Assembly (NCBI GenBank): GCA_900696515.1 | Contig: CAADGK010000015.1 | Coordinates: 62,001 to 126,000, forward strand | From: an uncultured Nitrosospira sp. | Lineage (GTDB): Bacteria > Nitrospirota > Nitrospiria > Nitrospirales > Nitrospiraceae | Length of the DNA: 64,000 nucleotides | Direction of reading: 5' to 3' | In this document: positions 1 through 64,000 of the stretch, one piece after another | Numbering within the stretch: the first letter of the stretch is position 1 | Layout: each line of letters starts with the position of its first letter | The notes under the pieces: generated by a model | The model's database searches: none | The model's input: only the letters and a program-made list of their open reading frames with translations | What the model was told of the DNA's origin: nothing | Program-made: the position numbers and the translations under genes

Positions 1-424
1 AGAGTTTATGTTCAATCAGTTCCCGGTCTTGGCTCCGCACGGTGTCGAGAACATCAAGCGAACGAATCGGCCAGGCACCATGGTCATTCCCGAACAGTAC
101 CAACAGGCCAATCGCCGTGAGCGCACCAGGGAGCATGAACCTGGTCCACAGTGGCAGCGGGTATCGGAGCGCATGGCCCAGCTCGGCCAGGCCAAACAGG
201 ACAATAAAGCAACCGGCGACGTGATGGTGAAACTCTGAGAAATCCGTTCCGTCGCGGGATGCTTCTCCCTGCCCACTGAGATGCCCTTGGGGAGAAACGG
301 TCGAAACGGTTCTGTCAGCGGCGCCATGCTGATGGACGGGAGCTTGGGCCTGAGCATCGGACATGCCGGCCGACAAAATGATGACGAGGAGGAGGACCGA
401 CAGCCGATAACGCCACCAGTTCAT
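1..424 (-). CDS. Membrane protein of unknown function, 3' part cut by window edge
   Basis: The reading frame is open from ATG at 424 to the left edge (141 codons seen, no stop), so the C-terminus is missing. The N-terminus has basic residues followed by a hydrophobic stretch (about residues 7-20) ending near an AQAQA motif, which looks like a signal peptide. A His-rich linker follows (HQH near residue 32, HHH near residue 66). Two further hydrophobic segments at about residues 68-80 and 95-110 are probably transmembrane. I do not recognise the family; a periplasmic or metal-related role is possible from the histidines, but this is only a guess. No clear Shine-Dalgarno was seen, so the start is uncertain. 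Confidence 0.6.
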   Translation of the reverse strand, partial: MNWWRYRLSVLLLVIILSAGMSDAQAQAPVHQHGAADRTVSTVSPQGHLSGQGEASRDGTDFSEFHHHVAGCFIVLFGLAELGHALRYPLPLWTRFMLPGALTAIGLLVLFGNDHGAWPIRSLDVLDTVRSQDRELIEHKL

Positions 425-549
425 GGACGAAGAAGCACTGATCAGAAGAGTTCGGGTAAAGGCGTCGTGGTGAAGACGGCCGGCAATTCTAGCCTCACGC
501 GGCGGTTGGGCACCCGGCGTATCCCTTCAGAGTATTGTGATCCTGCTCG

Positions 550-1098
550 TTATGGCTCAAGGAGTGGAACCAGCGCCTGGTGGCCTTGCTGCTGAGCCAA
601 ATCGACCGGGCGTTCTCCGGATGTCATTCTCGCCTGCTTGTCTGCGCCATGTCGAAGGAGGAGGCTGACGATCTCCTGATCGCCCCGATAGGCTGCGACG
701 TGCAAGAGCGTTGCGCCACCGATCTGCACCTGCTCATTCACCTGAGCGCCTTTTGCTAAGAGCAACGCCACCATCTCTTGCCGTCCCTCTTGGACCGCAA
801 TGGAAAGCGGCGTGATGCCGTCCTGGCTTCGGGGATTCACGGACGCACTTCGTTCGAGCAGAAGCGTCATCACGTTTTTGTGCCCATGCTTCGCCGCGAG
901 ATGGAGCGGGGTAATCCCACGCGCGTTGGCTGATTCTGCATTGACGCCCTGTCCAAGAAAGGTCTCCACTCGGAGCAGATTCCCGTCCGCCGCGGCTTGG
1001 CGCAACATTTCTTCAGGCGCAGTGCCACAGCCGCTGATAACAAGGAGTGTGAGTATAGAGAGAACTCGCCTCCAATTGTGAACCTTGGATCGTTCCAT
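550..1098 (-). CDS. Ankyrin-repeat lipoprotein
   Basis: This encodes 182 residues. The N-terminus is basic, then hydrophobic, ending in a lipobox (V-I-S-G-C at about residues 17-21), so it is predicted to be lipid-anchored after cleavage by signal peptidase II. The rest is five ankyrin units of about 33 residues, with the TPLHLAA-type helix starts in units 2-4 and a degenerate final unit. Ankyrin repeats mediate protein-protein contacts, so the partner cannot be read from sequence. The ATG at 1098 is chosen because it places the signal peptide at the N-terminus; the frame is open upstream but overlaps the preceding gene. It resembles the larger ankyrin protein at 1599-2825. Confidence 0.8.
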   Translation of the reverse strand: MERSKVHNWRRVLSILTLLVISGCGTAPEEMLRQAAADGNLLRVETFLGQGVNAESANARGITPLHLAAKHGHKNVMTLLLERSASVNPRSQDGITPLSIAVQEGRQEMVALLLAKGAQVNEQVQIGGATLLHVAAYRGDQEIVSLLLRHGADKQARMTSGERPVDLAQQQGHQALVPLLEP

Positions 1099-1132
1099 AC
1101 AACAGGCAGTGGCGAGGAATAGCGGCCAAGCG

Positions 1133-1402
1133 TTAGGCACGGTGAGCTTCGAGACGATCCATTCTAGCTTTGAGTGTGGAGATGTCCGTTTCAAGTGTGC
1201 GGATTCGTTGGTCGAGCTGTGAAAAAGAAAGCCTCATGAGGGCGCGCATTTCTTTGAATTCTTCCCGGACTTCGTTCCTCATCTGACGCAGTTCATGTCC
1301 GATGACTGAATGGCCTTCAGCGATTTGACGAACATCACTTCGGAGTGCCTCTGCGACTACGCCAAAGTGTCGTTTGATTTCTTCAACCTGCGCATCAGTC
1401 AT
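1133..1402 (-). CDS. Small coiled-coil protein of unknown function
   Basis: This encodes 89 residues, almost all predicted helical. The start is rich in acidic and basic residues (MTDAQVEEIKRHF) and the second half shows heptad spacing of L, M and I (MRALMRLSFSQLDQRIRTLE, then LKARMDRLEAH), typical of a coiled coil. I recognise the N-terminal pattern (EIKRHFGVVAE) as one found in short proteins of many bacteria, but I know of no assigned function. The frame is open twelve codons further upstream to an ATG at 1438; the internal ATG at 1402 is preferred because homologues that I recall begin there. It lies 34 bases upstream of the ankyrin lipoprotein on the same strand and may be co-transcribed with it. 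Confidence 0.65.
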   Translation of the reverse strand: MTDAQVEEIKRHFGVVAEALRSDVRQIAEGHSVIGHELRQMRNEVREEFKEMRALMRLSFSQLDQRIRTLETDISTLKARMDRLEAHRA

Positions 1403-1598
1403 GACCGTCTGTATAGACTGATCAAAAGGGAAAATCAATGCCGAAGGGAGCCTGTTCAGAGAAAGACAATTCTATAGTTGCTCCGTTCGTCCTGAGTTCA
1501 TCAAAAAATGAACGGAGAGAGTTTCTGCGGCCTGCCGGAGATTGGCCGGTTCTGTGGCCGGCGTTCTGCACTCGAGAATCGAATGTGTGTACAGATGT

Positions 1599-2825
1599 CT
1601 ACAGTTTCAGAAGAGCATAGAGTGTGCGGTGGCCTTGTTGACGTGCAAGATCGAGAGGGTGTTCTCCTGATTGTGTCTTCGCACGTTTGTTCCCTCCATG
1701 CTTGAGCAGGAGCGACACGAGATCGCGATTGCCATGATAGGCACCCAGATGCAAGGGGGTCTTCCCGTCCGCGGTCTGCGCGTTGATGGCGGCCCCTTTT
1801 TTTAAGAGGAGGGCGGCCATCTCGCGATAGCCCGCCGCAGTGGCGATGTGGAGGGGGGTCGCCCCATCAGGCGTCGACTGGTTTACCGAGGCGCCTTTTT
1901 CTAAGAGCAGTGTCGCGACGTCCCGATGGTTATTTTGCACGGCGAGGAAGAGGGGCGTTGCACGGTTTCGTGCCTGTTGATTGATGGCGGCCTTCTTTTT
2001 CAGCAGTAGTGCGACCACCTCCCGATGGCCGTTCTGTGCGGCGACGTGGAGTGGGGTCACACCGTTCTGGACCGATTGATTGACGAGTGCGCCACGTTCG
2101 AGCAAAAACTCCACAACGGCACGGTGCCCGTTTTGCGCCGCAACAAGCAACGGTGTCGCGCCATCCGTCATGGCCTGGTTGACCCCCGCCCCTTTTTCCA
2201 CAAGGAGCGAGACGGTCGAGAGATACCCGTTCTGGGCTGCAACGAACAGGGGTGTCGACCCATCAGCCAAGGTCTGGTTCGCCGGAGCTCCCTGCTGGAG
2301 CAGGAGATCAATGACGTCGTCTTGGCCTTTTTGTGCGGCGATAAAAAGGGGCGTCACACCATCATCCGCGGCATGAGTGGCGTCGGCTTTATGTTGAAGC
2401 AAGAGGGCCACGATGTCTCGATAGCCGTTCTGCGCGGCGATGAAGAGGGGCGTCACGCCGCTTGTGGTGGCGTAATCTACCGTGGCTCCGTTGTTGAGCA
2501 AGAGGGCGGCCACCTTCGGATGGCCGTTTTGTGCCGCAATGTAGAGGGGCGTGGCTCCGTCGCTGGTTGCGTGATTCACCGGCGCGGCTTTGCGCAGCAA
2601 GAACGTCACCACGTCGTGATGTCCGTTCCAGGCTGCCGCATGCAGGGCGGTCGTTCCTTGCGCATTGGCAGCCTGAACATTCGCTCCCTGCTCAACGAGC
2701 GTTTTCACCTGGGCGATCTGCCCGTCTCGTGCGGCGATCAGCAGTTTCTCATCCACCGGTTGCATTGCCAGGAGCAGCGGGAGCAGGGCACAGAGGGTAC
2801 AGAGTGATATTCGTCGCGAGATCAT
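1599..2825 (-). CDS. Secreted ankyrin-repeat protein with twelve repeats
   Basis: This encodes 408 residues. A signal peptide (MISRR, then a Leu/Ala-rich core to about residue 20) precedes twelve consecutive 33-residue ankyrin units that fill the rest of the protein. Units 3-8 are very regular (TPL.(I/V)AAQNG), suggesting expansion by recent internal duplication. The start at ATG 2825 is supported by a GGAG six bases upstream; the longer frame would need a TTG. Export suggests a periplasmic scaffold or binding role. No catalytic domain is present. The smaller lipoprotein at 550-1098 shares the same last-unit pattern (PLDLARQQGH / PVDLAQQQGH), so the two are likely paralogues. Confidence 0.85.
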   Translation of the reverse strand: MISRRISLCTLCALLPLLLAMQPVDEKLLIAARDGQIAQVKTLVEQGANVQAANAQGTTALHAAAWNGHHDVVTFLLRKAAPVNHATSDGATPLYIAAQNGHPKVAALLLNNGATVDYATTSGVTPLFIAAQNGYRDIVALLLQHKADATHAADDGVTPLFIAAQKGQDDVIDLLLQQGAPANQTLADGSTPLFVAAQNGYLSTVSLLVEKGAGVNQAMTDGATPLLVAAQNGHRAVVEFLLERGALVNQSVQNGVTPLHVAAQNGHREVVALLLKKKAAINQQARNRATPLFLAVQNNHRDVATLLLEKGASVNQSTPDGATPLHIATAAGYREMAALLLKKGAAINAQTADGKTPLHLGAYHGNRDLVSLLLKHGGNKRAKTQSGEHPLDLARQQGHRTLYALLKL

Positions 2826-2890
2826 GTCAGTCTCCAAAACTTGATTCGAGTAGAGGGATCAGATTATGAACCAATCCGATCGCGTTCTTC

Positions 2891-3106
2891 TAGCCCGCAT
2901 TATTTATGACGGTTTGTGACGAAACCGACAAGACGCCAGGCGAAACGGGCACGCGGAGCCCCGAGGGGTCGAAGCATACTTGAAACAATATGTTGAGACC
3001 ACGAGGGGGAGAGCCTGCCCGCCTGGTCGCAGAAAACTCGCGGCCAGGCTTGTTGCAGCGGCGTGTCAGTGGTTGCAGTAGAAGCGTTCATGAGTAATGT
3101 GGGCTA
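2891..3106. repeat. MITE-like element bounded by imperfect inverted repeats
   Basis: The 19 bases at 2891-2909 (TAGCCCGCATTATTTATGA) and at 3088-3106 are inverted copies matching at 16 of 19 positions. They bound about 216 bases with no convincing gene. A further partial copy of the right arm (TGAATAATGTGGGC) lies near 3241. This looks like a short non-autonomous element or the ends of a deleted insertion sequence. Just outside, 3111-3127 is a perfect palindrome (GCAGAATG, A, CATTCTGC). The 2826-3323 interval otherwise holds nothing that I can support. Confidence 0.4.
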
Positions 3107-3323
3107 GCCCGCAGAATGACATTCTGCAGAGTGAGGCCTATCGAGACATCAACCGGGTGTAGTGCCGGCTCGTGCACGGGTGAGGGGAGCCATGACGATG
3201 CGATTGGGTAGGAGAATATCTCCGGCTTGAAGCAGGGTGAATAATGTGGGCATCGGATATTCCTTTGAGTCAAAAATGAATCCTGGTGAGAGAAGGTATA
3301 CCTGAGAGGATTATCCGAGAAAG

Positions 3324-3555
3324 CTAGCGGTAGGCGAATACGTCCATCTGAATCGACTTGATCGGTTTAGCCTCCCCGTGCACCATCCGGCGCACTCGTT
3401 CCGTTGTCTCTCGACCGAATACCGCCTCATCGCAATGGTGGAGGCACCGTTGCAGGGATCTGCTCAACTTGCACCGGTCTTCCATCGATGTCAAACACTT
3501 CGCTGATGCGTTCCTCACGACTTTCGGTTTTTCCGCACACATGATATCGGAACAT
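3324..3555 (-). pseudogene. Frameshifted YgiT/MqsA-type zinc-finger antitoxin
   Basis: An ideal Shine-Dalgarno (GGAGGT) precedes ATG 3555. The first frame gives MFRYHVCGKTESREE and about 37 family-like residues, then runs into a stop. The remainder of the family signature (C-x3-C, then RETTERVRRMVHGEAKP) is in another frame and ends at 3324. The join falls around 3445, where the second zinc-binding cysteine pair should be. Proteins of this kind are small antitoxin-like partners of DUF4258 proteins. Here the reading frame is broken, and the upstream DUF4258 gene is also truncated, so the pair is probably dead. A sequencing error is the alternative. Confidence 0.7.
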
Positions 3556-3572
3556 GGTTACCTCCGTCTGGT

Positions 3573-3689
3573 CTAATCAGACCACTCAGCAGGATCCGGC
3601 TGATAGATCGTGATGATTTTCACCAGGTCAGAGTCCGCACGGGAGACTTGAATGTGTAGGGGGCCCACCGCGTTGAACCCTTGATCGGT
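3573..3689 (-). pseudogene. C-terminal remnant of a DUF4258 (toxin-like) protein
   Basis: A 38-codon frame ends at 3573 with residues matching the DUF4258 C-terminus (GPLHIQVSR, then DLVKIITIYQPDPAEW). The frame is closed upstream by a TAG at 3690-3692, which is also the stop of the membrane peptide gene, so the N-terminal half of the family is missing. Its stop lies 17 bases before the YgiT-type start, the usual toxin-then-antitoxin order. The sequence shows a deletion that removed the front of the toxin gene. Confidence 0.65.
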
Positions 3690-3791
3690 CTAATAACCTG
3701 CCGTCATCAAAGCGAACACCACAATGGCGACAATGACGATTCCGATGGCGATCAGCATGAGCGGCGGATCGTTGCCAAACATTCCAGGCAT
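3690..3791 (-). CDS. 33-residue single-pass membrane peptide
   Basis: ATG 3791 is preceded by GAGG six bases upstream and opens a 33-codon frame. Residues 11-29 are an uninterrupted hydrophobic helix (LMLIAIGIVIVAIVVFALM), with a short polar N-terminus (MPGMFGNDPP) and a C-terminal TAGY. It is too short for most gene callers. The composition is strongly biased to a membrane helix, which supports real coding. The function is unknown. Its stop codon abuts the truncated DUF4258 remnant. The 3792-3924 stretch upstream holds no supported gene. Confidence 0.5.
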   Translation of the reverse strand: MPGMFGNDPPLMLIAIGIVIVAIVVFALMTAGY

Positions 3792-3924
3792 GGGTGTCCT
3801 CGTGTAGGCGTATGACTCACCCTAATCCTTCTTGTTGTTGGGTGTCCAGCCGTAATCAGAGAAGACTTCCGACCACTTTCAATATGTTCTTTTCATCGTC
3901 ACGACCGGGATGATCAGGGCGTCG

Positions 3925-4476
3925 CTATTGGCTTTCCTTCAGCGGGTGGTTGGAAATGGCTTTCTGGTGAATCTGCTCTTTCTTATCGGCCAAGTAGAGA
4001 TGCCGGAAGTACCAGATGTAGAGCAACAACAGGAGGGCAAAGTTGGGAATGAGGATACCGGGCGTCGTCCATTGCCACCCGTCGAATTTCCAGTTGGAGA
4101 AGGGCCACAGCACCGGAGTCGGGAAAAAGGCGTACGAATGCAAGGGGACGTCGGCCAGGATGTGCAGCCCCCATGCTCCGAGTTCCCAGACCGGTCGTTT
4201 TAGAAAGAGCCACACGAAGACAAACACGATGAGAAAGACGACGAAACTATGCGTGTAATTGTAGAGTTGATGGACGTATTGAGGAATCGTCGATTCCGGA
4301 GGAGTACCGTGGCTGAAGTCGGGCTTCGGGGATAAGCCGAACGCGGCCGCGACGTACAGGACCCCGAATGAACAAAGATCGGGCGCCATGCCGATGGCGA
4401 AGGCCAGTCCGAAACTCCATCGGCTCTTGCGACCAAACGCAATCGAACCCCAGAGGCCATGAGAAATGAAGTCCAT
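3925..4476 (-). CDS. Membrane-bound metal-dependent hydrolase-like protein (DUF457/YdjM type)
   Basis: This encodes 183 residues with about four hydrophobic segments. The N-terminal MDFISHGLWG and the central HILADVPLHSY motif, both with His/Asp in membrane-proximal positions, match the DUF457/YdjM family, annotated as membrane-bound metal-dependent hydrolases. Their substrate is not established. An AAAGGA sequence five bases before ATG 4476 supports the start. It is on the opposite strand to recA and separated from it by about 470 bases. In this 4477-4944 stretch I see only the recA leader and a weak minus-strand frame near 4510-4671. Confidence 0.75.
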   Translation of the reverse strand: MDFISHGLWGSIAFGRKSRWSFGLAFAIGMAPDLCSFGVLYVAAAFGLSPKPDFSHGTPPESTIPQYVHQLYNYTHSFVVFLIVFVFVWLFLKRPVWELGAWGLHILADVPLHSYAFFPTPVLWPFSNWKFDGWQWTTPGILIPNFALLLLLYIWYFRHLYLADKKEQIHQKAISNHPLKESQ

Positions 4477-4900
4477 CCGATCCTTTCACGGAAGCGTCAC
4501 GGCAACATTCTACTTGGTCGAGTCTCTTCTCGTCCATTTGAGGCCGTGGTTCGAGGGAACTGGCTTCATGGTGTCGGAGACACTATCAACGAGCGCATGA
4601 TCAGGTACGATTGAAGTACCAGCCGGTCCAACCTGGAAAAAGCCGGGCAAGTGTTGTTTTATACGTGCCATCGAGCAAGTGGTGAGTCTCATGGCTCACC
4701 TGCTGCTTTTTGTTACTCGTTAGGTCTGATGAGCCGGTTCGCAAAAGAAGTTGGCGGCTTTCAGGAATGTGTGCATGGAGGTGAGACGGTTTCCTGCTGT
4801 TCATTGCTTCCTTCTTTATGCGCCGTCGTCATGTGTTCCCTAAGATCATGAACTGTGTCCCTCCGATGAGATCAGACTAGGTTTCCCCTACCTGGTTCGG

Positions 4901-4906
4901 TATAAT
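4901..4906 (+). promoter_or_regulatory. Candidate -10 box of the recA promoter
   Basis: A perfect TATAAT lies 39 bases before the recA ATG at a plausible distance for a short leader. No good -35 hexamer is present 16-18 bases upstream. I did not see a LexA-type palindrome, so SOS control is unproven. The recA Shine-Dalgarno (GGAGGAG) is at 4932-4938. Confidence 0.5.
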
Positions 4907-4944
4907 CCCCCGACAGATTTCGTTCACCCCTGGAGGAGAATCGA

Positions 4945-6027
4945 ATGTCCGAAAAAGACGACAAGAAGCGCGCGCTGGATTTGGCCCTGTCCCAGATCGA
5001 GAAGCAGTATGGGAAGGGGGCGATCATGAAGCTGGGCGCCGAGGAGAAGGTCGATGTCCCGGCCATTTCCACCGGGTCGCTCGGTCTCGACATTGCTCTT
5101 GGGGTCGGCGGGCTTCCGCGCGGACGGGTAATCGAGATTTTCGGCCCGGAGGCCTCGGGGAAGACGACCATGACGCTGCATTGTATCGCCGAGGTGCAGA
5201 AGATCGGCGGAGTTGCCGCGTTTATTGATGCCGAACACGCGTTGGACTTGACCTATGCCAAGAAGTTGGGAGTGCAGGCTGATGATCTCTTAGTGTCACA
5301 ACCTGATACGGGGGAGCAGGCACTGGAGATCGCCGAAACGTTGGTTCGTAGCGGGGCGATTGATCTGATCGTCATCGACTCGGTGGCGGCCCTGACGCCA
5401 CGTGCCGAGATCGAGGGTGAGATGGGCGATGCCCATATGGGGCTCCAGGCGCGGCTGATGTCGCAGGCCCTGAGAAAGCTCACGGGGGCGATCTCGAAAT
5501 CGTTGACGACGGTCATCTTTATCAATCAGATTCGGATGAAGCTCGGTGTGATGTTCGGCAATCCCGAGACCACCACCGGCGGAAACGCGCTCAAGTTTTA
5601 CTCCTCCGTCCGCTTGGATATTCGACGGGTGGAGTCCATCAAGGAAGGTCAGGAGGTGATGGGGAGCCGGGTCCGCGTGAAGGTGGTCAAGAACAAAATG
5701 GCACCGCCGTTTCGTCAGGCGGAGTTCGACATCATGTTTGCCGAGGGGATTTCCAAAACCGGCGAGCTGGTGGACATGGGGGTCGACAAGAAGATCATCG
5801 AGAAGTCCGGGGCCTGGTATTCCTATAAGGGTGAACGGATCGGCCAGGGACGCGACGCGGCTCGAGAGTTTCTCAAGACGAACGTCGCTGCCGCTCGCGA
5901 AGTAGAGCAGAAACTGCGGGAGGCGGCCGGCGTTCCCGCACGAGGTGAGAAGAAGGCTGAGACCAAAGCTGAAACCAAAGAGGACAAGCCGGTTGCGCGA
6001 AGTGAGGAAAAGCGGGCGCATCGGTGA
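4945..6027 (+). CDS. recA: Recombinase RecA
   Basis: This encodes 360 residues, the normal length. RecA forms ATP-dependent filaments on single-stranded DNA, catalyses strand exchange and triggers LexA cleavage. The Walker A motif GPEASGKT is at residues 67-74, and the family signatures [14 protein letters not shown] and [12 protein letters not shown] are present in order. The C-terminal tail is rich in Lys and Glu, as usual. The start at ATG 4945 is fixed by GGAGGAG just upstream. It heads a plus-strand series recA-recX-alaS-ruvX-mltG-deoC, and its stop lies within the first codons of the recX frame. Confidence 0.98.
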
Positions 6028-6163
6028 CGGCCGGAAGGCACCGACTCGCCCTCGTGTCTCACCTGCAAGCCAGGATGAGGTGATCCGGCTCGCAGTTCGT
6101 TTTTTGGCGCAGCGAGATCGGACTACTGCGCAAGTCGAACGGTTTCTCCTGTCACGAGGGTGA
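6002..6163 (+). pseudogene. recX: RecX N-terminal part, separated by apparent frameshift
   Basis: This frame overlaps the end of recA by 26 bases and encodes the start of RecX: the helix VIRLAVRFLAQRDRTTAQVERFLLSRG is the canonical first repeat of the family, seen here in pieces. It stops at TGA 6161-6163. The rest of RecX continues without loss of sequence in the frame starting at GTG 6160, so one extra base (in the GGG at 6158-6160) would explain the break. The in-frame GTG at 6080 is an alternative start. Either this is a real frameshift, a sequencing error, or RecX is made as two coupled chains (GTGA overlap). Confidence 0.6.
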
Positions 6164-6520
6164 TCTCTTCCCGCATTGAACAAGCCGTCTTCCGCCTGAC
6201 GGATCTCCGGTACCTCGATGATCTTGCCTATGCCCAGCGGTGGGTGGAGAAGCGCCTCGCTGCGAAGCCGATGGGCCAAGAACGGCTGAAGGCAGAATTG
6301 CAGGCCAAGGGCATTTCGGATGGCGTGGCAGAACGGGTTCTCACGGAGGTCTTTCGGCGGAATAGCGAGGAGATCGTGGCGCGCCGGGCCCTGAGGGGCA
6401 TGTCCCGCCAGGGGAAGCGGTCGGCCTCGGGGTACATGGCGCGATTCCTCCATCAGCGGGGTTTCACTGATGAGGTGATCGATCGTATGATGGCGGAGTT
6501 CAAGAGAAGTGAGGATGTCC

Positions 6521-6534
<14 letters not shown>
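6160..6534 (+). CDS. recX: Regulatory protein RecX, main part
   Basis: This encodes 124 residues with the RecX repeats (RYLDDLAYAQRWVEKRL near residues 17-33, then KAELQAKGISDGVAERVL). RecX binds RecA filaments and limits their activity. Intact RecX proteins are usually about 150 or more residues and begin with another helical repeat, which here lies upstream in a different frame (6002-6163). The frame opens at GTG 6160, which overlaps the upstream TGA as GTGA. Its end overlaps the alaS start by 14 bases. The gene order recA-recX-alaS is widespread, which supports the assignment. Confidence 0.8.
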
Positions 6535-9157
<2,623 letters not shown>

Positions 9158-9163
9158 ACTGTC

Positions 9164-9748
9164 ATGGCAACCAGGATTTTAGCCCTCGACTACGGGACCA
9201 AGCGGATCGGAGTGGCGCTCAGCGATGAGCTTGGGTGGACGGCTCAACCGCTTGAAACCTTTGAGCGGAGGACGCTGGATCGGGATTTCGCGCACATTCA
9301 ACAGCTGGTGAACGCGCATGACGTCCGAGAGGTTGTGATCGGACTTCCGTTACGACTCAATGGCGAAGAAGGACCGGCGGTTCAGGCCGTTCATCTGTTC
9401 GTCGACCGGCTCGGGGAGGTCTTGTCGGTTCCCATCGTCATGTGGGACGAGCGGATGACGACTCGATCGGCTGAAGAGCTCTTGATCGCCGCCGATGTCA
9501 GTCGAAAAAAGCGCAAGGGAATTGTCGATCGTGTCGCCGCCGCGATTCTTTTGCAGGGCTATCTCGAAGCCAACACGGCTTCCACAAGCTCCGGCGAGGA
9601 ACATCACTCGGGACAAGAGACAGAGGAAGCGTGGGTAGAGTCATCATCAACCGATCAATTGCATGATGGTTCGTGGGATCCTCATCACCGCCGTCACTCT
9701 CGTCGTCCTCGCCGGGGCGGTCGGCTATCTCATGATCCGATGGGCTGA
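9164..9748 (+). CDS. ruvX: RuvX/YqgF family pre-16S rRNA nuclease, with long C-terminal tail
   Basis: This encodes 194 residues; the family is usually about 140-150. The RNase H-like fold is clear: LALDYGTKRIGVALSD at the N-terminus, VIGLPLRLNGEEG in the middle, WDERMTTRSAE, then DRVAAAILLQ. YqgF/RuvX trims the 5' end of 16S rRNA and has also been proposed as a Holliday junction nuclease. The last 50 residues are not part of the family, and the final 28 codons are read through the start of mltG in another frame, giving an Arg/His-rich end. It follows alaS by six bases. Confidence 0.9.
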   Translation: MATRILALDYGTKRIGVALSDELGWTAQPLETFERRTLDRDFAHIQQLVNAHDVREVVIGLPLRLNGEEGPAVQAVHLFVDRLGEVLSVPIVMWDERMTTRSAEELLIAADVSRKKRKGIVDRVAAAILLQGYLEANTASTSSGEEHHSGQETEEAWVESSSTDQLHDGSWDPHHRRHSRRPRRGGRLSHDPMG

Positions 9749-10745
9749 AGCGCCCGTCCTGTCCGAGGCCGATCATCCTCCTGAGAAGATTGTGGTCATC
9801 CCTGAAGGGGCCACATTCAACCATGCTGCGACTCTTCTTGAACGGGAACAATTGATCAGGAGTCGATCGGCGTTTCTCCTGCTGGGAAAATCCCAGGAGG
9901 CGGATCGTAAGATTCATCCTGGAGAATATGCGCTCCATGCCGCGATGCCGCCGGCGGAGATTCTGTCGAGGTTCCTGGCCGGTCGCGTGGTCTTGCATCC
10001 CATCACGATTCCTGAAGGCTATGCCATGAGTCAGATTGCGGATGTCCTTGAGGAGCATCACATCACCGCTCGGGAGGAGTTTCTCAGACTGGCTTCGGAG
10101 AAGTCATTTGTGAAGACGTTGGGCATTGAGGCGGACTCGGTAGAAGGCTACCTCTACCCCGACACCTACCGGTTTGCGAGACCGACGGCGGCAAAAGACG
10201 TGATCAGGGCGATGGTGGAACAGTTTGATCATGTCATGACGCAAGAGTGGAAAGTGCGGGCCAAAGAGATCAACCTCACGGTTCATCAAGTCCTGACTCT
10301 TGCTTCGGTGATTGAAAAAGAAACGGGGGCAGGAAATGAACGCCCACAGATTTCAGCTGTTTTCCACAATCGATTGAAGAAAAACATTCCGCTCCAGAGT
10401 GATCCGACGGTCATTTATGGACTGCCGAATTTCGATGGGAATTTGCATAAGAAGGACCTTTCCCATCCCAGTCCCTACAATACCTATCGGTGGGCAGGGT
10501 TGCCGCCAGGTCCGATCGCCAGTCCCGGAGCGGACGCCATTCGCGCGACCCTGTATCCTGTTCCATCGTCGTATTTATATTTTGTCTCTCGGAACGATGG
10601 GACTCACCAGTTTTCTGCCACGCTCATCGAACACAACAAGGCCGTGGAAAAGTATCAAAAGCGTCCATTCCGCAAAGAGCGTCATTCCCAGACGTTCATG
10701 GTTCCCAAGAATCACACCATCCAACATGAAGAAGGAGTTTCATAG
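9663..10745 (+). CDS. mltG: Endolytic murein transglycosylase MltG
   Basis: This encodes 360 residues. MltG is an inner-membrane lytic transglycosylase that cleaves nascent glycan strands and terminates their growth. An N-terminal membrane helix (about residues 4-24) precedes a LysM-like region and the catalytic domain, where SVIEKETG places the likely catalytic Glu at about residue 218. The family segment IPLQSDPTVIYGLP follows. The ATG pair at 9663/9666 lies inside the end of ruvX (86-base overlap) and has no obvious Shine-Dalgarno, so translation may depend on coupling. An earlier start is excluded by an in-frame TAG. Confidence 0.93.
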   Translation: MMVRGILITAVTLVVLAGAVGYLMIRWAEAPVLSEADHPPEKIVVIPEGATFNHAATLLEREQLIRSRSAFLLLGKSQEADRKIHPGEYALHAAMPPAEILSRFLAGRVVLHPITIPEGYAMSQIADVLEEHHITAREEFLRLASEKSFVKTLGIEADSVEGYLYPDTYRFARPTAAKDVIRAMVEQFDHVMTQEWKVRAKEINLTVHQVLTLASVIEKETGAGNERPQISAVFHNRLKKNIPLQSDPTVIYGLPNFDGNLHKKDLSHPSPYNTYRWAGLPPGPIASPGADAIRATLYPVPSSYLYFVSRNDGTHQFSATLIEHNKAVEKYQKRPFRKERHSQTFMVPKNHTIQHEEGVS

Positions 10746-10748
10746 CGC

Positions 10749-11426
10749 ATGTCACGTTGGAATCTTCCTGCACTGATCGACCATACCGTCTTGAGGCCGG
10801 AGGCAACGAAGCACGATGTCCTTCGGCTCTGCGAGGAGGCGAAGGCCCACGGGTTTACCGTCATATTTGTCCCGCCTTGTTACGTTGATGAGGCAGCCGC
10901 GGCGATCGCGGGTACGAATATTCGGCTTGGAATCCCGATCGGGTTTCCCCTGGGTGGGCATACGACGAACACCAAAGTTGCTGAAGCGGTCGAGGCGGTC
11001 TCTCGCGGAGCCCGGGTGTTGGATATGGTGCTGAACGTCAGCAGATTGAAATCCGGAGACCATGACGCCGTACGGACGGATATTGCTGAAGTCGTGAAGG
11101 CGACGCCGGGGGTTGAGCACAAAGTCATTCTGGAGACCTGTTGTCTGACTTACGAAGAGAAACGCACGGCCTGTCATCTCGTCGTGGAGGCTGGAGCAGA
11201 GTATGTGAAGACGTCGACGGGGTTCGGTGCAGCAGGAGCGACCGTGGAAGATGTGCGCTTACTGAAAGAGACGGTGGCAGGGAAGGCCAAGGTCAAGGCG
11301 TCAGGTGGGATCCGGGATTGGAAGACGACGCTCGCGATGCTTGAGGCCGGCGCGGATCGGATCGGCACGAGTGCCGGCCTGACGATTCTTGAGCAATGGC
11401 GCGCATCGGTAGGCCGGAATGGATAG
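10749..11426 (+). CDS. deoC: Deoxyribose-phosphate aldolase
   Basis: This encodes 225 residues. DeoC splits 2-deoxyribose 5-phosphate into acetaldehyde and glyceraldehyde 3-phosphate in deoxynucleoside catabolism. The Schiff-base lysine lies in EYVKTSTGFG (about residue 155), and the second conserved lysine in KVKASGGIRDW (about residue 182) is present. The start follows the mltG stop by three bases, with GGAG 11 bases upstream. The next gene, deoB, makes its substrate; the two are separated by 256 bases in which I see no gene. Confidence 0.96.
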   Translation: MSRWNLPALIDHTVLRPEATKHDVLRLCEEAKAHGFTVIFVPPCYVDEAAAAIAGTNIRLGIPIGFPLGGHTTNTKVAEAVEAVSRGARVLDMVLNVSRLKSGDHDAVRTDIAEVVKATPGVEHKVILETCCLTYEEKRTACHLVVEAGAEYVKTSTGFGAAGATVEDVRLLKETVAGKAKVKASGGIRDWKTTLAMLEAGADRIGTSAGLTILEQWRASVGRNG

Positions 11427-11682
11427 CCTGGTGGAAGCAGTGGGATCACGTTCTCGCCATCACGCGGGCTGGTCAGGCATGCTTACAGCATGAAGGATCT
11501 CACTGACTCGGGAAGTGTTTTCTCCCTGCCGGACGATAGCGGTGCGATCAAGTCGTTGTGACCCGTGCCGCTGACAAACTAGGCTTCGTTGCCAGAATCC
11601 TTTTTCGCCATGTCCGCTTGGATCCTCCCGTTGGTCCCATACGTCTCTATGTCGAATCCCGGTGATTTGGTAGAGTGAGCCG

Positions 11683-12840
11683 ATGATTAAGCGAGTCATC
11701 CTCCTTGTCATGGACGGGTGTGGGGTCGGAGCTTTGCCGGATGCGGCGGACTACGGCGATGCCGGGGCGAACACGCTTGTCCATCTTGCTGAGTCCGTTG
11801 GGGGACTCAGCCTCCCGAACTTAGAAATGCTTGGGTTGGGCCATGTCGCCCCGATCAAGGGTGTGCGGGCCATGGGGCAACCGAACGGGTGCTTTGGCCG
11901 TCTGGCCTTTGCCTCGGCAGGGAAAGATTCCGTGGTGGGCTATTGGGAGATAGGCGGGGTCATGCAGCATGACAGAGCAGCCGTCTGCCGTTCCGGTGTG
12001 CCCACGCCGATCGTGGATATGATCGAACAGGTGTTCGGCCGGAAGTCGATCGGCAGGGAGGTGGCGCTCATGGGCGCGATGCTGCGTCGGTACGGTGTGG
12101 AGCATATGGCGACGGGCGCGCCGATATTGTGGGCCGATGGAGGCAATACCTGTTTCCTGGCCATGCATGAATCCATCATGGCCGTATCGGAATTCCATCA
12201 TCGCTGTCGTGAGGTTCGAAAAACGGCAAAGGAGGCCGGGATTCAAATTCGTGTCGTCGCGCAGCCGGTGAGCGGAGGCCACGATCGGCTTCGCCCTCAC
12301 GCTGGGCGAAAAGACTGTGTGAGTGAGCCTTCCGGGGTCACGCTGTTCGATGCCTTGAGCCGATCCGGTCAGATTGCGATGGGGGTCGGGAAAGTCTATG
12401 ATCTCTTCAGCGGTCGAGGATTTACGAAAGCCTTTCCTGTCGCATCGGGGATCGCGGGCTTGGAGGAAGTGATCGGTATGTTGAACAAGGTTCCCAGAGG
12501 GCTCCTTGCCGCAAGTGTGGATCTGTGGTCGGAGGAGCCGGCGCAGACGGCCACGGCTCTGCAAGAGTTTGACCGTCGTTTGCCGGAGTTGTTTGAAAAG
12601 TTGCGCGTCGGCGACATGCTCGTTGTGACCGGTGATCACGGGAGAGACGGCTCGTTGCCCGAGAAGACCTCGACGAGGGAATACGTGCCGCTCTGCGTTA
12701 CAGGGCCCAAACTGGCCCAAGGCGTCGATTTGGGGACAAGGGCGACTGCCGCAGACGTAGGGCAGACGATTGCCGATGCATTGGGTGCGGATCGGGTGCT
12801 CCACGGCGAGAGTTTTCTGAATGCGCTGAAGGCGGGGTAG
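11683..12840 (+). CDS. deoB: Phosphopentomutase
   Basis: This encodes 385 residues. DeoB interconverts (deoxy)ribose 1-phosphate and 5-phosphate using two metal ions, feeding DeoC. It belongs to the alkaline phosphatase superfamily: metal ligands appear in LVMDGCGVGALPDA at the N-terminus and VTGDHGRDGS near residue 320. The KDSVVGYWEI segment near residue 80, which carries the phosphorylated residue region, is present (the usual family form is a Thr-containing GHWE motif, so this variant is slightly unusual). The assignment is firm from overall length and context. Confidence 0.93.
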   Translation: MIKRVILLVMDGCGVGALPDAADYGDAGANTLVHLAESVGGLSLPNLEMLGLGHVAPIKGVRAMGQPNGCFGRLAFASAGKDSVVGYWEIGGVMQHDRAAVCRSGVPTPIVDMIEQVFGRKSIGREVALMGAMLRRYGVEHMATGAPILWADGGNTCFLAMHESIMAVSEFHHRCREVRKTAKEAGIQIRVVAQPVSGGHDRLRPHAGRKDCVSEPSGVTLFDALSRSGQIAMGVGKVYDLFSGRGFTKAFPVASGIAGLEEVIGMLNKVPRGLLAASVDLWSEEPAQTATALQEFDRRLPELFEKLRVGDMLVVTGDHGRDGSLPEKTSTREYVPLCVTGPKLAQGVDLGTRATAADVGQTIADALGADRVLHGESFLNALKAG

Positions 12841-12906
12841 ACGTGAAAGTGAGAAGAGAAAAGTGAGACGTGAAGGGTAAGGGGTGAAGGGGGAGGGGGA
12901 TGCCAA
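12841..12906 (+). repeat. Purine-rich GTGAAGGG-type repeat tract
   Basis: The interval directly after the deoB stop is an almost pure purine run of degenerate units (GTGAAAG, GTGAGA, GTGAAGGG, TAAGGGGTGAAGGGGGAGG). The same kind of tract flanks the four-helix-bundle gene near 54.4 and 54.8 kb. It may be a dispersed repeat family, or it may form unusual structure. No gene is in it. Confidence 0.5.
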
Positions 12907-12930
12907 GAAAGACCAGTTGGAAATGCCTAC

Positions 12931-13392
12931 ATGTCGTATGAAGTGAAACTCAAGGAACTAGGAGTGACGCTGCCGGATCCGCCGAAACCTGTGGCGAATT
13001 ACGTGCCGGTTGTTCAGGTAGGTGAGCTGTTATTTCTCTCCGGAGTCTTGCCATCGCGCGATGGCCAGCTCATCATGACCGGCAAGCTCGGTCAAGAATT
13101 GACGATCGAGCAGGGGAAAGAGGCCTCGCGAGCGGCGGTATTGAATGGATTAAGCATCATTCGGCATGCAGCCGGTTCGCTTGATCGTGTGAAGCGGATC
13201 GTCAAAATGGTCGGCCATATTGCCTCGGCGCCTGGATTTACCGATCAACCGCACGTGCTCAACGGGGCCTCGGATCTGCTCGTGTCCATATTCGGTGATG
13301 CCGGTCGTCATGCTCGTGTCGCCGTCGGTGCAGCAGAATTGCCTCGCCAGGCACCGGTGGAAATCGAATTGATCGTTCAGCTTCTCTCCTAG
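12931..13392 (+). CDS. RidA family protein (YjgF/YER057c/UK114)
   Basis: This encodes 153 residues. RidA-type proteins are trimeric enzymes that hydrolyse reactive enamine/imine intermediates such as 2-aminoacrylate. Family features include the N-terminal LGVTLPDPPKPVANYVPVVQVGELLFLSG and GDAGRHARVAVGAAELP near the end. The latter positions an Arg (about residue 129) where RidA binds the substrate carboxylate. The length and spacing resemble the longer YjgF-like subgroup rather than classical RidA (about 128 residues), so the exact substrate is unknown. The start has no strong ribosome-binding site. Confidence 0.85.
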   Translation: MSYEVKLKELGVTLPDPPKPVANYVPVVQVGELLFLSGVLPSRDGQLIMTGKLGQELTIEQGKEASRAAVLNGLSIIRHAAGSLDRVKRIVKMVGHIASAPGFTDQPHVLNGASDLLVSIFGDAGRHARVAVGAAELPRQAPVEIELIVQLLS

Positions 13393-13485
13393 TCTGCCTT
13401 GACTCTTCAAAAAACCACTTGTTAAAGTCGTGCATGGCGCACGTCATGGATTTTCCCTTCCCGTTTCTTTTCTGAAAGGCTACCC

Positions 13486-15219
13486 ATGCAACGAATTGCC
13501 GCGTTCACCACCTGCCTCGTGTTGTTGCTTCTGTCCGGTAACCAGGCATATGCAGCCGCTAAGAGTAAAGCGGTTGAGACCAAGGTTACGGTTGAGCTTT
13601 CGACCAACATGGTGACTCCCGGTGCGACAGTGACGCTCACCGGAAAGGGGTTTGGCCCCTTCAAGTCGACGGCGGTCAACAAGGTCATGGTGAATGGGCT
13701 GCCGGCCCTGGTGCAACGGTGGGAAACCGAGCTGATTGAGATCAAAGTGCCGTTCAAGGCGACCAGTGGATTCATCGAGGTCATGATCGGCAAGAAGAAG
13801 GTGCTCGCCGGGTTGTTGACGATCGTGACCCCGCAGATCGAGGACATCACACCGACGGAAGCCGAACGTGGGGCCACGCTTCAGATCACAGGCCGGCATT
13901 TCGGTCTGTCCGCGGGGGCGCGTGATCCCAACACGATGTTCGGGGTGAATGATGTGATCGTGGGCGGGGTGGTCGTGCGACCGCGGCGCTGGAAGGACGA
14001 CAGCATCGAGCTTGAGATCCCTGCCAATGCCACGAGCGGCGATGTGGTGGTTCGGTTGGCATCCTCGGATCCGCTTCCCGACGGATCCTGTTGTGCGCCT
14101 GTTGAATACGTCCGGAGCAATGCTGTTCCGCTGAAACTGATGCCGCTTATTCGGGTGGATCCAATCAGTGGCCCCGTCGGGACGAAGGTGGTGTTATTCG
14201 GCCAGGGGTTTGGGCAGTCGAAAGAACGGATGGATGACGGAGTGTTCATCGCGGGAAAGCCTGCAACCATTGCTCAGTGGAAAGACGACGTCATCGTGGT
14301 TCATGTCCCGCTTGATGCCGAGTCCGGTCCGCTGGCGCTGAGACTGCAGGGCCAAGAACGGGTGCTGGCACAGTTTACGGTTCATGTTCCTCATGTCGCG
14401 ACACTCAGCCCTTCCAGCGCTCCGATCGGGACATTGCTCAGGATCAACGGGGAACATTTTGGATTTTATTCGGAGAGCGGGACGACGCCGTACAACTTCA
14501 TGGATTTTAATACGGGTCAGAATCGTGTGGAGATCGGCGGAGTCCCGGCCGTGATCTATCGCTGGAACGACGATCGAATCGATGTGTGGGTCCCGTTCAG
14601 CGCGAAAAGCGGGAAGGTGGTGATCTATCGGAGCGCCACCAGGCCGAATCTCGGGGGACTCTGTTGTGCCGAACGAGGAACGATGGCGATTGAGGCAGGG
14701 GACTTTGCCCTGGTGACGCCCACGATCGAAGGCTATGATCCTAAATCAGCCGGGTTGGATGCCACGGTGACCATTAAAGGAAACGGGTTCGGGACATTCT
14801 TGAAGACCGCAGAACATGCCGACCTTGGATTAAACCAGAAGGCGTACAAACGGCGGTCCGACATTGAGATCAACGACCCGGAGGCTGGCACCACCGTCCT
14901 ATCGAACGTCTCACGCACGGAGGTGCTCTTCAATGGCGCGGCTGCTCTGGTGCAGTCGTGGACGGATCAGGAGATCGTGGTCAAAGTCCCACATCGCAAC
15001 CTGTACGGCATCGGCAAGAAAGGGGACTTCTTTGATGATCTTGCCACGGGGCCGCTGGTGGTCCGTCGAGGATCCTGGGATCTTTTGCCCGACGGCACCT
15101 GCTGCTCGCCGAAGAAATGGCTGACGGTGGAAGCCGGGCAGTTTACCATTGAAGCGAAGGGCCTTCCAGACGACGGCTACTGGACGAACAACAGACCTGA
15201 TGCGAGTACCAGTCAGTAA
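13486..15219 (+). CDS. Secreted protein with five TIG/IPT repeats and vicinal cysteines
   Basis: This encodes 577 residues. A signal peptide (ending around AYAAA, residue 25) is followed by about five immunoglobulin-like TIG/IPT units, each starting with a PxxxxxGTxVxxxGxxFG pattern, at roughly residues 38, 123, 222, 307 and 415. Three units carry adjacent cysteines at residues 202-203, 393-394 and 539-540 in similar contexts (DGSCC, GGLCC, DGTCC). TIG folds mediate binding, so a periplasmic or cell-surface role is likely, but no enzyme domain is present. GAAAGG precedes ATG 13486. The stop overlaps the next start (TAATG), indicating translational coupling. Confidence 0.85.
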   Translation: MQRIAAFTTCLVLLLLSGNQAYAAAKSKAVETKVTVELSTNMVTPGATVTLTGKGFGPFKSTAVNKVMVNGLPALVQRWETELIEIKVPFKATSGFIEVMIGKKKVLAGLLTIVTPQIEDITPTEAERGATLQITGRHFGLSAGARDPNTMFGVNDVIVGGVVVRPRRWKDDSIELEIPANATSGDVVVRLASSDPLPDGSCCAPVEYVRSNAVPLKLMPLIRVDPISGPVGTKVVLFGQGFGQSKERMDDGVFIAGKPATIAQWKDDVIVVHVPLDAESGPLALRLQGQERVLAQFTVHVPHVATLSPSSAPIGTLLRINGEHFGFYSESGTTPYNFMDFNTGQNRVEIGGVPAVIYRWNDDRIDVWVPFSAKSGKVVIYRSATRPNLGGLCCAERGTMAIEAGDFALVTPTIEGYDPKSAGLDATVTIKGNGFGTFLKTAEHADLGLNQKAYKRRSDIEINDPEAGTTVLSNVSRTEVLFNGAAALVQSWTDQEIVVKVPHRNLYGIGKKGDFFDDLATGPLVVRRGSWDLLPDGTCCSPKKWLTVEAGQFTIEAKGLPDDGYWTNNRPDASTSQ

Positions 15220-16205
15220 TGGTGATTCCGTCGAGCGTTATCCGCATTCGATCGTGTCTTCTCTCTATGTTGTTGCTTGCGGCGCTGGGGGGGGCGCAAG
15301 CAGCCGCAAGTAACGAGACCGCTCTTTCCCTTGCGATCCAGGCAAGCACGACAAAGTCCACCTTGCTGAGCATTCAGTTTGTCACGCCACAACATGGCTG
15401 GGCGGTGGGGTCAGGCGGAACGATACTCAAGACCATTGACGGCGGGAAGAAGTGGAGGCGAGTGCCTAGTGGCACGACTGCGTTGCTGATGTCGGTGTTC
15501 TTTGCGGACTCCTCGAACGGTTGGGTGACTGGTGCCGGAGGATGGCTCGGTCGCACGACGAACGGGGGAGAATCCTGGTCTCAACAGGTAGTCGAGACGC
15601 AGCAGCCGTTGTACGCCGTCTCTTTCCCGTCTCCCAACATCGGATGGATTGTCGGCGGCACCGGGACGATCCTTCATACTGCAGACGGCGGCCGGCATTG
15701 GAAAGAACAGATCAGCGGCACCACCGCGGCGCTCTATGCCGCACACTTTCTGGATGAGGAGAGAGGGACAATCGCGGGAGCGTTGGGAACGGTCCTGTTC
15801 ACATCCAATGGCGGCGCGACGTGGACCCCACAAGTTACGCAGAGTGCAGCGACCCTGTTCGATGTCTTTTTTACCGATGCCGCGACCGGCTGGGTGGTCG
15901 GTAATGCAGGCGCGTTGTTCCAAACGACGAACGGTGGTGCCGGCTGGGTAGATCAGACGCTGCCCTGCGGAAATACGTGTACGAAGCTCACGGATTTGCT
16001 GAAGGTCCGCTTCACCAACCGGCAGGAAGGCTGGATTGTTGGTGAGCGAGGCACGTTGTATCGGACGACCGACGCCGGTCTCACCTGGAGCGAGGGGAAA
16101 TCGATTGCCCCTGCGTCACTCTTCGGTCTCAGCTTTCCCGATGCTATGCAGGGGTGGGCGAGCGGGGAGAATGGGACCATCGTTCATCTGCAAATGACTC
16201 GTTGA
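15219..16205 (+). CDS. Secreted YCF48/BNR-type beta-propeller protein
   Basis: This encodes 328 residues. A signal peptide (to about residue 29, GGAQAAAS) leads into six or seven repeats of the form GWxVGxxGTIxxTxDGGxxW, typical of YCF48-like and BNR propellers related to the photosystem II assembly factor Ycf48. The organism has no sign of photosynthesis here, so the fold is more likely used as a periplasmic binding or assembly scaffold. A CGNTC pair sits near residue 250. ATG 15219 overlaps the TIG protein stop by one base, so the two proteins are probably made in matched amounts. Confidence 0.87.
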   Translation: MVIPSSVIRIRSCLLSMLLLAALGGAQAAASNETALSLAIQASTTKSTLLSIQFVTPQHGWAVGSGGTILKTIDGGKKWRRVPSGTTALLMSVFFADSSNGWVTGAGGWLGRTTNGGESWSQQVVETQQPLYAVSFPSPNIGWIVGGTGTILHTADGGRHWKEQISGTTAALYAAHFLDEERGTIAGALGTVLFTSNGGATWTPQVTQSAATLFDVFFTDAATGWVVGNAGALFQTTNGGAGWVDQTLPCGNTCTKLTDLLKVRFTNRQEGWIVGERGTLYRTTDAGLTWSEGKSIAPASLFGLSFPDAMQGWASGENGTIVHLQMTR

Positions 16206-16236
16206 ACGTACTGAAACGTACTCACAGGCAATAAGT

Positions 16237-16935
16237 TCATGCTGGGCGCGTGCTTCTGGTTGGTGACGATCCTTTGGGTCTGCCGCGAGGACGGAGCGTT
16301 GATTCCATACCAAACCGCTTTGCCATTCGGCTCACCCAGGCTTCGTTGCCGAAAGGACGTCCTCGCTGCACACTCACGCGAAGGGTTTCCAGCTCCTCGC
16401 CCGTTTCAGGGCGGTTTACCCGCGTCATCCAATTGCGCGGGGGAGGGACCGGCCAGTCACTCAGCCAGGCCTTCAGTTTCGCGTCCGTCTGAGCCCGTCG
16501 CCACAAACTGTTCCATCGCCAGTTTTCCGCCCGTCTGACCAGCTTGGCCCGCAGTGCATTGCGTTCCACATAGCGCGCGACGGTGAGAAAATGTTCGTCT
16601 GTCTGGACGGGGAAGGACTTGAAGCGGCCTTGATAGACGGGGCCGGTGCCCGCGGTCTCATGCTGGACATGCCAGCGTTGCGTATGGGTCACGGTGATCC
16701 AGCGGAGGATCTCCGAGAGCTCTCCATCCTGGCGAGGCCAGAGGAGGAGGTGCCAGTGATTGGGCATGAGGCAATAGGCGGCAATACGGATGCGGAACAT
16801 GGCGTGGGCCTCGGCCAGAATGGTTTCAAAGGCGATGTAATCCGAGGGGGTTTCAAACAACGGAAGTCGTCCCACCCGACGGTTCAAGACATGATAGGCG
16901 AGGTTGCCGGCAGCAAAGCGAGGACGACGTGGCAT
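16237..16935 (-). CDS. REP-associated tyrosine transposase (RAYT)
   Basis: This encodes 232 residues of the IS200/IS605-related Y1 transposase superfamily. The HUH motif is PNHWHLLLW (about residues 58-66), and the likely catalytic tyrosine lies in TVARYVERNAL (about residue 116). RAYTs act on short palindromic REP sequences in the genome rather than moving themselves. The ATG at 16935 has AAGG six bases upstream; the longer frame uses a TTG. The C-terminal 40 residues are basic and variable. A CCGACCCC motif lies upstream at 16983-16990 and is repeated in the candidate REP element at 17406-17479. Confidence 0.87.
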   Translation of the reverse strand: MPRRPRFAAGNLAYHVLNRRVGRLPLFETPSDYIAFETILAEAHAMFRIRIAAYCLMPNHWHLLLWPRQDGELSEILRWITVTHTQRWHVQHETAGTGPVYQGRFKSFPVQTDEHFLTVARYVERNALRAKLVRRAENWRWNSLWRRAQTDAKLKAWLSDWPVPPPRNWMTRVNRPETGEELETLRVSVQRGRPFGNEAWVSRMAKRFGMESTLRPRGRPKGSSPTRSTRPA

Positions 16936-16982
16936 AGGTAACCTTGTACCCAACCCTGTATGAAGTTGTCAAGAAAAGAGCC

Positions 16983-16990
16983 CCGACCCC
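16983..16990. repeat. CCGACCCC motif next to the RAYT gene
   Basis: This eight-base motif, 47 bases upstream of the RAYT start codon, is identical to the right arm of the inverted-repeat element at 17406-17479. RAYT genes are commonly flanked by the REP motif they recognise, so it is a candidate recognition site. Confidence 0.4.
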
Positions 16991-17020
16991 ATATTACCCA
17001 AGGAAAGAAGGAGCACCTTG

Positions 17021-17194
17021 CTAGCTTGCGGCAACGGTCTCGGATTCTTTCGCCGCGAGACTGTTGCGGCGATTCTTGGAAATGGTGCGGTCGATGATCG
17101 CGCCGCAATTGAGACATTTCCAGGCATAGAAGACGAGAAAGAAATCCGAGAATCGCTCCAGCAACATCGTTCCTTTGCACTTCGGACATTCCAT
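17021..17194 (-). CDS. 57-residue zinc-ribbon protein
   Basis: ATG 17194 is preceded by a strong AGGAGGG and opens a 57-codon frame below the usual caller cutoff. It carries two C-x2-C pairs, CPKC at residues 3-6 and CLNC at residues 27-30, which should bind one zinc ion. Between them is a hydrophobic and aromatic segment (FSDFFLVFYAW), and the end is basic. I recall similar short proteins as hypothetical in related bacteria, with no known function. It is on the same strand as the RAYT gene and directly upstream of it, but nothing links them functionally. Confidence 0.72.
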   Translation of the reverse strand: MECPKCKGTMLLERFSDFFLVFYAWKCLNCGAIIDRTISKNRRNSLAAKESETVAAS

Positions 17195-17405
17195 CGATCC
17201 CTCCTAGGATAGCTAGGTTGACTGCTACCGATGCAGTCAAGCAAGAACGGCGCCAACGTGGCGGGAGAAAGAACGTGAATATTATCAGGCTACGTAGGTA
17301 TATCTAATTGTGCGCGTTCATAATATTGACACGGTAAGGGCGGGCACGCGTCAAGAATTTGGCGCGCCGGTATATACGTGGCGTCGATATAAATGTGTAT
17401 ATAAA

Positions 17406-17479
17406 GGGGTCGGGAGTAGTTTAATCACGGTCGACCGAGGTAAAGGGCGGTCAGTCCGCGAATGGCTGCATCCGACCCC
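17406..17479. repeat. Candidate REP/RAYT-associated element
   Basis: GGGGTCGG at 17406-17413 and its exact reverse complement CCGACCCC at 17472-17479 bound 58 bases. The motif is also present near the RAYT gene. The arrangement suggests a short non-autonomous element mobilised by the RAYT. The rest of 17195-17876 (about 680 bases) holds only a weak GTG-started frame at 17310-17564 that I do not support. Confidence 0.45.
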
Positions 17480-17876
17480 CTATTCAAGATTCGTCCATGA
17501 ATATCGACCGGGTATGTTCAGCACTGTTCTTGATGGTCGAACGGGGTGTAGGATCTCCGCATAGTTCAGGGCGTGCCCATCGAGGAAAGGTGGAAGGATG
17601 GGATGCGTTTCTATGGTAGAGTTTAACGAGAAGCGCGTGGAGGATCAGCGGACATACACGATTGCCCAATCTCCCTTGACGGGACAGACATTGTTTCAGC
17701 GGGGAGCTGTGGGGTACTTTGGCCAAGGTCGGCGTATATGTCAAGGTGTGACGTGATGTGAGGGCGAGAGGCTGCTATCTAGATCGGTCCTCTCCTGCTA
17801 GGATCTGAGTATGGGACGGCATGTTTGCGCAGCAAGGTGTCCTCACAAGGATATTGGGACTGGAGGAATCATCGTC

Positions 17877-18593
17877 ATGCGATACTTTCTATGGTTGTTC
17901 ATCACGGCATTCACGGTTGCGTTATTCACAGGATCAGGGTATTGCGAATCGGGGGCAAGTAAGCCGGATACGGGAAAATCACCGACAGATATTCCCATGC
18001 TGTCTAATACGGTGCCGCAAGCTGAGAAAGTGGGTCAGACGATGATGGTGGATAAACTCTCCAATGCGGTCGGGAGTGAATATGTGATCGGTGCGGAAGA
18101 TGTATTGGACATTACCGTCTGGAGGAATCCGGACCTGTCCCGGCAAGTGCAAGTACGTCCCGACGGGCGCATTTCAATGCCGATCATTCGGGACGTGGTC
18201 GCCGTAGGGAAAACGCCCACCAGACTGGCTGAAGAAATGACGAATCGACTCAAGGAATATGTCCAAAACCCGGTTGTGGCGGTGACTTTGAAGGAGGTCA
18301 ATAGCTCCAATATCTTTCTGCTCGGCGAGGTGGCGAACCCGGGCAAGTATCCGCTGAAGAGCAAAACGACGCTCTTACAGGGCATTACCATCGCGGGAGG
18401 ATTTAAGGAGACGGCGGCGAGAAATCAGATCGTCATTTTCCGGTTTACGGACGTTGCTCCGGGGCTGAAACGCTTTACGGCGAGCTACGACGATATCGTG
18501 CTCCGCAGCGGAATAGCCGATAACTTTGAATTGAAGCCAGGGGATACCCTCGTGGTCCCGAGTGAATCCATGGTGGTGTTCCCCGGACGGTAG
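17877..18593 (+). CDS. Polysaccharide export (Wza-like) protein with SLBB domain
   Basis: This encodes 238 residues. A signal peptide (MRYFLWLFITAF to about residue 23) precedes a Poly_export domain (YVIGAEDVLDITVWRNPDLS, VRPDGRISMP) and an SLBB domain (IFLLGEVANPGKYPLK, GITIAGGFKETA). Such proteins form the periplasmic/outer-membrane channel for extracellular polysaccharide export. There is no lipobox, so it may be periplasmic. GGAGG ten bases upstream supports ATG 17877; the frame is open further upstream but has no signal peptide there. No glycosyltransferase or Wzc gene is adjacent, which is unusual for this family. Confidence 0.88.
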   Translation: MRYFLWLFITAFTVALFTGSGYCESGASKPDTGKSPTDIPMLSNTVPQAEKVGQTMMVDKLSNAVGSEYVIGAEDVLDITVWRNPDLSRQVQVRPDGRISMPIIRDVVAVGKTPTRLAEEMTNRLKEYVQNPVVAVTLKEVNSSNIFLLGEVANPGKYPLKSKTTLLQGITIAGGFKETAARNQIVIFRFTDVAPGLKRFTASYDDIVLRSGIADNFELKPGDTLVVPSESMVVFPGR

Positions 18594-18685
18594 GGCGAGG
18601 GGAGAGAGGCCTGCTGGAAACGAGACAGGTGGGATGAGTTCGCCGCAAAATGACGGAAGAGCCGATCCATTTACGCTGACCGCGT

Positions 18686-18703
18686 GTCTCAATGATTTGA
18701 GAC
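18686..18703. other. Short perfect hairpin between convergent genes
   Basis: GTCTCAA and TTGAGAC form a seven-base stem around a TGAT loop in the 218-base gap between the export protein gene and the convergent epimerase gene. It lacks a T-run on either strand, so it is only a weak terminator candidate. Confidence 0.3.
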
Positions 18704-18811
18704 CGGCAATGCAACGGATTCCAATGCATCATGAGAGTCAAGCCAAAATCGTTGCTCCAAGTCAGGGATACTGGACAGGAATGCAATGAAACAGGCCGGT
18801 GTAAGCTCGAG

Positions 18812-19939
18812 CTACGGTCTGCTTGGATTGTCGCCTCGGATGTTTGTTGTATGTGCATTTGCCGGAACGGGGACTGAGCATCCTAAGCCGGGCTCCTGCC
18901 AAGGCTGAAGGGTGGGGCCGTCGTAGCGATAGCCGCCTTGAACGGGATCGGTAGCCAGGAGCAACGGTGTATCCAGATCCAACACCTCGAAGCCTTTCAT
19001 GCCCAAGACCATGCTGAATGAACAGCCCATGGCGATGCGTGATTCGAGCATGCCGCCGATCATCAGCTTCAACCCGGAATTTAGGGTAAGGGATACAATT
19101 TCCGCTGCCTCCAGGACACCGGTTTTCATGATCTTGATGTTGATATAGTCGGCTGCGCCTTGGGTGATAACCCTGCGCGCATCGTCGAGCGAACGCACGG
19201 ACTCATCGGCGGCAACGGGAATGCCGGTGTCCCGACGAATGGCGACGAGACTGTCGAGGTCGTCCCGTACGACCGGTTGTTCCAGCAGGACGATCACACC
19301 GCCGAATCGTCGAACCCCATCGACGAATGCCAAGCACTCCGCCCGCGTAAACCCCTGATTGCCGTCACCGATGAATGAAATGCCGGGTAATGCACGGTGG
19401 AGGGTTTCGAGCCGATGGACATCTGCATCGACATCGTTGCCGACTTTCATCTTAAACAGGCGAAAGCCACGTTCATACCAACTACGGGCAAGGGACAAGG
19501 TCTTGTCCTGGGTGGCGATCGGAATCGTGATATCGGTGACGCGTGGACGCACATCGGCACCGCCCCAGATTCTCCATAGATGGATCGTTATGGTACGGCA
19601 GTATGCATCGAGCAAGGCGGTTTCGATCGCGCAACGCGCAGCCGGTTGGGACGGGGCTTGTTCCGCCAGGTGACGGCTTAATGCGCGGTAGTCATGAACG
19701 GGTTGGCCAATGAGCGAAGGCGCAAGGCGTGCGAGGGTTTGGAGGCAGGATTCACGATCTTCGCCGCCGACTTCAGGAAATGGCGCTGCTTCTCCGTAGC
19801 CCTCCGTACTGTCGTTGAGTCTGATGCGGACAAAGACGTTTTCCGCGACGGTCCGCGAACCCGTCGCCACGACGAAGGGATCCGTGGTTGGTATGTCGAT
19901 CGGCCAGAACGTGACGTCTTCGATGTGATCGTGCTTCAT
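18812..19939 (-). CDS. Dipeptide epimerase (enolase superfamily, L-Ala-D/L-Glu type)
   Basis: This encodes 375 residues. The enolase-superfamily barrel shows the FKMKVG motif (the KxK catalytic lysine pair, about residue 165) and metal ligands in GDGNQGF, LEQPV and ADESV. The opposite lysine lies in INIKIMKTG (about residue 270). The N-terminal capping domain includes GYGEAAPFPEV. These are the hallmarks of dipeptide epimerases acting on cell-wall-derived L-Ala-D-Glu. An o-succinylbenzoate synthase or muconate cycloisomerase is less likely given the motif set. It is last in the grpE-dnaK-dnaJ-rsmE series, 15 bases after rsmE. Confidence 0.82.
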   Translation of the reverse strand: MKHDHIEDVTFWPIDIPTTDPFVVATGSRTVAENVFVRIRLNDSTEGYGEAAPFPEVGGEDRESCLQTLARLAPSLIGQPVHDYRALSRHLAEQAPSQPAARCAIETALLDAYCRTITIHLWRIWGGADVRPRVTDITIPIATQDKTLSLARSWYERGFRLFKMKVGNDVDADVHRLETLHRALPGISFIGDGNQGFTRAECLAFVDGVRRFGGVIVLLEQPVVRDDLDSLVAIRRDTGIPVAADESVRSLDDARRVITQGAADYINIKIMKTGVLEAAEIVSLTLNSGLKLMIGGMLESRIAMGCSFSMVLGMKGFEVLDLDTPLLLATDPVQGGYRYDGPTLQPWQEPGLGCSVPVPANAHTTNIRGDNPSRP

Positions 19940-19954
19940 GACGATCAGGTTCGG

Positions 19955-20695
19955 TTAGCCCAGTTTGCCAAGGCGCGACTGGAGAATGCTGATCGCCGCG
20001 ATGGCAGCGGTTTCAGCTCGGAGGATCTGTTGACCGAGGGTTAGGGGTTCAACTCCTCCTTTACCGGCTATCTCCATCTCTTCTGTGCTCCAGCCTCCTT
20101 CCGGTCCGATCAAAAGAAGGAGGGAGTTGTTCGTACCTTGTGGAAGTGCGGCCCTTTGCAGGCTCTGCCCATGTTGCCGTTCGGCAAGCATAAGGATCGT
20201 GCAGCTCATCCCACTACGTGCGAGAACGGTTGGGAGTGACTGTGGCCTGGCAATTGTCGGCACGCGCCATTGTTCTGATTGCTGAGCGGCTTCCAGTGCG
20301 ATGCGTTGCCATCGGGAGAGTTGATGATCGAGGCGATCAGGTTTGAGTTGCACGATACTGTGTCGGCTTTCAATGGGGATGATCTCTTGCACGCCAAGTT
20401 CGGTAGCCTTTTGAATCACCCAATCCATTTTCTCACCTTTGAGCAGTGACTGACCTAGAACCAGGCGAGGCGCGACGTGGACAGGCTCGTGCAAGATTTC
20501 GAGGATCTGTCCGACGACGGATTGTTTGGAGATGCCAGTGACTTCAGCCCGGTATCTGGTGCCTTGGCCATTGCTGAACCAGAGGCATTCACCGCTTTCA
20601 ATACGGAGGCTGTTCCTGATGTGAGTGAGCAGATCACCAGCAATCGAAATGGTGGGAGGTGTCACGCACTCGGGAGCAACGAAAAAGACAGGCAT
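19955..20695 (-). CDS. rsmE: 16S rRNA (uracil(1498)-N3)-methyltransferase RsmE
   Basis: This encodes 246 residues. RsmE methylates N3 of U1498 in 16S rRNA using S-adenosylmethionine. The SPOUT knot signatures are present: LGQSLLKGEKMDWVIQKATELGV in the middle, IPIESRHSIV, LLIGPEGGWS near residue 194, and TLGQQILRAETAAIAA at the C-terminus. It lies 32 bases after dnaJ on the same strand, an arrangement known in other bacteria. Confidence 0.95.
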   Translation of the reverse strand: MPVFFVAPECVTPPTISIAGDLLTHIRNSLRIESGECLWFSNGQGTRYRAEVTGISKQSVVGQILEILHEPVHVAPRLVLGQSLLKGEKMDWVIQKATELGVQEIIPIESRHSIVQLKPDRLDHQLSRWQRIALEAAQQSEQWRVPTIARPQSLPTVLARSGMSCTILMLAERQHGQSLQRAALPQGTNNSLLLLIGPEGGWSTEEMEIAGKGGVEPLTLGQQILRAETAAIAAISILQSRLGKLG

Positions 20696-20727
20696 GCGGA
20701 CACAGGATTCAAGAGGGATTGTTTCGG

Positions 20728-21861
20728 CTATTCGAAAAACGTTTTCATCTTGTCGAAGAAGCCGTCGCCGTTGGGCTCCATGGACATGCCGCTTTCTTTG
20801 GCATACTCCATCAAGAGTTCTTTTTGTCGCGCCGTGAGTTTGGTGGGAATTTGAATCTTCATCGTATAGATCTGGTCGCCGGTCGTCCCTCCCTTGAGAC
20901 TGGGAATCCCCAATCCTTTTATGCGGAGGACTTTGTCATGTTGAGTGCCTGGCGGAACTTTGATGACGGTGTCTCCTTTGAGAGTCGGTACCTCGACTTT
21001 CCCTCCGAGTACAGCCGTGACCAGATTGATCGGGACATCACAGGAAATGTCGAGTCCTTTACGCTGAAAGATCTGATGAGGCTTGACGGTAATGGCCACA
21101 TAGAGATCCCCGGGGGGGCCGCCGTTAGGGCCATGTTCTCCTTCATTGGAGAGGCGGAGCCGCATTCCGGTTTCAATTCCAGCTGGGATGTGGACGGCGA
21201 TCGCACGTTCTTTGTACACCCGTTGGCGTCCCTGGCAGGTCGCGCAGGGTTCCGTGACGAAGTGTCCGGTGCCTTCGCATTGCCCGCAGGGACGGCTCAC
21301 ACTGAAGAACCCCTGCTGAAAACGAATCTGCCCCGCGCCTTTGCAGCTGGCGCAAGGCTTGATGGCCGTCGCAGATTTTGCTCCGGTGCCTTTGCAATCG
21401 GTACAGAGTTCCCAACGCGGAATCTTGAGTTTGGCTTCTTTCCCGTATACCGATTCCTCGAACGCAATTTCAAGATTGTATTGCAGGTCGTTACCGCGTT
21501 CAGTTCGACCGCCTCCCCCGGCTCTGGCTTGACCAAAGAAGTCTTCGAAGATGTCGTTGAAGACGTCGCCAAATCCGCCTCGGCCAAAGTCAAACCCGTC
21601 AAAACCAGGGCCACCCTGCTGGCCTCCGGCGTGGCCGAACATGTCGTAGCGTTTCCGCTTCTCCTGATCGCTCAGGGTTTCGTAGGCTTCATTGATTTCT
21701 TTGAACTTTTCTTCAGCGGACTTCTTTTGCTGTTCGCCTGTATGCAGGTCGGGGTGATGCTGGCGGGCTAACTTGCGATAAGCTTTCTTCAGCTCGTCGT
21801 CCGAGACATTCCGATCGACACCGAGGGTTTCGTAATAATCGCGCTTGGACACGGCGGCCAT
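20728..21861 (-). CDS. dnaJ: Chaperone protein DnaJ
   Basis: This encodes 377 residues. DnaJ stimulates DnaK ATPase activity and delivers clients. The J domain has HPD at residues 36-38. It is followed by a Gly/Phe-rich linker (GGPGFDGFDFGRGGFGD), four C-x2-C-x-G-x-G zinc modules starting at CTDCKGTG, and two C-terminal beta domains. It lies 73 bases downstream of dnaK on the same strand. Confidence 0.97.
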   Translation of the reverse strand: MAAVSKRDYYETLGVDRNVSDDELKKAYRKLARQHHPDLHTGEQQKKSAEEKFKEINEAYETLSDQEKRKRYDMFGHAGGQQGGPGFDGFDFGRGGFGDVFNDIFEDFFGQARAGGGGRTERGNDLQYNLEIAFEESVYGKEAKLKIPRWELCTDCKGTGAKSATAIKPCASCKGAGQIRFQQGFFSVSRPCGQCEGTGHFVTEPCATCQGRQRVYKERAIAVHIPAGIETGMRLRLSNEGEHGPNGGPPGDLYVAITVKPHQIFQRKGLDISCDVPINLVTAVLGGKVEVPTLKGDTVIKVPPGTQHDKVLRIKGLGIPSLKGGTTGDQIYTMKIQIPTKLTARQKELLMEYAKESGMSMEPNGDGFFDKMKTFFE

Positions 21862-21934
21862 TGTGAGTGAATGGTGACGCGCCCGAGTTCTCGATGGTAT
21901 CGAGAGCTCAGGCGCCTTGATGCGTTATTCTAGG

Positions 21935-23854
21935 CTATTTTTTATCTTTGTCTACTTCTTCAAATTCTGCGTCGACGACTTTTTCGTCGGGCTTCGTTTC
22001 ACTGGTAGTGCCGGTTGACGATGCACCCGGCTGTGGACCGGCTGAAGCGGCCGCTTTCTTATACATTTCTTCGGCTAACTTGTGCGAGGCCGTCATGAGG
22101 GATTGCGTCGCGGACTCGATGGCTTCGGCGTCGGTACCCTCCAAAGCTTTCTTGAGGGTTGCAATCGCATCCTGGATCTTCGTTTTCTCATCCGCGGAGA
22201 CCTTGTCGCCGTACTCCGTGAGATTTTTCTCGGTTTGATAGACCAGGTTATCACCCTGGTTCTTGGCTTCCGCCAATTTGCGGCGTTTCTTGTCGTCCTC
22301 GGTATGCGACTGCGCATCCCGAACAAGCTTTTCCACCTCGTCCTTGCTCAGACCGCTGGAGGCCGTGATCTTGATGGACTGCTCTTTCTGAGTGGCCAGG
22401 TCTTTGGCGGACACGTGGACAATGCCGTTTGCATCGATGTCAAAGGTGACTTCAATTTGCGGCATGCCGCGAGGCGCCGGCGGAATCCCGACCAGGTCGA
22501 ATTGTCCGAGCAGTTTGTTGTCATTCGCCATTTCCCGTTCGCCTTGGAAGACGCGAATGGTCACGGCCGTTTGGTTGTCGGCCGCAGTCGAGAACACTTG
22601 GCTCTTCTTGGTTGGAACCGTCGTGTTGCGTTCGATCAACTTGGTAAACACGCCGCCCAGCGTCTCAATTCCCAAGGACAACGGCGTGACGTCGAGGAGC
22701 AAGACGTCCTTGACTTCGCCTTTAAGGACGCCACCCTGAATGCCGGCTCCGATGGCAACGACTTCATCGGGGTTGACGCCACGGTGGGGCTCTTTCCCGA
22801 AGAAATCCTTCACGACCTGAATGACCTTCGGCATACGAGTCATGCCGCCGACCAAGACGATTTCTTGGATGTCCTTGGCGGTGACACCGGCATCGGACAA
22901 GGCCTTGCGGCAGGGTTCGATCGTTCGTTGAATGAGGTCGTCAACCAGCTGTTCCAGCTTGGCCCGCGTCAGTTTAGTGACCATATGCTTGGGGCCGCTG
23001 GCGTCCGCGGTAATGAACGGCAGATTGATTTCCGTTTCTTGGGACGACGAGAGTTCGATTTTGGCCCGTTCCGCCGATTCTTTCAGACGCTGGAGAGCCA
23101 TTCGGTCTTTTCGTAAGTCGATTCCCTGGTCTTTCTTGAACTCATCGACCAGCCAATCCATCACGCGGAGATCGAAATCGTCTCCACCGAGATAGGTGTC
23201 ACCGTTGGTCGACTTCACTTCGAAGACGCCTTCGCCGATTTCCAGGACGGAGACGTCGAAGGTGCCGCCGCCTAAGTCGTAGACGGCGATCCGTTCATCC
23301 TTCTTCTTGTCCAGGCCGTAGGCGAGGGATGCCGCCGTCGGTTCATTGATGATGCGGAGGACGGTCAGACCGGCGATTTGCCCGGCATCTTTGGTCGCCT
23401 GGCGTTGACTGTCGTCAAAATAGGCGGGAACGGTGATGACGGCCTCGGTGACTTTTTCGCCGAGGTAGTCTTCCGCCGTCTGCCGCATCTTTTGCAGAAT
23501 CATGGCGGACACTTCCGGCGGGCTATACTGTTTGCCGCGCAGTTCAACATGCGCGTCGCCGTTGTCGGCCTCGACGACCTTGTACGGGAGTCGCTTCATG
23601 GCTTCCTGGACTTCGCGGCTCTTGAACTTTCGCCCCATCAGTCGTTTGACCGAGAAAATGGTGTTCTCCGGATTGGTAATGGCTTGACGTTTAGCGATTT
23701 GGCCGACCAGCCGTTCACTCTTATCGGTGATGGCGACGACGGAAGGAGTGGTTCGACTTCCTTCGGCGTTGGCGATCACAACAGGATCACCGCCGCTCAT
23801 AATCGCCACGCAAGAGTTGGTGGTTCCGAGATCGATACCGATAACTTTACCCAT
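21935..23854 (-). CDS. dnaK: Chaperone protein DnaK (Hsp70)
   Basis: This encodes 639 residues. The nucleotide-binding domain begins [14 protein letters not shown] and contains [15 protein letters not shown] and [10 protein letters not shown]. The substrate-binding domain and helical lid follow, with a low-complexity tail ending in acidic and Lys residues. DnaK binds exposed hydrophobic segments in ATP-controlled cycles with DnaJ and GrpE, all encoded here in order grpE-dnaK-dnaJ. GGAG seven bases upstream supports ATG 23854. Confidence 0.98.
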
Positions 23855-23910
23855 TGGTAGACTCCTTCCTTCTCAACAACGACGACAGAGGGTCGGTGCG
23901 TTGTCGTATC

Positions 23911-24477
23911 CTATTCGCTTGCTTGAGGTGGGCCTGACGAGACGCTGACCATGGCTGCCCGCAACACTCTGTCGTGCAATCGATACCCCTTTTGAAACTC
24001 CTCTAAGACCCGATTGGCCGGAACCTCGGCGGACGGCCCGTACGAGACGGCTTGATGGGTGTGAGGGTCAAACTCCTGGCCGGCGGTCTCGATGGCCAGC
24101 ACACCGAATTTGGCCAGGACGCCGGAGAGCTGCTTGAGAGTCAGTTCCACGCCCTGGGTGAGCGCTGAATCGCTTCCGTTTGTGGGAGCCGCCTTGATCG
24201 CCCGTTCCAAATTATCGACGACCGGCAGCAGTTCTTTCAGCAGTTGTTCATTGCCAAACCGGATCTGTTCACGCTGGTCACGCTGTGTGAGCCGCTTGTA
24301 ATTCTCAAACTCCGCCGCCAGCCGGAGATATTTCTCATTCAGTGCGGCGCATTCCTCAACCTTGGCCGCCAGCGCATCGTTGGCCGGGGAAGAGGCGGTT
24401 GCTGTATCAGGAGAGGCTCCTTCTAAGTTCTCGATTGTATTGGCGTTTGTATTTTCTTGTGCGTGATCTTCAGTCAT
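23911..24477 (-). CDS. grpE: Nucleotide exchange factor GrpE
   Basis: This encodes 188 residues. GrpE releases ADP from DnaK. A disordered acidic N-terminus precedes a long coiled coil (LNEKYLRLAAEFENYKRLTQRDQ) and the C-terminal beta domain with GQEFDPHTHQAVSY. It heads the heat-shock set. No hrcA gene is upstream and I found no CIRCE inverted repeat in 24478-24571, so repression by HrcA is not supported here. Confidence 0.96.
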   Translation of the reverse strand: MTEDHAQENTNANTIENLEGASPDTATASSPANDALAAKVEECAALNEKYLRLAAEFENYKRLTQRDQREQIRFGNEQLLKELLPVVDNLERAIKAAPTNGSDSALTQGVELTLKQLSGVLAKFGVLAIETAGQEFDPHTHQAVSYGPSAEVPANRVLEEFQKGYRLHDRVLRAAMVSVSSGPPQASE

Positions 24478-24571
24478 GTGGATACCTGTACAGCGGTGGA
24501 GATATCCATAAGAGAAAGGAAGTCAACGGGTCATCGAAAAATAAAATGAAATGAGACGGGCGATGGAATCC

Positions 24572-25369
24572 TTACACCCAGTGGTTGGGATAAGTCCCGC
24601 GGGCCCGGCGATACAGCAGTTCGAGTCCTTGGAGGGTCAAGAACGGTTCGATGTGCTGGATGGATTGCGCCTCTGATGCGATGACCTGGGCCAATCCACC
24701 CGTCGCGATCACAAACGAGGAATGTCCCATTTCGGCTGTGATTCGTTGAATAAGGGTATCCACGAGGCCGGCATACCCGAAGATGAGTCCGGACTGAATG
24801 CTGCCGGCGGTATCGGTGCCGATCACGGTTTTGGGTCGGACAAGTTCCACCTTGCTGAGCTTGGCTGCCCGGCTGAACAGCGCTTCAGCTGAAATTCCCA
24901 GACCCGGTGCAATCACACCGCCGAGGTAATCCCCCGTTCCGCTGACCGCGCAGAAGGTCGTCGCGGTGCCGAAATCAACGATGATGAGATCGCGACGGAA
25001 CTTTTCATACGCAGCGGCCGCATTGACGATGCGATCGCTTCCGATCTCTTTCGGATTCAGGTATTTCAGGGTGAGCCCGGTTTCGAGATCGGATGAGACG
25101 GTGATGGGAGTGCAGCCAAAGGACGTTTCAACCATCGATTCGAACGTCTCCGTGAGCGCGGGCACGACACTGGAAATGATGGCACCGGTAATATGTTCAG
25201 GGACTCGGCCGGTTCTGGCCATCAGACTGAGGCAGAGAACCCCGTACTCATCGGCCGTCTTCTTGGGGTCGGTCGCCAATCGCCAATGACTCAGGAGCGT
25301 CGGCCCCTCAAAGACTCCGGCGACGACGTTGGTATTGCCGATATCGATCGCAAGCAGCATGGAGCTCAT
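24572..25369 (-). CDS. coaX: Type III pantothenate kinase
   Basis: This encodes 265 residues. CoaX phosphorylates pantothenate in the first committed step of coenzyme A synthesis. The ASKHA fold shows LLAIDIGNTNVVAGVF at the N-terminus, IGSDRIVNAAAAYEKF and IIVDFGTATTFCAV in the middle, and VIATGGLA late. A second in-frame ATG is at 25360; neither has a clear Shine-Dalgarno. It follows birA by 24 bases in the valS-nadC-birA-coaX series. coaE, the last step of the pathway, is elsewhere in this window at 56.6 kb. Confidence 0.95.
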   Translation of the reverse strand: MSSMLLAIDIGNTNVVAGVFEGPTLLSHWRLATDPKKTADEYGVLCLSLMARTGRVPEHITGAIISSVVPALTETFESMVETSFGCTPITVSSDLETGLTLKYLNPKEIGSDRIVNAAAAYEKFRRDLIIVDFGTATTFCAVSGTGDYLGGVIAPGLGISAEALFSRAAKLSKVELVRPKTVIGTDTAGSIQSGLIFGYAGLVDTLIQRITAEMGHSSFVIATGGLAQVIASEAQSIQHIEPFLTLQGLELLYRRARGTYPNHWV

Positions 25370-25393
25370 TGTACTTCAGGCGGCAGGCCTTCG

Positions 25394-26233
25394 CTACTCT
25401 CTCAGATGAATCACATCGGCGGCGTGGACTTCGATGAGAGCGGGCGGGTGTGACCGGGGGGAGGCAGAGAGAGGGCGTACCTGTAACGCACCGTCGGCGG
25501 AAAGCGTTTCCGCCGTGCCAATGATATGCTGATCATTGGTGAACAGAACTTTCACCTGACGGCCCAGTGTGGCACAGCGAGTGAGGTAGGCCTGCCGCAG
25601 TCGGGCGGCCCCATGGGACTGCAGCTCGTCAAGACACTGTTCCAGTTCCCACAAGAGTTGCGCGATGAGTCGATTCCGGTCGATCGGTTGCGACACGGCT
25701 TCGATCAACGAGGCGGCGATCGGACGCAATTCCGCCGGAAATGATTGGAGCGGGACATTCACGTTCAGCCCGATTCCAATGATCACGATAGGGCCGTTGG
25801 TCGTCGTCAGGGTGCTCTCGCATAGTATCCCACCGACTTTGCGGTCCTGCAGGAGCAGGTCATTGGGCCATTTCAGTGCGAGCGGGATAGCAGCGACTTG
25901 TTGGGTCGCCTCGGCGACCGCCAGCGCTGTGACCAGTGGTACCCAGGATAACCATTGTGCGAGCGGGACGGTCTGGCTCTTCCCACGAACGATGAGGGAA
26001 CAATAGATGTTGAATCCAGGCGGGGAGAACCAGGCGCGCCCATGACGGCCATAACCGCCTGACTGTTGTTCGGCCATCACCAGTGTGCCATGTGCGGCGC
26101 CCTGTTGCGCAAGCGAGCTGGCTTCTCGATTGGTTGAAGGGAGATCCTGGTACAGATACAGGATCTGTCCCAGCGCCGTGGTGGCCAGGGTGCTACGAAT
26201 CGCATCGATGCTGAGCGGGGCAGAGGGCGCCAT
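25394..26233 (-). CDS. birA: Biotin--[acetyl-CoA-carboxylase] ligase
   Basis: This encodes 279 residues. BirA activates biotin with ATP and attaches it to the carrier protein of acetyl-CoA carboxylase. The catalytic domain has GGYGRHGRAWFSPPGFNIYCS (about residues 59-79) and LKWPNDLLLQDRKVGGIL, followed by a C-terminal SH3-like domain. The N-terminus is too short for the DNA-binding wing found in E. coli BirA, so it is probably the non-regulatory type. It is three bases after nadC. Confidence 0.95.
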   Translation of the reverse strand: MAPSAPLSIDAIRSTLATTALGQILYLYQDLPSTNREASSLAQQGAAHGTLVMAEQQSGGYGRHGRAWFSPPGFNIYCSLIVRGKSQTVPLAQWLSWVPLVTALAVAEATQQVAAIPLALKWPNDLLLQDRKVGGILCESTLTTTNGPIVIIGIGLNVNVPLQSFPAELRPIAASLIEAVSQPIDRNRLIAQLLWELEQCLDELQSHGAARLRQAYLTRCATLGRQVKVLFTNDQHIIGTAETLSADGALQVRPLSASPRSHPPALIEVHAADVIHLRE

Positions 26234-26236
26234 GGA

Positions 26237-27118
26237 TCAGCGATGCCGGCGTTGTGCACGTCGAGCCGATGTCATGGCAAGACTAATCGTGGCAGCCGGG
26301 GCGGAATGCGTCAAGGCGCCGATGGAGATTCGATCGGCGCCGGCTGCCGCCATGGCACGGACATTCTTCAGCGTGACCCCGCCCGAGACCTCAACCAGGG
26401 CGCGCTTGTTGATCAAGCCCACGGCGCGCCGAACCATGTCGGGTGCCATGTTGTCCAACAAAATCACGTCGGGTTTTCCTGCAATTGCCTGCCGAACCTC
26501 GGAGAGCGACTCCACTTCGACGATGATCGGGAGCGTGCCTGTTCGATGTCGCCGCGCGAGTCTACAGGCTGCTTCCACCGGCCGTCGATGCCGCCGAAGA
26601 AGAGCGAGATGGTTATCTTTGATCAGAATGCCGTCGCTCAAGGAGTACCGGTGGTTGGTTCCGCCACCCAGGGCAACCGCCCATTTCTGAAGGGTTCTCC
26701 AGCCGGGAAGCGTTTTTCTGGTATCCAGGATTCTGGTTGGGTAGTCGCGCACGGCTCGGCAGATTTGCTGTGTGAGGGTGGCGATCCCCGAGAGGTGCTG
26801 CAAGAAGTTAAGGGCAACCCGTTCGGCTTGCAAGATGGACCGTCCGTCCCCGTCGATCTGAAGCAGCCGTTCTCCGTTCTTCGCTCGGTCACCGTCCCGC
26901 TTGGAAACAGAGAGGCGGAGGGAGGGATCGACCATGAGAAAGGTTTGGATTGCTGCGGCCATTCCTGCAACAACCACAGGTTGTTGAGCGATGATCGTGG
27001 CCTTGGCCCGGATCAGCCTAGGGAAAAGGGCCGCAGTGGTCGCGTCTCCCAGGGCGAGATCTTCCTCAAGCCCCCGGCGCACCGCACGGCGGATTTCTGC
27101 AGCAGGCAGGGTGACCAT
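26237..27118 (-). CDS. nadC: Nicotinate-nucleotide diphosphorylase (carboxylating)
   Basis: This encodes 293 residues. NadC (quinolinate phosphoribosyltransferase) converts quinolinate and PRPP to nicotinate mononucleotide in de novo NAD synthesis. The motifs are TRKTLPGWR, NHRYSLSDGILIKDNH, and DVILLDNMAPD followed by VEVSGGVTLKN, in the expected order. It lies between valS (three-base gap) and birA (three-base gap), so co-expression is likely. Confidence 0.96.
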   Translation of the reverse strand: MVTLPAAEIRRAVRRGLEEDLALGDATTAALFPRLIRAKATIIAQQPVVVAGMAAAIQTFLMVDPSLRLSVSKRDGDRAKNGERLLQIDGDGRSILQAERVALNFLQHLSGIATLTQQICRAVRDYPTRILDTRKTLPGWRTLQKWAVALGGGTNHRYSLSDGILIKDNHLALLRRHRRPVEAACRLARRHRTGTLPIIVEVESLSEVRQAIAGKPDVILLDNMAPDMVRRAVGLINKRALVEVSGGVTLKNVRAMAAAGADRISIGALTHSAPAATISLAMTSARRAQRRHR

Positions 27119-27121
27119 CGG

Positions 27122-29863
27122 TCAGACTCCGAGCATCATGCGGAGCTGCTGTTGGCTGTCGGTCAGCAGGGCCCGATCACGGGAGAGGCTTTGCACCCGT
27201 TCGTGATGCTCGGCAATCACGTCCGGCGGCGCTTTCGACGTGAACTCCGTGTTTTTGAGTTTCCCGCCGATTCGTTGGAGTTCCTTGTCGGTCTCGGCAA
27301 TTTCTTTTTCCAAACGCTCGATCGCTTTCTGGAGGTCAACATCCTCCGCGACCGGGATCCCGACCGAGAGGCCTTCCGCGATGAGCCGCAGCAATCTGGT
27401 TGTCGGCCAACCATGCGGCCGACTGGCGTCGATGCGACTCCGGCTCAGATGGGTCAGGTGTTGCTGCAAGTGGCCGAGGTGTTCTTGCCTGTCGGAGTCG
27501 TCGTGTCCGACATGACAGGCGATGTGTTGACCAGGCGGATAATTCAAGAGGACGCGGCCGGTCCTGACGAGGCCCACCGCCTGTTCCACCAAAGAGAAGT
27601 TCTGTTCAGCCTCCGGCGAATCCCATGCCTGATCCACGACCGGATAGGTTTGCACGACAATACTGTCACCGTGATGGGGGAGCGTCTGCCAAATCTCTTC
27701 CGTGAGGAACGGCATGAAGGGGTGGAGGAGTCGCATGGTCGTTTCCAGCGTTTCCACGAGCGTGTATCGCGTGCTTGCTCCATCCGGGTGTTCGGGAGTT
27801 TGGAGGACCGGTTTGATCAATTCCACATACCAGTCGCAGTACTCGTGCCAGATGAATTGATAGAGCGCCGTTGCGGCCCGGTCAAATCGGTAGGACTCCA
27901 ACTCCGCCGTGACGACTCGGATCGTATGGGCAAGCCGGCTCAGAATCCATCGGTCGGGGAACGTTCGTTGCGCCGGGGGAAGGGCGACGCGCGGTCCGTC
28001 GAGGTACATCAACGCAAATCGCGCGACATTCCAAATCTTATTGGCGAAATTGCGATACCCCTCGATCCGCTCTTCCGCCAATTTCACGTCACGTCCCGGC
28101 GAGGCCATCGAGGCCAAGGTAAATCGGAGCGCGTCGGTTCCAAACTCATTCATCACATGAAGGGGATCGATGACGTTCCCCTTCGACTTGCTCATTTTCT
28201 TGCCTTCGGCGTCGCGGACGAGCGCATGGATGTAGACGTCTTTGAAGGGGACCTCTCCCATGAATTTGAGTCCCATCATGATCATGCGCGCGACCCAGAA
28301 GAAGAGGATGTCGAGCCCGGTGACCAGCGTCGATGTGGGGTAATAGGTCTTGAGTTCCTGCGTGTGATCGGGCCACCCCAAGGTTGAAAATGGCCAGAGT
28401 GCGGAAGAAAACCACGTATCAAGAACATCGGGGTCTCGATAGAGATCGGTTCCGCCGCATGACGGGCAGGTCGCCGGCGCGGTCTTGGAGACGATGGGCG
28501 AGGCTCCCGACAAGACCGCTGTTCGGTTCGCGGTTCTGACCACCTGTTTGGCGTTACACGACAAACAGTACCAGGCTGGAATTTGATGGCCCCACCAGAT
28601 TTGGCGCGAGATGCACCAGTCCTTAATGTCGCGCATCCATCCGAGATAATTATTGGTCCAGCCATCCGGAATGATGCGGATACGTCCCTCTTCGACCGCG
28701 GCGATGGCGGGTTCAGCCAACGGTTTGATCTTGACGAACCACTGCGGCGAGAGAGATGGCTCGACCACGGTCTTGCAGCGGTAGCACTTTCCGATGGCCA
28801 TCTTATGGTCTTCGACCTTGGTCAGATGGCCACGCTCTTTCAGCAGCGCCTCAACTCTAGGCCTGGCCTTTGAGACGGGCAGGCCCTGCAATTGGTCAAT
28901 GACGGCGGGATCCACGCCCGCAGGGTGCATACCCGCCGCATCGAGCAGGGCGTGATGGTCGAGGATCGCGAGTCGCGGGAGCGCATGCCGTTCTCCTGCC
29001 TCGTAGTCGTTGAAGTCGTGCGCCGGGGTGATCTTGACGGCGCCGGTTCCGAATTCACGATCGACGAGGAGCGCATCTCCGACGATGGGAATCGTCCGAT
29101 TCGTGAGGGGGAGGCTGACTTGTTTGCCGATGAGATGCTTCAACCGTTCATCGTCCGGGTGGACCGCGACGGCGGTATCACCGAGCAGCGTTTCGGGTCT
29201 GGTCGTGGCGACCGTGAGACGAATGGTTGGATTCTCCGCGAGCGGGTAATCGATGGAATACAGCTTCCCCTTCGTATCTTCGTGTTCGACTTCAATATCC
29301 GACAAGGCGGTGAGGCAGCGGGGACACCAGTTGATCAGTCGCTCGCCGCGATAGATCAGGCCGTCCTCGTGGAGCCGGACAAACACCTCGAGCACAGCCT
29401 TCGACAATCCTTCGTCCATCGTAAACCGGAGGCGGTCCCAGTCGCAGGATTCACCGAGCTGTTTCTGTTGGCTGACGATGGTGTTGCCCGACGTCGCTTT
29501 CCATTGCCAGACGCGCTCGATGAACTGCTCACGTCCGAGCGCTTCTCGGGAAAGTCCTTCGGCCATCAGCTGCTTCTCGACGACATTCTGCGTGGCGATT
29601 CCGGCATGGTCGGTTCCAGGGAGCCACAGCGTGTTCCGTCCCTGCATGCGGCGCCAGCGGATCAAGATGTCTTGCAGGGAATGGTTCAGGGCGTGGCCGA
29701 CATGGAGCGATCCCGTGACATTCGGCGGGGGGATGACAATGCAATAGGGTTGTCCGGACCGCTGCGGCGAGGCGTGGAAATAGCCGCGCGCAAGCCATTC
29801 GTGCGACCATCGCGTTTCGACGGCTTTCGGATCGTAGGTTTTTTCGAGCTGAGATGCAGCCAT
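27122..29863 (-). CDS. valS: Valine--tRNA ligase
   Basis: This encodes 913 residues, full length. ValRS charges tRNA-Val. Class I motifs are clear: PPPNVTGSLHVGHAL (HIGH type, about residue 45) and KMSKSKGNVIDP (KMSKS, about residue 555), with the CP1 editing insert between them. The C-terminal coiled coil (LEKEIAETDKELQRI) is present. It is the first gene of the minus-strand series valS-nadC-birA-coaX. Confidence 0.98.
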   Translation of the reverse strand: MAASQLEKTYDPKAVETRWSHEWLARGYFHASPQRSGQPYCIVIPPPNVTGSLHVGHALNHSLQDILIRWRRMQGRNTLWLPGTDHAGIATQNVVEKQLMAEGLSREALGREQFIERVWQWKATSGNTIVSQQKQLGESCDWDRLRFTMDEGLSKAVLEVFVRLHEDGLIYRGERLINWCPRCLTALSDIEVEHEDTKGKLYSIDYPLAENPTIRLTVATTRPETLLGDTAVAVHPDDERLKHLIGKQVSLPLTNRTIPIVGDALLVDREFGTGAVKITPAHDFNDYEAGERHALPRLAILDHHALLDAAGMHPAGVDPAVIDQLQGLPVSKARPRVEALLKERGHLTKVEDHKMAIGKCYRCKTVVEPSLSPQWFVKIKPLAEPAIAAVEEGRIRIIPDGWTNNYLGWMRDIKDWCISRQIWWGHQIPAWYCLSCNAKQVVRTANRTAVLSGASPIVSKTAPATCPSCGGTDLYRDPDVLDTWFSSALWPFSTLGWPDHTQELKTYYPTSTLVTGLDILFFWVARMIMMGLKFMGEVPFKDVYIHALVRDAEGKKMSKSKGNVIDPLHVMNEFGTDALRFTLASMASPGRDVKLAEERIEGYRNFANKIWNVARFALMYLDGPRVALPPAQRTFPDRWILSRLAHTIRVVTAELESYRFDRAATALYQFIWHEYCDWYVELIKPVLQTPEHPDGASTRYTLVETLETTMRLLHPFMPFLTEEIWQTLPHHGDSIVVQTYPVVDQAWDSPEAEQNFSLVEQAVGLVRTGRVLLNYPPGQHIACHVGHDDSDRQEHLGHLQQHLTHLSRSRIDASRPHGWPTTRLLRLIAEGLSVGIPVAEDVDLQKAIERLEKEIAETDKELQRIGGKLKNTEFTSKAPPDVIAEHHERVQSLSRDRALLTDSQQQLRMMLGV

Positions 29864-30007
29864 AGGTGTTCAGTCCGAATGTGCGGGCGGCATCTTAGCA
29901 TGTCTGCGCGGCGGAGAACATGGTGTGAGTCTCGGCTTGTAGCCCGAGGTGGCATATGCTATACAGTCGCGCACCCAAGTGATCACCACTTTATTGTAGG
30001 GAGGACC

Positions 30008-30121
30008 ATGGCACGAGGTCGTGAAAAGGATCGAAAAACGCGAAAGAAGCACCGGAAGAATGTGAAGCGGGTGAAGGCGTTGGCCAAGGCTCGCCGAGGA
30101 AAGAAGGGGAAGAAAAGTTAG
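30008..30121 (+). CDS. 37-residue strongly basic peptide
   Basis: ATG 30008 is preceded by AGGGAGG and opens a 37-codon frame ending in TAG. Twenty of the 37 residues are Lys or Arg (MARGREKDRKTRKKHRKN, ending RRGKKGKKS), with no acidic residues after residue 8. That composition suggests RNA, ribosome or DNA binding. It does not match the short ribosomal protein bTHX that I know. Its stop overlaps the convergent response-regulator stop by three bases. The function is unknown; its coding nature is inferred from composition, the ribosome-binding site and the tight packing. Confidence 0.65.
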   Translation: MARGREKDRKTRKKHRKNVKRVKALAKARRGKKGKKS

Positions 30122-31254
30122 GTTTTCGCGGAGCCGGGAGTCTCTTCGGTCTCGATCAGTCGTTTGATTTCCGATTTGATCTGCTGCTCAGCGACATCAG
30201 GGACGATGCGTTGAACGGCCTGTTCGACGGCGGGGCCGACCGTCGTTTTGACGACGCCATCGACAAGGAGTGGCGTTTGCTTCACCACTTCCTCGTGAAC
30301 CGCATCGGTGACCTGCTGGGTGATCGTTCCTACCTGTTCCCGCACGACGGCGGGTAAGTCCTGCCGAATAACGGATTGGATCTGCTCTCGGACCAACTCG
30401 CTCAGAGGCTCAGCAAACGGAGGTTTCAGGAGATCTGAAACGGCTTGTTGAATGAGCGGCTGGCTCGCTGAGAGTTCTTTCCTGATCAGCGACGGGACTG
30501 CTTCAGCGACAAGCGGTCGAATGATCGATACGAGGTATTCCTGAGACAGGATGCTTCCCAATTGGCCCTGGATCTCCTTCTGAACGAGCGGCCGAATCTG
30601 TGTTTCCCATTGTTCTTGCAGTATCTTCTGTACTGACACACCCAGACTCTGCTCACTCCGGGTGGTCATGGCCTGTACGAGTTGGTCAATGAGGCTCCTC
30701 ACGGCATCGTCGGACGCCGTGGGGGTGATCGGTGCGGTCATGGGGGCACTGACAGGCTGGTTCATGGGCTCCTCCAAACCGGTGAGAACGGACACATGGT
30801 CGGTTTCGTCATCCTCGGGCTCGGATCCGGTCGAGGTCGGCGGCCAGACGCGCCGTTTCAGGCCCGTGCTATTTCCGGAACTCATCTGTCTTTCTTGAAG
30901 CGATTTCAGCACCGTGAGCAGCTCTTCCGTTTGGAACGGTTTCTTCAGGAACGCTTTGACGCCCAATGTGCGGAGATGGTTCTCGTCGGGGTGATCGGCC
31001 GGATTGACCAAGGAGATGAGCGCGGTTTCGGCGAGCGCGTCCAGTTTGCTGATCTCCTTACAAAACCCGGAAAAGGTCATGTTGTCCAGCTGGTAGTCGG
31101 CGATGATCAGGGATGGGGCGCTCCGTCGAGCGGCCTCAAGTGCAGCCGGGCCGTCTTGAAACCCACGAACCTCAAACCCTTCCGGAGAGGAGATTTGTTC
31201 GACCAGTCGTCTGACGGCGGGGCTGCTATCGACAATAAAAATCGGCGAAGCCAT
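30118..31254 (-). CDS. Response regulator with long helical C-terminal region
   Basis: This encodes 378 residues. The receiver domain (residues 1-120) has acidic residues near D9, the phospho-acceptor D53 in IIADYQLD, and the conserved lysine in FLKKPF. The remaining 250 residues have no DNA-binding or enzymatic output domain that I recognise. They consist of repeated amphipathic units (PLVQKEIQ, PLVAEAVPSLIRKEL, VVREQVGTI, VVKQTPLLVDGVVKTTV) that probably form long helices. The ATG at 31254 has GGAG nine bases upstream; the longer frame uses a TTG. No histidine kinase is adjacent. Confidence 0.82.
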   Translation of the reverse strand: MASPIFIVDSSPAVRRLVEQISSPEGFEVRGFQDGPAALEAARRSAPSLIIADYQLDNMTFSGFCKEISKLDALAETALISLVNPADHPDENHLRTLGVKAFLKKPFQTEELLTVLKSLQERQMSSGNSTGLKRRVWPPTSTGSEPEDDETDHVSVLTGLEEPMNQPVSAPMTAPITPTASDDAVRSLIDQLVQAMTTRSEQSLGVSVQKILQEQWETQIRPLVQKEIQGQLGSILSQEYLVSIIRPLVAEAVPSLIRKELSASQPLIQQAVSDLLKPPFAEPLSELVREQIQSVIRQDLPAVVREQVGTITQQVTDAVHEEVVKQTPLLVDGVVKTTVGPAVEQAVQRIVPDVAEQQIKSEIKRLIETEETPGSAKT

Positions 31255-31398
31255 GGAACGCGCTCCATCGTTTTGGGGTTTCTTCGAAGCTAACAAGGGG
31301 GGTATGCTTTGTCAAGAAAACCGGCAATAGATGGGTGAGTCGACGATATCGTGCGGTATGCGATGCTGTGGACCACGTAGACGTAGGGGAGTTGCGCG

Positions 31399-32121
31399 AT
31401 GAGTGCGTCAATACGAGTCGTATTTTTCGATGCAGCCGACACCCTTTTTCATGTGCATGGGTCGGTCGGTGAGATCTATCTTCGGCATGCAATCGAGTTC
31501 GGATTCGTACGGAAACCGGACTCGTTGGCGGCGATCAAACAGGCGTTCAGCCGGGCGTTCCGAGAAGCTCCGCCGCCGGTGTTCGTCACGATGGACCCGG
31601 CGCGGCTCAAGCAGAGCGAACGCTTATGGTGGTTCGATATCGTTCACAACGTGTTTTATCGCGTCGGCATGTTTGAGCGGTTCGACGAGTTTTTCGACCA
31701 TGTGTTTCGTATCTTTGAGGATCATGGATCCTGGCGGTTATTTCCTGAAACGGTCCCGACGTTGACTCGGCTGAAGGCCCAGGGGTTGGAGTTGGGGATT
31801 ATCTCGAATTTTGATTCCAGACTCTTCGGTGTGTTGCGGGGACTCGGCCTCGCGGAGGCCTTCGATACCGTCACGATCTCAAGTATGGCCCAAGCGGCGA
31901 AACCGGCTCCACAGATTTTTCACAGTGCCCTGGAAAAACATGCCGTGGATCCGGAGGAAGCGCTGCATGTCGGTGACAGTCTGCGAGAGGATGTAGAGGG
32001 TGGCAGGAAGGCCGGACTGCACGTCGCCTTGATAGACCGCGAGGGCAGAGAACAAACGGGTGACGTTCCACGTATCAAGAGCCTGGACGAGGTGTTTCCC
32101 TTGCTAGGTCGGATCAAGTAG
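31399..32121 (+). CDS. HAD-superfamily hydrolase (HDHD3-like)
   Basis: This encodes 240 residues. Motif I is FFDAADTLF (Asp nucleophile at about residue 11), motif II is in GIISNFDSRL, the lysine lies in AAKPAPQIFHSALEK, and the acidic motif is in LHVGDSLREDVEGGRKAG. This gene order and cap size resemble the HDHD3 group of phosphatase-like HAD proteins, whose substrates are mostly unknown. A GGGGAG sequence nine bases upstream supports ATG 31399. It is convergent with the sirtuin gene and overlaps it by 18 bases. Confidence 0.85.
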   Translation: MSASIRVVFFDAADTLFHVHGSVGEIYLRHAIEFGFVRKPDSLAAIKQAFSRAFREAPPPVFVTMDPARLKQSERLWWFDIVHNVFYRVGMFERFDEFFDHVFRIFEDHGSWRLFPETVPTLTRLKAQGLELGIISNFDSRLFGVLRGLGLAEAFDTVTISSMAQAAKPAPQIFHSALEKHAVDPEEALHVGDSLREDVEGGRKAGLHVALIDREGREQTGDVPRIKSLDEVFPLLGRIK

Positions 32122-32838
32122 GAGCGGGACCAGATCTTTGGCACGACCTTGCAGCGAAACATCGACCAACGAGGACTGCGGTGTGGAATCGAGATTGATT
32201 TCAACGACGAAGGCTCCGGCTTCCTTGGCGAGAGTGGCGAAACCGGCGGCGGGATAGACGACGCCGGACGTGCCGATGACGAGTAGAAGGTCGCAGTTTC
32301 TCAGGACCGTGGAGCATTGCTGAAGATCCGCCGCAAGCAGGGACTCTCCGAACCAGACGATATGCGGACGGAGCAGCGCCCTGCACTGGGGGCAAAACGG
32401 CAAGATGGAAATCGGGACGTCACGGTTCTCGCTCACCGCGTGGCAGCCGGTGCAACGGACTTTCCAGATATTGCCGTGAATCTCCGAGAGCTTCCGTGAG
32501 CCGGCGTCTCGATGTAATCCATCGACGTTTTGTGTCACCAGCCAGAAGGTTGGAGCACGACGTTCCAATTCGACAATCGCGAGGTGGGCCGCATTCGGCT
32601 GTTTCGTCGCGATCAGCTCGCGCCGCCAGTTATACCATGCCCAGACCAATCGTGGATCGCGTTCAAAGGCTTCCGGAGTCGCCAGGTCTTCCGCCCGAAA
32701 ATTCCGCCACAAACCATCCGCGCCGCGAAAGGTCGGCACCCCACTGTCGGCAGAAATCCCGGCACCAGTCAGCACTGTGATATTCCGGGCGGCGGCGAGG
32801 CGTTGTCTCACAAGTTCGAGATTGGAACCAGGTGCCAT
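32104..32838 (-). CDS. cobB: NAD-dependent protein deacylase, sirtuin (CobB type)
   Basis: This encodes 244 residues. Sirtuins remove acyl groups from lysines using NAD. The motifs are TGAGISADSGVPTFRG (about residues 24-39), TQNVDGLH and the zinc-binding CTGC and CPQC pairs. The WYNWRREL segment has the Y-x2-R pattern that marks succinyl/malonyl-preferring class III sirtuins such as E. coli CobB and SIRT5. The ATG at 32838 has GGAG about 12 bases upstream and gives the usual family length; in-frame starts at 32886 and 32985 would intrude on the divergent panE promoter region. Confidence 0.9.
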   Translation of the reverse strand: MAPGSNLELVRQRLAAARNITVLTGAGISADSGVPTFRGADGLWRNFRAEDLATPEAFERDPRLVWAWYNWRRELIATKQPNAAHLAIVELERRAPTFWLVTQNVDGLHRDAGSRKLSEIHGNIWKVRCTGCHAVSENRDVPISILPFCPQCRALLRPHIVWFGESLLAADLQQCSTVLRNCDLLLVIGTSGVVYPAAGFATLAKEAGAFVVEINLDSTPQSSLVDVSLQGRAKDLVPLLLDPT

Positions 32839-32930
32839 GCGCGGTCCGGTCTCCTCAGGGCGGGCTGCGTCGTCGTACAGCCGCATGCTATAGTACGTTC
32901 CGTTTTGTTCGCAACCAGAGGGATGGAGGC

Positions 32931-34277
32931 ATGAAACAGATATTGATGGTCGGTGCCGGATCGGTCGGTGGATTTTTCGGGGCACGATTGGCCAGAACGA
33001 ATCCGGACGTGTCGTTCTTATTGCGGCCCAAGACGCTGGCAGCCGTGAAACGAAGCGGGTTGACGATCCGCAGTGCCGACGGAACCTTTACAGTGAGGCC
33101 ACAGGCCGCCGCGGATGTACGAGCGCTTCCTCGGCCGGATCTCATCGTGCTCGCCGTGAAGGCCTATGACTTGGATGAGGTGTTGAATCAGATCGAGCCG
33201 GTGCTCACGGATCAGACGGTGATTCTCACGCTCCAGAACGGGATCGACACCGAAGATCGGCTCTTGGCGCGACTCCAACGTGATTGCGTCGTCGGTGGTG
33301 TGGCCTACATCTACTCGAAAATCGCCGAGCCGGGCGTGATTGATCACTACAAGAAAGGCGCGGTCGCGATCGGGGAATTGATGGGCTATGAGAGCGACCG
33401 CCTGCTCAAGATTCGAGACGTGTTTGCGTCGGCCAATATTCCCTGCCATCTGTCCAAAGATATTCGCCGGAGTAAGTGGGAGAAGATGTGTTGGAACTGT
33501 GTCTTCAACCCGATCACCGTGCTCATCGATGACCATGTGGCCAGGGCGCTCGACCATCCGGAAATGACGGGCGTGATCAGGCAGATCGTCGGTGAAGCGG
33601 CGGCGATTTCAGCGGCGATGAAGGTCCCGTTGCCGCTGGATATGCCGGAGCGAGTCGTGAAAGCGACGCAGGAAATCCGCGATATTCATACGTCGATGTA
33701 TGACGATTGGAAGGCGGGACGACGAACCGAGATCGACTATCTCAACGGGTTCATCGTTCAGAAGGGGCGCGAGCTTGGGATTCCCACTCCCGTGAACGAA
33801 GCCCTGACGGCGATGATCAAGACACTCACAGAGACGGAACCGACCGGTCCTGGTCGAATTCGGATCGACGGGGCCGTGGTCCAACCGGTCTCCTTCGATC
33901 GTGCCGCCCTTGCGGTGCTGCCAGCAGAGCATCAGCTTGATATTTCCACCCTCATGCCTGGCATGCAGGGGCTGGGGATTCGGTTGAAGGGTCTTCTGGA
34001 TATTCCGGCACTGGCAATCGATGCCGATCATGTCGCCGTCCATGCGTTGGATGGAAAATACTCGGCCTGTCTGACGTTGCAACAGGCAAAAGAGTTTGGG
34101 GTGCTCATCTACGAACTGAATGGAGCTGCCTTACCCGAGGCAAAAGGCGGGCCCTTCCGGCTGGTAACTCCGGGATTGGGAGATTTGTGCGCCAACGTCA
34201 AGGGAGTCGCACGGATTGAGATCACGAAGGGGCCGGGGAGAGACACGAGGCAAACGACTTGTCCTCCGACTTCATGA
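32931..34277 (+). CDS. Ketopantoate reductase family protein fused to a molybdopterin-binding-fold domain
   Basis: This encodes 448 residues; PanE is usually about 300. Residues 1-300 show the 2-dehydropantoate 2-reductase fold: Rossmann motif MVGAGSVGGFFGARLA, VLAVKAYDLDEVL, TLQNGI, and the catalytic-lysine region SKWEKMCWNCVFNP. The C-terminal 140 residues resemble the oxidoreductase molybdopterin-binding (sulfite-oxidase) fold: VRIKLKG-like LGIRLKGLL, DGKYSACLTLQQA, LIYELNGAALPEAKGGPFRLV, CANVKGVARIEI. The usual cofactor-ligating Cys region is absent. GGAGG supports ATG 32931. The stop overlaps the next start (ATGA). Whether it acts in pantothenate synthesis is not clear. Confidence 0.82.
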   Translation: MKQILMVGAGSVGGFFGARLARTNPDVSFLLRPKTLAAVKRSGLTIRSADGTFTVRPQAAADVRALPRPDLIVLAVKAYDLDEVLNQIEPVLTDQTVILTLQNGIDTEDRLLARLQRDCVVGGVAYIYSKIAEPGVIDHYKKGAVAIGELMGYESDRLLKIRDVFASANIPCHLSKDIRRSKWEKMCWNCVFNPITVLIDDHVARALDHPEMTGVIRQIVGEAAAISAAMKVPLPLDMPERVVKATQEIRDIHTSMYDDWKAGRRTEIDYLNGFIVQKGRELGIPTPVNEALTAMIKTLTETEPTGPGRIRIDGAVVQPVSFDRAALAVLPAEHQLDISTLMPGMQGLGIRLKGLLDIPALAIDADHVAVHALDGKYSACLTLQQAKEFGVLIYELNGAALPEAKGGPFRLVTPGLGDLCANVKGVARIEITKGPGRDTRQTTCPPTS

Positions 34278-35044
34278 GCTGGATGAAGGAAATGGCCCGC
34301 ATCGTGGCACTTGGCGCCAGCAATCTCACTCGGGGATTCCACACCATTGTCTCGACCGCGCGATCAGTGTGGGGACCGGAGGTTGAAATACTTGCGGCGC
34401 TTGGTCATGGGCGGTCGTATGGCTCGCCGAGCCGATTTCTGTTCCGCACGCTGCCCGGTATTCTCAAGTCAGGTCTCTGGACGGAATTGGCGCGGCGTCC
34501 TCAGATGATGACCCGGGCGCTGGTCACCGATGTTGGAAATGACATTCTCTATGGCTTCTCTGTCGAACGAACGTTGGGCTGGGTCGAGGAGGTCCTCCGT
34601 CGTCTGACTCCCATGACACAGGATATCGTGCTCACGGGGTTGCCGCTTGCCGCGGTCTATCGGCTCTCACGCATCAAGTTTCTGGCGTTCCGTTCGATGC
34701 TCGTGCCGTCTTGTCGGCTTACGATCAGCCAAGTCATTGACCGAGCCGAAGGCGTACACGAAGGATTGGTCAAGTTGTCTTCAGCATATGGTACGAAGTT
34801 TCTCCAACTTGATCCTGCCTGGTATGGGTTCGATCCCATCCATGTGCGGCCTTCGTGCTGGCGCACGGCCTGGCAGGAGATTCTGGGAGAACGGGTTCCG
34901 AGATCGCGTGGAACTCGATCAATGCTGGAGTCGGCTCGGTTATACCTGATGCATCCTGAGCGTCGCTCGATCTTTGGGATCGAACAGGTGACACCGCAGT
35001 CCGGTGTCGCACTTCGATCCGGCGGACAGGTCTGGTTGTATTGA
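34274..35044 (+). CDS. SGNH/GDSL-like hydrolase family protein
   Basis: This encodes 256 residues. Block-like motifs of the SGNH family appear in order: ALGASNLTRG near residue 15 (nucleophile block, with Ser in place of the GDS pattern), LGHGRSYG, VTDVGNDILYG (block III Gly-x-Asn-Asp) and DPIHVRP (block V Asp-x2-His). No signal peptide is apparent. The ATG at 34274 overlaps the preceding stop as ATGA, so it is translationally coupled to the ketopantoate-reductase fusion. The substrate is unknown, and because block I is atypical, loss of hydrolase activity is possible. Confidence 0.6.
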   Translation: MSWMKEMARIVALGASNLTRGFHTIVSTARSVWGPEVEILAALGHGRSYGSPSRFLFRTLPGILKSGLWTELARRPQMMTRALVTDVGNDILYGFSVERTLGWVEEVLRRLTPMTQDIVLTGLPLAAVYRLSRIKFLAFRSMLVPSCRLTISQVIDRAEGVHEGLVKLSSAYGTKFLQLDPAWYGFDPIHVRPSCWRTAWQEILGERVPRSRGTRSMLESARLYLMHPERRSIFGIEQVTPQSGVALRSGGQVWLY

Positions 35045-35112
35045 TTGCTTCTCCTGTCATCACCCGACAGGCGACTGTTGTGTGGTCAGGCGTGATCGCA
35101 GAGGAGGATGAA

Positions 35113-35460
35113 TTGACTGAGCCAACGTTTCACTATTCGATCTTCATCAAACGAGCCGTCACGGGCCTCATTCTTGGAGGACTTGCCGGCGCAGTCCAAC
35201 TCTGGTTGTTTAAACGCGACCTCATGCATCTCTGGGCATCCATTTCGGCTGGTGTCGTCTATATGGTCGCCTGGGTCACCTTCACCGATTGGCTTAAGCT
35301 TGCCGGCGGCAAGATTATTCTTGGCGGGGTCTCAGGATTGCTGGCAGCCATCGTGTGGTGGTCCATCGCGGTTCCTGCTGACAATGCCTTCATCCAAGCC
35401 GCAGTGGCAGGCACCTGTTTTGGGGCGGCCTTTGCGTGGTCGGATCAACGAAGGACGTAA
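35113..35460 (+). CDS. Small integral membrane protein
   Basis: This encodes 115 residues with four predicted transmembrane helices (around residues 14-28, 33-52, 60-80 and 90-110) and few charged residues between them. The TTG at 35113 is taken as the start because AGGAGG lies five bases upstream and the encoded chain then begins just before the first helix; the frame is also open upstream. I do not recognise the family. It is 68 bases after the SGNH-like gene on the same strand and may belong to that operon. Confidence 0.6.
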   Translation: MTEPTFHYSIFIKRAVTGLILGGLAGAVQLWLFKRDLMHLWASISAGVVYMVAWVTFTDWLKLAGGKIILGGVSGLLAAIVWWSIAVPADNAFIQAAVAGTCFGAAFAWSDQRRT

Positions 35461-35525
35461 CCGTGCGTTGCATCATCAGGTGTCTTTCCATGACCATTCA
35501 GATGAGTAGCCGTCCTGCATCAAGC

Positions 35526-35554
35526 TTGCACCTAATCGTCGGCTGGAGTATGTT
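35526..35554 (+). promoter_or_regulatory. Candidate promoter of the first 97-residue gene
   Basis: TTGCAC (35526-35531) and TATGTT (35549-35554) are separated by 17 bases. The ATG at 35561 begins six bases after the -10 hexamer, so the transcript would start at or near the ATG and be leaderless. The paralogue at 37291 has the same geometry. Confidence 0.5.
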
Positions 35555-35560
35555 GCGCCT

Positions 35561-35854
35561 ATGATTCGGACTCCCAAGCTGACGCATCGCTTTTTTCCTG
35601 CGGGGGCGGCCACGGCGGTCCTGGTTGGCTTCGTCTGTCTCTGTGTGGTCTTCCAAATGCTTGGAGCACCAGTCACCTTGCTTGGGCTCCTGACGTCGGA
35701 TACGCCGGTGGAGTCGCTTTCTGAAGACTTCTCCATTCCTCCTAGTACACCGGAACCGGGTCGTCCGAACCGGTCTCGTTTCACCGGGGAGACTCAATCC
35801 CTCCCGTATGTTCTCGTCTTATCGACCGCAGTCTTTCATCCTCCTCAAATGTAG
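35561..35854 (+). CDS. 97-residue membrane/exported protein, first paralogue
   Basis: This encodes 97 residues and is a paralogue of the protein at 37291-37584. The shared core is CLCVVFQMLG-x-PVTLL-x-LL (hydrophobic, about residues 26-45), then S-D-x-P-x-E-S-x-SEDFSI, and a C-terminal half with LP(Y/I)... STA(V/I)F(H/R)PP near the end. A basic N-terminus followed by the hydrophobic core suggests a membrane anchor or an unusual signal sequence. No known domain is recognised. No Shine-Dalgarno is present and the promoter-like sequence lies next to the ATG, consistent with leaderless translation. Confidence 0.72.
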   Translation: MIRTPKLTHRFFPAGAATAVLVGFVCLCVVFQMLGAPVTLLGLLTSDTPVESLSEDFSIPPSTPEPGRPNRSRFTGETQSLPYVLVLSTAVFHPPQM

Positions 35855-36003
35855 TCCTCGTTCGTATTCTATTCTGTCGTTGTACGCGAGCTGCTGAGTG
35901 GTTCACTCGTGGCTGTTCCGTGTCTCGTGATGCCGCGTGAACGATTCGGCGATCTCGAAATATCTTGCGAGCTTGCAGTAAGAGCAGGAGTGAAGGAGGG
36001 AAG

Positions 36004-36351
36004 GTGACAGGGATTGGTATGTTGGGAAATGGAGTGCTGTGGGTGGTGCTGCTGATCACGCTGAATGCGTCCGTGGCAGTGGCTAAGTATGGAACCTATG
36101 GACCAATCGTGCCTCAGCGTGCCTGGATTCGAGCCGAGAAGAGGCCGGCTGAGGAAGCGTTGCTCAATTTTAGAATAGAGGCGGCTGTCGATAGTGTTGT
36201 CCCCAAGGGGTGTGGTGCAACCATGCAACTGGATAGAGATCGACGACTGTTGGATCCGCAATTGCCGGCCTCCGATAAGCGGAATGCCTTGGATCCGTCC
36301 ACTTCCATCTTGTGTACTGAGGTCGAACCCGTCCAGCCGATGAATCAATGA
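36004..36351 (+). CDS. Small secreted protein of unknown function
   Basis: This encodes 115 residues. A signal peptide (about residues 6-27, LWVVLLITLNASVAVA) ends before KYGTYG. The mature part has a PIVPQRAWIRAEKRP segment, two cysteines (about residues 68 and 100) that could form a disulfide, and many prolines. GGAGGG lies three to four bases before GTG 36004; the ATG at 36019 is an alternative start. It is one of a run of small exported orphans between 35.5 and 38.2 kb. Confidence 0.55.
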   Translation: MTGIGMLGNGVLWVVLLITLNASVAVAKYGTYGPIVPQRAWIRAEKRPAEEALLNFRIEAAVDSVVPKGCGATMQLDRDRRLLDPQLPASDKRNALDPSTSILCTEVEPVQPMNQ

Positions 36352-36445
36352 TGCCTGTAGAGGTTTGTGTGTAACACCGGAGACCTTATGCGTCTCTCGA
36401 CGCGAGTCGGCGAGAGCCATCAACCAGGACTTGGAGGCATAGTGG

Positions 36446-36658
36446 ATGCCCATGCGATTTGACACGAAGTACTTTGAACTGGAGATTAGCAACTTTGTGT
36501 TTATCCGTGCGCCGTTGCTGGGGTCGGTATACATCGGCCCTGACTCTGGCTGTGGGTATCTTGTGCGGAGTCGACCGAATGAGCTTGATACCATGCGTTG
36601 CGACTATATCGAGCGGACCCGCCAAACGTTGCGAGCCCGCCACAATCGAACAAAATAG
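36446..36658 (+). CDS. Hypothetical 70-residue protein
   Basis: This frame encodes MPMRFDTKYFELEISN followed by a hydrophobic and aromatic stretch (FVFIRAPLLGSVYIGP), two cysteines and a basic C-terminal helix (IERTRQTLRARHNR). GGAGG eight bases upstream supports ATG 36446. The composition is protein-like and the alternative overlapping frame at 36459 is less so. The function is unknown, and it could still be non-coding. Confidence 0.4.
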   Translation: MPMRFDTKYFELEISNFVFIRAPLLGSVYIGPDSGCGYLVRSRPNELDTMRCDYIERTRQTLRARHNRTK

Positions 36659-36699
36659 CGGCAAGATCTAATCTGTATGGCCAGGTGACAGAGGAAGCC

Positions 36700-37041
36700 A
36701 TGTGCAAAGAATTATTCATGAAAATCGCTCTGACCGCGTTTGTCATGGCAGCCGGAACGATGACCATGATCGACCTCGTGTCGGCAGAACCCAATCAATT
36801 CGAGAAGGCAGCCGCGGCGAAGGTTTCCATCGACGAGGCGATTGCAACGGCGCGGGAGAACGTCTCAGGTACGGTCGTCAAAACCGAGCTGGAGCAGAAG
36901 CACGACCGGCTGATTTGGGAGATAGAAGTCGTCACCACGGAGAAACAGGTGAAGGCGGTCCACATTGATGCCCAGACGGGGACGATCATTGATGTGGAAG
37001 AAGAAAAGGTGAAGTCAAAACGGATTCATCGGCGGCATTGA
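36700..37041 (+). CDS. Secreted PepSY-domain protein
   Basis: This encodes 113 residues. A signal peptide (MKIALTAFVMAAGTMTMIDLVSA from residue 7) precedes one PepSY unit: VSIDEAIATARENVSGTVVKTELE, then IWEIEVVTTEKQVKAVHIDAQTGTIIDVEEE. PepSY domains often bind or inhibit proteases, or act as periplasmic sensors or chaperones. The C-terminus is basic and His-rich (KSKRIHRRH). GAGGAA four to five bases upstream supports ATG 36700. The name of the partner cannot be inferred from neighbours. Confidence 0.85.
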   Translation: MCKELFMKIALTAFVMAAGTMTMIDLVSAEPNQFEKAAAAKVSIDEAIATARENVSGTVVKTELEQKHDRLIWEIEVVTTEKQVKAVHIDAQTGTIIDVEEEKVKSKRIHRRH

Positions 37042-37254
37042 ACGTATAGGGAAAGATAGGACCAACAACCCCCGGGTGCATTGTTCCATTACCTTAGGAT
37101 CATCATTCCACCGGGTCTCTTCACTGACGCCCTCGTATGGTCGTGCCCATATTGAGCCGAGTGTCGCCCGTGCAGTACAACGAGTCAGTCATGATAGATC
37201 TCATGGATCGGTGCGCTTGGTGACCGGTACGAAACGATATCTCAACAAAGTCCC

Positions 37255-37284
37255 TTGACTACTGGTTGTGACAGTCGGTAGCTT
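37255..37284 (+). promoter_or_regulatory. Candidate promoter of the second 97-residue gene
   Basis: TTGACT (37255-37260) and TAGCTT (37279-37284) are separated by 18 bases, and the ATG at 37291 begins six bases after the -10 hexamer. This repeats the layout upstream of the paralogue at 35561 and again predicts a leaderless transcript. The rest of 37042-37254 holds no supported gene. Confidence 0.45.
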
Positions 37285-37290
37285 TTAGGC

Positions 37291-37584
37291 ATGAAGCGGA
37301 TTGCGGTGAGGGAAGCCTGCTTTTTCAACCGAGGTGTGGGCATAGCTTGTATCATCTCTTTGCTCTGCCTCTGCGTGGTATTCCAAATGCTTGGGGTGCC
37401 GGTCACGTTGCTTGCCTTGCTTGCGTCGGATTCGCCGATCGAATCGATTTCTGAAGATTTCTCCATTCTTCCGGTCATTTTGGAGCCAAGTACGTTCAAC
37501 CGTATTGCGTTATATGTCGAGTCTCAGCGACTTGTTTATCTCCCCATCTTTTCAACTGCCATCTTCCGCCCTCCTCTAGGGTAG
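37291..37584 (+). CDS. 97-residue membrane/exported protein, second paralogue
   Basis: This encodes 97 residues, exactly the length of the protein at 35561-35854. The hydrophobic core CLCVVFQMLGVPVTLLALLASD and the following SPIESISEDFSI align with it without gaps, while the N-terminus (MKRIAVREACFFNRG) and the middle differ. The identity is concentrated in residues 26-60. A membrane-anchored or exported location is likely. The function is unknown; conservation of length and core between two copies 1.7 kb apart argues that both are real genes. No Shine-Dalgarno is seen. Confidence 0.72.
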   Translation: MKRIAVREACFFNRGVGIACIISLLCLCVVFQMLGVPVTLLALLASDSPIESISEDFSILPVILEPSTFNRIALYVESQRLVYLPIFSTAIFRPPLG

Positions 37585-37810
37585 CCTTCGTTTGTACGCC
37601 AGTAGGTTTGTCTAGGCACTCAACTGAGTCCTCTGTGCTCGATCATTGAGCAGGGTGGCACGGTGTGTGTGCCACAGCGATTTTGATCGAAGGCCTGTTG
37701 CATGCAAGCCTTAGACATTGAACGATCATGAACGGTCATCCTCGTGCAGCGAACTAAACCAGTTGCCTGCATCGAGCGAAACAGACCATTGCCGAGAGTA
37801 GAGGAACAAC

Positions 37811-38206
37811 ATGTCGAAGATGAATCATTCCAATGGGGTATCATGCTCCAGTGGACAGACCTATCCGTTTCTTGGTGTGCCTCCATCCAGCACCTTTCGT
37901 GGGGCGGAAGATTTTCACAAGACGGTCGCTGCGGAAATTGCGAAGATGCGGGGCAACGAACTTGTGAGAGACCTATTGCAGGATTTTGACGCCGTAGATC
38001 CTGAACATGAGACGACGAGTGAGCCCGATGATTCTCAACCGCTCACGGTTGAGCCACCACTGACTTTATCGAAGATCATTCCAAAATTGACAGCCGTTGA
38101 GCGGCTCTGGATGGCTCGGATCGTGAGGGCGCATGGTAAGGAGGTGGTCCTCGCCCGGTGGCCGGCCTACGAAATCCATATCAATTACGTTCGGTACCTT
38201 CGTTAG
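37811..38206 (+). CDS. Hypothetical 131-residue protein
   Basis: This encodes 131 residues without a signal peptide. The first part is Ser/Pro-rich (SGQTYPFLGVPPSSTF), followed by a helical segment with AEDFHKTVAAEIAKMRGNELVRDLLQDF, an acidic linker, and a C-terminal basic region (VERLWMARIVRAHGKEVVLARWPAYEIHINYVRYL). GAGGAA sits before ATG 37811. I do not recognise the family. It lies 80 bases upstream of the NhaD gene on the same strand. The 37585-37810 interval before it holds nothing supported. Confidence 0.55.
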   Translation: MSKMNHSNGVSCSSGQTYPFLGVPPSSTFRGAEDFHKTVAAEIAKMRGNELVRDLLQDFDAVDPEHETTSEPDDSQPLTVEPPLTLSKIIPKLTAVERLWMARIVRAHGKEVVLARWPAYEIHINYVRYLR

Positions 38207-38285
38207 ATCCGACGAAGCTATCAAATGGCGGGACGAGCCTGAACGGGGGCCACGCTGCAAGAACCAATACCATGAGAGGGATCAG

Positions 38286-39647
38286 ATGACGAGTTTTGTT
38301 ACCCATTGGGCGGGCTATGCGGCGCTCGCCCTGTTTGTCGCCGCGTATCTGTTGGTGATCGTCGAAGAGTCCATTCATCTACGTAAATCGAAACCGGTCC
38401 TGGTGGCGGCGGGAGGAATCTGGATCCTAACGGCGCTGGCATACGGCACGCAACACCAATCTCATGCCGCTGCAGAAATTCTTCGGCATACCCTGCTTGA
38501 ATATGCCGAGCTGATGCTCTTTCTCCTGTCCGCCATGACCTTCATCAATACGATGAGTGAGCGCAACCTCTTTGAGGCGTTGCGGACCCGGCTTATTTCA
38601 TTGGGTTTATCACTGCGCAGCATATTTTGGCTCACCGGCATCCTGGCGTTTTTCATCTCGCCGGTTGCCGATAACCTCACGACGGCGTTGGTCATGGGTG
38701 CCGTGGTCACGGCGATCGGTGCAGGTAATGGACGCTTCATCGTCTTGGGCTGCATCAATGTCGTCGTGGCCGCCAACGCCGGTGGCACGTTCAGCCCGTT
38801 TGGGGATATCACGACGCTGATGGTCTGGCAAAAAGGCGTGATCCAATTCGGGGAGTTTCTGGCGTTGTTTGTTCCCTCACTTGTCAACTGGCTTGTGCCG
38901 GCAATGGCCATGGCCATGACAATCGGACGTGATAAGCCGACGGCCATCCTGGAACCGGTGGAGGTGAAGCATGGCGGCTACATCATCGTATTTTTGTTTC
39001 TGATCACCATAGCGGGTACGGTGGTGATGCATCATTTTTTGGAGATGCCTCCGTTTCTCGGCATGATGACCGGACTGGGGGTGCTCAAATCCTATGGACA
39101 TTGGATACGGCGGAAGGAATTGGTCGAATGGACGGACATCCCCATGTCTGATGACGAGCACACGGGGCAGAGGCCTGCGCTCTGGAAACCAGCCGTCAAA
39201 CCGTTCAATATTTTCATCAGCATGAAACGCGTGGAATGGGACACGCTGATGTTTTTTTACGGCATCATGCTCTGTGTCGGTGGCCTCGGGGCGCTGGGCT
39301 ATCTGACGGTTCTGTCCAGCCTCCTGTACCAAGGTCTAGGTGCAACGGCCGCCAATATCCTCGTTGGAATCTTATCAGCCGTGATAGATAACATCCCGAT
39401 TATGTTTGCCGTCTTGAGCATGAATCCGGATATGAACCTTGGCCAGTGGCTTCTGGTCACGTTGACCGCAGGGGTTGGAGGATCGCTTCTTTCGATCGGG
39501 TCTGCTGCCGGCGTGGCCCTGATGGGACAAGCACGAGGTGTCTATACCTTCTTTGCCCACTTGAAATGGACATGGGCGATCGCGTTGGGATATGCGGCCA
39601 GTATCGGCGTTCACTGGATGATGAACAGCCAATTGTTCACTCCCTGA
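38286..39647 (+). CDS. nhaD: NhaD-type Na+/H+ antiporter
   Basis: This encodes 453 residues with about 12-13 hydrophobic segments of the ion transporter (arsenite permease-related) superfamily. Characteristic stretches are SPVADNLTTALVMGAVV, NAGGTFSPFGDITTLMVW and, late, SAVIDNIPIMFAVL, with the Asp-Asn residues in the two pseudo-symmetric halves expected to carry ions. NhaD exchanges sodium for protons across the inner membrane. AGAGGG five bases upstream supports ATG 38286. Function by homology; substrate specificity is not proven. Confidence 0.88.
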   Translation: MTSFVTHWAGYAALALFVAAYLLVIVEESIHLRKSKPVLVAAGGIWILTALAYGTQHQSHAAAEILRHTLLEYAELMLFLLSAMTFINTMSERNLFEALRTRLISLGLSLRSIFWLTGILAFFISPVADNLTTALVMGAVVTAIGAGNGRFIVLGCINVVVAANAGGTFSPFGDITTLMVWQKGVIQFGEFLALFVPSLVNWLVPAMAMAMTIGRDKPTAILEPVEVKHGGYIIVFLFLITIAGTVVMHHFLEMPPFLGMMTGLGVLKSYGHWIRRKELVEWTDIPMSDDEHTGQRPALWKPAVKPFNIFISMKRVEWDTLMFFYGIMLCVGGLGALGYLTVLSSLLYQGLGATAANILVGILSAVIDNIPIMFAVLSMNPDMNLGQWLLVTLTAGVGGSLLSIGSAAGVALMGQARGVYTFFAHLKWTWAIALGYAASIGVHWMMNSQLFTP

Positions 39648-39858
39648 CCGGGATTGTCCATCTGTTCGTATGGGTTTCCTCGTTACAGGGGCCTCGCGCA
39701 TGAACGTGTGATTATCATGCATGCCGGCGTGGGCTTTTCGATCGTCACACAGGAGTTTGACGATCAACGGAGTGTTGGGAGCAAGGAATAAGAATGATCC
39801 AGAGAGGATGGACCATGCAAGGTCGCTTGGCGAAAGGCAACTTGGTTCTGTGTGCCCA

Positions 39859-39945
39859 CTATCTGATGACCTGAATTTGCCGCCATCGCTCCGACTGATA
39901 CCGCCAGAGGAGCAGCCCCATCCGCACGGTCCAGTCTGTGATCAC
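39859..39945 (-). pseudogene. 3' remnant of a MATE efflux gene
   Basis: This 28-codon frame, ending in TAG, reads VITDWTVRMGLLLWRYQSE-like sequence, matching the last codons of the intact MATE gene at 49820-51145. A 44-base stretch (39890-39933) is identical to 49851-49894. Nothing of the rest of the gene is present on the upstream side, where the MarR gene and its promoter begin. It appears to be a leftover of a duplication or deletion. The 39648-40004 interval otherwise has no gene. Confidence 0.75.
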
Positions 39946-40004
39946 TCGTACTATTCGAAATGCTTCTTGACACAATTGGGATAACTGGTGTACATGCACT
40001 CATC

Positions 40005-40457
40005 ATGAAGTCGCAATGCTCTGAAGAATTTGGGGAATGCGTTGATTGCGCATGTTTCAACGTGCGAAAAGCCGCACGTGCGATCACGCGATTCTATGAC
40101 TCTGTCCTCGAACCTTCCGGGATACAGGGAACACAATTCTCCTTGTTAACAGTCGCTCACCTGGCAGGTGAGTTACCAATCACGGAAACGGCAGATCGCC
40201 TTGGGGTAGACAGAACGACGTTAACCAGGAACTTGAAAGTCCTAGAAGCTCGCGGTTTCATTGCAGTCGGACCTGGTAAAGATGGACGTACGAAGTCGAT
40301 TCAGTTGACCACTGCGGGGCGAGAGGCGCTGATGAAGGCGTTGCCCTATTGGAAGAAAGCACAGCAGACGGTCGTTCAGGATCTTGGACATGCGCGTTTC
40401 AAGACTCTGATGAAAGAATTGTCTGCAATTCGATCGTTAAGCAAACAATCAATCTAA
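40005..40457 (+). CDS. MarR-family transcriptional regulator with N-terminal C-x-C
   Basis: This encodes 150 residues. The winged-helix core is clear: FYDSVLEPSGIQGTQFSLL, ITETADRLGVDRTTLTRNLKVLEARGFI (recognition helix), GRTKSIQLTTAGREAL. The N-terminus carries cysteines at residues 5, 12, 15 and 17, with a C-A-C immediately before the first helix, as also seen in the paralogue at 45406-45876 (C-Y-C). That could be a redox or metal switch. A TTGACA lies at 39967-39972 with no strong -10. It precedes the RND operon and probably regulates it. The ATG at 40005 lacks a Shine-Dalgarno. Confidence 0.85.
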   Translation: MKSQCSEEFGECVDCACFNVRKAARAITRFYDSVLEPSGIQGTQFSLLTVAHLAGELPITETADRLGVDRTTLTRNLKVLEARGFIAVGPGKDGRTKSIQLTTAGREALMKALPYWKKAQQTVVQDLGHARFKTLMKELSAIRSLSKQSI

Positions 40458-40646
40458 CGAATTCACGGTAGATGGGTAGTTCATAATGCCACGAAGAGTG
40501 TAGATGCACTAATCGAGCTTATACTAGACGTTCTAGGGATGCAGCTCATAAGAGTATCTCGGGCATTATAAGTTTCATCTTCCAGGTTGCCCGATCATGG
40601 AATTCAGGTTCGTGGACAAGTAATGAGAAATGTTTTTGAATGTTAC

Positions 40647-40658
40647 GTGTATATACAC
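40647..40658. promoter_or_regulatory. Perfect 12-base palindrome before the RND operon
   Basis: GTGTATATACAC is a perfect palindrome located four bases before the Shine-Dalgarno (AGGAGG, 40662-40667) of the RND gene. Its position fits an operator for the MarR protein just upstream, although its sequence differs from the palindrome near 45.97 kb. The 40458-40646 interval holds no gene. Confidence 0.4.
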
Positions 40659-40675
40659 CATAGGAGGGAATGGCG

Positions 40676-43087
40676 ATGAGTCGGACGATAGATCATGGCA
40701 GAGCCGAGCAGTTTTTCTGGTGGGTCACCACGCACGCCAAGGCGCTTATTCTCGCGGGAGTCATATTGGTAGTGGGCCTGGCCGCATTCATCCCGCAGTT
40801 GACCATGGATACGTCGGCTGATTCGTTCATTGCGAAGGATAACCCCGCCCGCGTCTATCGAGATCAAGTCAAACAGGTCTTCGGCTTATCCGATCCCTTT
40901 GTGATCGCCGTCATTAATCGTGGGGCCACCGGCGTCTTTAACCCCGAGACATTGCAATTGGTGCAGTGGCTGACAGATCGGGTCAAAACCATTCCCAACG
41001 TTGACCCTGATCGAGTGATGAGCCTGGCCACGGAGAACAATATTGTCGGCACTGCTGACGGCATGCAAGTGAAGAAATTCTTCCAGCCGCCGCCTGTCAC
41101 GCAGATTCAGGCCGATACACTTCGTGCGGCGATCGCTGATTTTCCGCTCTACCAGGGCAGCCTGGTCGCTCGCGACGATACGGCGACCTTAATCATGGCT
41201 GAAGTTCTTGACGAGATGAAGAGCGAGGCGACGTATCAGGCATTCATGAGCCTGGTTCAAGAGGCCCCTCAGTTGCCATGGGTCGAGCTCCATGTGGCCG
41301 GCGAAGGGGCGATCTCCGGATATCTCTTCAACTACATTGACCACGATGCGAAGCGAATCAATCCGGTTGTGGCGATCGTTATCACTATTGTCCTTTTCAT
41401 CGCTTTTCGGACGGTGCGCGGGATGCTGCTGCCGAATTTGGTCGTGCTCGGCACGGCGGCGGCCGCTTTCGGGACCATGGCTGCGGGCGGCGTTCCATTC
41501 TATGTGATTACCAACGGTCTCCTTTCCATTTTAATCGGGATGGCGGTCGCGGAACCGATCCATCTCCTCACGCACTATTATCAAGTGGGTCGAGCTCATC
41601 CGCATCTCACTCATCAGGAAATGATTGTTCGTACCATGACCGACGTCTGGAAACCCCTGACGATGACTATTCTGACCACAGTGGTTGGCTTCATTTCGCT
41701 CTATGTGTCAGGCGGGATGCCGCCGATGCAGTATTTTGGTCTCTTTGCGTCCATCGGAATTGTGGGGGCTTGGGTCTATGGCTTGGTCTTTATTCCGGCT
41801 GCATTGATGTTGGTGCCATTCAAGCCTTCCCCTGCGATCAAAGGCGACCAGATGATTGACCGCTATGGTCAGCTCGTGACGGCATTGGGCCGCTTTGCGA
41901 TTCGCCGACCAAGGCTCATTCTCAGCGTGACACTCATCGTTGCCGTATTGGGGACGATCGGTGCGTTCCGGCTCGTCATCGAAGAGGCAACGATTGAAAA
42001 CTTTCAGCACGATGAACCCATTTATCGCGCAGATACAGTGATCAACCAGGTGATGGACGGAACCAATTACCTGGATATTGTGGTGGAGACTCCAACAGCT
42101 GAGAGCTTGTTCAACCCGGATGCACTGCATCGCATCGAGACGCTCCAGAGATTTGTCGAAACGTTGCCTGGTGTTGGTGGGACGACGTCGGTGGTCGACT
42201 ATGTGAAGCAGATGAATCGGTCGATTAATGAAAACCGCAAGGAGGCGTATCGCATCCCCGATAACCGAGACCTTGTGGCGCAACTCTTTCTGCTCTACTC
42301 CGCCTCCTCCGATCCGACAGATTTCCAGCAGGAAATTGACTACGACTATCGACGGGCCAATATTCGCACCAGCATCAAAACGTCCCATTATGTGAACAAC
42401 CGGGTGGTGATTGAACAGGTTGAACGGTATCTCCTCGAACAATTCAATACCAATGAGATCGTGGGGCATGTGAGCGGGCGTGTGAACGTCAACCATCATT
42501 GGTTAGAGACCATTGCCTCCACACACTTCGTCAGTGAAGGCATCGCCTTGGTCATTAGCTGGCTTATGGCGTCCTGGCTGTTCCGTTCACTTGGTGCCGG
42601 ACTCTTTACGCTGGTGCCGGTGTTTGCTTCTGTCCTTCTCGTGTACGGCATTATGGGATTTGGTGGAATCTGGCTCGCGGTGGGGACCTCCATGTTTGCG
42701 GCCATTGCGACCGGGTTGGCGATCGATTTTGGCCAGCATACGACTCAGCGGATTCGTGAGCTCATGCGATCCGGTACGGGCACCTTTGAGGAACGGATGG
42801 CGCACTTTTTCCCGTCTACGGGGCGGGCGCTGTTTTTCAACTTCCTGGCCATGACGCTGGGGTTCGGCACCCTCATGATCAGTGCGGTGCCGCCACTGAT
42901 TCGTTTCGGGGCGTTGGTAGCTATGGCCATGGCCGTGAGTTTTCTCGCCAGTATTACGGTGATGCCGGCACTGGCGACGGTGTTTCGTCCACGCTTCCTT
43001 GGGTTTGAGACACCCGATCAGGAAGCAACTCAGGCAGTACAACTGAACCCGGTCTTATCCGGATCTACCATGACGGAAGGAAGGTAA
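40676..43087 (+). CDS. RND/MMPL-superfamily exporter
   Basis: This encodes 803 residues with two symmetric halves of about six transmembrane helices, each with a large periplasmic loop after its first helix. The half-repeat is visible: VVAIVITIVLFIAFRTVRG and SILIGMAVAEPIHLLTHYY in the first half, FAAIATGLAIDFGQHTTQRIRE in the second. This is the COG1033/MMPL type of RND protein, which often moves lipids or sterols rather than drugs. AGGAGG eight bases before ATG 40676 supports the start over the ATG two codons upstream. The next two genes encode a LolA-like and a beta-barrel protein, making an envelope-spanning system plausible. Confidence 0.87.
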   Translation: MSRTIDHGRAEQFFWWVTTHAKALILAGVILVVGLAAFIPQLTMDTSADSFIAKDNPARVYRDQVKQVFGLSDPFVIAVINRGATGVFNPETLQLVQWLTDRVKTIPNVDPDRVMSLATENNIVGTADGMQVKKFFQPPPVTQIQADTLRAAIADFPLYQGSLVARDDTATLIMAEVLDEMKSEATYQAFMSLVQEAPQLPWVELHVAGEGAISGYLFNYIDHDAKRINPVVAIVITIVLFIAFRTVRGMLLPNLVVLGTAAAAFGTMAAGGVPFYVITNGLLSILIGMAVAEPIHLLTHYYQVGRAHPHLTHQEMIVRTMTDVWKPLTMTILTTVVGFISLYVSGGMPPMQYFGLFASIGIVGAWVYGLVFIPAALMLVPFKPSPAIKGDQMIDRYGQLVTALGRFAIRRPRLILSVTLIVAVLGTIGAFRLVIEEATIENFQHDEPIYRADTVINQVMDGTNYLDIVVETPTAESLFNPDALHRIETLQRFVETLPGVGGTTSVVDYVKQMNRSINENRKEAYRIPDNRDLVAQLFLLYSASSDPTDFQQEIDYDYRRANIRTSIKTSHYVNNRVVIEQVERYLLEQFNTNEIVGHVSGRVNVNHHWLETIASTHFVSEGIALVISWLMASWLFRSLGAGLFTLVPVFASVLLVYGIMGFGGIWLAVGTSMFAAIATGLAIDFGQHTTQRIRELMRSGTGTFEERMAHFFPSTGRALFFNFLAMTLGFGTLMISAVPPLIRFGALVAMAMAVSFLASITVMPALATVFRPRFLGFETPDQEATQAVQLNPVLSGSTMTEGR

Positions 43088-43092
43088 ATCAT

Positions 43093-43905
43093 ATGCGATC
43101 GCACATCCAGAAACTATTTTTGGCGCTCTTTCTGTTGAGTCCTTTGGCCGTATCCGATGTTGCAGCGGAATCCTTACTTGCCGGGGAAGAAATTGCTCGA
43201 CGCATCAATGCGCGTAACGAAGGAGAGGTCGTCTCACGTTTTATCACGATGGCCATGACGGATCGCAGCGGCACCGAACGGGTGCGGGAAACAAAGAGCC
43301 TCCGAAAGTATTTTGGGAAAGAGAAACGTACCATCATCTTCTATTTGAGTCCGTCGAATATCAAAGATACGGCCTTTTTGACCTACGACTATCCGGAAGC
43401 CGATCGAGATGATGATCAATGGTTGTACTTGCCCGCCGCCAGAAAGGTTCGCCGTATTTCCGCGTCTGATCGCGGGGACTACTTTCTCGGGACGGACTTT
43501 ACGTATGAAGACATTCGCAAGGAAACCAAGGTTGGGATCGAGGATTACTCGTGGAAAACTCTTGGCGAGGAAACCATCGATGGTCATCGGTGCTTTCTCG
43601 TTGAAGAGATTCCTGTGAATGAAAAAATGGCCCAGGAGTTGGGCTACAGCAAAGTGCAGTCCTGGATCGATGCCGAGATCTGGATGGTCCGTCAAGCCAA
43701 ATACTGGGATGTGGCGGGTAATCCGTTGAAGACTCTCCAGATCAAGGAGATCAAATTGATCCAGGACATCTGGACCGCCCATCAACTATCCGTCGAAAAC
43801 CACAAGACCGGCCACAAGACTGTGTTTACCTTCAAAGATGTGACCTATGGACAAAGTGTCAAGGATGAAATGTTCACAGAAGATGCTTTGCGACGGGGAT
43901 ATTAA
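43093..43905 (+). CDS. Outer-membrane lipoprotein-sorting (LolA-like) protein
   Basis: This encodes 270 residues. The signal peptide (MRSHIQKLFLALFLL to about residue 25) leads into a LolA-like fold of the kind annotated as outer membrane lipoprotein-sorting protein: AGEEIARRINARNEGE, DDQWLYLPAARKVRRIS, DRGDYFLGTDFTYEDI, and a C-terminal beta strand region. Such proteins are found beside MMPL-type RND exporters and are thought to carry lipids or lipoproteins across the periplasm. It begins six bases after the RND stop with a GAAGGAAGG ribosome-binding region. Confidence 0.85.
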   Translation: MRSHIQKLFLALFLLSPLAVSDVAAESLLAGEEIARRINARNEGEVVSRFITMAMTDRSGTERVRETKSLRKYFGKEKRTIIFYLSPSNIKDTAFLTYDYPEADRDDDQWLYLPAARKVRRISASDRGDYFLGTDFTYEDIRKETKVGIEDYSWKTLGEETIDGHRCFLVEEIPVNEKMAQELGYSKVQSWIDAEIWMVRQAKYWDVAGNPLKTLQIKEIKLIQDIWTAHQLSVENHKTGHKTVFTFKDVTYGQSVKDEMFTEDALRRGY

Positions 43906-43911
43906 GAACCC

Positions 43912-45276
43912 ATGCCAAGTGCATATACGAGGTATGGACTCCTGGCGCTGGCGGGGTGGCTCATCGCCGCCAGCGCCCTTGCCGAGAGCACGCCAGACGA
44001 GACGAAATCGAGTCAGTCGAGCAATCATCGCTTTAGCGCCGTGCTTGAATCGGAAGCGACGTATGGGATGGCACGAGATCGTGCCAATAAAATGGAGATG
44101 CTGGTTGAACCGCAGTGGGAATATCGGTGGAGTGACGATACCCGTATCACCGGGATCGCTCGGCTGTATATGGAAGGGTTCGACCACCTCGAACCTGGTC
44201 GACTGAGCCAAGGGGAGGTTGCGCCGAATTCCCGACGTCTCCAACTCGGTGACCGAACCGACATGGAACTGCGCGAGTTCTACCTGCGGACGCAACTCTG
44301 GGGGATGCATCTTACGCTGGGCAAACAGCAGGTTGTTTGGGGGAAGGCCGATGGTCTGAAACTGCTCGACGTCGTCAATCCACAAAACTTCAGGGAGTTC
44401 ATTCTGGATAACTTCGACGATTCTCGTATTCCGCTGTGGACATTTAATGCCGAATTCCCGGTTGGGGGCGGCAATCTGCAATTGCTTTGGATCCCGGATC
44501 GCACCTATCATCGGCTGCCTCAAGCAGGTGGCACGTTTGCCTTTCACTCCCCGCTGGTCGTTCCCCAAGCGCCTCCTGGTGTTGCGGTGAACCTTCAGCC
44601 GCTTGAACGTCCTAACAATATCGTGATGGATTCCGACATCGGCATGCGGTTTTCAAAGTTTTGGCATGGCTGGGACCTCACGGTGAACTATCTCTACCAC
44701 TATGCGGATTTCCCTGTGTTCTTTCAGTCGGTGCTTCTGGCCCCGAGCGGCACCACGGTTACGGTGAACCCTCGTTATGAGCGCAACCATCTCATCGGGG
44801 GATCGGTGAGTAACGCTTTCGGCAATCTGACCATGCGCGGGGAAGCAATTTACAATACCGATCAATTCGTGTTGACCAGGAATCGAGGGGACGATGATGG
44901 TGTGATCAAGAGCGGGGAAATAGCCTATGTCCTGGGGCTGGATTGGTCCGGCATTCGGGATACATTGGTGAGTCTCCAGCTGTTTCAAAGTTGGTTATTC
45001 CATTCCGCCGACGGCATGGTACGCGACACACTAGACACCACGAGTACCGTACTACTGAGGCGACATTTCTTGAATGAAACATTAGAAACTGAAGTGCTCT
45101 GGTTGCAGAGCGTCAATCAAGGCGATGGACTCGTCCGACCAAAAATCAGTTATGAGTTGCGGGATAACTTAAAAATATGGACAGGATTTGACCTGTTCTA
45201 TGGCGATCGCAATGGGTTGTTTGGACAATTTGATCGGAACGATAGGCTCGTAATCGGAATGGAGATGGGGCTCTAA
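43912..45276 (+). CDS. Outer-membrane beta-barrel protein (DUF1302-like)
   Basis: This encodes 454 residues. A signal peptide (to about residue 24, AASALAES) is followed by alternating polar/aromatic strands typical of a barrel, including REFYLRTQLWGMHLTLGKQQVVWGKADG. The latter matches the DUF1302-like or alginate-porin-like pattern. The last residue is a Leu in VIGMEMGL rather than the classical Phe. It begins six bases after the LolA-like stop, completing an inner-membrane, periplasm and outer-membrane set. Cargo is unknown. Confidence 0.75.
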   Translation: MPSAYTRYGLLALAGWLIAASALAESTPDETKSSQSSNHRFSAVLESEATYGMARDRANKMEMLVEPQWEYRWSDDTRITGIARLYMEGFDHLEPGRLSQGEVAPNSRRLQLGDRTDMELREFYLRTQLWGMHLTLGKQQVVWGKADGLKLLDVVNPQNFREFILDNFDDSRIPLWTFNAEFPVGGGNLQLLWIPDRTYHRLPQAGGTFAFHSPLVVPQAPPGVAVNLQPLERPNNIVMDSDIGMRFSKFWHGWDLTVNYLYHYADFPVFFQSVLLAPSGTTVTVNPRYERNHLIGGSVSNAFGNLTMRGEAIYNTDQFVLTRNRGDDDGVIKSGEIAYVLGLDWSGIRDTLVSLQLFQSWLFHSADGMVRDTLDTTSTVLLRRHFLNETLETEVLWLQSVNQGDGLVRPKISYELRDNLKIWTGFDLFYGDRNGLFGQFDRNDRLVIGMEMGL

Positions 45277-45405
45277 GTGGGGTTTGATGAATTCGATGCC
45301 GGGAGTAATTGGGGGAAAATACGGAAAAGAACAGTCACCGCAATCTCCTTGATCTCATATACGGAGCTCGTTGTATTGTTCGATGGAGGCATGCCCATAA
45401 TTTCG

Positions 45406-45876
45406 CTAACTGGCGTCTAGCTTCGTGAGGTCACCCATTGCGTTACGGAGCGCAACGGCAACTTCCTTCCCAACGGCTCCCTCATATGCCTGCTGCGCTT
45501 TCAGCCAGTGCTTTTTTGCCTCAGCCAACTTGTTGGCACCTCTTCCAGTGAGAATCACCCGACGTGTTCGTCCGTCCTCTGCATCAGGCTGTAATCCAAC
45601 CAATCCTCTCCGCAAAAGTGGCCTGAGGTTATGTCCGAGGGTTGATCGATCCATGACCAAGTGCTCTGACAACTCGTTCATGGTTGGAGGTGTAGATTGG
45701 AGGCGGGAAAGTTGGGCGAGTAATGAAAACTGTGTGGTTTTCAGTCCGCTTGCTTTGAGGTGCGTGTCATAGAAATTGGACACACGCCGAGCAGCTTTCC
45801 TCAATACGGCGCAGTAGCATGGGGATTGCGGAAAGCTGGAATGTGTTTCGCTGTTGTTCTGGATCGGAGATTCCAA
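45406..45876 (-). CDS. MarR-family regulator, second paralogue, TTG start
   Basis: This encodes 156 residues and aligns with the MarR protein at 40005-40457: C-Y-C at residues 20-22, RKAARRVSNFYDTHLKASGLKTTQFSLL, LSEHLVMDRSTLGHNL (recognition helix), and DGRTRRVILTGRG. The frame has no ATG before residue 75, so the TTG at 45876 is the only reasonable start, preceded by GGTGA. It diverges from the tautomerase gene, with a promoter at 45907-45934 and a palindrome over the opposite promoter, so it is probably the local repressor and may also regulate itself. Confidence 0.85.
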   Translation of the reverse strand: MESPIQNNSETHSSFPQSPCYCAVLRKAARRVSNFYDTHLKASGLKTTQFSLLAQLSRLQSTPPTMNELSEHLVMDRSTLGHNLRPLLRRGLVGLQPDAEDGRTRRVILTGRGANKLAEAKKHWLKAQQAYEGAVGKEVAVALRNAMGDLTKLDAS

Positions 45877-45906
45877 GTTTCACCAGTCTCGTTTTGTAGT
45901 GCCAGT

Positions 45907-45934
45907 ATTATATAAACTCATTGGCCATTTGCAA
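45907..45934 (-). promoter_or_regulatory. Promoter of the second MarR gene
   Basis: On the minus strand TTGCAA (45934-45929) and a perfect TATAAT (45912-45907) are spaced by 16 bases, 31 bases before the TTG start at 45876. Its -35 lies six bases from the -35 of the divergent tautomerase promoter. Confidence 0.6.
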
Positions 45935-45939
45935 AGGGG

Positions 45940-46001
45940 TTGACAAGTGGTGTGATGTGAAGTATATATGGGCATATGCCCGTATATAGGGGTATGTGCC
46001 C
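45940..46001 (+). promoter_or_regulatory. Tautomerase promoter with overlapping palindromic operator
   Basis: TTGACA (45940-45945) and TATATA (45963-45968) are exactly 17 bases apart. From the -10 onward, 45963-45988 is a 26-base palindrome with one mismatched pair, centred on a perfect GGGCATATGCCC (45970-45981). A degenerate second copy, GGGTATGTGCCC, lies at 45990-46001. A repressor bound here would block the start site. The adjacent MarR gene is the obvious candidate. The 46002-46201 leader contains a frame at 45968-46183 that I do not support. Confidence 0.65.
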
Positions 46002-46201
46002 TCAAGAAGGTGGCGAATCGAAGAGGTACGGCTGAGCTATTGGCCACGGATAGGTCGGGAGCGGGGTTTCCTAAAGAAAGGAGGATTGCGATTGGACAAG
46101 AGGTGTTAGGACTCTTGGGGAGAGACTCCGTTGCGGAGTTACATAGTTCTCAATTTCTATTAACGGTAAACGTCACTAATTGAAGTAAGGAGGAATTCAC
46201 C

Positions 46202-46684
46202 ATGCCATTATGGAAAGTCTATCACCCAGTTGGTGCTTTCACTGCGGAGGACAAGAAGGCTTTGGCCAAGCGAGTGACGGAAGTGTATGCCCAAGTTCCC
46301 ATTCCGAAGTTCTATGTGGTGTTTATTTATGAGGAGATACCCAAGGGGTCCTGCTTCGTTGGTGGCGAACCAAATGACAAATTTATTCGATTCAGAATCG
46401 ACCAGATAGCCAGAACCCTGCCCGGCCAAGTCCTCAGAGAATGGTGGATTAGAACGCTCGATCAAGTTATTGCACCTTATGTAAAGGATAAGGGATACGA
46501 CTGGGAGATTTCTGTGGACGAGACGCCTGTCGATTTATGGTCTCTTCAAGGGGAACTTGCCCCTCCGTTTGAGTCTGTAGCTGAAAAACGGTGGGTGAAG
46601 GAAAACAAGGCAAGTTCGTACACACAAGCTGAAAAGCTGCCGGTCAATCTGGTCTTCGCCCCTGGGATTGCGGATCGTTCGTGA
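46202..46684 (+). CDS. Tautomerase-superfamily protein (cis-CaaD/tautomerase_3-like)
   Basis: This encodes 160 residues. The chain starts MPLWKVYHPVGAFTAEDKKALAKRV, so Pro2 becomes the N-terminal proline after Met removal, the catalytic base/acid in this superfamily. FYVVFIYEEIPKGSCFVGG and the Arg-rich RFRIDQIAR segment match the fungal-type or cis-3-chloroacrylate dehalogenase-like group. The substrate is unknown. GGAGG lies before ATG 46202. It is driven by the palindrome-controlled promoter at 45940 and is followed by an alcohol dehydrogenase gene, suggesting a shared detoxification or catabolic role. Confidence 0.78.
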   Translation: MPLWKVYHPVGAFTAEDKKALAKRVTEVYAQVPIPKFYVVFIYEEIPKGSCFVGGEPNDKFIRFRIDQIARTLPGQVLREWWIRTLDQVIAPYVKDKGYDWEISVDETPVDLWSLQGELAPPFESVAEKRWVKENKASSYTQAEKLPVNLVFAPGIADRS

Positions 46685-46779
46685 ATGGCAGGGGGCCATC
46701 AATCGTGGGCTGATAGGATGTGTTGGTGCTCCGTTCCTTGGAATAGGCCTGTGCAAGTGATGATCCGTCCACGATGTGA

Positions 46780-46818
46780 GGAGCACTGCTCACCGGTTTC
46801 ACATGGTGGCAGTGCTCC
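46780..46818 (+). terminator. Strong hairpin between tautomerase and dehydrogenase genes
   Basis: GGAGCACTGCTCACC (46780-46794) pairs with GGTGGCAGTGCTCC (46805-46818), forming about 14 base pairs with one bulge and a ten-base loop. The following CTTGATCGGTTTT is only moderately T-rich. It could be an intrinsic terminator for the tautomerase gene or a regulatory structure in the leader of the dehydrogenase. Confidence 0.5.
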
Positions 46819-46872
46819 CTTGATCGGTTTTAAGAAGGCTGGGCGCATCTTGTCGTGAAAGGAGATTTTCTT

Positions 46873-47916
46873 ATGCTCTCAACCAAAGGATATGCAGCGC
46901 TGACCGCTGGAGCGGCGTTGCGACCATTTTCATTCGATCGGCATGATGTTGGTTCAAAAGATGTCCTCATCACAATATCTCACTGTGGGATTTGCCATAC
47001 CGATATTCATTTAACCCGCAACGAATGGGGCATCTCAACGTTTCCAATGGTGCCGGGCCATGAGATTGTGGGAACGGTTGCTCAGGTTGGAACAGACGCA
47101 CGAAAATTCAAAGTCGGTGATAGAGTCGGTATTGGCTGTTTCGTGGACTCCTGTCGAACCTGTAAGGCCTGTCGTCAAGGGGAGGAGCAATATTGCGAAG
47201 CTGGCATGCGGATGACCTATGGTAGCCGTGACGAAGCCGGGCGGATTACTCAAGGTGGGTACTCGACGCAGATCGTGGTCGATGAGAGTTATGTGTTGAA
47301 GATCCCCCGCGCACTCTCGTCGGCTGGGGCGGCTCCACTGCTCTGTGCGGGTATCACAACCTACTCGCCCCTCCATCACTGGGAAATCGGGAAGGATCAT
47401 AAGCTCGGCGTTGTGGGACTAGGTGGTCTCGGCCACATGGCGGTGAAAATCGCCAAGGCCTTGGGGGCAGAAGTGACCGTGTTAAGTACTTCGGAGCAAA
47501 AGCGGAACGATGCCTTCAAACTCGGGGCGACACACTTTGCTCTCACATCCAATCCGCAGACCTTCACGAAGCTCCAACGGCATTTCCACTATATTCTCAA
47601 CACGGTGTCTGCGCCGATTGATTATAATGCGTACCTGAATCTCCTCCAAACCGACGGGACCATGATACTCGTGGGAGTTCCGGATCGCCCTACTCCTCTT
47701 GCCGCACTTCCTCTCATTTTCAACCGACGAAGGATCGCAGGCTCTATAATTGGTGGGATTCGTGAGACCCAGGAGATGCTGAACTTCTGTGCGGAACATC
47801 GCATTGAATCCGACGTCGAAACAATCTCAATTGAACAGGTCAACGAAGCCTATGAACGAATCCTTAGAGCGGATGTGCGGTTTCGGTTCGTGATTGATAT
47901 CGCCTCGCTGCGATGA
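46873..47916 (+). CDS. Zinc-dependent NAD(P) alcohol/aldehyde dehydrogenase (YahK/CAD type)
   Basis: This encodes 347 residues of the cinnamyl-alcohol-dehydrogenase group of MDR enzymes. Catalytic zinc ligands lie in CGICHTDIH (about residue 34) and GHEIVG; the structural zinc cysteines are CRTCKACRQGEEQYC. The cofactor motif is GLGGLGHMAVKIA. Such enzymes reduce aldehydes with NADPH. GGAG eight bases upstream supports ATG 46873; the longer frame uses a GTG. It follows the tautomerase gene across a hairpin and may be partly co-expressed. Confidence 0.92.
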   Translation: MLSTKGYAALTAGAALRPFSFDRHDVGSKDVLITISHCGICHTDIHLTRNEWGISTFPMVPGHEIVGTVAQVGTDARKFKVGDRVGIGCFVDSCRTCKACRQGEEQYCEAGMRMTYGSRDEAGRITQGGYSTQIVVDESYVLKIPRALSSAGAAPLLCAGITTYSPLHHWEIGKDHKLGVVGLGGLGHMAVKIAKALGAEVTVLSTSEQKRNDAFKLGATHFALTSNPQTFTKLQRHFHYILNTVSAPIDYNAYLNLLQTDGTMILVGVPDRPTPLAALPLIFNRRRIAGSIIGGIRETQEMLNFCAEHRIESDVETISIEQVNEAYERILRADVRFRFVIDIASLR

Positions 47917-48182
47917 ATGATTTGGGAAGAGATTCTGATGTTTAGTCCTGATTTCCATTCCATCTCTGTGCGTACATCGATTCAAACCCTCGGCCTCCTG
48001 ACAGGTAAGCTACTAGTCGCTATTGAGATAATCGCAGAAAAGTAGGTGGAAAGCCGAGACCTCAGGATGTACCCCACTTTGCCTGCCACTCTGAAATACC
48101 GGGTCGTCTTGCCGCGTGTGCGTCATGGGATCGCGTCGTGTTTTGTGCCTTCCGGTGAGTAACGCAATGACCTCGGTGCTTT

Positions 48183-48332
48183 TTAGCTAGGCCACTCACG
48201 GCATGATGGTGCACCGTTGATGGTGGTTCCATAGAAGTGACCAAACGCCTTGCCGTCTCCGCTCAGCGAATGGGTCGCACGGACACTGATCAGCACCCAC
48301 AGAATTGACGGTCATTTTCTGGAAGTTTTCAT
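48183..48332 (-). pseudogene. Possible broken small exported-peptide gene
   Basis: From ATG 48332, a 49-codon frame contains one TGA at codon 7 and then reads PSILWVLISVRATHSLS, followed by GDGKAFGHFYGTTINGA and ends at TAA. The sequence after the stop looks like a signal peptide and short mature part, so this may be a degraded small secreted protein gene. Evidence is weak: no Shine-Dalgarno is seen. The remainder of 47917-48484 holds nothing that I can support. Confidence 0.25.
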
Positions 48333-48484
48333 AGGATAGCCAGCTCTCCCTGTGACGGCAGGACTACGACACCATCTCGTAGTAACAAAAAGTTTACCGG
48401 TGAGTCCTAAAATATGTCGCTGGACAGCCAAAGGTGACTGGTGTTTTGTCTTTGGGCGCTGCTATGGAAGATTTCGATTTGAAT

Positions 48485-48784
48485 TTACACAAGCTCGATC
48501 TTCAAGCGTCTGTCGATAAGGGTGGCGGCACGTTGCAAGCTGGACAAGGTCACGTCTGATTTCGCATTCAAGATGCGGTTCACCTGCGTTCGGCTGGTCT
48601 TAAGCCGTGTTGCCATGGTGGATTTAGAGATACGCTTTTTCTCCATAGCCTGTGAAAGCTGCCAGGCGATGACTTCCATGATTACTTTTTCGTCAGCTTC
48701 CTCGTACCAGCCTCCCTCTTTCATGAGGTCGTCAATGGACGAGCCGATGTGTTTATTCTTGGCGGGTTCAAGCTCCAAGTGCAA
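48485..48784 (-). CDS. XRE-family regulator (antitoxin-like), 5' end altered by IS
   Basis: This encodes 99 residues in frame. The helix-turn-helix core is VIAWQLSQAMEKKRISKSTMATRLKTSRTQVNRIL, followed by SVTLSSLQRAATLIDRRLKIEL-like sequence, the HigA/XRE antitoxin pattern. The start is unclear: the only upstream start codon is a TTG at 48784, inside the terminal repeat of the IS30 remnant, and the native ATG seems to have been lost. The internal ATG at 48724 would remove the family-typical KNKHIGSSIDDL. No toxin gene is adjacent, so expression is uncertain. Confidence 0.65.
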   Translation of the reverse strand: MHLELEPAKNKHIGSSIDDLMKEGGWYEEADEKVIMEVIAWQLSQAMEKKRISKSTMATRLKTSRTQVNRILNAKSDVTLSSLQRAATLIDRRLKIELV

Positions 48785-49717
48785 CGGGTGACTGATGGCG
48801 CAATTGCGTATAGACCTCCAGAGGCGTCAGCAAAGCTGAGACATTTCCGCGGGCGCGTGTTGAGCCGATGGGCGATTATATTCAACTCCCGCTGGTTGTA
48901 TGTCGAGAGATCGGTTCCCTTGGGCAAGTATTGGCGCAGCGAGCCATTAGCATTCTCGTTGGTTCCGCGTTGCCAGGAGCTGTGCGGATCGGGAAAGAAT
49001 ACTTGGACCGAGGGGAGATGCGCCAACCGCTCAAACTTCGCCATCTCTTTGCCCCGATCACAGGTCAGCATTTTCTGCAGTGGGGCGGGTACATGTCTGA
49101 GCTTGTTGCTGAATCCCTGGTACGTACTCACGGCATCCGTTCTGTCCATGCGCGCCAGCAGGACCAGGCGGGTCGTCCGCCCCATGAGGGTGCCCACCGC
49201 TGAACCATTGCGGTACCCCTTGAGCAGGTCGCCTTCCCAGTGCCCCGGTATCGCCCGAGTGGACACGTCGGCGGGATGCTCGGCAATCGGTGTTATGGTG
49301 GGAAGCTGGCCGCGTCGGTCCTGCCCCCGCGCCCGAGGGCGACGGGTATTGCGCGTCTGCCGTAAGGCTGCCAGTAATTCGGTCCGTAACGCACCTTGTG
49401 GCAACATATACAGGCCAGCATAGATGGTTTCGGTCGAGAGGTGTTTGCCCATATTATCAGGATACAGGCGGCGGAGACGCCCAGCAATCTGTCCAGGCGC
49501 GATACGGACGCCTTCGGGTCGTATTCCGAGTCACCTCATGACACCGGGTGCTGGGGGGCCGTCCCAAGATCCGGGCCATCGCGCGAAGCGACTAGTCGTG
49601 AGGCAGGCCTAGACTCAAGGTCTCACGTTCTTGCACAGTCAAGTGTCAGTACGATCTCGGGTGCATGGCAACTCAATAGCCCATCCGGGCTGGCAGTGTT
49701 GCACTTGGAGTTTGAAC
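48766..49717. mobile_element. Degenerate IS30-family element bounded by 20-base inverted repeats
   Basis: The 20 bases at 48766-48785 and the reverse complement of 49698-49717 (GTTGCACTTGGAGTTTGAAC on the plus strand) match at 19 of 20 positions. Between them lies a broken IS30-type transposase. The element is about 950 bases, shorter than intact IS30-family members, consistent with an internal deletion. Its left end lies in the start of the XRE gene. Target duplications were not identified. Confidence 0.7.
48768..49642 (-). pseudogene. IS30-family transposase, multiply disrupted
   Basis: Fragments follow in order: an N-terminal part (LTVQERETLSLGLPHD, then RAMARILGRPPST and RPYRA) interrupted by a TAG, then the catalytic region after a frame change and a loss of about 60 residues (RRLYPDNMGKHLSTETIYAGLYM, PGHWEGDLLKG, VQVFFPDPHSSWQRGTNENANG). 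Near the end one extra T (about 48814) shifts the frame, and the true C-terminus (LEVYTQLRHQSPVALGA) is in another frame ending at 48768. The DDE acidic residues can be seen in the middle part. It is not expected to be active. Confidence 0.8.
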
Positions 49718-49819
49718 TCAAGGTGCGCACATCCAATTCTTGAACTCTGGATAAACAACGGGACTTCTGAGTGCACAGACTCATAGACGGTGCACTGTCA
49801 TACGGTTGGATCAGCAATC

Positions 49820-51145
49820 CTAACGGATTACCTGTATCTGTCTCCATCGTTCCGACTGATACCGCCAGAGGAGCAGCCCCATCCGCACGGTCCAATCCGC
49901 GATCATGGCCGCCCAGATGTAGAAGACCGACTGGCGCATCCAGAGGGCGGCAACCAAGGCTAATGGCACACGGACGCCCCACATGCCGATCATCGTGGCG
50001 CCCATTATAAAGCGGGTGTCGCCGGCGCCACGCAGTGATCCAGCCAAGACCATGGTGAGGGCCAAGGGGACTTGCAATAACGCCACGATCTTGAGGAACA
50101 TCGTTCCCAGTTCGATTACTGCTTCGTCGGTGGTGAATGCCCGAAACAGCGTAGAAGGAACGAAGAAAAAGAGAAGCCCCATTGCGGTCATGATCCCAAT
50201 GGCCAACCGATTCGCTTCCCAGTTTTCCAATTTCGCCCGTGTATACTTGCCGGCTCCGATGCTTTGCCCCACCATGGTGGCGGCCGCAATGGCCAGGCCA
50301 TAGCCAGGGAGAAAGGAGAGGGATTCAATCGACAGCCCGACTTGATGCGCGGCATAGGCAACCGTGCCATAGAGGAGGACGAGTTTGGTGTACACAAAGA
50401 TGCCTGCTTGCTGAACGATGCGTTCCCCGGACACGGACGCGCCCACGTTCCAGATCGAGCGAATGAGATCGAGGCGCAGCGCGGATGATGCTTTCAAGAT
50501 CGGCTGACAACGCAGCAAGAGATAGAGCACTCCTGCAGTTTCCGCGAGGCCGACAGCGATCGCCGCGCCCTTCAGTCCCATTGCAGGAATCCCCCAGCGC
50601 CCATAAATGAGCGGGTAGGCCAGCGCGATATGCAGAAGATTGACGACGATAAGCCCATACATGGGGGTCTTGGTGTCGCCGGTCCCTTGAAGAATGGATG
50701 ACAGGACTTGGAGCAGGATGGTACAGGGGATCACCAGAAAGATGAGCGTCGAATAGGGAAGGGCGAGTGCAATGACGGTGGATTCCGCGCCAAGCTGTTG
50801 CATCACGAACTGATTGCCGGTGATTCCCAGGCAGGCCAAGAGCATCGAGATGCCGAGCGACAGCCAGAGAAAATGGCGGGCGGCTTCCCCCGCATCCTGC
50901 CGGCGTCGTGCTCCCCAGAGTTGGGCCACGACCACGTTCGTGCCGACCGACATGCCGGAGACCAGCGTCGTGGCGACGAAGGCGAGGAGTTGGCCCAGCC
51001 CGACTGCCGCGATGGATGTGGCACCGAGCCCACCGACGAGAAAGACGGCGACAATCCCTTCCGCCCGCTGGAGCAGCGTGGTGAGCGTGACGGGAAGCGC
51101 CAAGACCATCACGGCCCGTCTGATTTGGGTGACACCGTTGCCCAT
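49820..51145 (-). CDS. MATE-family efflux protein
   Basis: This encodes 441 residues with about twelve hydrophobic helices. MATE transporters exchange drugs or metabolites for Na+ or H+. Recognised stretches include the N-terminal VAVFLVGGLGATSIAAVGLGQ, SVGTNVVVAQLWGARRR, GTGDTKTPMYGLIVVN and late LAGSLRGAGDTRFIMGATMIGMWGVRVPLA. It is divergent from the DUF2779 gene, with 34 bases between starts. Its last 44 conserved bases are duplicated at 39.89 kb in a gene remnant. Confidence 0.9.
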   Translation of the reverse strand: MGNGVTQIRRAVMVLALPVTLTTLLQRAEGIVAVFLVGGLGATSIAAVGLGQLLAFVATTLVSGMSVGTNVVVAQLWGARRRQDAGEAARHFLWLSLGISMLLACLGITGNQFVMQQLGAESTVIALALPYSTLIFLVIPCTILLQVLSSILQGTGDTKTPMYGLIVVNLLHIALAYPLIYGRWGIPAMGLKGAAIAVGLAETAGVLYLLLRCQPILKASSALRLDLIRSIWNVGASVSGERIVQQAGIFVYTKLVLLYGTVAYAAHQVGLSIESLSFLPGYGLAIAAATMVGQSIGAGKYTRAKLENWEANRLAIGIMTAMGLLFFFVPSTLFRAFTTDEAVIELGTMFLKIVALLQVPLALTMVLAGSLRGAGDTRFIMGATMIGMWGVRVPLALVAALWMRQSVFYIWAAMIADWTVRMGLLLWRYQSERWRQIQVIR

Positions 51146-51179
51146 GGGGCGCTATCCTAGCAGAGTTTCTTCGTGGACC

Positions 51180-52739
51180 ATGTGGGAAATCACCGATCAC
51201 GGTATGGATAGAAAACCGATAGTGGATTCTCAGCACGATCTCTCTCCGGTTGCCGCAGCACCGCGACTGTCCAAGTCGAAGTTTCTCTCCGGATTGCAAT
51301 GTCACAAACGACTCTATTTGGAAATTCATCAGCCCGCGTTGGCGACGCCGCCTGATGCGTCGATGCAGGCGATCTTGGATATGGGTACGGAGATCGGTGT
51401 CCTGGCGCAGCAGCACTTTCCCGGCGGCGTTCTTGTCAAAGCAGGATTCCGTCAACGAGAGGCGGCAATTGCAGAGACGGCTGCGCTGCTTGAAGATCCC
51501 ACGATTCCCGCCATCTTTGAGGGAGCGTTTGAGCACAACGGGGTGCTGGTCCGTGTCGATATTCTCGAGCGTGTTCAGAACGGTTCGGAGGGATCGCCTT
51601 TCTGGCGTCTGATCGAAGTAAAGTCATCAACCAGGGTGAAAGATGTGCATCTCGATGATTTGTCGATTCAGAGCGCTGTGGTGCAAGGTTCCGGAGTAAA
51701 CCTGGAAGCGATCTGCCTGATGCACATCAATACAGGCTATCGTTACGATGGCGGAGTGGTTGACCTACAGGCACTCTTTTCAGTCGAACATGTTTCGGAG
51801 GCAGTGGCGGCCAGACGAATGCTGGTGCCGGAACGACTGGCTGCCATGAAGGCCATGTTGTCGTGGGCACAGGTTCCACCGATCGAGCCGGATCAGCATT
51901 GCCATAGTCCCTATGAATGTCCCTTCTGGGCCCACTGTACCAAGGACAAACCGCCACGCTGGATTTATCACCTGCCGGGGAAGAAAGAGATGGTCGGTCA
52001 GCTGGTCCGGCAGGGGGTCACGACGATCGACGAGATTCCGGAGGGAACCCGACTGTCGGATGCACAGCAAAAGGTCAAGCACAATGTGGAATGGGTTTCA
52101 TCGGAATTGGGCTCACTGCTTCGTTCTCTCCGGTATCCCATTCACCATCTCGATGCGGAAACCGTGATGTTGGCCGTTCCACGGTTTCCCTCCACCAGAC
52201 CCTATCAGGCCCTCCCGGTTCAATGGTCCAATCACATTGAACTCGAATCCGGCGAGGTTCTGCATCAGGAGTTTCTCCACTCCGAGGCATCTGAGCCACG
52301 CCGGCGTTGGGCCGAGGCCTTGATCGAGTCCGTCGGTGAGTCCGGCAGCATCTTGGTGTATTCTGCGTATGAAGCCGGGCTCATTCGCCAACTGGCGGAC
52401 ACGTTTCCTGAGTTCAAATCCGCCTTTCGAGAGATCGGGAAACGCTTGTGGGATCTGCTGCCTGTGATCAAGGACCACTACTATCATCCTGCCTTTAACG
52501 GATCCTATTCGATCAAATCGGTCTTGCCGGCGGTGGTGCCAGCGCTTGGGTATAGTGACCTGGCAATTCAAGAAGGCGGGCATGCAGCGGCGGAGTATTA
52601 TCGGATGGTCTTTGTCGAAACTGACTGGGTGGAGCGGGAGACCATACGGGAGGCGCTGTTGCGCTATTGTGCTCGAGATACCTTGGCGATGGTGGAATTG
52701 CGGCGGGTGCTCAAAGGGAAGGCTGAGCGTCATATCTGA
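51180..52739 (+). CDS. DUF2779 protein with Cas4-like and DEDD-type nuclease regions
   Basis: This encodes 519 residues. The N-terminal half has Cas4-like features: SKFLSGLQCHKRLYL, RVDIL followed by LIEVKSSTRVKD (PD-(D/E)xK core), and a Cys trio C-x5-C-x5-C (HCHSPYECPFWAHC) that with the first Cys could hold an Fe-S cluster. The C-terminal DUF2779 part has HLDAET, a helical middle, and YCARDTLAM, resembling a DEDD 3'-5' exonuclease active site. The combination suggests DNA or RNA processing. The ATG at 51180 is chosen, with 51204 as an alternative. No CRISPR locus is nearby. Confidence 0.82.
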   Translation: MWEITDHGMDRKPIVDSQHDLSPVAAAPRLSKSKFLSGLQCHKRLYLEIHQPALATPPDASMQAILDMGTEIGVLAQQHFPGGVLVKAGFRQREAAIAETAALLEDPTIPAIFEGAFEHNGVLVRVDILERVQNGSEGSPFWRLIEVKSSTRVKDVHLDDLSIQSAVVQGSGVNLEAICLMHINTGYRYDGGVVDLQALFSVEHVSEAVAARRMLVPERLAAMKAMLSWAQVPPIEPDQHCHSPYECPFWAHCTKDKPPRWIYHLPGKKEMVGQLVRQGVTTIDEIPEGTRLSDAQQKVKHNVEWVSSELGSLLRSLRYPIHHLDAETVMLAVPRFPSTRPYQALPVQWSNHIELESGEVLHQEFLHSEASEPRRRWAEALIESVGESGSILVYSAYEAGLIRQLADTFPEFKSAFREIGKRLWDLLPVIKDHYYHPAFNGSYSIKSVLPAVVPALGYSDLAIQEGGHAAAEYYRMVFVETDWVERETIREALLRYCARDTLAMVELRRVLKGKAERHI

Positions 52740-52792
52740 GTTCAGGCTTATGCGGTGCTATCAACATGGGAACACTCACTGGGGTGTGAGTG

Positions 52793-52830
52793 GAGCAAGC
52801 TCCATGTGGCGGAGAGGGCGGGAATTCGAA
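52793..52830. repeat. Partial duplicate of the tRNA-Ser 3' end and flank
   Basis: These 38 bases match 52957-52993, which covers the 3' end of tRNA-Ser(CGA), including the encoded CCA, plus flanking sequence (GAGCAAGCTC on one side and TGGCGGAGAGGG in common), with only a few differences. The rest of the tRNA is not duplicated here. This could be an attachment-site-like remnant or a local segmental duplication. Confidence 0.6.
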
Positions 52831-52862
52831 GTCGCGACCGCAAGGATTGCTCACGCTCCTGC

Positions 52863-52882
52863 CGAGGGGGCCAGCCCCCTCG
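52863..52882. other. GC-rich perfect hairpin
   Basis: CGAGGGGG and CCCCCTCG form an eight-base perfect stem with a CCAG loop between the tRNA-Ser gene and its partial duplicate. No T-run follows on either strand, so its role as a terminator is doubtful. The surrounding 52740-52970 interval has no protein gene. Confidence 0.4.
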
Positions 52883-52970
52883 TAAGCTCCCCACGCGGGG
52901 GAAGGCATCGGTGGTGTTTATCCCGTCGCCAGGATCAAAGGCATAGGCTCCGGGTCGAGCAAGCTCTGTA

Positions 52971-53060
<90 letters not shown>

Positions 53061-53185
53061 GTTCCGGTAGATCGTCGGCTGGTTTGAATATCGAGCAGGT
53101 GAGAATAACGTGCTCGATGAGTGTGCCGAGCTTACCGTGCTGCGTGGCGTTTTGCAATGGCTTTGGTGTCTCCCCGCAAGTGGTC

Positions 53186-54391
53186 TCACCGAGAACAGTC
53201 GAGCCACGTTGTAGAGGTGGGGAACGACAACTCGGTCAATTCGGCTTTCTCAAGCCCTCGCTTGACCATTCCGGCGACATCCAGCGTGTGCTCAATTCTC
53301 AGCACATCGTCCAGACGAGTCTTGGTGCTGGGGTGAGGCGGCACGAAGAGTTTGCAGCAATCCTGGTCTGGTTCGATGGAGGTCTCATAGGTGCCGAGCC
53401 GTCTGGCCTCGTCGATGATCTCACGCTTGTCCATGCCGATCAGGGGTCGGAGGATCGGCAGTTCCGCTGCGTCTTCAATCGCACAGATATTCTGGGGTGT
53501 CTGTGAGGCCACTTGGCCCAGGCTGTCGCCGGTCACCAAGGCCCAACAGCGTTCCCGCCTAGCCAGCTCCTCAGTAATCCGTATCATCGTTCGTCGATAC
53601 AGGACGATCCGGAACGGTGCCGGCGCGCTCAGGACGATCTCACGCTGAATTTCTCCAAACGGGACGACATAGAGACGTGAGTGATACTGATAGTGGGTCA
53701 GCGTCTGTACAAGGTCACGGACCTTCTCCTCAGATGCTCGGCTGACCAACGGTCGACCGGAAAAGTGAATGAACGAGGCTTGGCAGCCCCGTTTGATCAG
53801 CCGGTAGGCGGCGACCGGCGAGTCGATCCCTCCTGAAATCAGGCACGCCACGTTTCCACTGACACCGGTCGGCATGCCTCCCGGGCCTTCGACTTTTTCT
53901 GCCGAGCAAAAGGCTTCCTTCGTCAGGAGTTCGATGTAGACGGTCAAGTCCGGGTGTTTCAGACTGACTTTTTTGCCGGTTTTCTCACAAATGGTTGCGC
54001 CGACGGATTTTTCAATATCCATCGAGGTCAACGTCAATCGCTTATCGGCTCGTTTCGCGGTGACGCGAAAGGTCTGGAACGATTTGGCCTCCAGCTCGGC
54101 AACCGCAGCCGCGGAGAGCGCCTCAAGATCCGGGTTTCCTAACCGCAGCGGAATCACGCGCCCCAGCGAGAAGTTCGCAATGCCGCACACGCGACCAAGC
54201 CGATCTCGAACAAGATCCACGTCCGTGTCCGGGGGAAGGTCAATGCGGACGCGGCTATGGAGGTTCTGGACTTGCCGAATGCCCAAATCCCTCAGGGCCG
54301 TTCGAATGTTCATGATGAGGCGTTGCTCGAAGTAGTCCCGATTGTGACCCTTCAAGGCGAGTTCGTGATAATGGGCGATGGCGCAGCGCAT
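53186..54391 (-). CDS. thiI: tRNA 4-thiouridine synthase ThiI (without rhodanese domain)
   Basis: This encodes 401 residues. ThiI uses ATP and a sulfur carrier to make 4-thiouridine at position 8 of tRNAs. An N-terminal ferredoxin-like and THUMP domain is followed by the PP-loop SGGIDS (residues 186-191) and GQVASQTPQNICAIEDAA. The end of the E. coli protein, a rhodanese domain, is absent, so the final sulfur transfer may depend on another protein. A CC pair (DQDCCKL) is near residue 345. The start overlaps a purine-rich repeat and has no Shine-Dalgarno. Confidence 0.93.
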   Translation of the reverse strand: MRCAIAHYHELALKGHNRDYFEQRLIMNIRTALRDLGIRQVQNLHSRVRIDLPPDTDVDLVRDRLGRVCGIANFSLGRVIPLRLGNPDLEALSAAAVAELEAKSFQTFRVTAKRADKRLTLTSMDIEKSVGATICEKTGKKVSLKHPDLTVYIELLTKEAFCSAEKVEGPGGMPTGVSGNVACLISGGIDSPVAAYRLIKRGCQASFIHFSGRPLVSRASEEKVRDLVQTLTHYQYHSRLYVVPFGEIQREIVLSAPAPFRIVLYRRTMIRITEELARRERCWALVTGDSLGQVASQTPQNICAIEDAAELPILRPLIGMDKREIIDEARRLGTYETSIEPDQDCCKLFVPPHPSTKTRLDDVLRIEHTLDVAGMVKRGLEKAELTELSFPTSTTWLDCSR

Positions 54392-54430
54392 GTTAAGGGT
54401 GAAGGGGAAGGGGTGAATGGTGAGGGGTGC
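54383..54430. repeat. Purine-rich repeat at the 3' side of the four-helix-bundle gene
   Basis: The plus strand reads GTTAAGGGTGAAGGGGAA, then GGGGTGAATGGTGAGGGGTG, covering the start of thiI and the end of the four-helix-bundle gene. It is related to the tract after deoB and to the copy at 54806-54833, which is in the opposite orientation. Confidence 0.6.
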
Positions 54431-54800
54431 GTCTTTGAGATTTTGCAGCCCTCACATGTTTGATAAGACCTGTGAGAAGTTTATCGATGCGGTTCATTTT
54501 GGCGTCAAGCTTGCTCCATTGGCTTTCGGGTAGAAGGTTCAGCCGTGTGGCAACTTCAAGTTGAGTGTCGAGCTCGCTCAATGAAGCTTGGGCAATATGC
54601 AGAAAATTAGCAAACTCCTTCTTTGTTTGCCTTGCGGCTCCTTCAGCGATGTTACTGGCGACACTCAAGGCTGCTCGGCGCATTTGGTTGGAAAGCTGGA
54701 AGAGATGTTCCTTCGAAAACTCGTCGGTTGTATGATACACGATGAGGGTGAGATCGATTGCTTCTCGCCAGGCATCAAGTTTCTTATGAGGCTTTTCCAC
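54393..54800 (-). CDS. Four-helix-bundle (S23-like) protein
   Basis: This encodes 135 residues of the four-helix-bundle family found in 23S rRNA intervening sequences and as Avd-like accessory proteins: KLDAWREAIDLTLIVYHTTDEF, SNQMRRAALSVASNIAEGAARQTKKEFANFLHIAQASLSELDTQLE, in pieces typical of the family. The C-terminal 15 residues (PHHSPLPLHP) are encoded by a purine-rich repeat and are not part of the fold. Matching repeat sequence lies beyond its start at 54806-54833, so the gene looks like an insertion. Confidence 0.82.
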   Translation of the reverse strand: MEKPHKKLDAWREAIDLTLIVYHTTDEFSKEHLFQLSNQMRRAALSVASNIAEGAARQTKKEFANFLHIAQASLSELDTQLEVATRLNLLPESQWSKLDAKMNRIDKLLTGLIKHVRAAKSQRRTPHHSPLPLHP

Positions 54801-54805
54801 TACAA

Positions 54806-54833
54806 CAACCCTTCACTCCTGACTCCTCACCCC
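54806..54833. repeat. Purine-rich repeat at the 5' side of the four-helix-bundle gene
   Basis: On the minus strand the sequence is GGTGAGGGGTGAGGAGTCAG, followed by GAGTGAAGGG. It forms the end of trxB, encoding its last Gly-Glu-Gly and stop, and precedes the four-helix-bundle gene. With the tract at 54383-54430 it brackets that gene in inverted orientation. Confidence 0.6.
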
Positions 54834-55747
54834 TCACCGGCTTCAAGAAACCGCTCCGCATCGATCGCGGCCATGCAGCCGGATCCGGCGGCGGTCACCG
54901 CTTGGCGATACGTGGAGTCCTGAACGTCTCCGGCGGCGAAGACGCCCGGCACACTTGTGGTCGTGCCCTTGTGGGTTCGGATATATCCCTTTCCGTCCAT
55001 GTCGAGTTGACCGGTGAAGAGAGTCGTGTTCGGCCGATGGCCGATGGCAACGAAGACTCCTTCGCATACAAGATCCGTCGTCTTGCCGGTGACGATATTC
55101 TTCAGGCGTACACCGGTGACCACTTCATTCCCAAGGATATCTTCGACCACGGAGTTCCATACAAAGGCAATCTTCTCGTTCTTCATGGCCCGTTCCTGCA
55201 TGATTTTCGACGCGCGCAGCTTGTCGCGCCGATGCACGATCGAAACTTTGGTGGCGAACTTGGTGAGGAAGATGGCTTCTTCCATCGCGCTGTCTCCACC
55301 GCCGACCACCACAAGCTCTTTCTGGCGAAAGAAGAACCCGTCGCAGGTGGCGCAGGTGGACACCCCGCGGCCTGTCAGTCGCTTCTCGTTCGGCAGACCG
55401 ATAGGAATGGCTGAGGCGCCCGTGGCGATGATGAGGGTCTTGGCTTCCACGGTCTCGTCGGCATCAATAGTAAGCTTGAATGGCCGAGTTTTAAGATCGA
55501 CGGCAGTCACATCGCCAGTCCTAAACCCTGTGCCAAACCGTTCGGCTTGAGCCCGCATGTCCTTCATCAGCTCCGGTCCCATGATGCCCTTCGCGAATCC
55601 GGGGTAGTTTTCCACTTCCGTCGTGGTCGTGAGTTGTCCTCCGGATTGCCAGCCTTCGATGAGCAGGGGGGACAGATTCGCTCGTGCGGTATAGATCGCA
55701 GCAGTGAGCCCTGCTGGACCGGAACCGATGATCACTACGTTACGCAT
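54827..55747 (-). CDS. trxB: Thioredoxin-disulfide reductase
   Basis: This encodes 306 residues. TrxB transfers electrons from NADPH through FAD and a CATC disulfide (C132 and C135) to thioredoxin. The FAD motif [16 protein letters not shown], the NADPH motif [13 protein letters not shown] and the [27 protein letters not shown] segment are present. The last residues (EAGEG) come from the purine-rich repeat. It is followed by the four-helix-bundle gene, 26 bases downstream. Confidence 0.97.
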
Positions 55748-55793
55748 GGTGAGGACTGTATCACAGGCTTGGAATGGGACGGTAGCAGGATGT

Positions 55794-56366
55794 TTATGGT
55801 TTGGCCGAGATTAGCACGTAGTGCAATTCGCTCTGCAGCCCGAGCCGTTCCGTCCAAGACCAGAGGTAGTTGAGGTCGAGTTGTAGGTTGGGATTTTTAA
55901 TGATACTCATCGCGTCTTCAAAATCATGAGGTCGGCTCGCTTTAATCTTCATCAAAATGAGGTCCTCGGGTCCGCATACCCAGGTCTGAATCTCGAGGAT
56001 TGTGAAGGGCTGTCGTCTTCACAGCGTTTCCTCCTCCTGCTTGTCTGCGACAAAGAGGATATCGAGTGGGATACTTTGAAACGATGGGTGAAGGAACCGG
56101 TTTGCCCGATCAGCTGCAAGTGGGTTTTGATCCAGCCAATTCCGGTCTACTTTAAAGCCTTTCTCGTTTAAGGAGTTCACCAGCCGCGTGCGCTGCGACT
56201 CTTCAGCCACCATCAGAAAATCAATATCCTTGGTGGAACGAATCCGACCCCATGCACCGAGCGCCAAAGCGCCCACCAGACAGTAGGGTGGAGGGGGCGT
56301 GGGCAAGGAACCTAAAATGGTGCGCAGAAAATGCTCAAGTGATTCTCTGGCAGGCTGATCTGTCAT
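55794..56366 (-). pseudogene. AbiEii-like nucleotidyltransferase with in-frame TGA
   Basis: The frame from ATG 56366 has the nucleotidyltransferase pattern YCLVGALALGAWGRIRSTKDIDFL (D-x-D) and LDILFVADK, then a TGA at 56019-56021. Downstream, in the same frame, the family continues: QPFTILEIQTWVCGPEDLILMKIKASRPHDFEDA, ending at 55794. So one nonsense codon separates two well-conserved parts. The gene is probably a dead AbiEii-like toxin component. Stop-codon readthrough or a base error is possible. The upstream small gene overlaps it by 32 bases. Confidence 0.75.
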
Positions 56367-56592
56367 TTCGATTGGAAATAGCTGACATCTCAAAAGGAGG
56401 AGGGACAGGCATCGGATCATGACCCAATGCCAGTTTCATGTCGCGTTCAAGCGCTCGATGAGCATCCGAGAGCCGGCACACTTGAAGGATGCCCTCTTCG
56501 GGGGTTGTGGGGTAGTCGGTTGGGCTGATTTGCGCGGCGCTCACATGCAGCTTGCGCAACCAGATGGGCGGATCGTCGGGATCAATCGGCAT
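56335..56592 (-). CDS. Hypothetical 85-residue protein upstream of the nucleotidyltransferase
   Basis: From ATG 56592 the frame encodes MPIDPDDPPIWLRKLHVSAAQISPTDY, TTPEEGILQVCRLSDAHRALERDMKLALG and a Pro-rich end. I do not recognise the family; it has no helix-turn-helix and no transmembrane segment. The frame is open upstream, but the internal ATG is favoured because the start then fits a plausible short protein. Its end overlaps the AbiEii-like frame, so it could be the antitoxin-like partner or an unrelated gene of the same operon. Confidence 0.55.
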   Translation of the reverse strand: MPIDPDDPPIWLRKLHVSAAQISPTDYPTTPEEGILQVCRLSDAHRALERDMKLALGHDPMPVPPPFEMSAISNRNDRSACQRIT

Positions 56593-56647
56593 GGCATATG
56601 ATAACGCAGATCGAAGGAAAAACCCATCGAGGAATGATGAGTAGGAG

Positions 56648-57274
56648 CTACGTGATCGGGGGAGATTCGGATGATGCCAGTTTAGAGAGTGCCTTGAAAA
56701 CATCCCGTACCCGCCTCCTACCAGCTGCACGCGGTAATGTTCCGTCAATGACCATATCGGCCTTGCGGATCTTTTGTGACAGCGGCATTTGGCTGCGAAT
56801 GCGTCGGAGTGACTCAGTCCGACTGAGGCCGTTCCGTTTCTTCAGGCGGGCGATCTGAGTCTTCTGATCGGCCGTGACGACGATGATCTTGTCTACTCGT
56901 TTATCGATGCCCCCTTCGAAGAGTAGCGGGACATCATAGATCACCACTGCGCTCGGATCTTCTGTTGCCGCCTCTCTGGTCAGCCGACGCTGTTCTAGGG
57001 CCACGCGGGGATGGACGAGCCGTTCGAGCATCCGCCGTTTCGCCGGATGACGGAAGACGATGGCTCCGAGGGCTTGTCGGTTGATCGTTCGGTCAGGGTT
57101 CAAGATGGACTTTCCAAAGTGACGAATAATATCTCGCCAGGCCGGTTTGGCAGGCTGGACAACGTCTCGTGCCAATGCATCGGCATCGATGACAACGGCC
57201 CCGCATTGTTGGAACATTCTTGCGACGGTACTTTTCCCGGTAGCAACCCCGCCTGTGAGTCCCGTGAGGATCAT
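56648..57274 (-). CDS. coaE: Dephospho-CoA kinase
   Basis: This encodes 208 residues. CoaE phosphorylates the 3' position of dephospho-CoA, the last step in coenzyme A synthesis. The P-loop is GGVATGKST near residues 7-15, and DADALARDV, then DVPLLFEGG follow as expected. The ATG at 57274 gives MILTGLTGG, the usual family N-terminus; further in-frame codons lie upstream. It is divergent from the beta-helix gene. Confidence 0.94.
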   Translation of the reverse strand: MILTGLTGGVATGKSTVARMFQQCGAVVIDADALARDVVQPAKPAWRDIIRHFGKSILNPDRTINRQALGAIVFRHPAKRRMLERLVHPRVALEQRRLTREAATEDPSAVVIYDVPLLFEGGIDKRVDKIIVVTADQKTQIARLKKRNGLSRTESLRRIRSQMPLSQKIRKADMVIDGTLPRAAGRRRVRDVFKALSKLASSESPPIT

Positions 57275-57343
57275 AGCGGCCGAGCTTATCATGCGCGAGA
57301 GTAGGCGACAAACTGAGATTGACATCCCCCGTTCTCCGCTTGT

Positions 57344-58378
57344 ATGAATTTTGTCATGGATCGAATTTTGTTGATCGTCGTCTGTTCCGCACTTTGCGCC
57401 GGGGTCGCTGTGGCCGGGACGGAGGGCTCTGTGCCAGGTCCACGGACCATTACGGTGGCACTGGACGGTTCAGGTGATTTTTCGTCGCTGCAAGAGGCGG
57501 TTGACAGTGCGGGGAAGGGTGACACGGTGTTTATTACAGCCGGAGTCTACCCGCAAGACCTCACCATTCATAGTAAGGAAAAGGTCAAGATTGTCGGTGC
57601 CGGAGTTGACAAGGTTGTTCTCCAAGGGCGGGGGCAGATGGTGGGTGTGCTCCACGTGGGGAAATGGCCGTATGGCGCAACGGATATTGAGATCAGCGGT
57701 CTGACGATCAATGAGCATGGGGGGCATGCGCTTGGGGTTTTTAATGGGAACCGCATCGTACTCCGTCAGCTTCATGTGAAGGGCATGGTCTTCAGCCAAC
57801 AGGTCCAAGATGTCCGAATAGAAGACAGTGTTATCGGTGGCAGCGAGACCACCGGCCTGCACTTTTCAGACTCCCACGCCGTTCTGGTTGGGAATGTTAT
57901 CCATGATAACGATTATGGGGTCAACGTCACCGGGAAGTCCTCGGTTCGACTTGAGCGCAATGTCATTACGAGAAGTCTGTTTGAGGCGGTCGTCATCGGT
58001 GATCAGTCTGCCGCGGTGCTAGCGAACAATACCCTGGTGAAGAACGGCGGTGGCGCAACATTTCTTGGTGCCTCACGGATCGAGGCCATGGGGAACATTG
58101 TGAGCTTCAATAAGGTCGGCTTTCTGTTTGCTCCGTCGAGTCAGGCGAGGGGGGGGTACAACCTTCTCTTCAACACTGAGGCCGACTATATGCGAGCCGG
58201 TTCGCCGAATCGTCCGGCTCCGGAACTGAAAGCTGCCACCGATATCTTTGCGGATCCCCGTTTTGTTGATGCCGAGCACAATGACTTTCATCTACGGCAT
58301 GACTCCACGCTTCTCGATGTGGGCGGGTTTCCTTATCTTGGCGCACTTCCCCCTCGTCGACCTGTATTCAATCAGTAG
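57344..58378 (+). CDS. Secreted right-handed beta-helix protein
   Basis: This encodes 344 residues. The signal peptide runs to about residue 25 (CAGVAVAGT). The mature part has a pectin-lyase-like beginning (TVALDGSGDFSSLQEAVDSA, GDTVFITAGVY) and parallel beta-helix coils with repeated V-x-GN-V-I-x-x-N-x-x-GV steps. No catalytic residues of pectate lyase are apparent, so it may bind or modify carbohydrate or serve as a scaffold (NosD/DUF1565-like). ATG 57344 opens the frame with a second start at 57356. Confidence 0.82.
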   Translation: MNFVMDRILLIVVCSALCAGVAVAGTEGSVPGPRTITVALDGSGDFSSLQEAVDSAGKGDTVFITAGVYPQDLTIHSKEKVKIVGAGVDKVVLQGRGQMVGVLHVGKWPYGATDIEISGLTINEHGGHALGVFNGNRIVLRQLHVKGMVFSQQVQDVRIEDSVIGGSETTGLHFSDSHAVLVGNVIHDNDYGVNVTGKSSVRLERNVITRSLFEAVVIGDQSAAVLANNTLVKNGGGATFLGASRIEAMGNIVSFNKVGFLFAPSSQARGGYNLLFNTEADYMRAGSPNRPAPELKAATDIFADPRFVDAEHNDFHLRHDSTLLDVGGFPYLGALPPRRPVFNQ

Positions 58379-58455
58379 AAAATCCATTAAAAGCAACGGG
58401 ATAGCCGGGTGTGCTTCTCGCGGGGATGGGTCTGCTATCCTTTGAGGCGAGTACG

Positions 58456-58716
58456 ATGCCTTCCAGTGCGCTTTCTGGCTCAAGTAACGGCTCGAGCGTG
58501 CCGAGAAAGATTCAACCAGGAGGTCGTCCATTGGCTAGTTTCCGAAGCAACCTCGAAAAACTTTCCGGTGAGGCTATTCCCTCACTCATGGACATGGAGT
58601 CAGGGAAATTAGTCGGCGCGGTGCTTCCCATGTCCGAACAGGCGCAGATTCAGATGCGGAACAGTATTGAAGTGATTGAGTACCTCCTAAACCAGGAACA
58701 AGTGATCTGGAGTTGA
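58456..58716 (+). CDS. Hypothetical 86-residue protein
   Basis: This encodes 86 residues. The N-terminal third is Ser-rich and likely disordered (MPSSALSGSSNGSSVP), followed by a helical part (ASFRSNLEKLSGEAIPSLMDME, QAQIQMRNSIEVIEYLLNQEQVIW). GAGG eight bases upstream supports ATG 58456. I do not recognise the family. It lies 77 bases after the beta-helix gene on the same strand. Confidence 0.5.
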   Translation: MPSSALSGSSNGSSVPRKIQPGGRPLASFRSNLEKLSGEAIPSLMDMESGKLVGAVLPMSEQAQIQMRNSIEVIEYLLNQEQVIWS

Positions 58717-58805
58717 GTATCTGAGCCTCGCCCTACCGTCGTCCCTTCCTGTGTATTCTCAGGTTCCACGAAACGTAGTCCTCTCCTGCAAAGCTGACCC
58801 TACAC

Positions 58806-58832
58806 CGAGCAGTATTGTGGCAGGACTGCTCG
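58806..58832. other. Inverted repeat in the leader of the glucosidase gene
   Basis: CGAGCAGT (58806-58813) and ACTGCTCG (58825-58832) are perfect inverted repeats around an 11-base loop, in the 270-base gap before the glucosidase gene. No T-run follows. It could be a weak terminator or a binding site. Confidence 0.35.
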
Positions 58833-58986
58833 TGGTCTATTCCGGGCAATTCAGACAATAGAACAAACGACCGAAGAGGGACTTGGGTTGAAGTGCTCCG
58901 ACGGGGCACGCGCTTGATTCCGTGGTTGTTTGGGCGCATCGTAGCCGTCGTGCACTACTAGCGGGCGTGAGACGCACGGAGTCCCT

Positions 58987-61668
58987 ATGGCAAAAGCAGT
59001 TCGGAAGACTTCTCGTTCCCAAGCTCTTTCTGGTGCTGAACGGCGACGGCTGGAAGAGGATGCGCTCCGGAAGCAGCATTGGAAACGCTGGGGGCCATAC
59101 CTCAGCGAACGGGCCTGGGGGACGGTCCGGGAAGACTACAGTCCTTACGGCACTGCGTGGGAATCTTTCCCGCACGATCATGCTCGCTCCCGTGCCTACC
59201 GCTGGAATGAAGACGGGCTCGCCGGAGTCTCGGATCGTCATCAATATATCTGTTTTGCAATTGCGCTCTGGAATGGGCGCGATCCTATTTTGAAAGAGCG
59301 AGTATTTGGTGTCACGGGCAATGAAGGGAATCATGGAGAAGATGTTAAAGAGTACTATTTCTATTTAGATTCAACGCCAACACACTCATACATGAAGTAT
59401 TTGTATAAGTATCCACAAGGCGAGTTTCCGTATGCCAAGTTGGCTGAGGAGAATCGCCGTCGTGGACGACGCGACGGAGAATACAAGCTCATTGATACGG
59501 GTGTGTTTGATGAGGATCGCTATTTCGATGTGGTGGTGGAGTATGCCAAGACGACACCAGAAGAACTCCTCATGAGGATCCATATCACGAACCGGGGGCC
59601 TGAACGTGCTGAGTTGACCCTGTTGCCCACGCTGTGGTTCAGGAATACATGGTCGTGGGGGCTCGATGCTCGTCGGCCACGGATGCGTGAAGGAGCCACA
59701 GCGAAGAACCTCAGTCTTGTTGAGCTGGAGCATGAGTATTACGGCAAGCGGTTTCTCTGGTGCGAGCGCAAGCCGCCGTTGCTGTTCACGGAAAATGAGA
59801 CCAACTCCCGGCGATTGTACGGAGATCAGGACGGCTCGAAGTACGTCAAGGACAGCTTCCATGATTACATCGTTCACGGACAGGCCGATGTGGTCAATCC
59901 CGGGAAGATCGGCTCGAAGGCGGCCGCGCAGTATGCACTGACGTTGGCGCCTGGGGAATCGGATATCGTTCGTCTGTGTCTGACGAATGAATCTGATCCA
60001 AGCAGAGTCAATGAGAAGCAGATCGATGGACTCTTTGAACAGCGGGTTCTGGAGGCCGATGAGTTCTATGAAGACCTGGTTCCGCCACACCTGTCCGAGG
60101 ACGCGAAGCTCGTTCAACGACAGGCCTTCGCCGGGCTCTTGTGGAGCAAACAGTTCTACCACTACGATCTGAAACGCTGGCTCGTGGGTGATCCCGGAAT
60201 GCCGGATCCGCCTCAAGAACGATTGCATGGACGCAATTCGGACTGGACACACCTCTACAATGCCGATGTGATTTCGATGCCGGACAAGTGGGAGTATCCC
60301 TGGTATGCCGCGTGGGATTTGGCCTTCCATTGCATTCCGTTGGCCCTCGTCGATTCGACGTTTGCCAAGGAGCAACTGATCCTTATGCTCCGTGAGTGGT
60401 ACATGCATCCCAATGGGCAGATGCCTGCCTATGAATGGGCGTTCGGCGACGTGAATCCTCCGGTGCATGCCTGGGCTGCCTGGCGTGTCTACAAGATCGA
60501 GAAGAAGCGGAGAGGCGTGGGGGATCGGGTTTTCCTCGAACGCGTGTTCCACAAGCTCTTGCTGAACTTTACCTGGTGGGTCAACCGAAAGGATGCGGAG
60601 GGAAAGAATATCTTTCAAGGAGGTTTCTTGGGCCTCGACAACATCGGCGTGTTTGATCGGAGCGCTCCCCTGCCGACCGGCGGCCATATCGAACAGTCGG
60701 ATGCCACCAGTTGGATGGGAATGTATTGCCTCAATATGCTATCGATCGCGCTGGAATTGGCGCGGGACAATCGCGCATATGAGGATGTGGCCAGCAAGTT
60801 TTTTGAGCACTTCGTCTATATCTGCCGGGCCATGAACAACATCGGCGGGGAGAAAATTGAGCTCTGGAATCGAGAGGACGGATTTTTCTATGACGTGCTG
60901 CATCTTCCGGACGGACGGACCTGTCCGCTCAAGGTCCGATCGCTGGTTGGCCTGATCCCTCTGTTTGCCGTGGAAACCCTGGATTCGGAGTTGATCGATC
61001 AGCTTCCACGTTTCAAGCACCGTATGCAGTGGTTTATTGAAAATCGACCTGATTTCAGCACTCATGTCGATACCCAATCACGTGATGGTGAAGTGCGGCG
61101 ATTTTTATCGCTCGTGAATCGTTCACGATTGAAATCGGTCCTGCGATACATGCTGGACGAGGAGGAATTTCTTTCCCCCTACGGGATTCGGGCCCTCTCG
61201 CGCTATCACAAGGACCACCCCTATGTGCTCTCTCTCATGGGCCAAGAGTATCGGGTGGATTATGAACCGGCCGAATCGAGCACGGGGCTCTTCGGAGGCA
61301 ATTCAAACTGGAGGGGACCCATTTGGTTTCCCGTCAACTATCTCCTTATTGAATCGCTCCAAAAGTTCCATTACTTCCTTGGTGAGGACTTCAAGGTCGA
61401 GTATCCGGTTCGGTCAGGGCGATTTATCTCGCTGAACGAGGTCGCCTCCGAGCTCTCCCGGCGACTGACGCATATTTTCCTCCGTGATAAGACCGGCCGG
61501 CGTCCTGTGTGCGGCGGGGTCCGGAAATTCCAGGACGATCCGTCCTGGCGGGATGCCATCCCGTTTTATGAGTACTTCCATGGTGACAATGGGGCCGGGA
61601 TAGGGGCCAGCCATCAGACAGGATGGACCGGACTTGTCGCGAAGCTCATCCAGCAGAGCGGGGAGTAG
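58987..61668 (+). CDS. GH63-like glucosidase
   Basis: This encodes 893 residues of the MGH1/GH63-like superfamily, cytoplasmic by absence of a signal peptide. Family stretches include [57 protein letters not shown] and [16 protein letters not shown], the last containing the usual acidic and aromatic active-site environment of (alpha/alpha)6 inverting glycosidases. Bacterial relatives hydrolyse alpha-glucosides or mannosylglycerate-type compounds; the substrate here is unknown. GGAG seven bases upstream supports ATG 58987. Confidence 0.9.
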
Positions 61669-61764
61669 TGACGGTGCGTCATCGCAAACGCCAGCGGTCC
61701 CTCTCTTGACAGGCCGACTACGCATCCGTAGTCTGCATACAGGGGTAGGTTTGGAGGCGTTGTG

Positions 61765-62313
61765 ATGGTGATGAAGGTTTTAGCAAGCCGAACGTTTCGA
61801 GCCCCCATTGCCGGGGTGCCGCTGTGTCTTCTCCTTGGCCTCATGGTTCCGGTCGTCGCGGTGGCCGATGAGCTCCCCAGCGAATCAGTCTTGCCGTTGG
61901 GAATGGCGAACAAGGCGATTCAAGCCGCGTTGGATGTCTGTACAAAGGATGGATATCGAGTGAGTGTCTCGGTCGTAGACCGTGCGGGTGTGCTTCGTGC
62001 CATGGGACGCGCCGACGGGGCCGGGCCTCATACGGTGGACAGTAGCCGAAAAAAAGCCTATACGGCCGCCAGCCTACGGCGCCCCACGAGTGAGCTGGGC
62101 GATCTCCTTGCCAAAGTTCCCACGCTTCAAGCGCTTCGCGATATCAACGGCGAGGTTCTGATATTAGGCGGAGGGTTTCCCATCGAAATCGGCGGAGACG
62201 TGGTCGGGGGAATCGGAGTCGGAGGAGCGCCGGGCACTCACCTGGATGATGCCTGTGCGCGGGGAGGTCTGGATGCGATCGGTGCGGCCTCCAAGGTTTC
62301 GCCGGCCAAGTGA
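61765..62313 (+). CDS. Exported GlcG/HbpS-family protein
   Basis: This encodes 182 residues. An N-terminal hydrophobic signal (about residues 10-34, LCLLLGLMVPVVAVADE) precedes a GlcG/HbpS domain: ANKAIQAALDVCTKDGYRVSVSVVDRAGVLRAMGRADGAGPHT, then GGFPIEIGGDVVGGIGVGG. HbpS-like proteins bind or degrade haem and act as extracytoplasmic sensors, while GlcG has an unclear metabolic role. GGAGG eight bases upstream supports ATG 61765. It overlaps the following lipoprotein gene (GTGA), so both are probably made together. Confidence 0.85.
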   Translation: MVMKVLASRTFRAPIAGVPLCLLLGLMVPVVAVADELPSESVLPLGMANKAIQAALDVCTKDGYRVSVSVVDRAGVLRAMGRADGAGPHTVDSSRKKAYTAASLRRPTSELGDLLAKVPTLQALRDINGEVLILGGGFPIEIGGDVVGGIGVGGAPGTHLDDACARGGLDAIGAASKVSPAK

Positions 62314-62765
62314 GACTTTCAGCATGGTTGATGACGTGGGGCGTCCTGTTGTCGGCCGCGGGGGGATGCAATAGTAATGTGCCCGAGACCGCGTCGCTCG
62401 AACTCACATCGTTTCAGGTGCGAGTGGCTATTGTGAGAACGGCAACGGATCCCTTTCTGCAACGATTCACGCTCACGATGAATGTTCAAGGCCGAGGCGG
62501 GTGTCGTTCCTCCACGGAACTGTTTCCGGATACGGGCTATGCCGGTCGGCGGAACGTCTATCTGGCGCCCAGAGACAGAGTGTATGTTGTTGGACAGTAT
62601 GACGCTCGCATCATTGATCTTCAAAACTGTCAGACCAGCCTCTCTGAATTTCGCCATCTCGATCGAGATGTGATCTTTCTAGGAAGTTTCGACCAGGATC
62701 AAGAAAAGCGCTGGAGGTATGTTTCCTCGCTCCAACGACCGGAATTGCCGTTTGAAAAACGGTAA
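62310..62765 (+). CDS. Small lipoprotein
   Basis: This encodes 151 residues with a lipobox (A-A-G-G-C, Cys at about residue 20) after a basic and hydrophobic N-terminus. The mature part has a beta-rich pattern and two cysteines (about residues 65 and 108) that could pair. No family is recognised. The GTG at 62310 overlaps the GlcG/HbpS stop as GTGA, indicating translational coupling and a joint role in the periplasm. Confidence 0.72.
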   Translation: MRLSAWLMTWGVLLSAAGGCNSNVPETASLELTSFQVRVAIVRTATDPFLQRFTLTMNVQGRGGCRSSTELFPDTGYAGRRNVYLAPRDRVYVVGQYDARIIDLQNCQTSLSEFRHLDRDVIFLGSFDQDQEKRWRYVSSLQRPELPFEKR

Positions 62766-62873
62766 GGACGACAGGCGTCATGGCTAGCTGTCTGTCCAGG
62801 TGTCCCATGATCGTGATACGGATCGGTCTCCGGTACTCGACCCCCCTGGCCTGACTGCGAGCGACCGTGCCCT

Positions 62874-63089
62874 ATGCAGCAATCCATCATCGGTTACCAT
62901 CAAGACGAACAGGGCGACTGGGTCGCCGATCTGACCTGTGGGCACGGACAACATGTTCGACATCATCCGCCGTTCTTCAACCGTCCATGGGTCCTCACTG
63001 CCGACGGACGCGAGCGGCATCTCGGTACGTTCCTGAACTGCAAGAAGTGTGAGGAGCCGGCCGACGCTCTTCCCCCCGCTTCATCCTGA
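62874..63089 (+). CDS. DUF3565 protein
   Basis: This encodes 71 residues with the DUF3565 pattern: IIGYHQDEQGDWVADLTCGHGQHVRHHPP, RPWVLTADGRERHLG and a C-terminal CKKC. The His and Cys content suggests metal binding, but no function is known. It is a small cytoplasmic protein in several bacteria. The start is the ATG at 62874. Confidence 0.82.
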   Translation: MQQSIIGYHQDEQGDWVADLTCGHGQHVRHHPPFFNRPWVLTADGRERHLGTFLNCKKCEEPADALPPASS

Positions 63090-63246
63090 CCTCCAGGAAA
63101 TTTCACGTTCTGCGCAGCGTCTGTCCAACGTAGTTCTGACCGCTCTCGACCTCGTGCAACCGTTCATTTTCTTGGTGGATGGCAGCCTTGGTGATACTGT
63201 AGGTCTGGGCCGTTTTCTCGATGTCCTGTCGGGAGAAAGGGAGAAT

Positions 63247-63876
63247 ATGCGCATGAGCACTGCCACACACACGTCGATGTCGACCGTCGACCGCCGATCC
63301 AGGTTCTTCGTGCATCGAATCCAACGGGGCTATGCGGCGTGGATCGGACTGTTGCTGTTTCTGTATTCGGCTCTGTTCTTTACCATGGCCTTCTACGGAG
63401 TTCATCTGAAGCCTGTCATTGCGCTTTACACGAGTGATGTATTGGAAGAACGCCAGGCTGCCGCGGAGGAGATGCTGGCGTTGAGCAAGACGGTATGGGT
63501 GGCGGTTCCGGTCCTCTTTTTTGGTTCGGTCATCTTCAGTCTTGTCGTGACCAGGCGTGTCGCCGGCCCGCTCTCTCGGTTGGACGAAAGTCTCCAGCAG
63601 TGGGCAAGAGGCAACCTTCGTTGGCGCATGCGCTTTCGTTCCAGCGACCGGTTGGATGAGTTGGCCGATAACGCCAATTGTGCCTTGGAGAACATTGAGC
63701 AGTCGTTCGACGAGATTCAGCATCAGGCGCGAGCCTTGCGGGAAGTGCTCCAGAAACTTGAGGAGATTGAGCCCGCGCGTGTGAAGGAAGCGCGAGAAGC
63801 TCTGGATGAGATCACCGGCACATTACAGCGATTTGATTTTCGAACAGCGGCCGCTGGGCCCGGAAGGATGTCATAG
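63247..63876 (+). CDS. HAMP-domain membrane protein without output domain
   Basis: This encodes 209 residues. Two transmembrane helices (about residues 26-50 and 80-100) surround a short periplasmic region, then a HAMP domain (RRVAGPLSRLDESLQQWARGNLRWRMRFRSSDRLDELADNANCALENIE) and a coiled coil (HQARALREVLQKLEEIE). No kinase, cyclase or methyl-accepting domain follows. The TAG stop overlaps the GTG start of the pseudopilin (TAGTG). The protein may be a membrane assembly factor for the pilin-like cluster. GGGAG supports ATG 63247 or 63253. Confidence 0.75.
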   Translation: MRMSTATHTSMSTVDRRSRFFVHRIQRGYAAWIGLLLFLYSALFFTMAFYGVHLKPVIALYTSDVLEERQAAAEEMLALSKTVWVAVPVLFFGSVIFSLVVTRRVAGPLSRLDESLQQWARGNLRWRMRFRSSDRLDELADNANCALENIEQSFDEIQHQARALREVLQKLEEIEPARVKEAREALDEITGTLQRFDFRTAAAGPGRMS

Positions 63877-64000
63877 TGCGCGTGGGAGGTCGGAACGATG
63901 GATTTACTTTGCTGGAAGTGCTGGTGGTTCTGGCGATACTGAGCATTCTGGCTGCGGCGGCGATGGTCTCGCACAGGCATTTTGTCAATAACGCCAGGGC
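63876..64000 (+). CDS. Type IV pilin-like/pseudopilin protein, cut by right edge
   Basis: The first 41 codons are visible. After a short charged leader (VRVGGRNDG) comes the class III signal GFTLLEVLVVLAILSILAAAAM, with cleavage expected between Gly and Phe and the conserved Glu at position +5. Such proteins are processed by prepilin peptidase and form pili or type II secretion pseudopili. The GTG at 63876 overlaps the stop of the HAMP-domain gene, so they are coupled; the rest of the gene lies beyond the window. Confidence 0.85.
   Translation, partial: MRVGGRNDGFTLLEVLVVLAILSILAAAAMVSHRHFVNNAR

Follow-up and report, generated by a model that had tools for sequence, protein, structure and literature searches.

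The stretch of DNA analyzed here, 64,000 nucleotides at its full length and called the window below, carries two genes of a protein family that is previously undescribed and, in the genomes sampled, restricted to Nitrospira-type bacteria. We propose, giving the proposal an even chance, that each copy is a cis-acting regulatory leader ORF at the head of a transcription unit. Copy 1 (35561–35854, forward strand) encodes a 97-residue protein with one transmembrane (TM) helix and the C-terminus VFHPPQM before a TAG stop codon, and copy 2 (37291–37584, forward strand) encodes a protein of the same length that ends in IFRPPLG, again before TAG. A preliminary description had called the two genes paralogues, and the proteins were indeed 55% identical over 85 residues without gaps (BLASTP E value 7e-33). 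It had also assigned them to an uncharacterized membrane or exported family; the uncharacterized membrane family stands, but ‘exported’ proved incomplete, and the most informative features had been missed. These are F[H/R]PP-x-x-stop with selected codons, a constant linker length, a predicted disordered tail, and a recurrent place before functionally unrelated cistrons led by a Shine-Dalgarno (SD) sequence; as a set, they point to a regulatory leader ORF rather than to an ordinary membrane protein.

An iterated profile search collected approximately 90 distinct members from Nitrospira and a few sister genera. Homologues with the core that the preliminary description had singled out do exist elsewhere: a search of relatives found members in 36 of 78, all of the same genus, and the few sister genera add to these. 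In a phylum-wide sample, 40 of 295 genomes had members; each of the 40 belonged either to the genus or to one of a few sister genera in a single taxonomic family, and no member was found outside that taxonomic family in this sample. All named matches were from Nitrospira or Nitrospirota, which places the window in a Nitrospira genome. No Pfam or NCBIfam model matched either protein at E values up to 10, and the open-licence literature held no description of the family or of leaderless genes in Nitrospira. Since dN/dS between members was 0.2–0.4, the members are protein-coding genes under moderate constraint; these values are also compatible with a functional protein, which counts against the leader reading.

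Besides the two window copies, the host genome has one further copy on each of the contigs C101 and C52 and one broken copy on C101. A broken copy, read in two frames and lying directly ahead of an MscS-type channel gene, was seen in each of two genomes (L055:4591–4876, on host contig C101, and L059:345–630). The maximum per genome was 11 dispersed copies, in the Nitrospira genome G314 (L127–L134), where some copies lie ahead of a response-regulator-like gene and others ahead of two related small membrane genes.

Each window copy is preceded by a sigma70-like promoter, assigned from the sequence and the family-wide conservation of the layout. The copy 1 promoter (35526–35554, forward strand) consists of TTGCAC (35526–35531), a 17-nt spacer, and TATGTT (35549–35554), followed by GCGCCT and the ATG at 35561. 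The copy 2 promoter (37255–37284, forward strand) consists of TTGACT (37255–37260), an 18-nt spacer, and TAGCTT (37279–37284), followed by TTAGGC and the ATG at 37291. For both copies, we could thus confirm the earlier observations that the -10 hexamer ends six bases before the ATG and that there is no SD sequence at a usable distance; a GGAG approximately 16 nt upstream of the copy 1 start overlaps the -10 region. A stricter promoter scan (9 of 12 consensus bases) called neither promoter. The promoter evidence from single sequences is therefore weak, and the case rests on comparison.

For the comparison, only protein alignment was used to set the family starts. In 63 of 88 members, and in 45 of the 68 non-redundant ones (66%), the highest-scoring sigma70-like site ended 4–8 nt before the ATG, as against 7% expected from dinucleotide shuffles, with z values of about 7–12 at distances of 5–8 nt. 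The leaderless layout noticed in the two window copies is thus conserved across the genus. SD 5-mers occurred in only two of the 68 non-redundant upstream regions. Among gene clusters taken as controls from these loci, 3 of 75 had the layout, although this control is rough, its starts having been called mechanically. When 455 kb of the host genome was scanned for ATG-ORFs of at least 90 codons with TTGNNN-N16-18-TANNNT 4–8 nt upstream, only 11 were found, three of which were family members. Since the layout is family-wide, SD 5-mers are few, and the arrangement is absent from neighboring genes and rare in the genome, leaderless transcription of the family genes is likely. A single shared promoter regulon was rejected, as the promoter sequences were subfamily-specific; a genome search with one family-type promoter pattern gave a single, unrelated match.

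The encoded proteins begin with a short, often basic N-terminal tail, followed by one helix carrying LCxCVxxQMLGxPVTL, by SEDFS, by a poorly conserved linker, and by LP[VI][LF]xTSVF[H/R]PP. The C-terminal F[H/R]PP was present in nearly all intact members ([F/Y/L][H/R]PP across the family), and in members from sister genera, the motif of the helix and an [FL][H/R]PP at the C-terminus were retained even when the rest was unrecognizable. The spacing from QMLG to F[H/R]PP was 56–58 residues in 88 of 90 members, with nearly free linker residues. An AlphaFold2 prediction for copy 2 showed one helix at residues 8–45 and pLDDT below 50 for residues 48–88 (mean pLDDT 57), and the part C-terminal of the helix is accordingly predicted to be disordered. 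The conservation of the TM segment exceeds what mere targeting would need, which counts against the leader reading.

At the C-terminal end, conservation extended to the codons. The F-H-P-P codons of copy 1, TTTCATCCTCCT (35834–35845, forward strand), form an anti-SD-like block two codons before the stop, as judged from codon bias and SD pairing, and the F-R-P-P-L codons of copy 2, TTCCGCCCTCCTCTA (37564–37578, forward strand), were assigned from the sequence and SD pairing. The first proline of the PP pair was encoded by CCT in 69 of 90 members and the second by CCT or CCC in 83 of 90. In the same genes, the conserved TM-helix proline was encoded by CCT in 9 of 88 cases, and CCT accounts for 18% of prolines genome-wide. 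Exactly two residues, both of free identity, separated F[H/R]PP from the stop codon in 72 of 90 members, and the stop codon of these was TAG in 57, TAA in 15, and TGA in none, compared with 48% TGA in long genes of the genome. The codon and stop counts come from related sequences and are hence non-independent; the helix proline serves as a control on the same tree. The selection on the PP codons, the stop codon, and the tail length suggests a role for the end of translation or for the RNA at this site.

Most members lie 75–290 nt ahead of SD-led cistrons that are mutually unrelated. Behind copy 1, after a gap of 149 nt, is a cistron for a small exported protein of 115 residues (36004–36351, forward strand) with a GTG start and a position conserved in relatives; its SD, AAGGAGG (35993–35999, forward strand), is predicted to pair with the 3' end of copy 1 with a probability of 0.97, and a gene for a PepSY protein also lies behind copy 1. 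Copy 2 is followed by the SD region TAGAGGA (37799–37805, forward strand; identified by sequence and the pairing test), a cistron of 131 residues in conserved position and with no Pfam match (37811–38206, forward strand), and, behind the copy 2 unit, an NhaD/CitMHS-type ion transporter gene in conserved synteny (38286–39647, forward strand; Pfam CitMHS, E value 5e-34). Other followers include a lipoprotein gene near a SulP-carbonic anhydrase fusion, an ABC flippase-like gene, a Gfo/Idh/MocA-like enzyme, an SDR, and a trehalose-phosphatase-like gene, the names without a Pfam match having been assigned by reading the sequence. None of 93 gene calls had a same-strand follower closer than 30 nt, compared with 41% of co-directional pairs in the genome. 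The overall frequency of a co-directional follower was approximately 90% versus 81% in the genome, a difference that carries no weight.

According to a quick gene caller, 20 of 113 copies lacked a co-directional follower. Behind many of these apparently follower-less copies, at a distance of approximately 130–270 nt, lies a conserved cistron for a 29-residue membrane microprotein, MPGMNDALSYIFLGxFVFAIIVFALFSAG (L013, L020, L021, some of L024–L031, L128, and L146). Its SD sequence is strong, and length-limited gene callers miss it. We therefore discarded the possibility of numerous stand-alone copies. The remaining exceptions are mainly a comammox-like clade (L032, L034, L035, L036, L048, and L053); in this clade and in L143, the copy lacks a co-directional follower, which counts against the leader reading, and yet F[H/R]PP is retained, with CCTCCT at its two prolines in most cases (CCTCCY in the clade). 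Opposite the copy, the clade has a convergent gene, which we read as a GH15-type glycosidase.

Pairing between the leader tail and the next ribosome-binding site was examined at the RNA level. TCCTCTA in the tail of copy 2 (37572–37578) is exactly complementary to TAGAGGA at the next SD. In a consensus fold (alifold) of 13 microprotein loci, the F-H-P-P codons paired with the downstream SD at -32.1, compared with -4.9 ± 2.3 after column shuffling, a lenient control since shuffling also breaks the conserved block of adjacent columns. In 58 of 82 loci, the tail–SD duplex was stronger than when the Pro codons were redrawn from the usage in the genome (p = 8e-7), and SD sequences behind the family exceeded those of other genes in strength (p = 5e-4). 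Cognate duplexes were, however, no better than swapped ones across the 82 loci (p = 0.20), and co-evolution of cognate tails and SD sequences was rejected on this ground. Thus, since the duplexes exceed those with resampled codons and yet cognate and swapped pairs are equal, the predicted pairing is plausible but generic, as a CCTCC will pair with whatever SD is present, and this counts against the leader reading. Intrinsic terminators behind the copies were rejected, as there was no enrichment over shuffles, and a Rho-type bias of C over G after the stop codon was also rejected, as none was found past the first 40 nt.

The computations delineated the family, its promoter–ATG layout, the C-terminal and codon conservation, the fixed spacing, the predicted disorder, and the downstream cistrons. 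An own promoter, a putative leaderless start, a chain predicted to insert into the membrane, a fixed linker predicted to be disordered, PP with selected codons near the stop codon, and a long gap to an SD-led cistron amount to the layout of a leader ORF; leaderless initiation in the cell, pausing, a regulatory effect, and a signal are the parts of the model that we infer. Under the leader model, transcription would begin at the ATG or within one to two bases of it, and ribosomes would load the leaderless message without an SD sequence. The N-terminal helix of the nascent chain would enter the membrane as the ribosome nears the C-terminal F[H/R]PP, and decoding of Pro-Pro would slow the ribosome two codons before the UAG or UAA stop. 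The F-H-P-P codons would form an anti-SD-like block able to base-pair with the ribosome-binding site of the cistron that follows at 75–290 nt. While a ribosome translates or pauses there, the block would be open and the next cistron could be translated; with the ribosome absent or released, the block would close or termination would be allowed. In this way, membrane insertion or a membrane-linked stress may determine how strongly ion-transport and envelope genes are expressed. In its widest and more doubtful form, the proposal describes a Nitrospiraceae-wide system in which up to 11 leaderless, membrane-inserted leaders, each with a new anti-SD-coded F[H/R]PP pause two codons before an RF1-type stop codon, might control many unrelated ion-homeostasis and envelope operons per bacterium.

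The main rival to the leader model is a trans-acting single-pass membrane helper or sensor whose F[H/R]PP binds a periplasmic partner, with paralogues specialized to ion or envelope systems and the leaderless start as a mere promoter habit. The strong conservation of the TM motif LCxCVxxQMLGxPVTL and of SEDFS, the purifying selection, and the clade that keeps copies without a co-directional follower are what such a protein would lead one to expect. We nevertheless regard it as somewhat unlikely: it leaves unexplained the selection of CCT/CCC at both prolines, the missing TGA, the tail that is fixed at two codons although its residues are free, and the constant length of a linker that is unconserved and predicted to be disordered, and the downstream genes are mutually unrelated.

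A purely RNA-level coupling, in which the peptide is of minor importance and the anti-SD-like block near the stop codon shuts the next cistron unless the leader is translated, could account for the pairing of the block with the SD in the alifold and duplex tests, and in its favor, TTYCAYCCTCCY resembles the 3' end of 16S rRNA. However, cognate pairing was no better than non-cognate, the TM region and SEDFS are conserved as amino acids, and the block is retained where no gene follows, making this explanation improbable. It is less probable still that the pattern is ordinary Nitrospira gene structure and that the genes are unremarkable lineage-specific small proteins. The open-licence literature gave no mapped Nitrospira promoters or leaderless surveys, which leaves room for this view, but just 11 such ATG-ORFs were found in 455 kb, three of them from the family, and the layout is missing from neighboring genes.

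Among known systems, the family is closest in layout to CruR of Bordetella, a DUF2946 protein with RAPP three residues from its end and Rho-dependent control (PMC9426467), and CutF of Rhodobacter, an exported leader that works together with a stem-loop covering the next SD (PMC9973294). As in these, a small exported or membrane ORF stands first in an operon, here a predicted one, with a long intergenic region (PMC9426467, PMC9973294), and a C-terminal Pro-Pro lies near the stop codon at conserved spacing (here two residues in 72/90 and 56–58 residues in 88/90). In the present family, the next cistron is SD-led in most loci. Unlike CruR and CutF, the family carries F[H/R]PP in place of RAPP, precedes genes other than copper genes, and has a putative leaderless start. 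Neither protein matched the DUF2946 profile of Pfam at E values up to 10, and the only counterpart of the CxxC/CxxxC metal site was a CxC inside the TM helix.

RAPP-type arrest peptides (ApdA, ApdP, and the SecM-like and RQH classes) act, or are thought to act, as regulatory leaders (PMC10987492, PMC12992588). As described there, they share with the present family an N-terminal localization signal or TM segment, a variable middle, a C-terminal di-proline, an upstream regulatory position, and an unfolded C-terminal part (here predicted, with pLDDT below 50 at residues 48–88). F[H/R]PP is not a known arrest motif, which counts against the leader reading; it was not among the motifs described in the passages covered, and the family genes were not upstream of sec or yidC in the loci examined; instead of RAPP-like motifs (R/H/Q-A/G-P-P, RAGP, and similar), the family has [F/Y/L][H/R]PP. 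Thus, since there is no DUF2946 match, no CxxC, and no RAPP-type motif, the family does not belong to these groups, and we infer by analogy that it may work like them. CopL and mgtL-like leaders were also considered and set aside. With bacterial leaderless genes, the family shares a -10 box 5–8 nt before the ATG and the lack of an SD sequence; unlike in such genes generally, the layout here is conserved across a single paralogous family.

Regulatory nascent chains are usually known in numbers of one or two per genome and with a handful of motifs, and Nitrospira are the main nitrite oxidizers and comammox bacteria. If the leader model is true, a multi-copy family with leaderless initiation built in would head many operons in one genus, two poorly connected topics, regulatory nascent chains and leaderless initiation, would be joined, and Nitrospira would have an additional level at which ion and envelope genes are controlled.

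Two further observations concern the surroundings of the family. A second lineage-specific multi-copy family (L079:2143–3433 and relatives), with proteins of approximately 200 residues that are often lipoprotein-like and have no Pfam match, was found repeatedly behind the leader family and ahead of SulP-carbonic anhydrase. In the window, positions 40670–45276 contain a gene for an MMPL/RND-type transporter, followed by outer-membrane lipoprotein-sorting-like and DUF1302-like genes, and this group is flanked by two MarR-like regulators (all named by eye).
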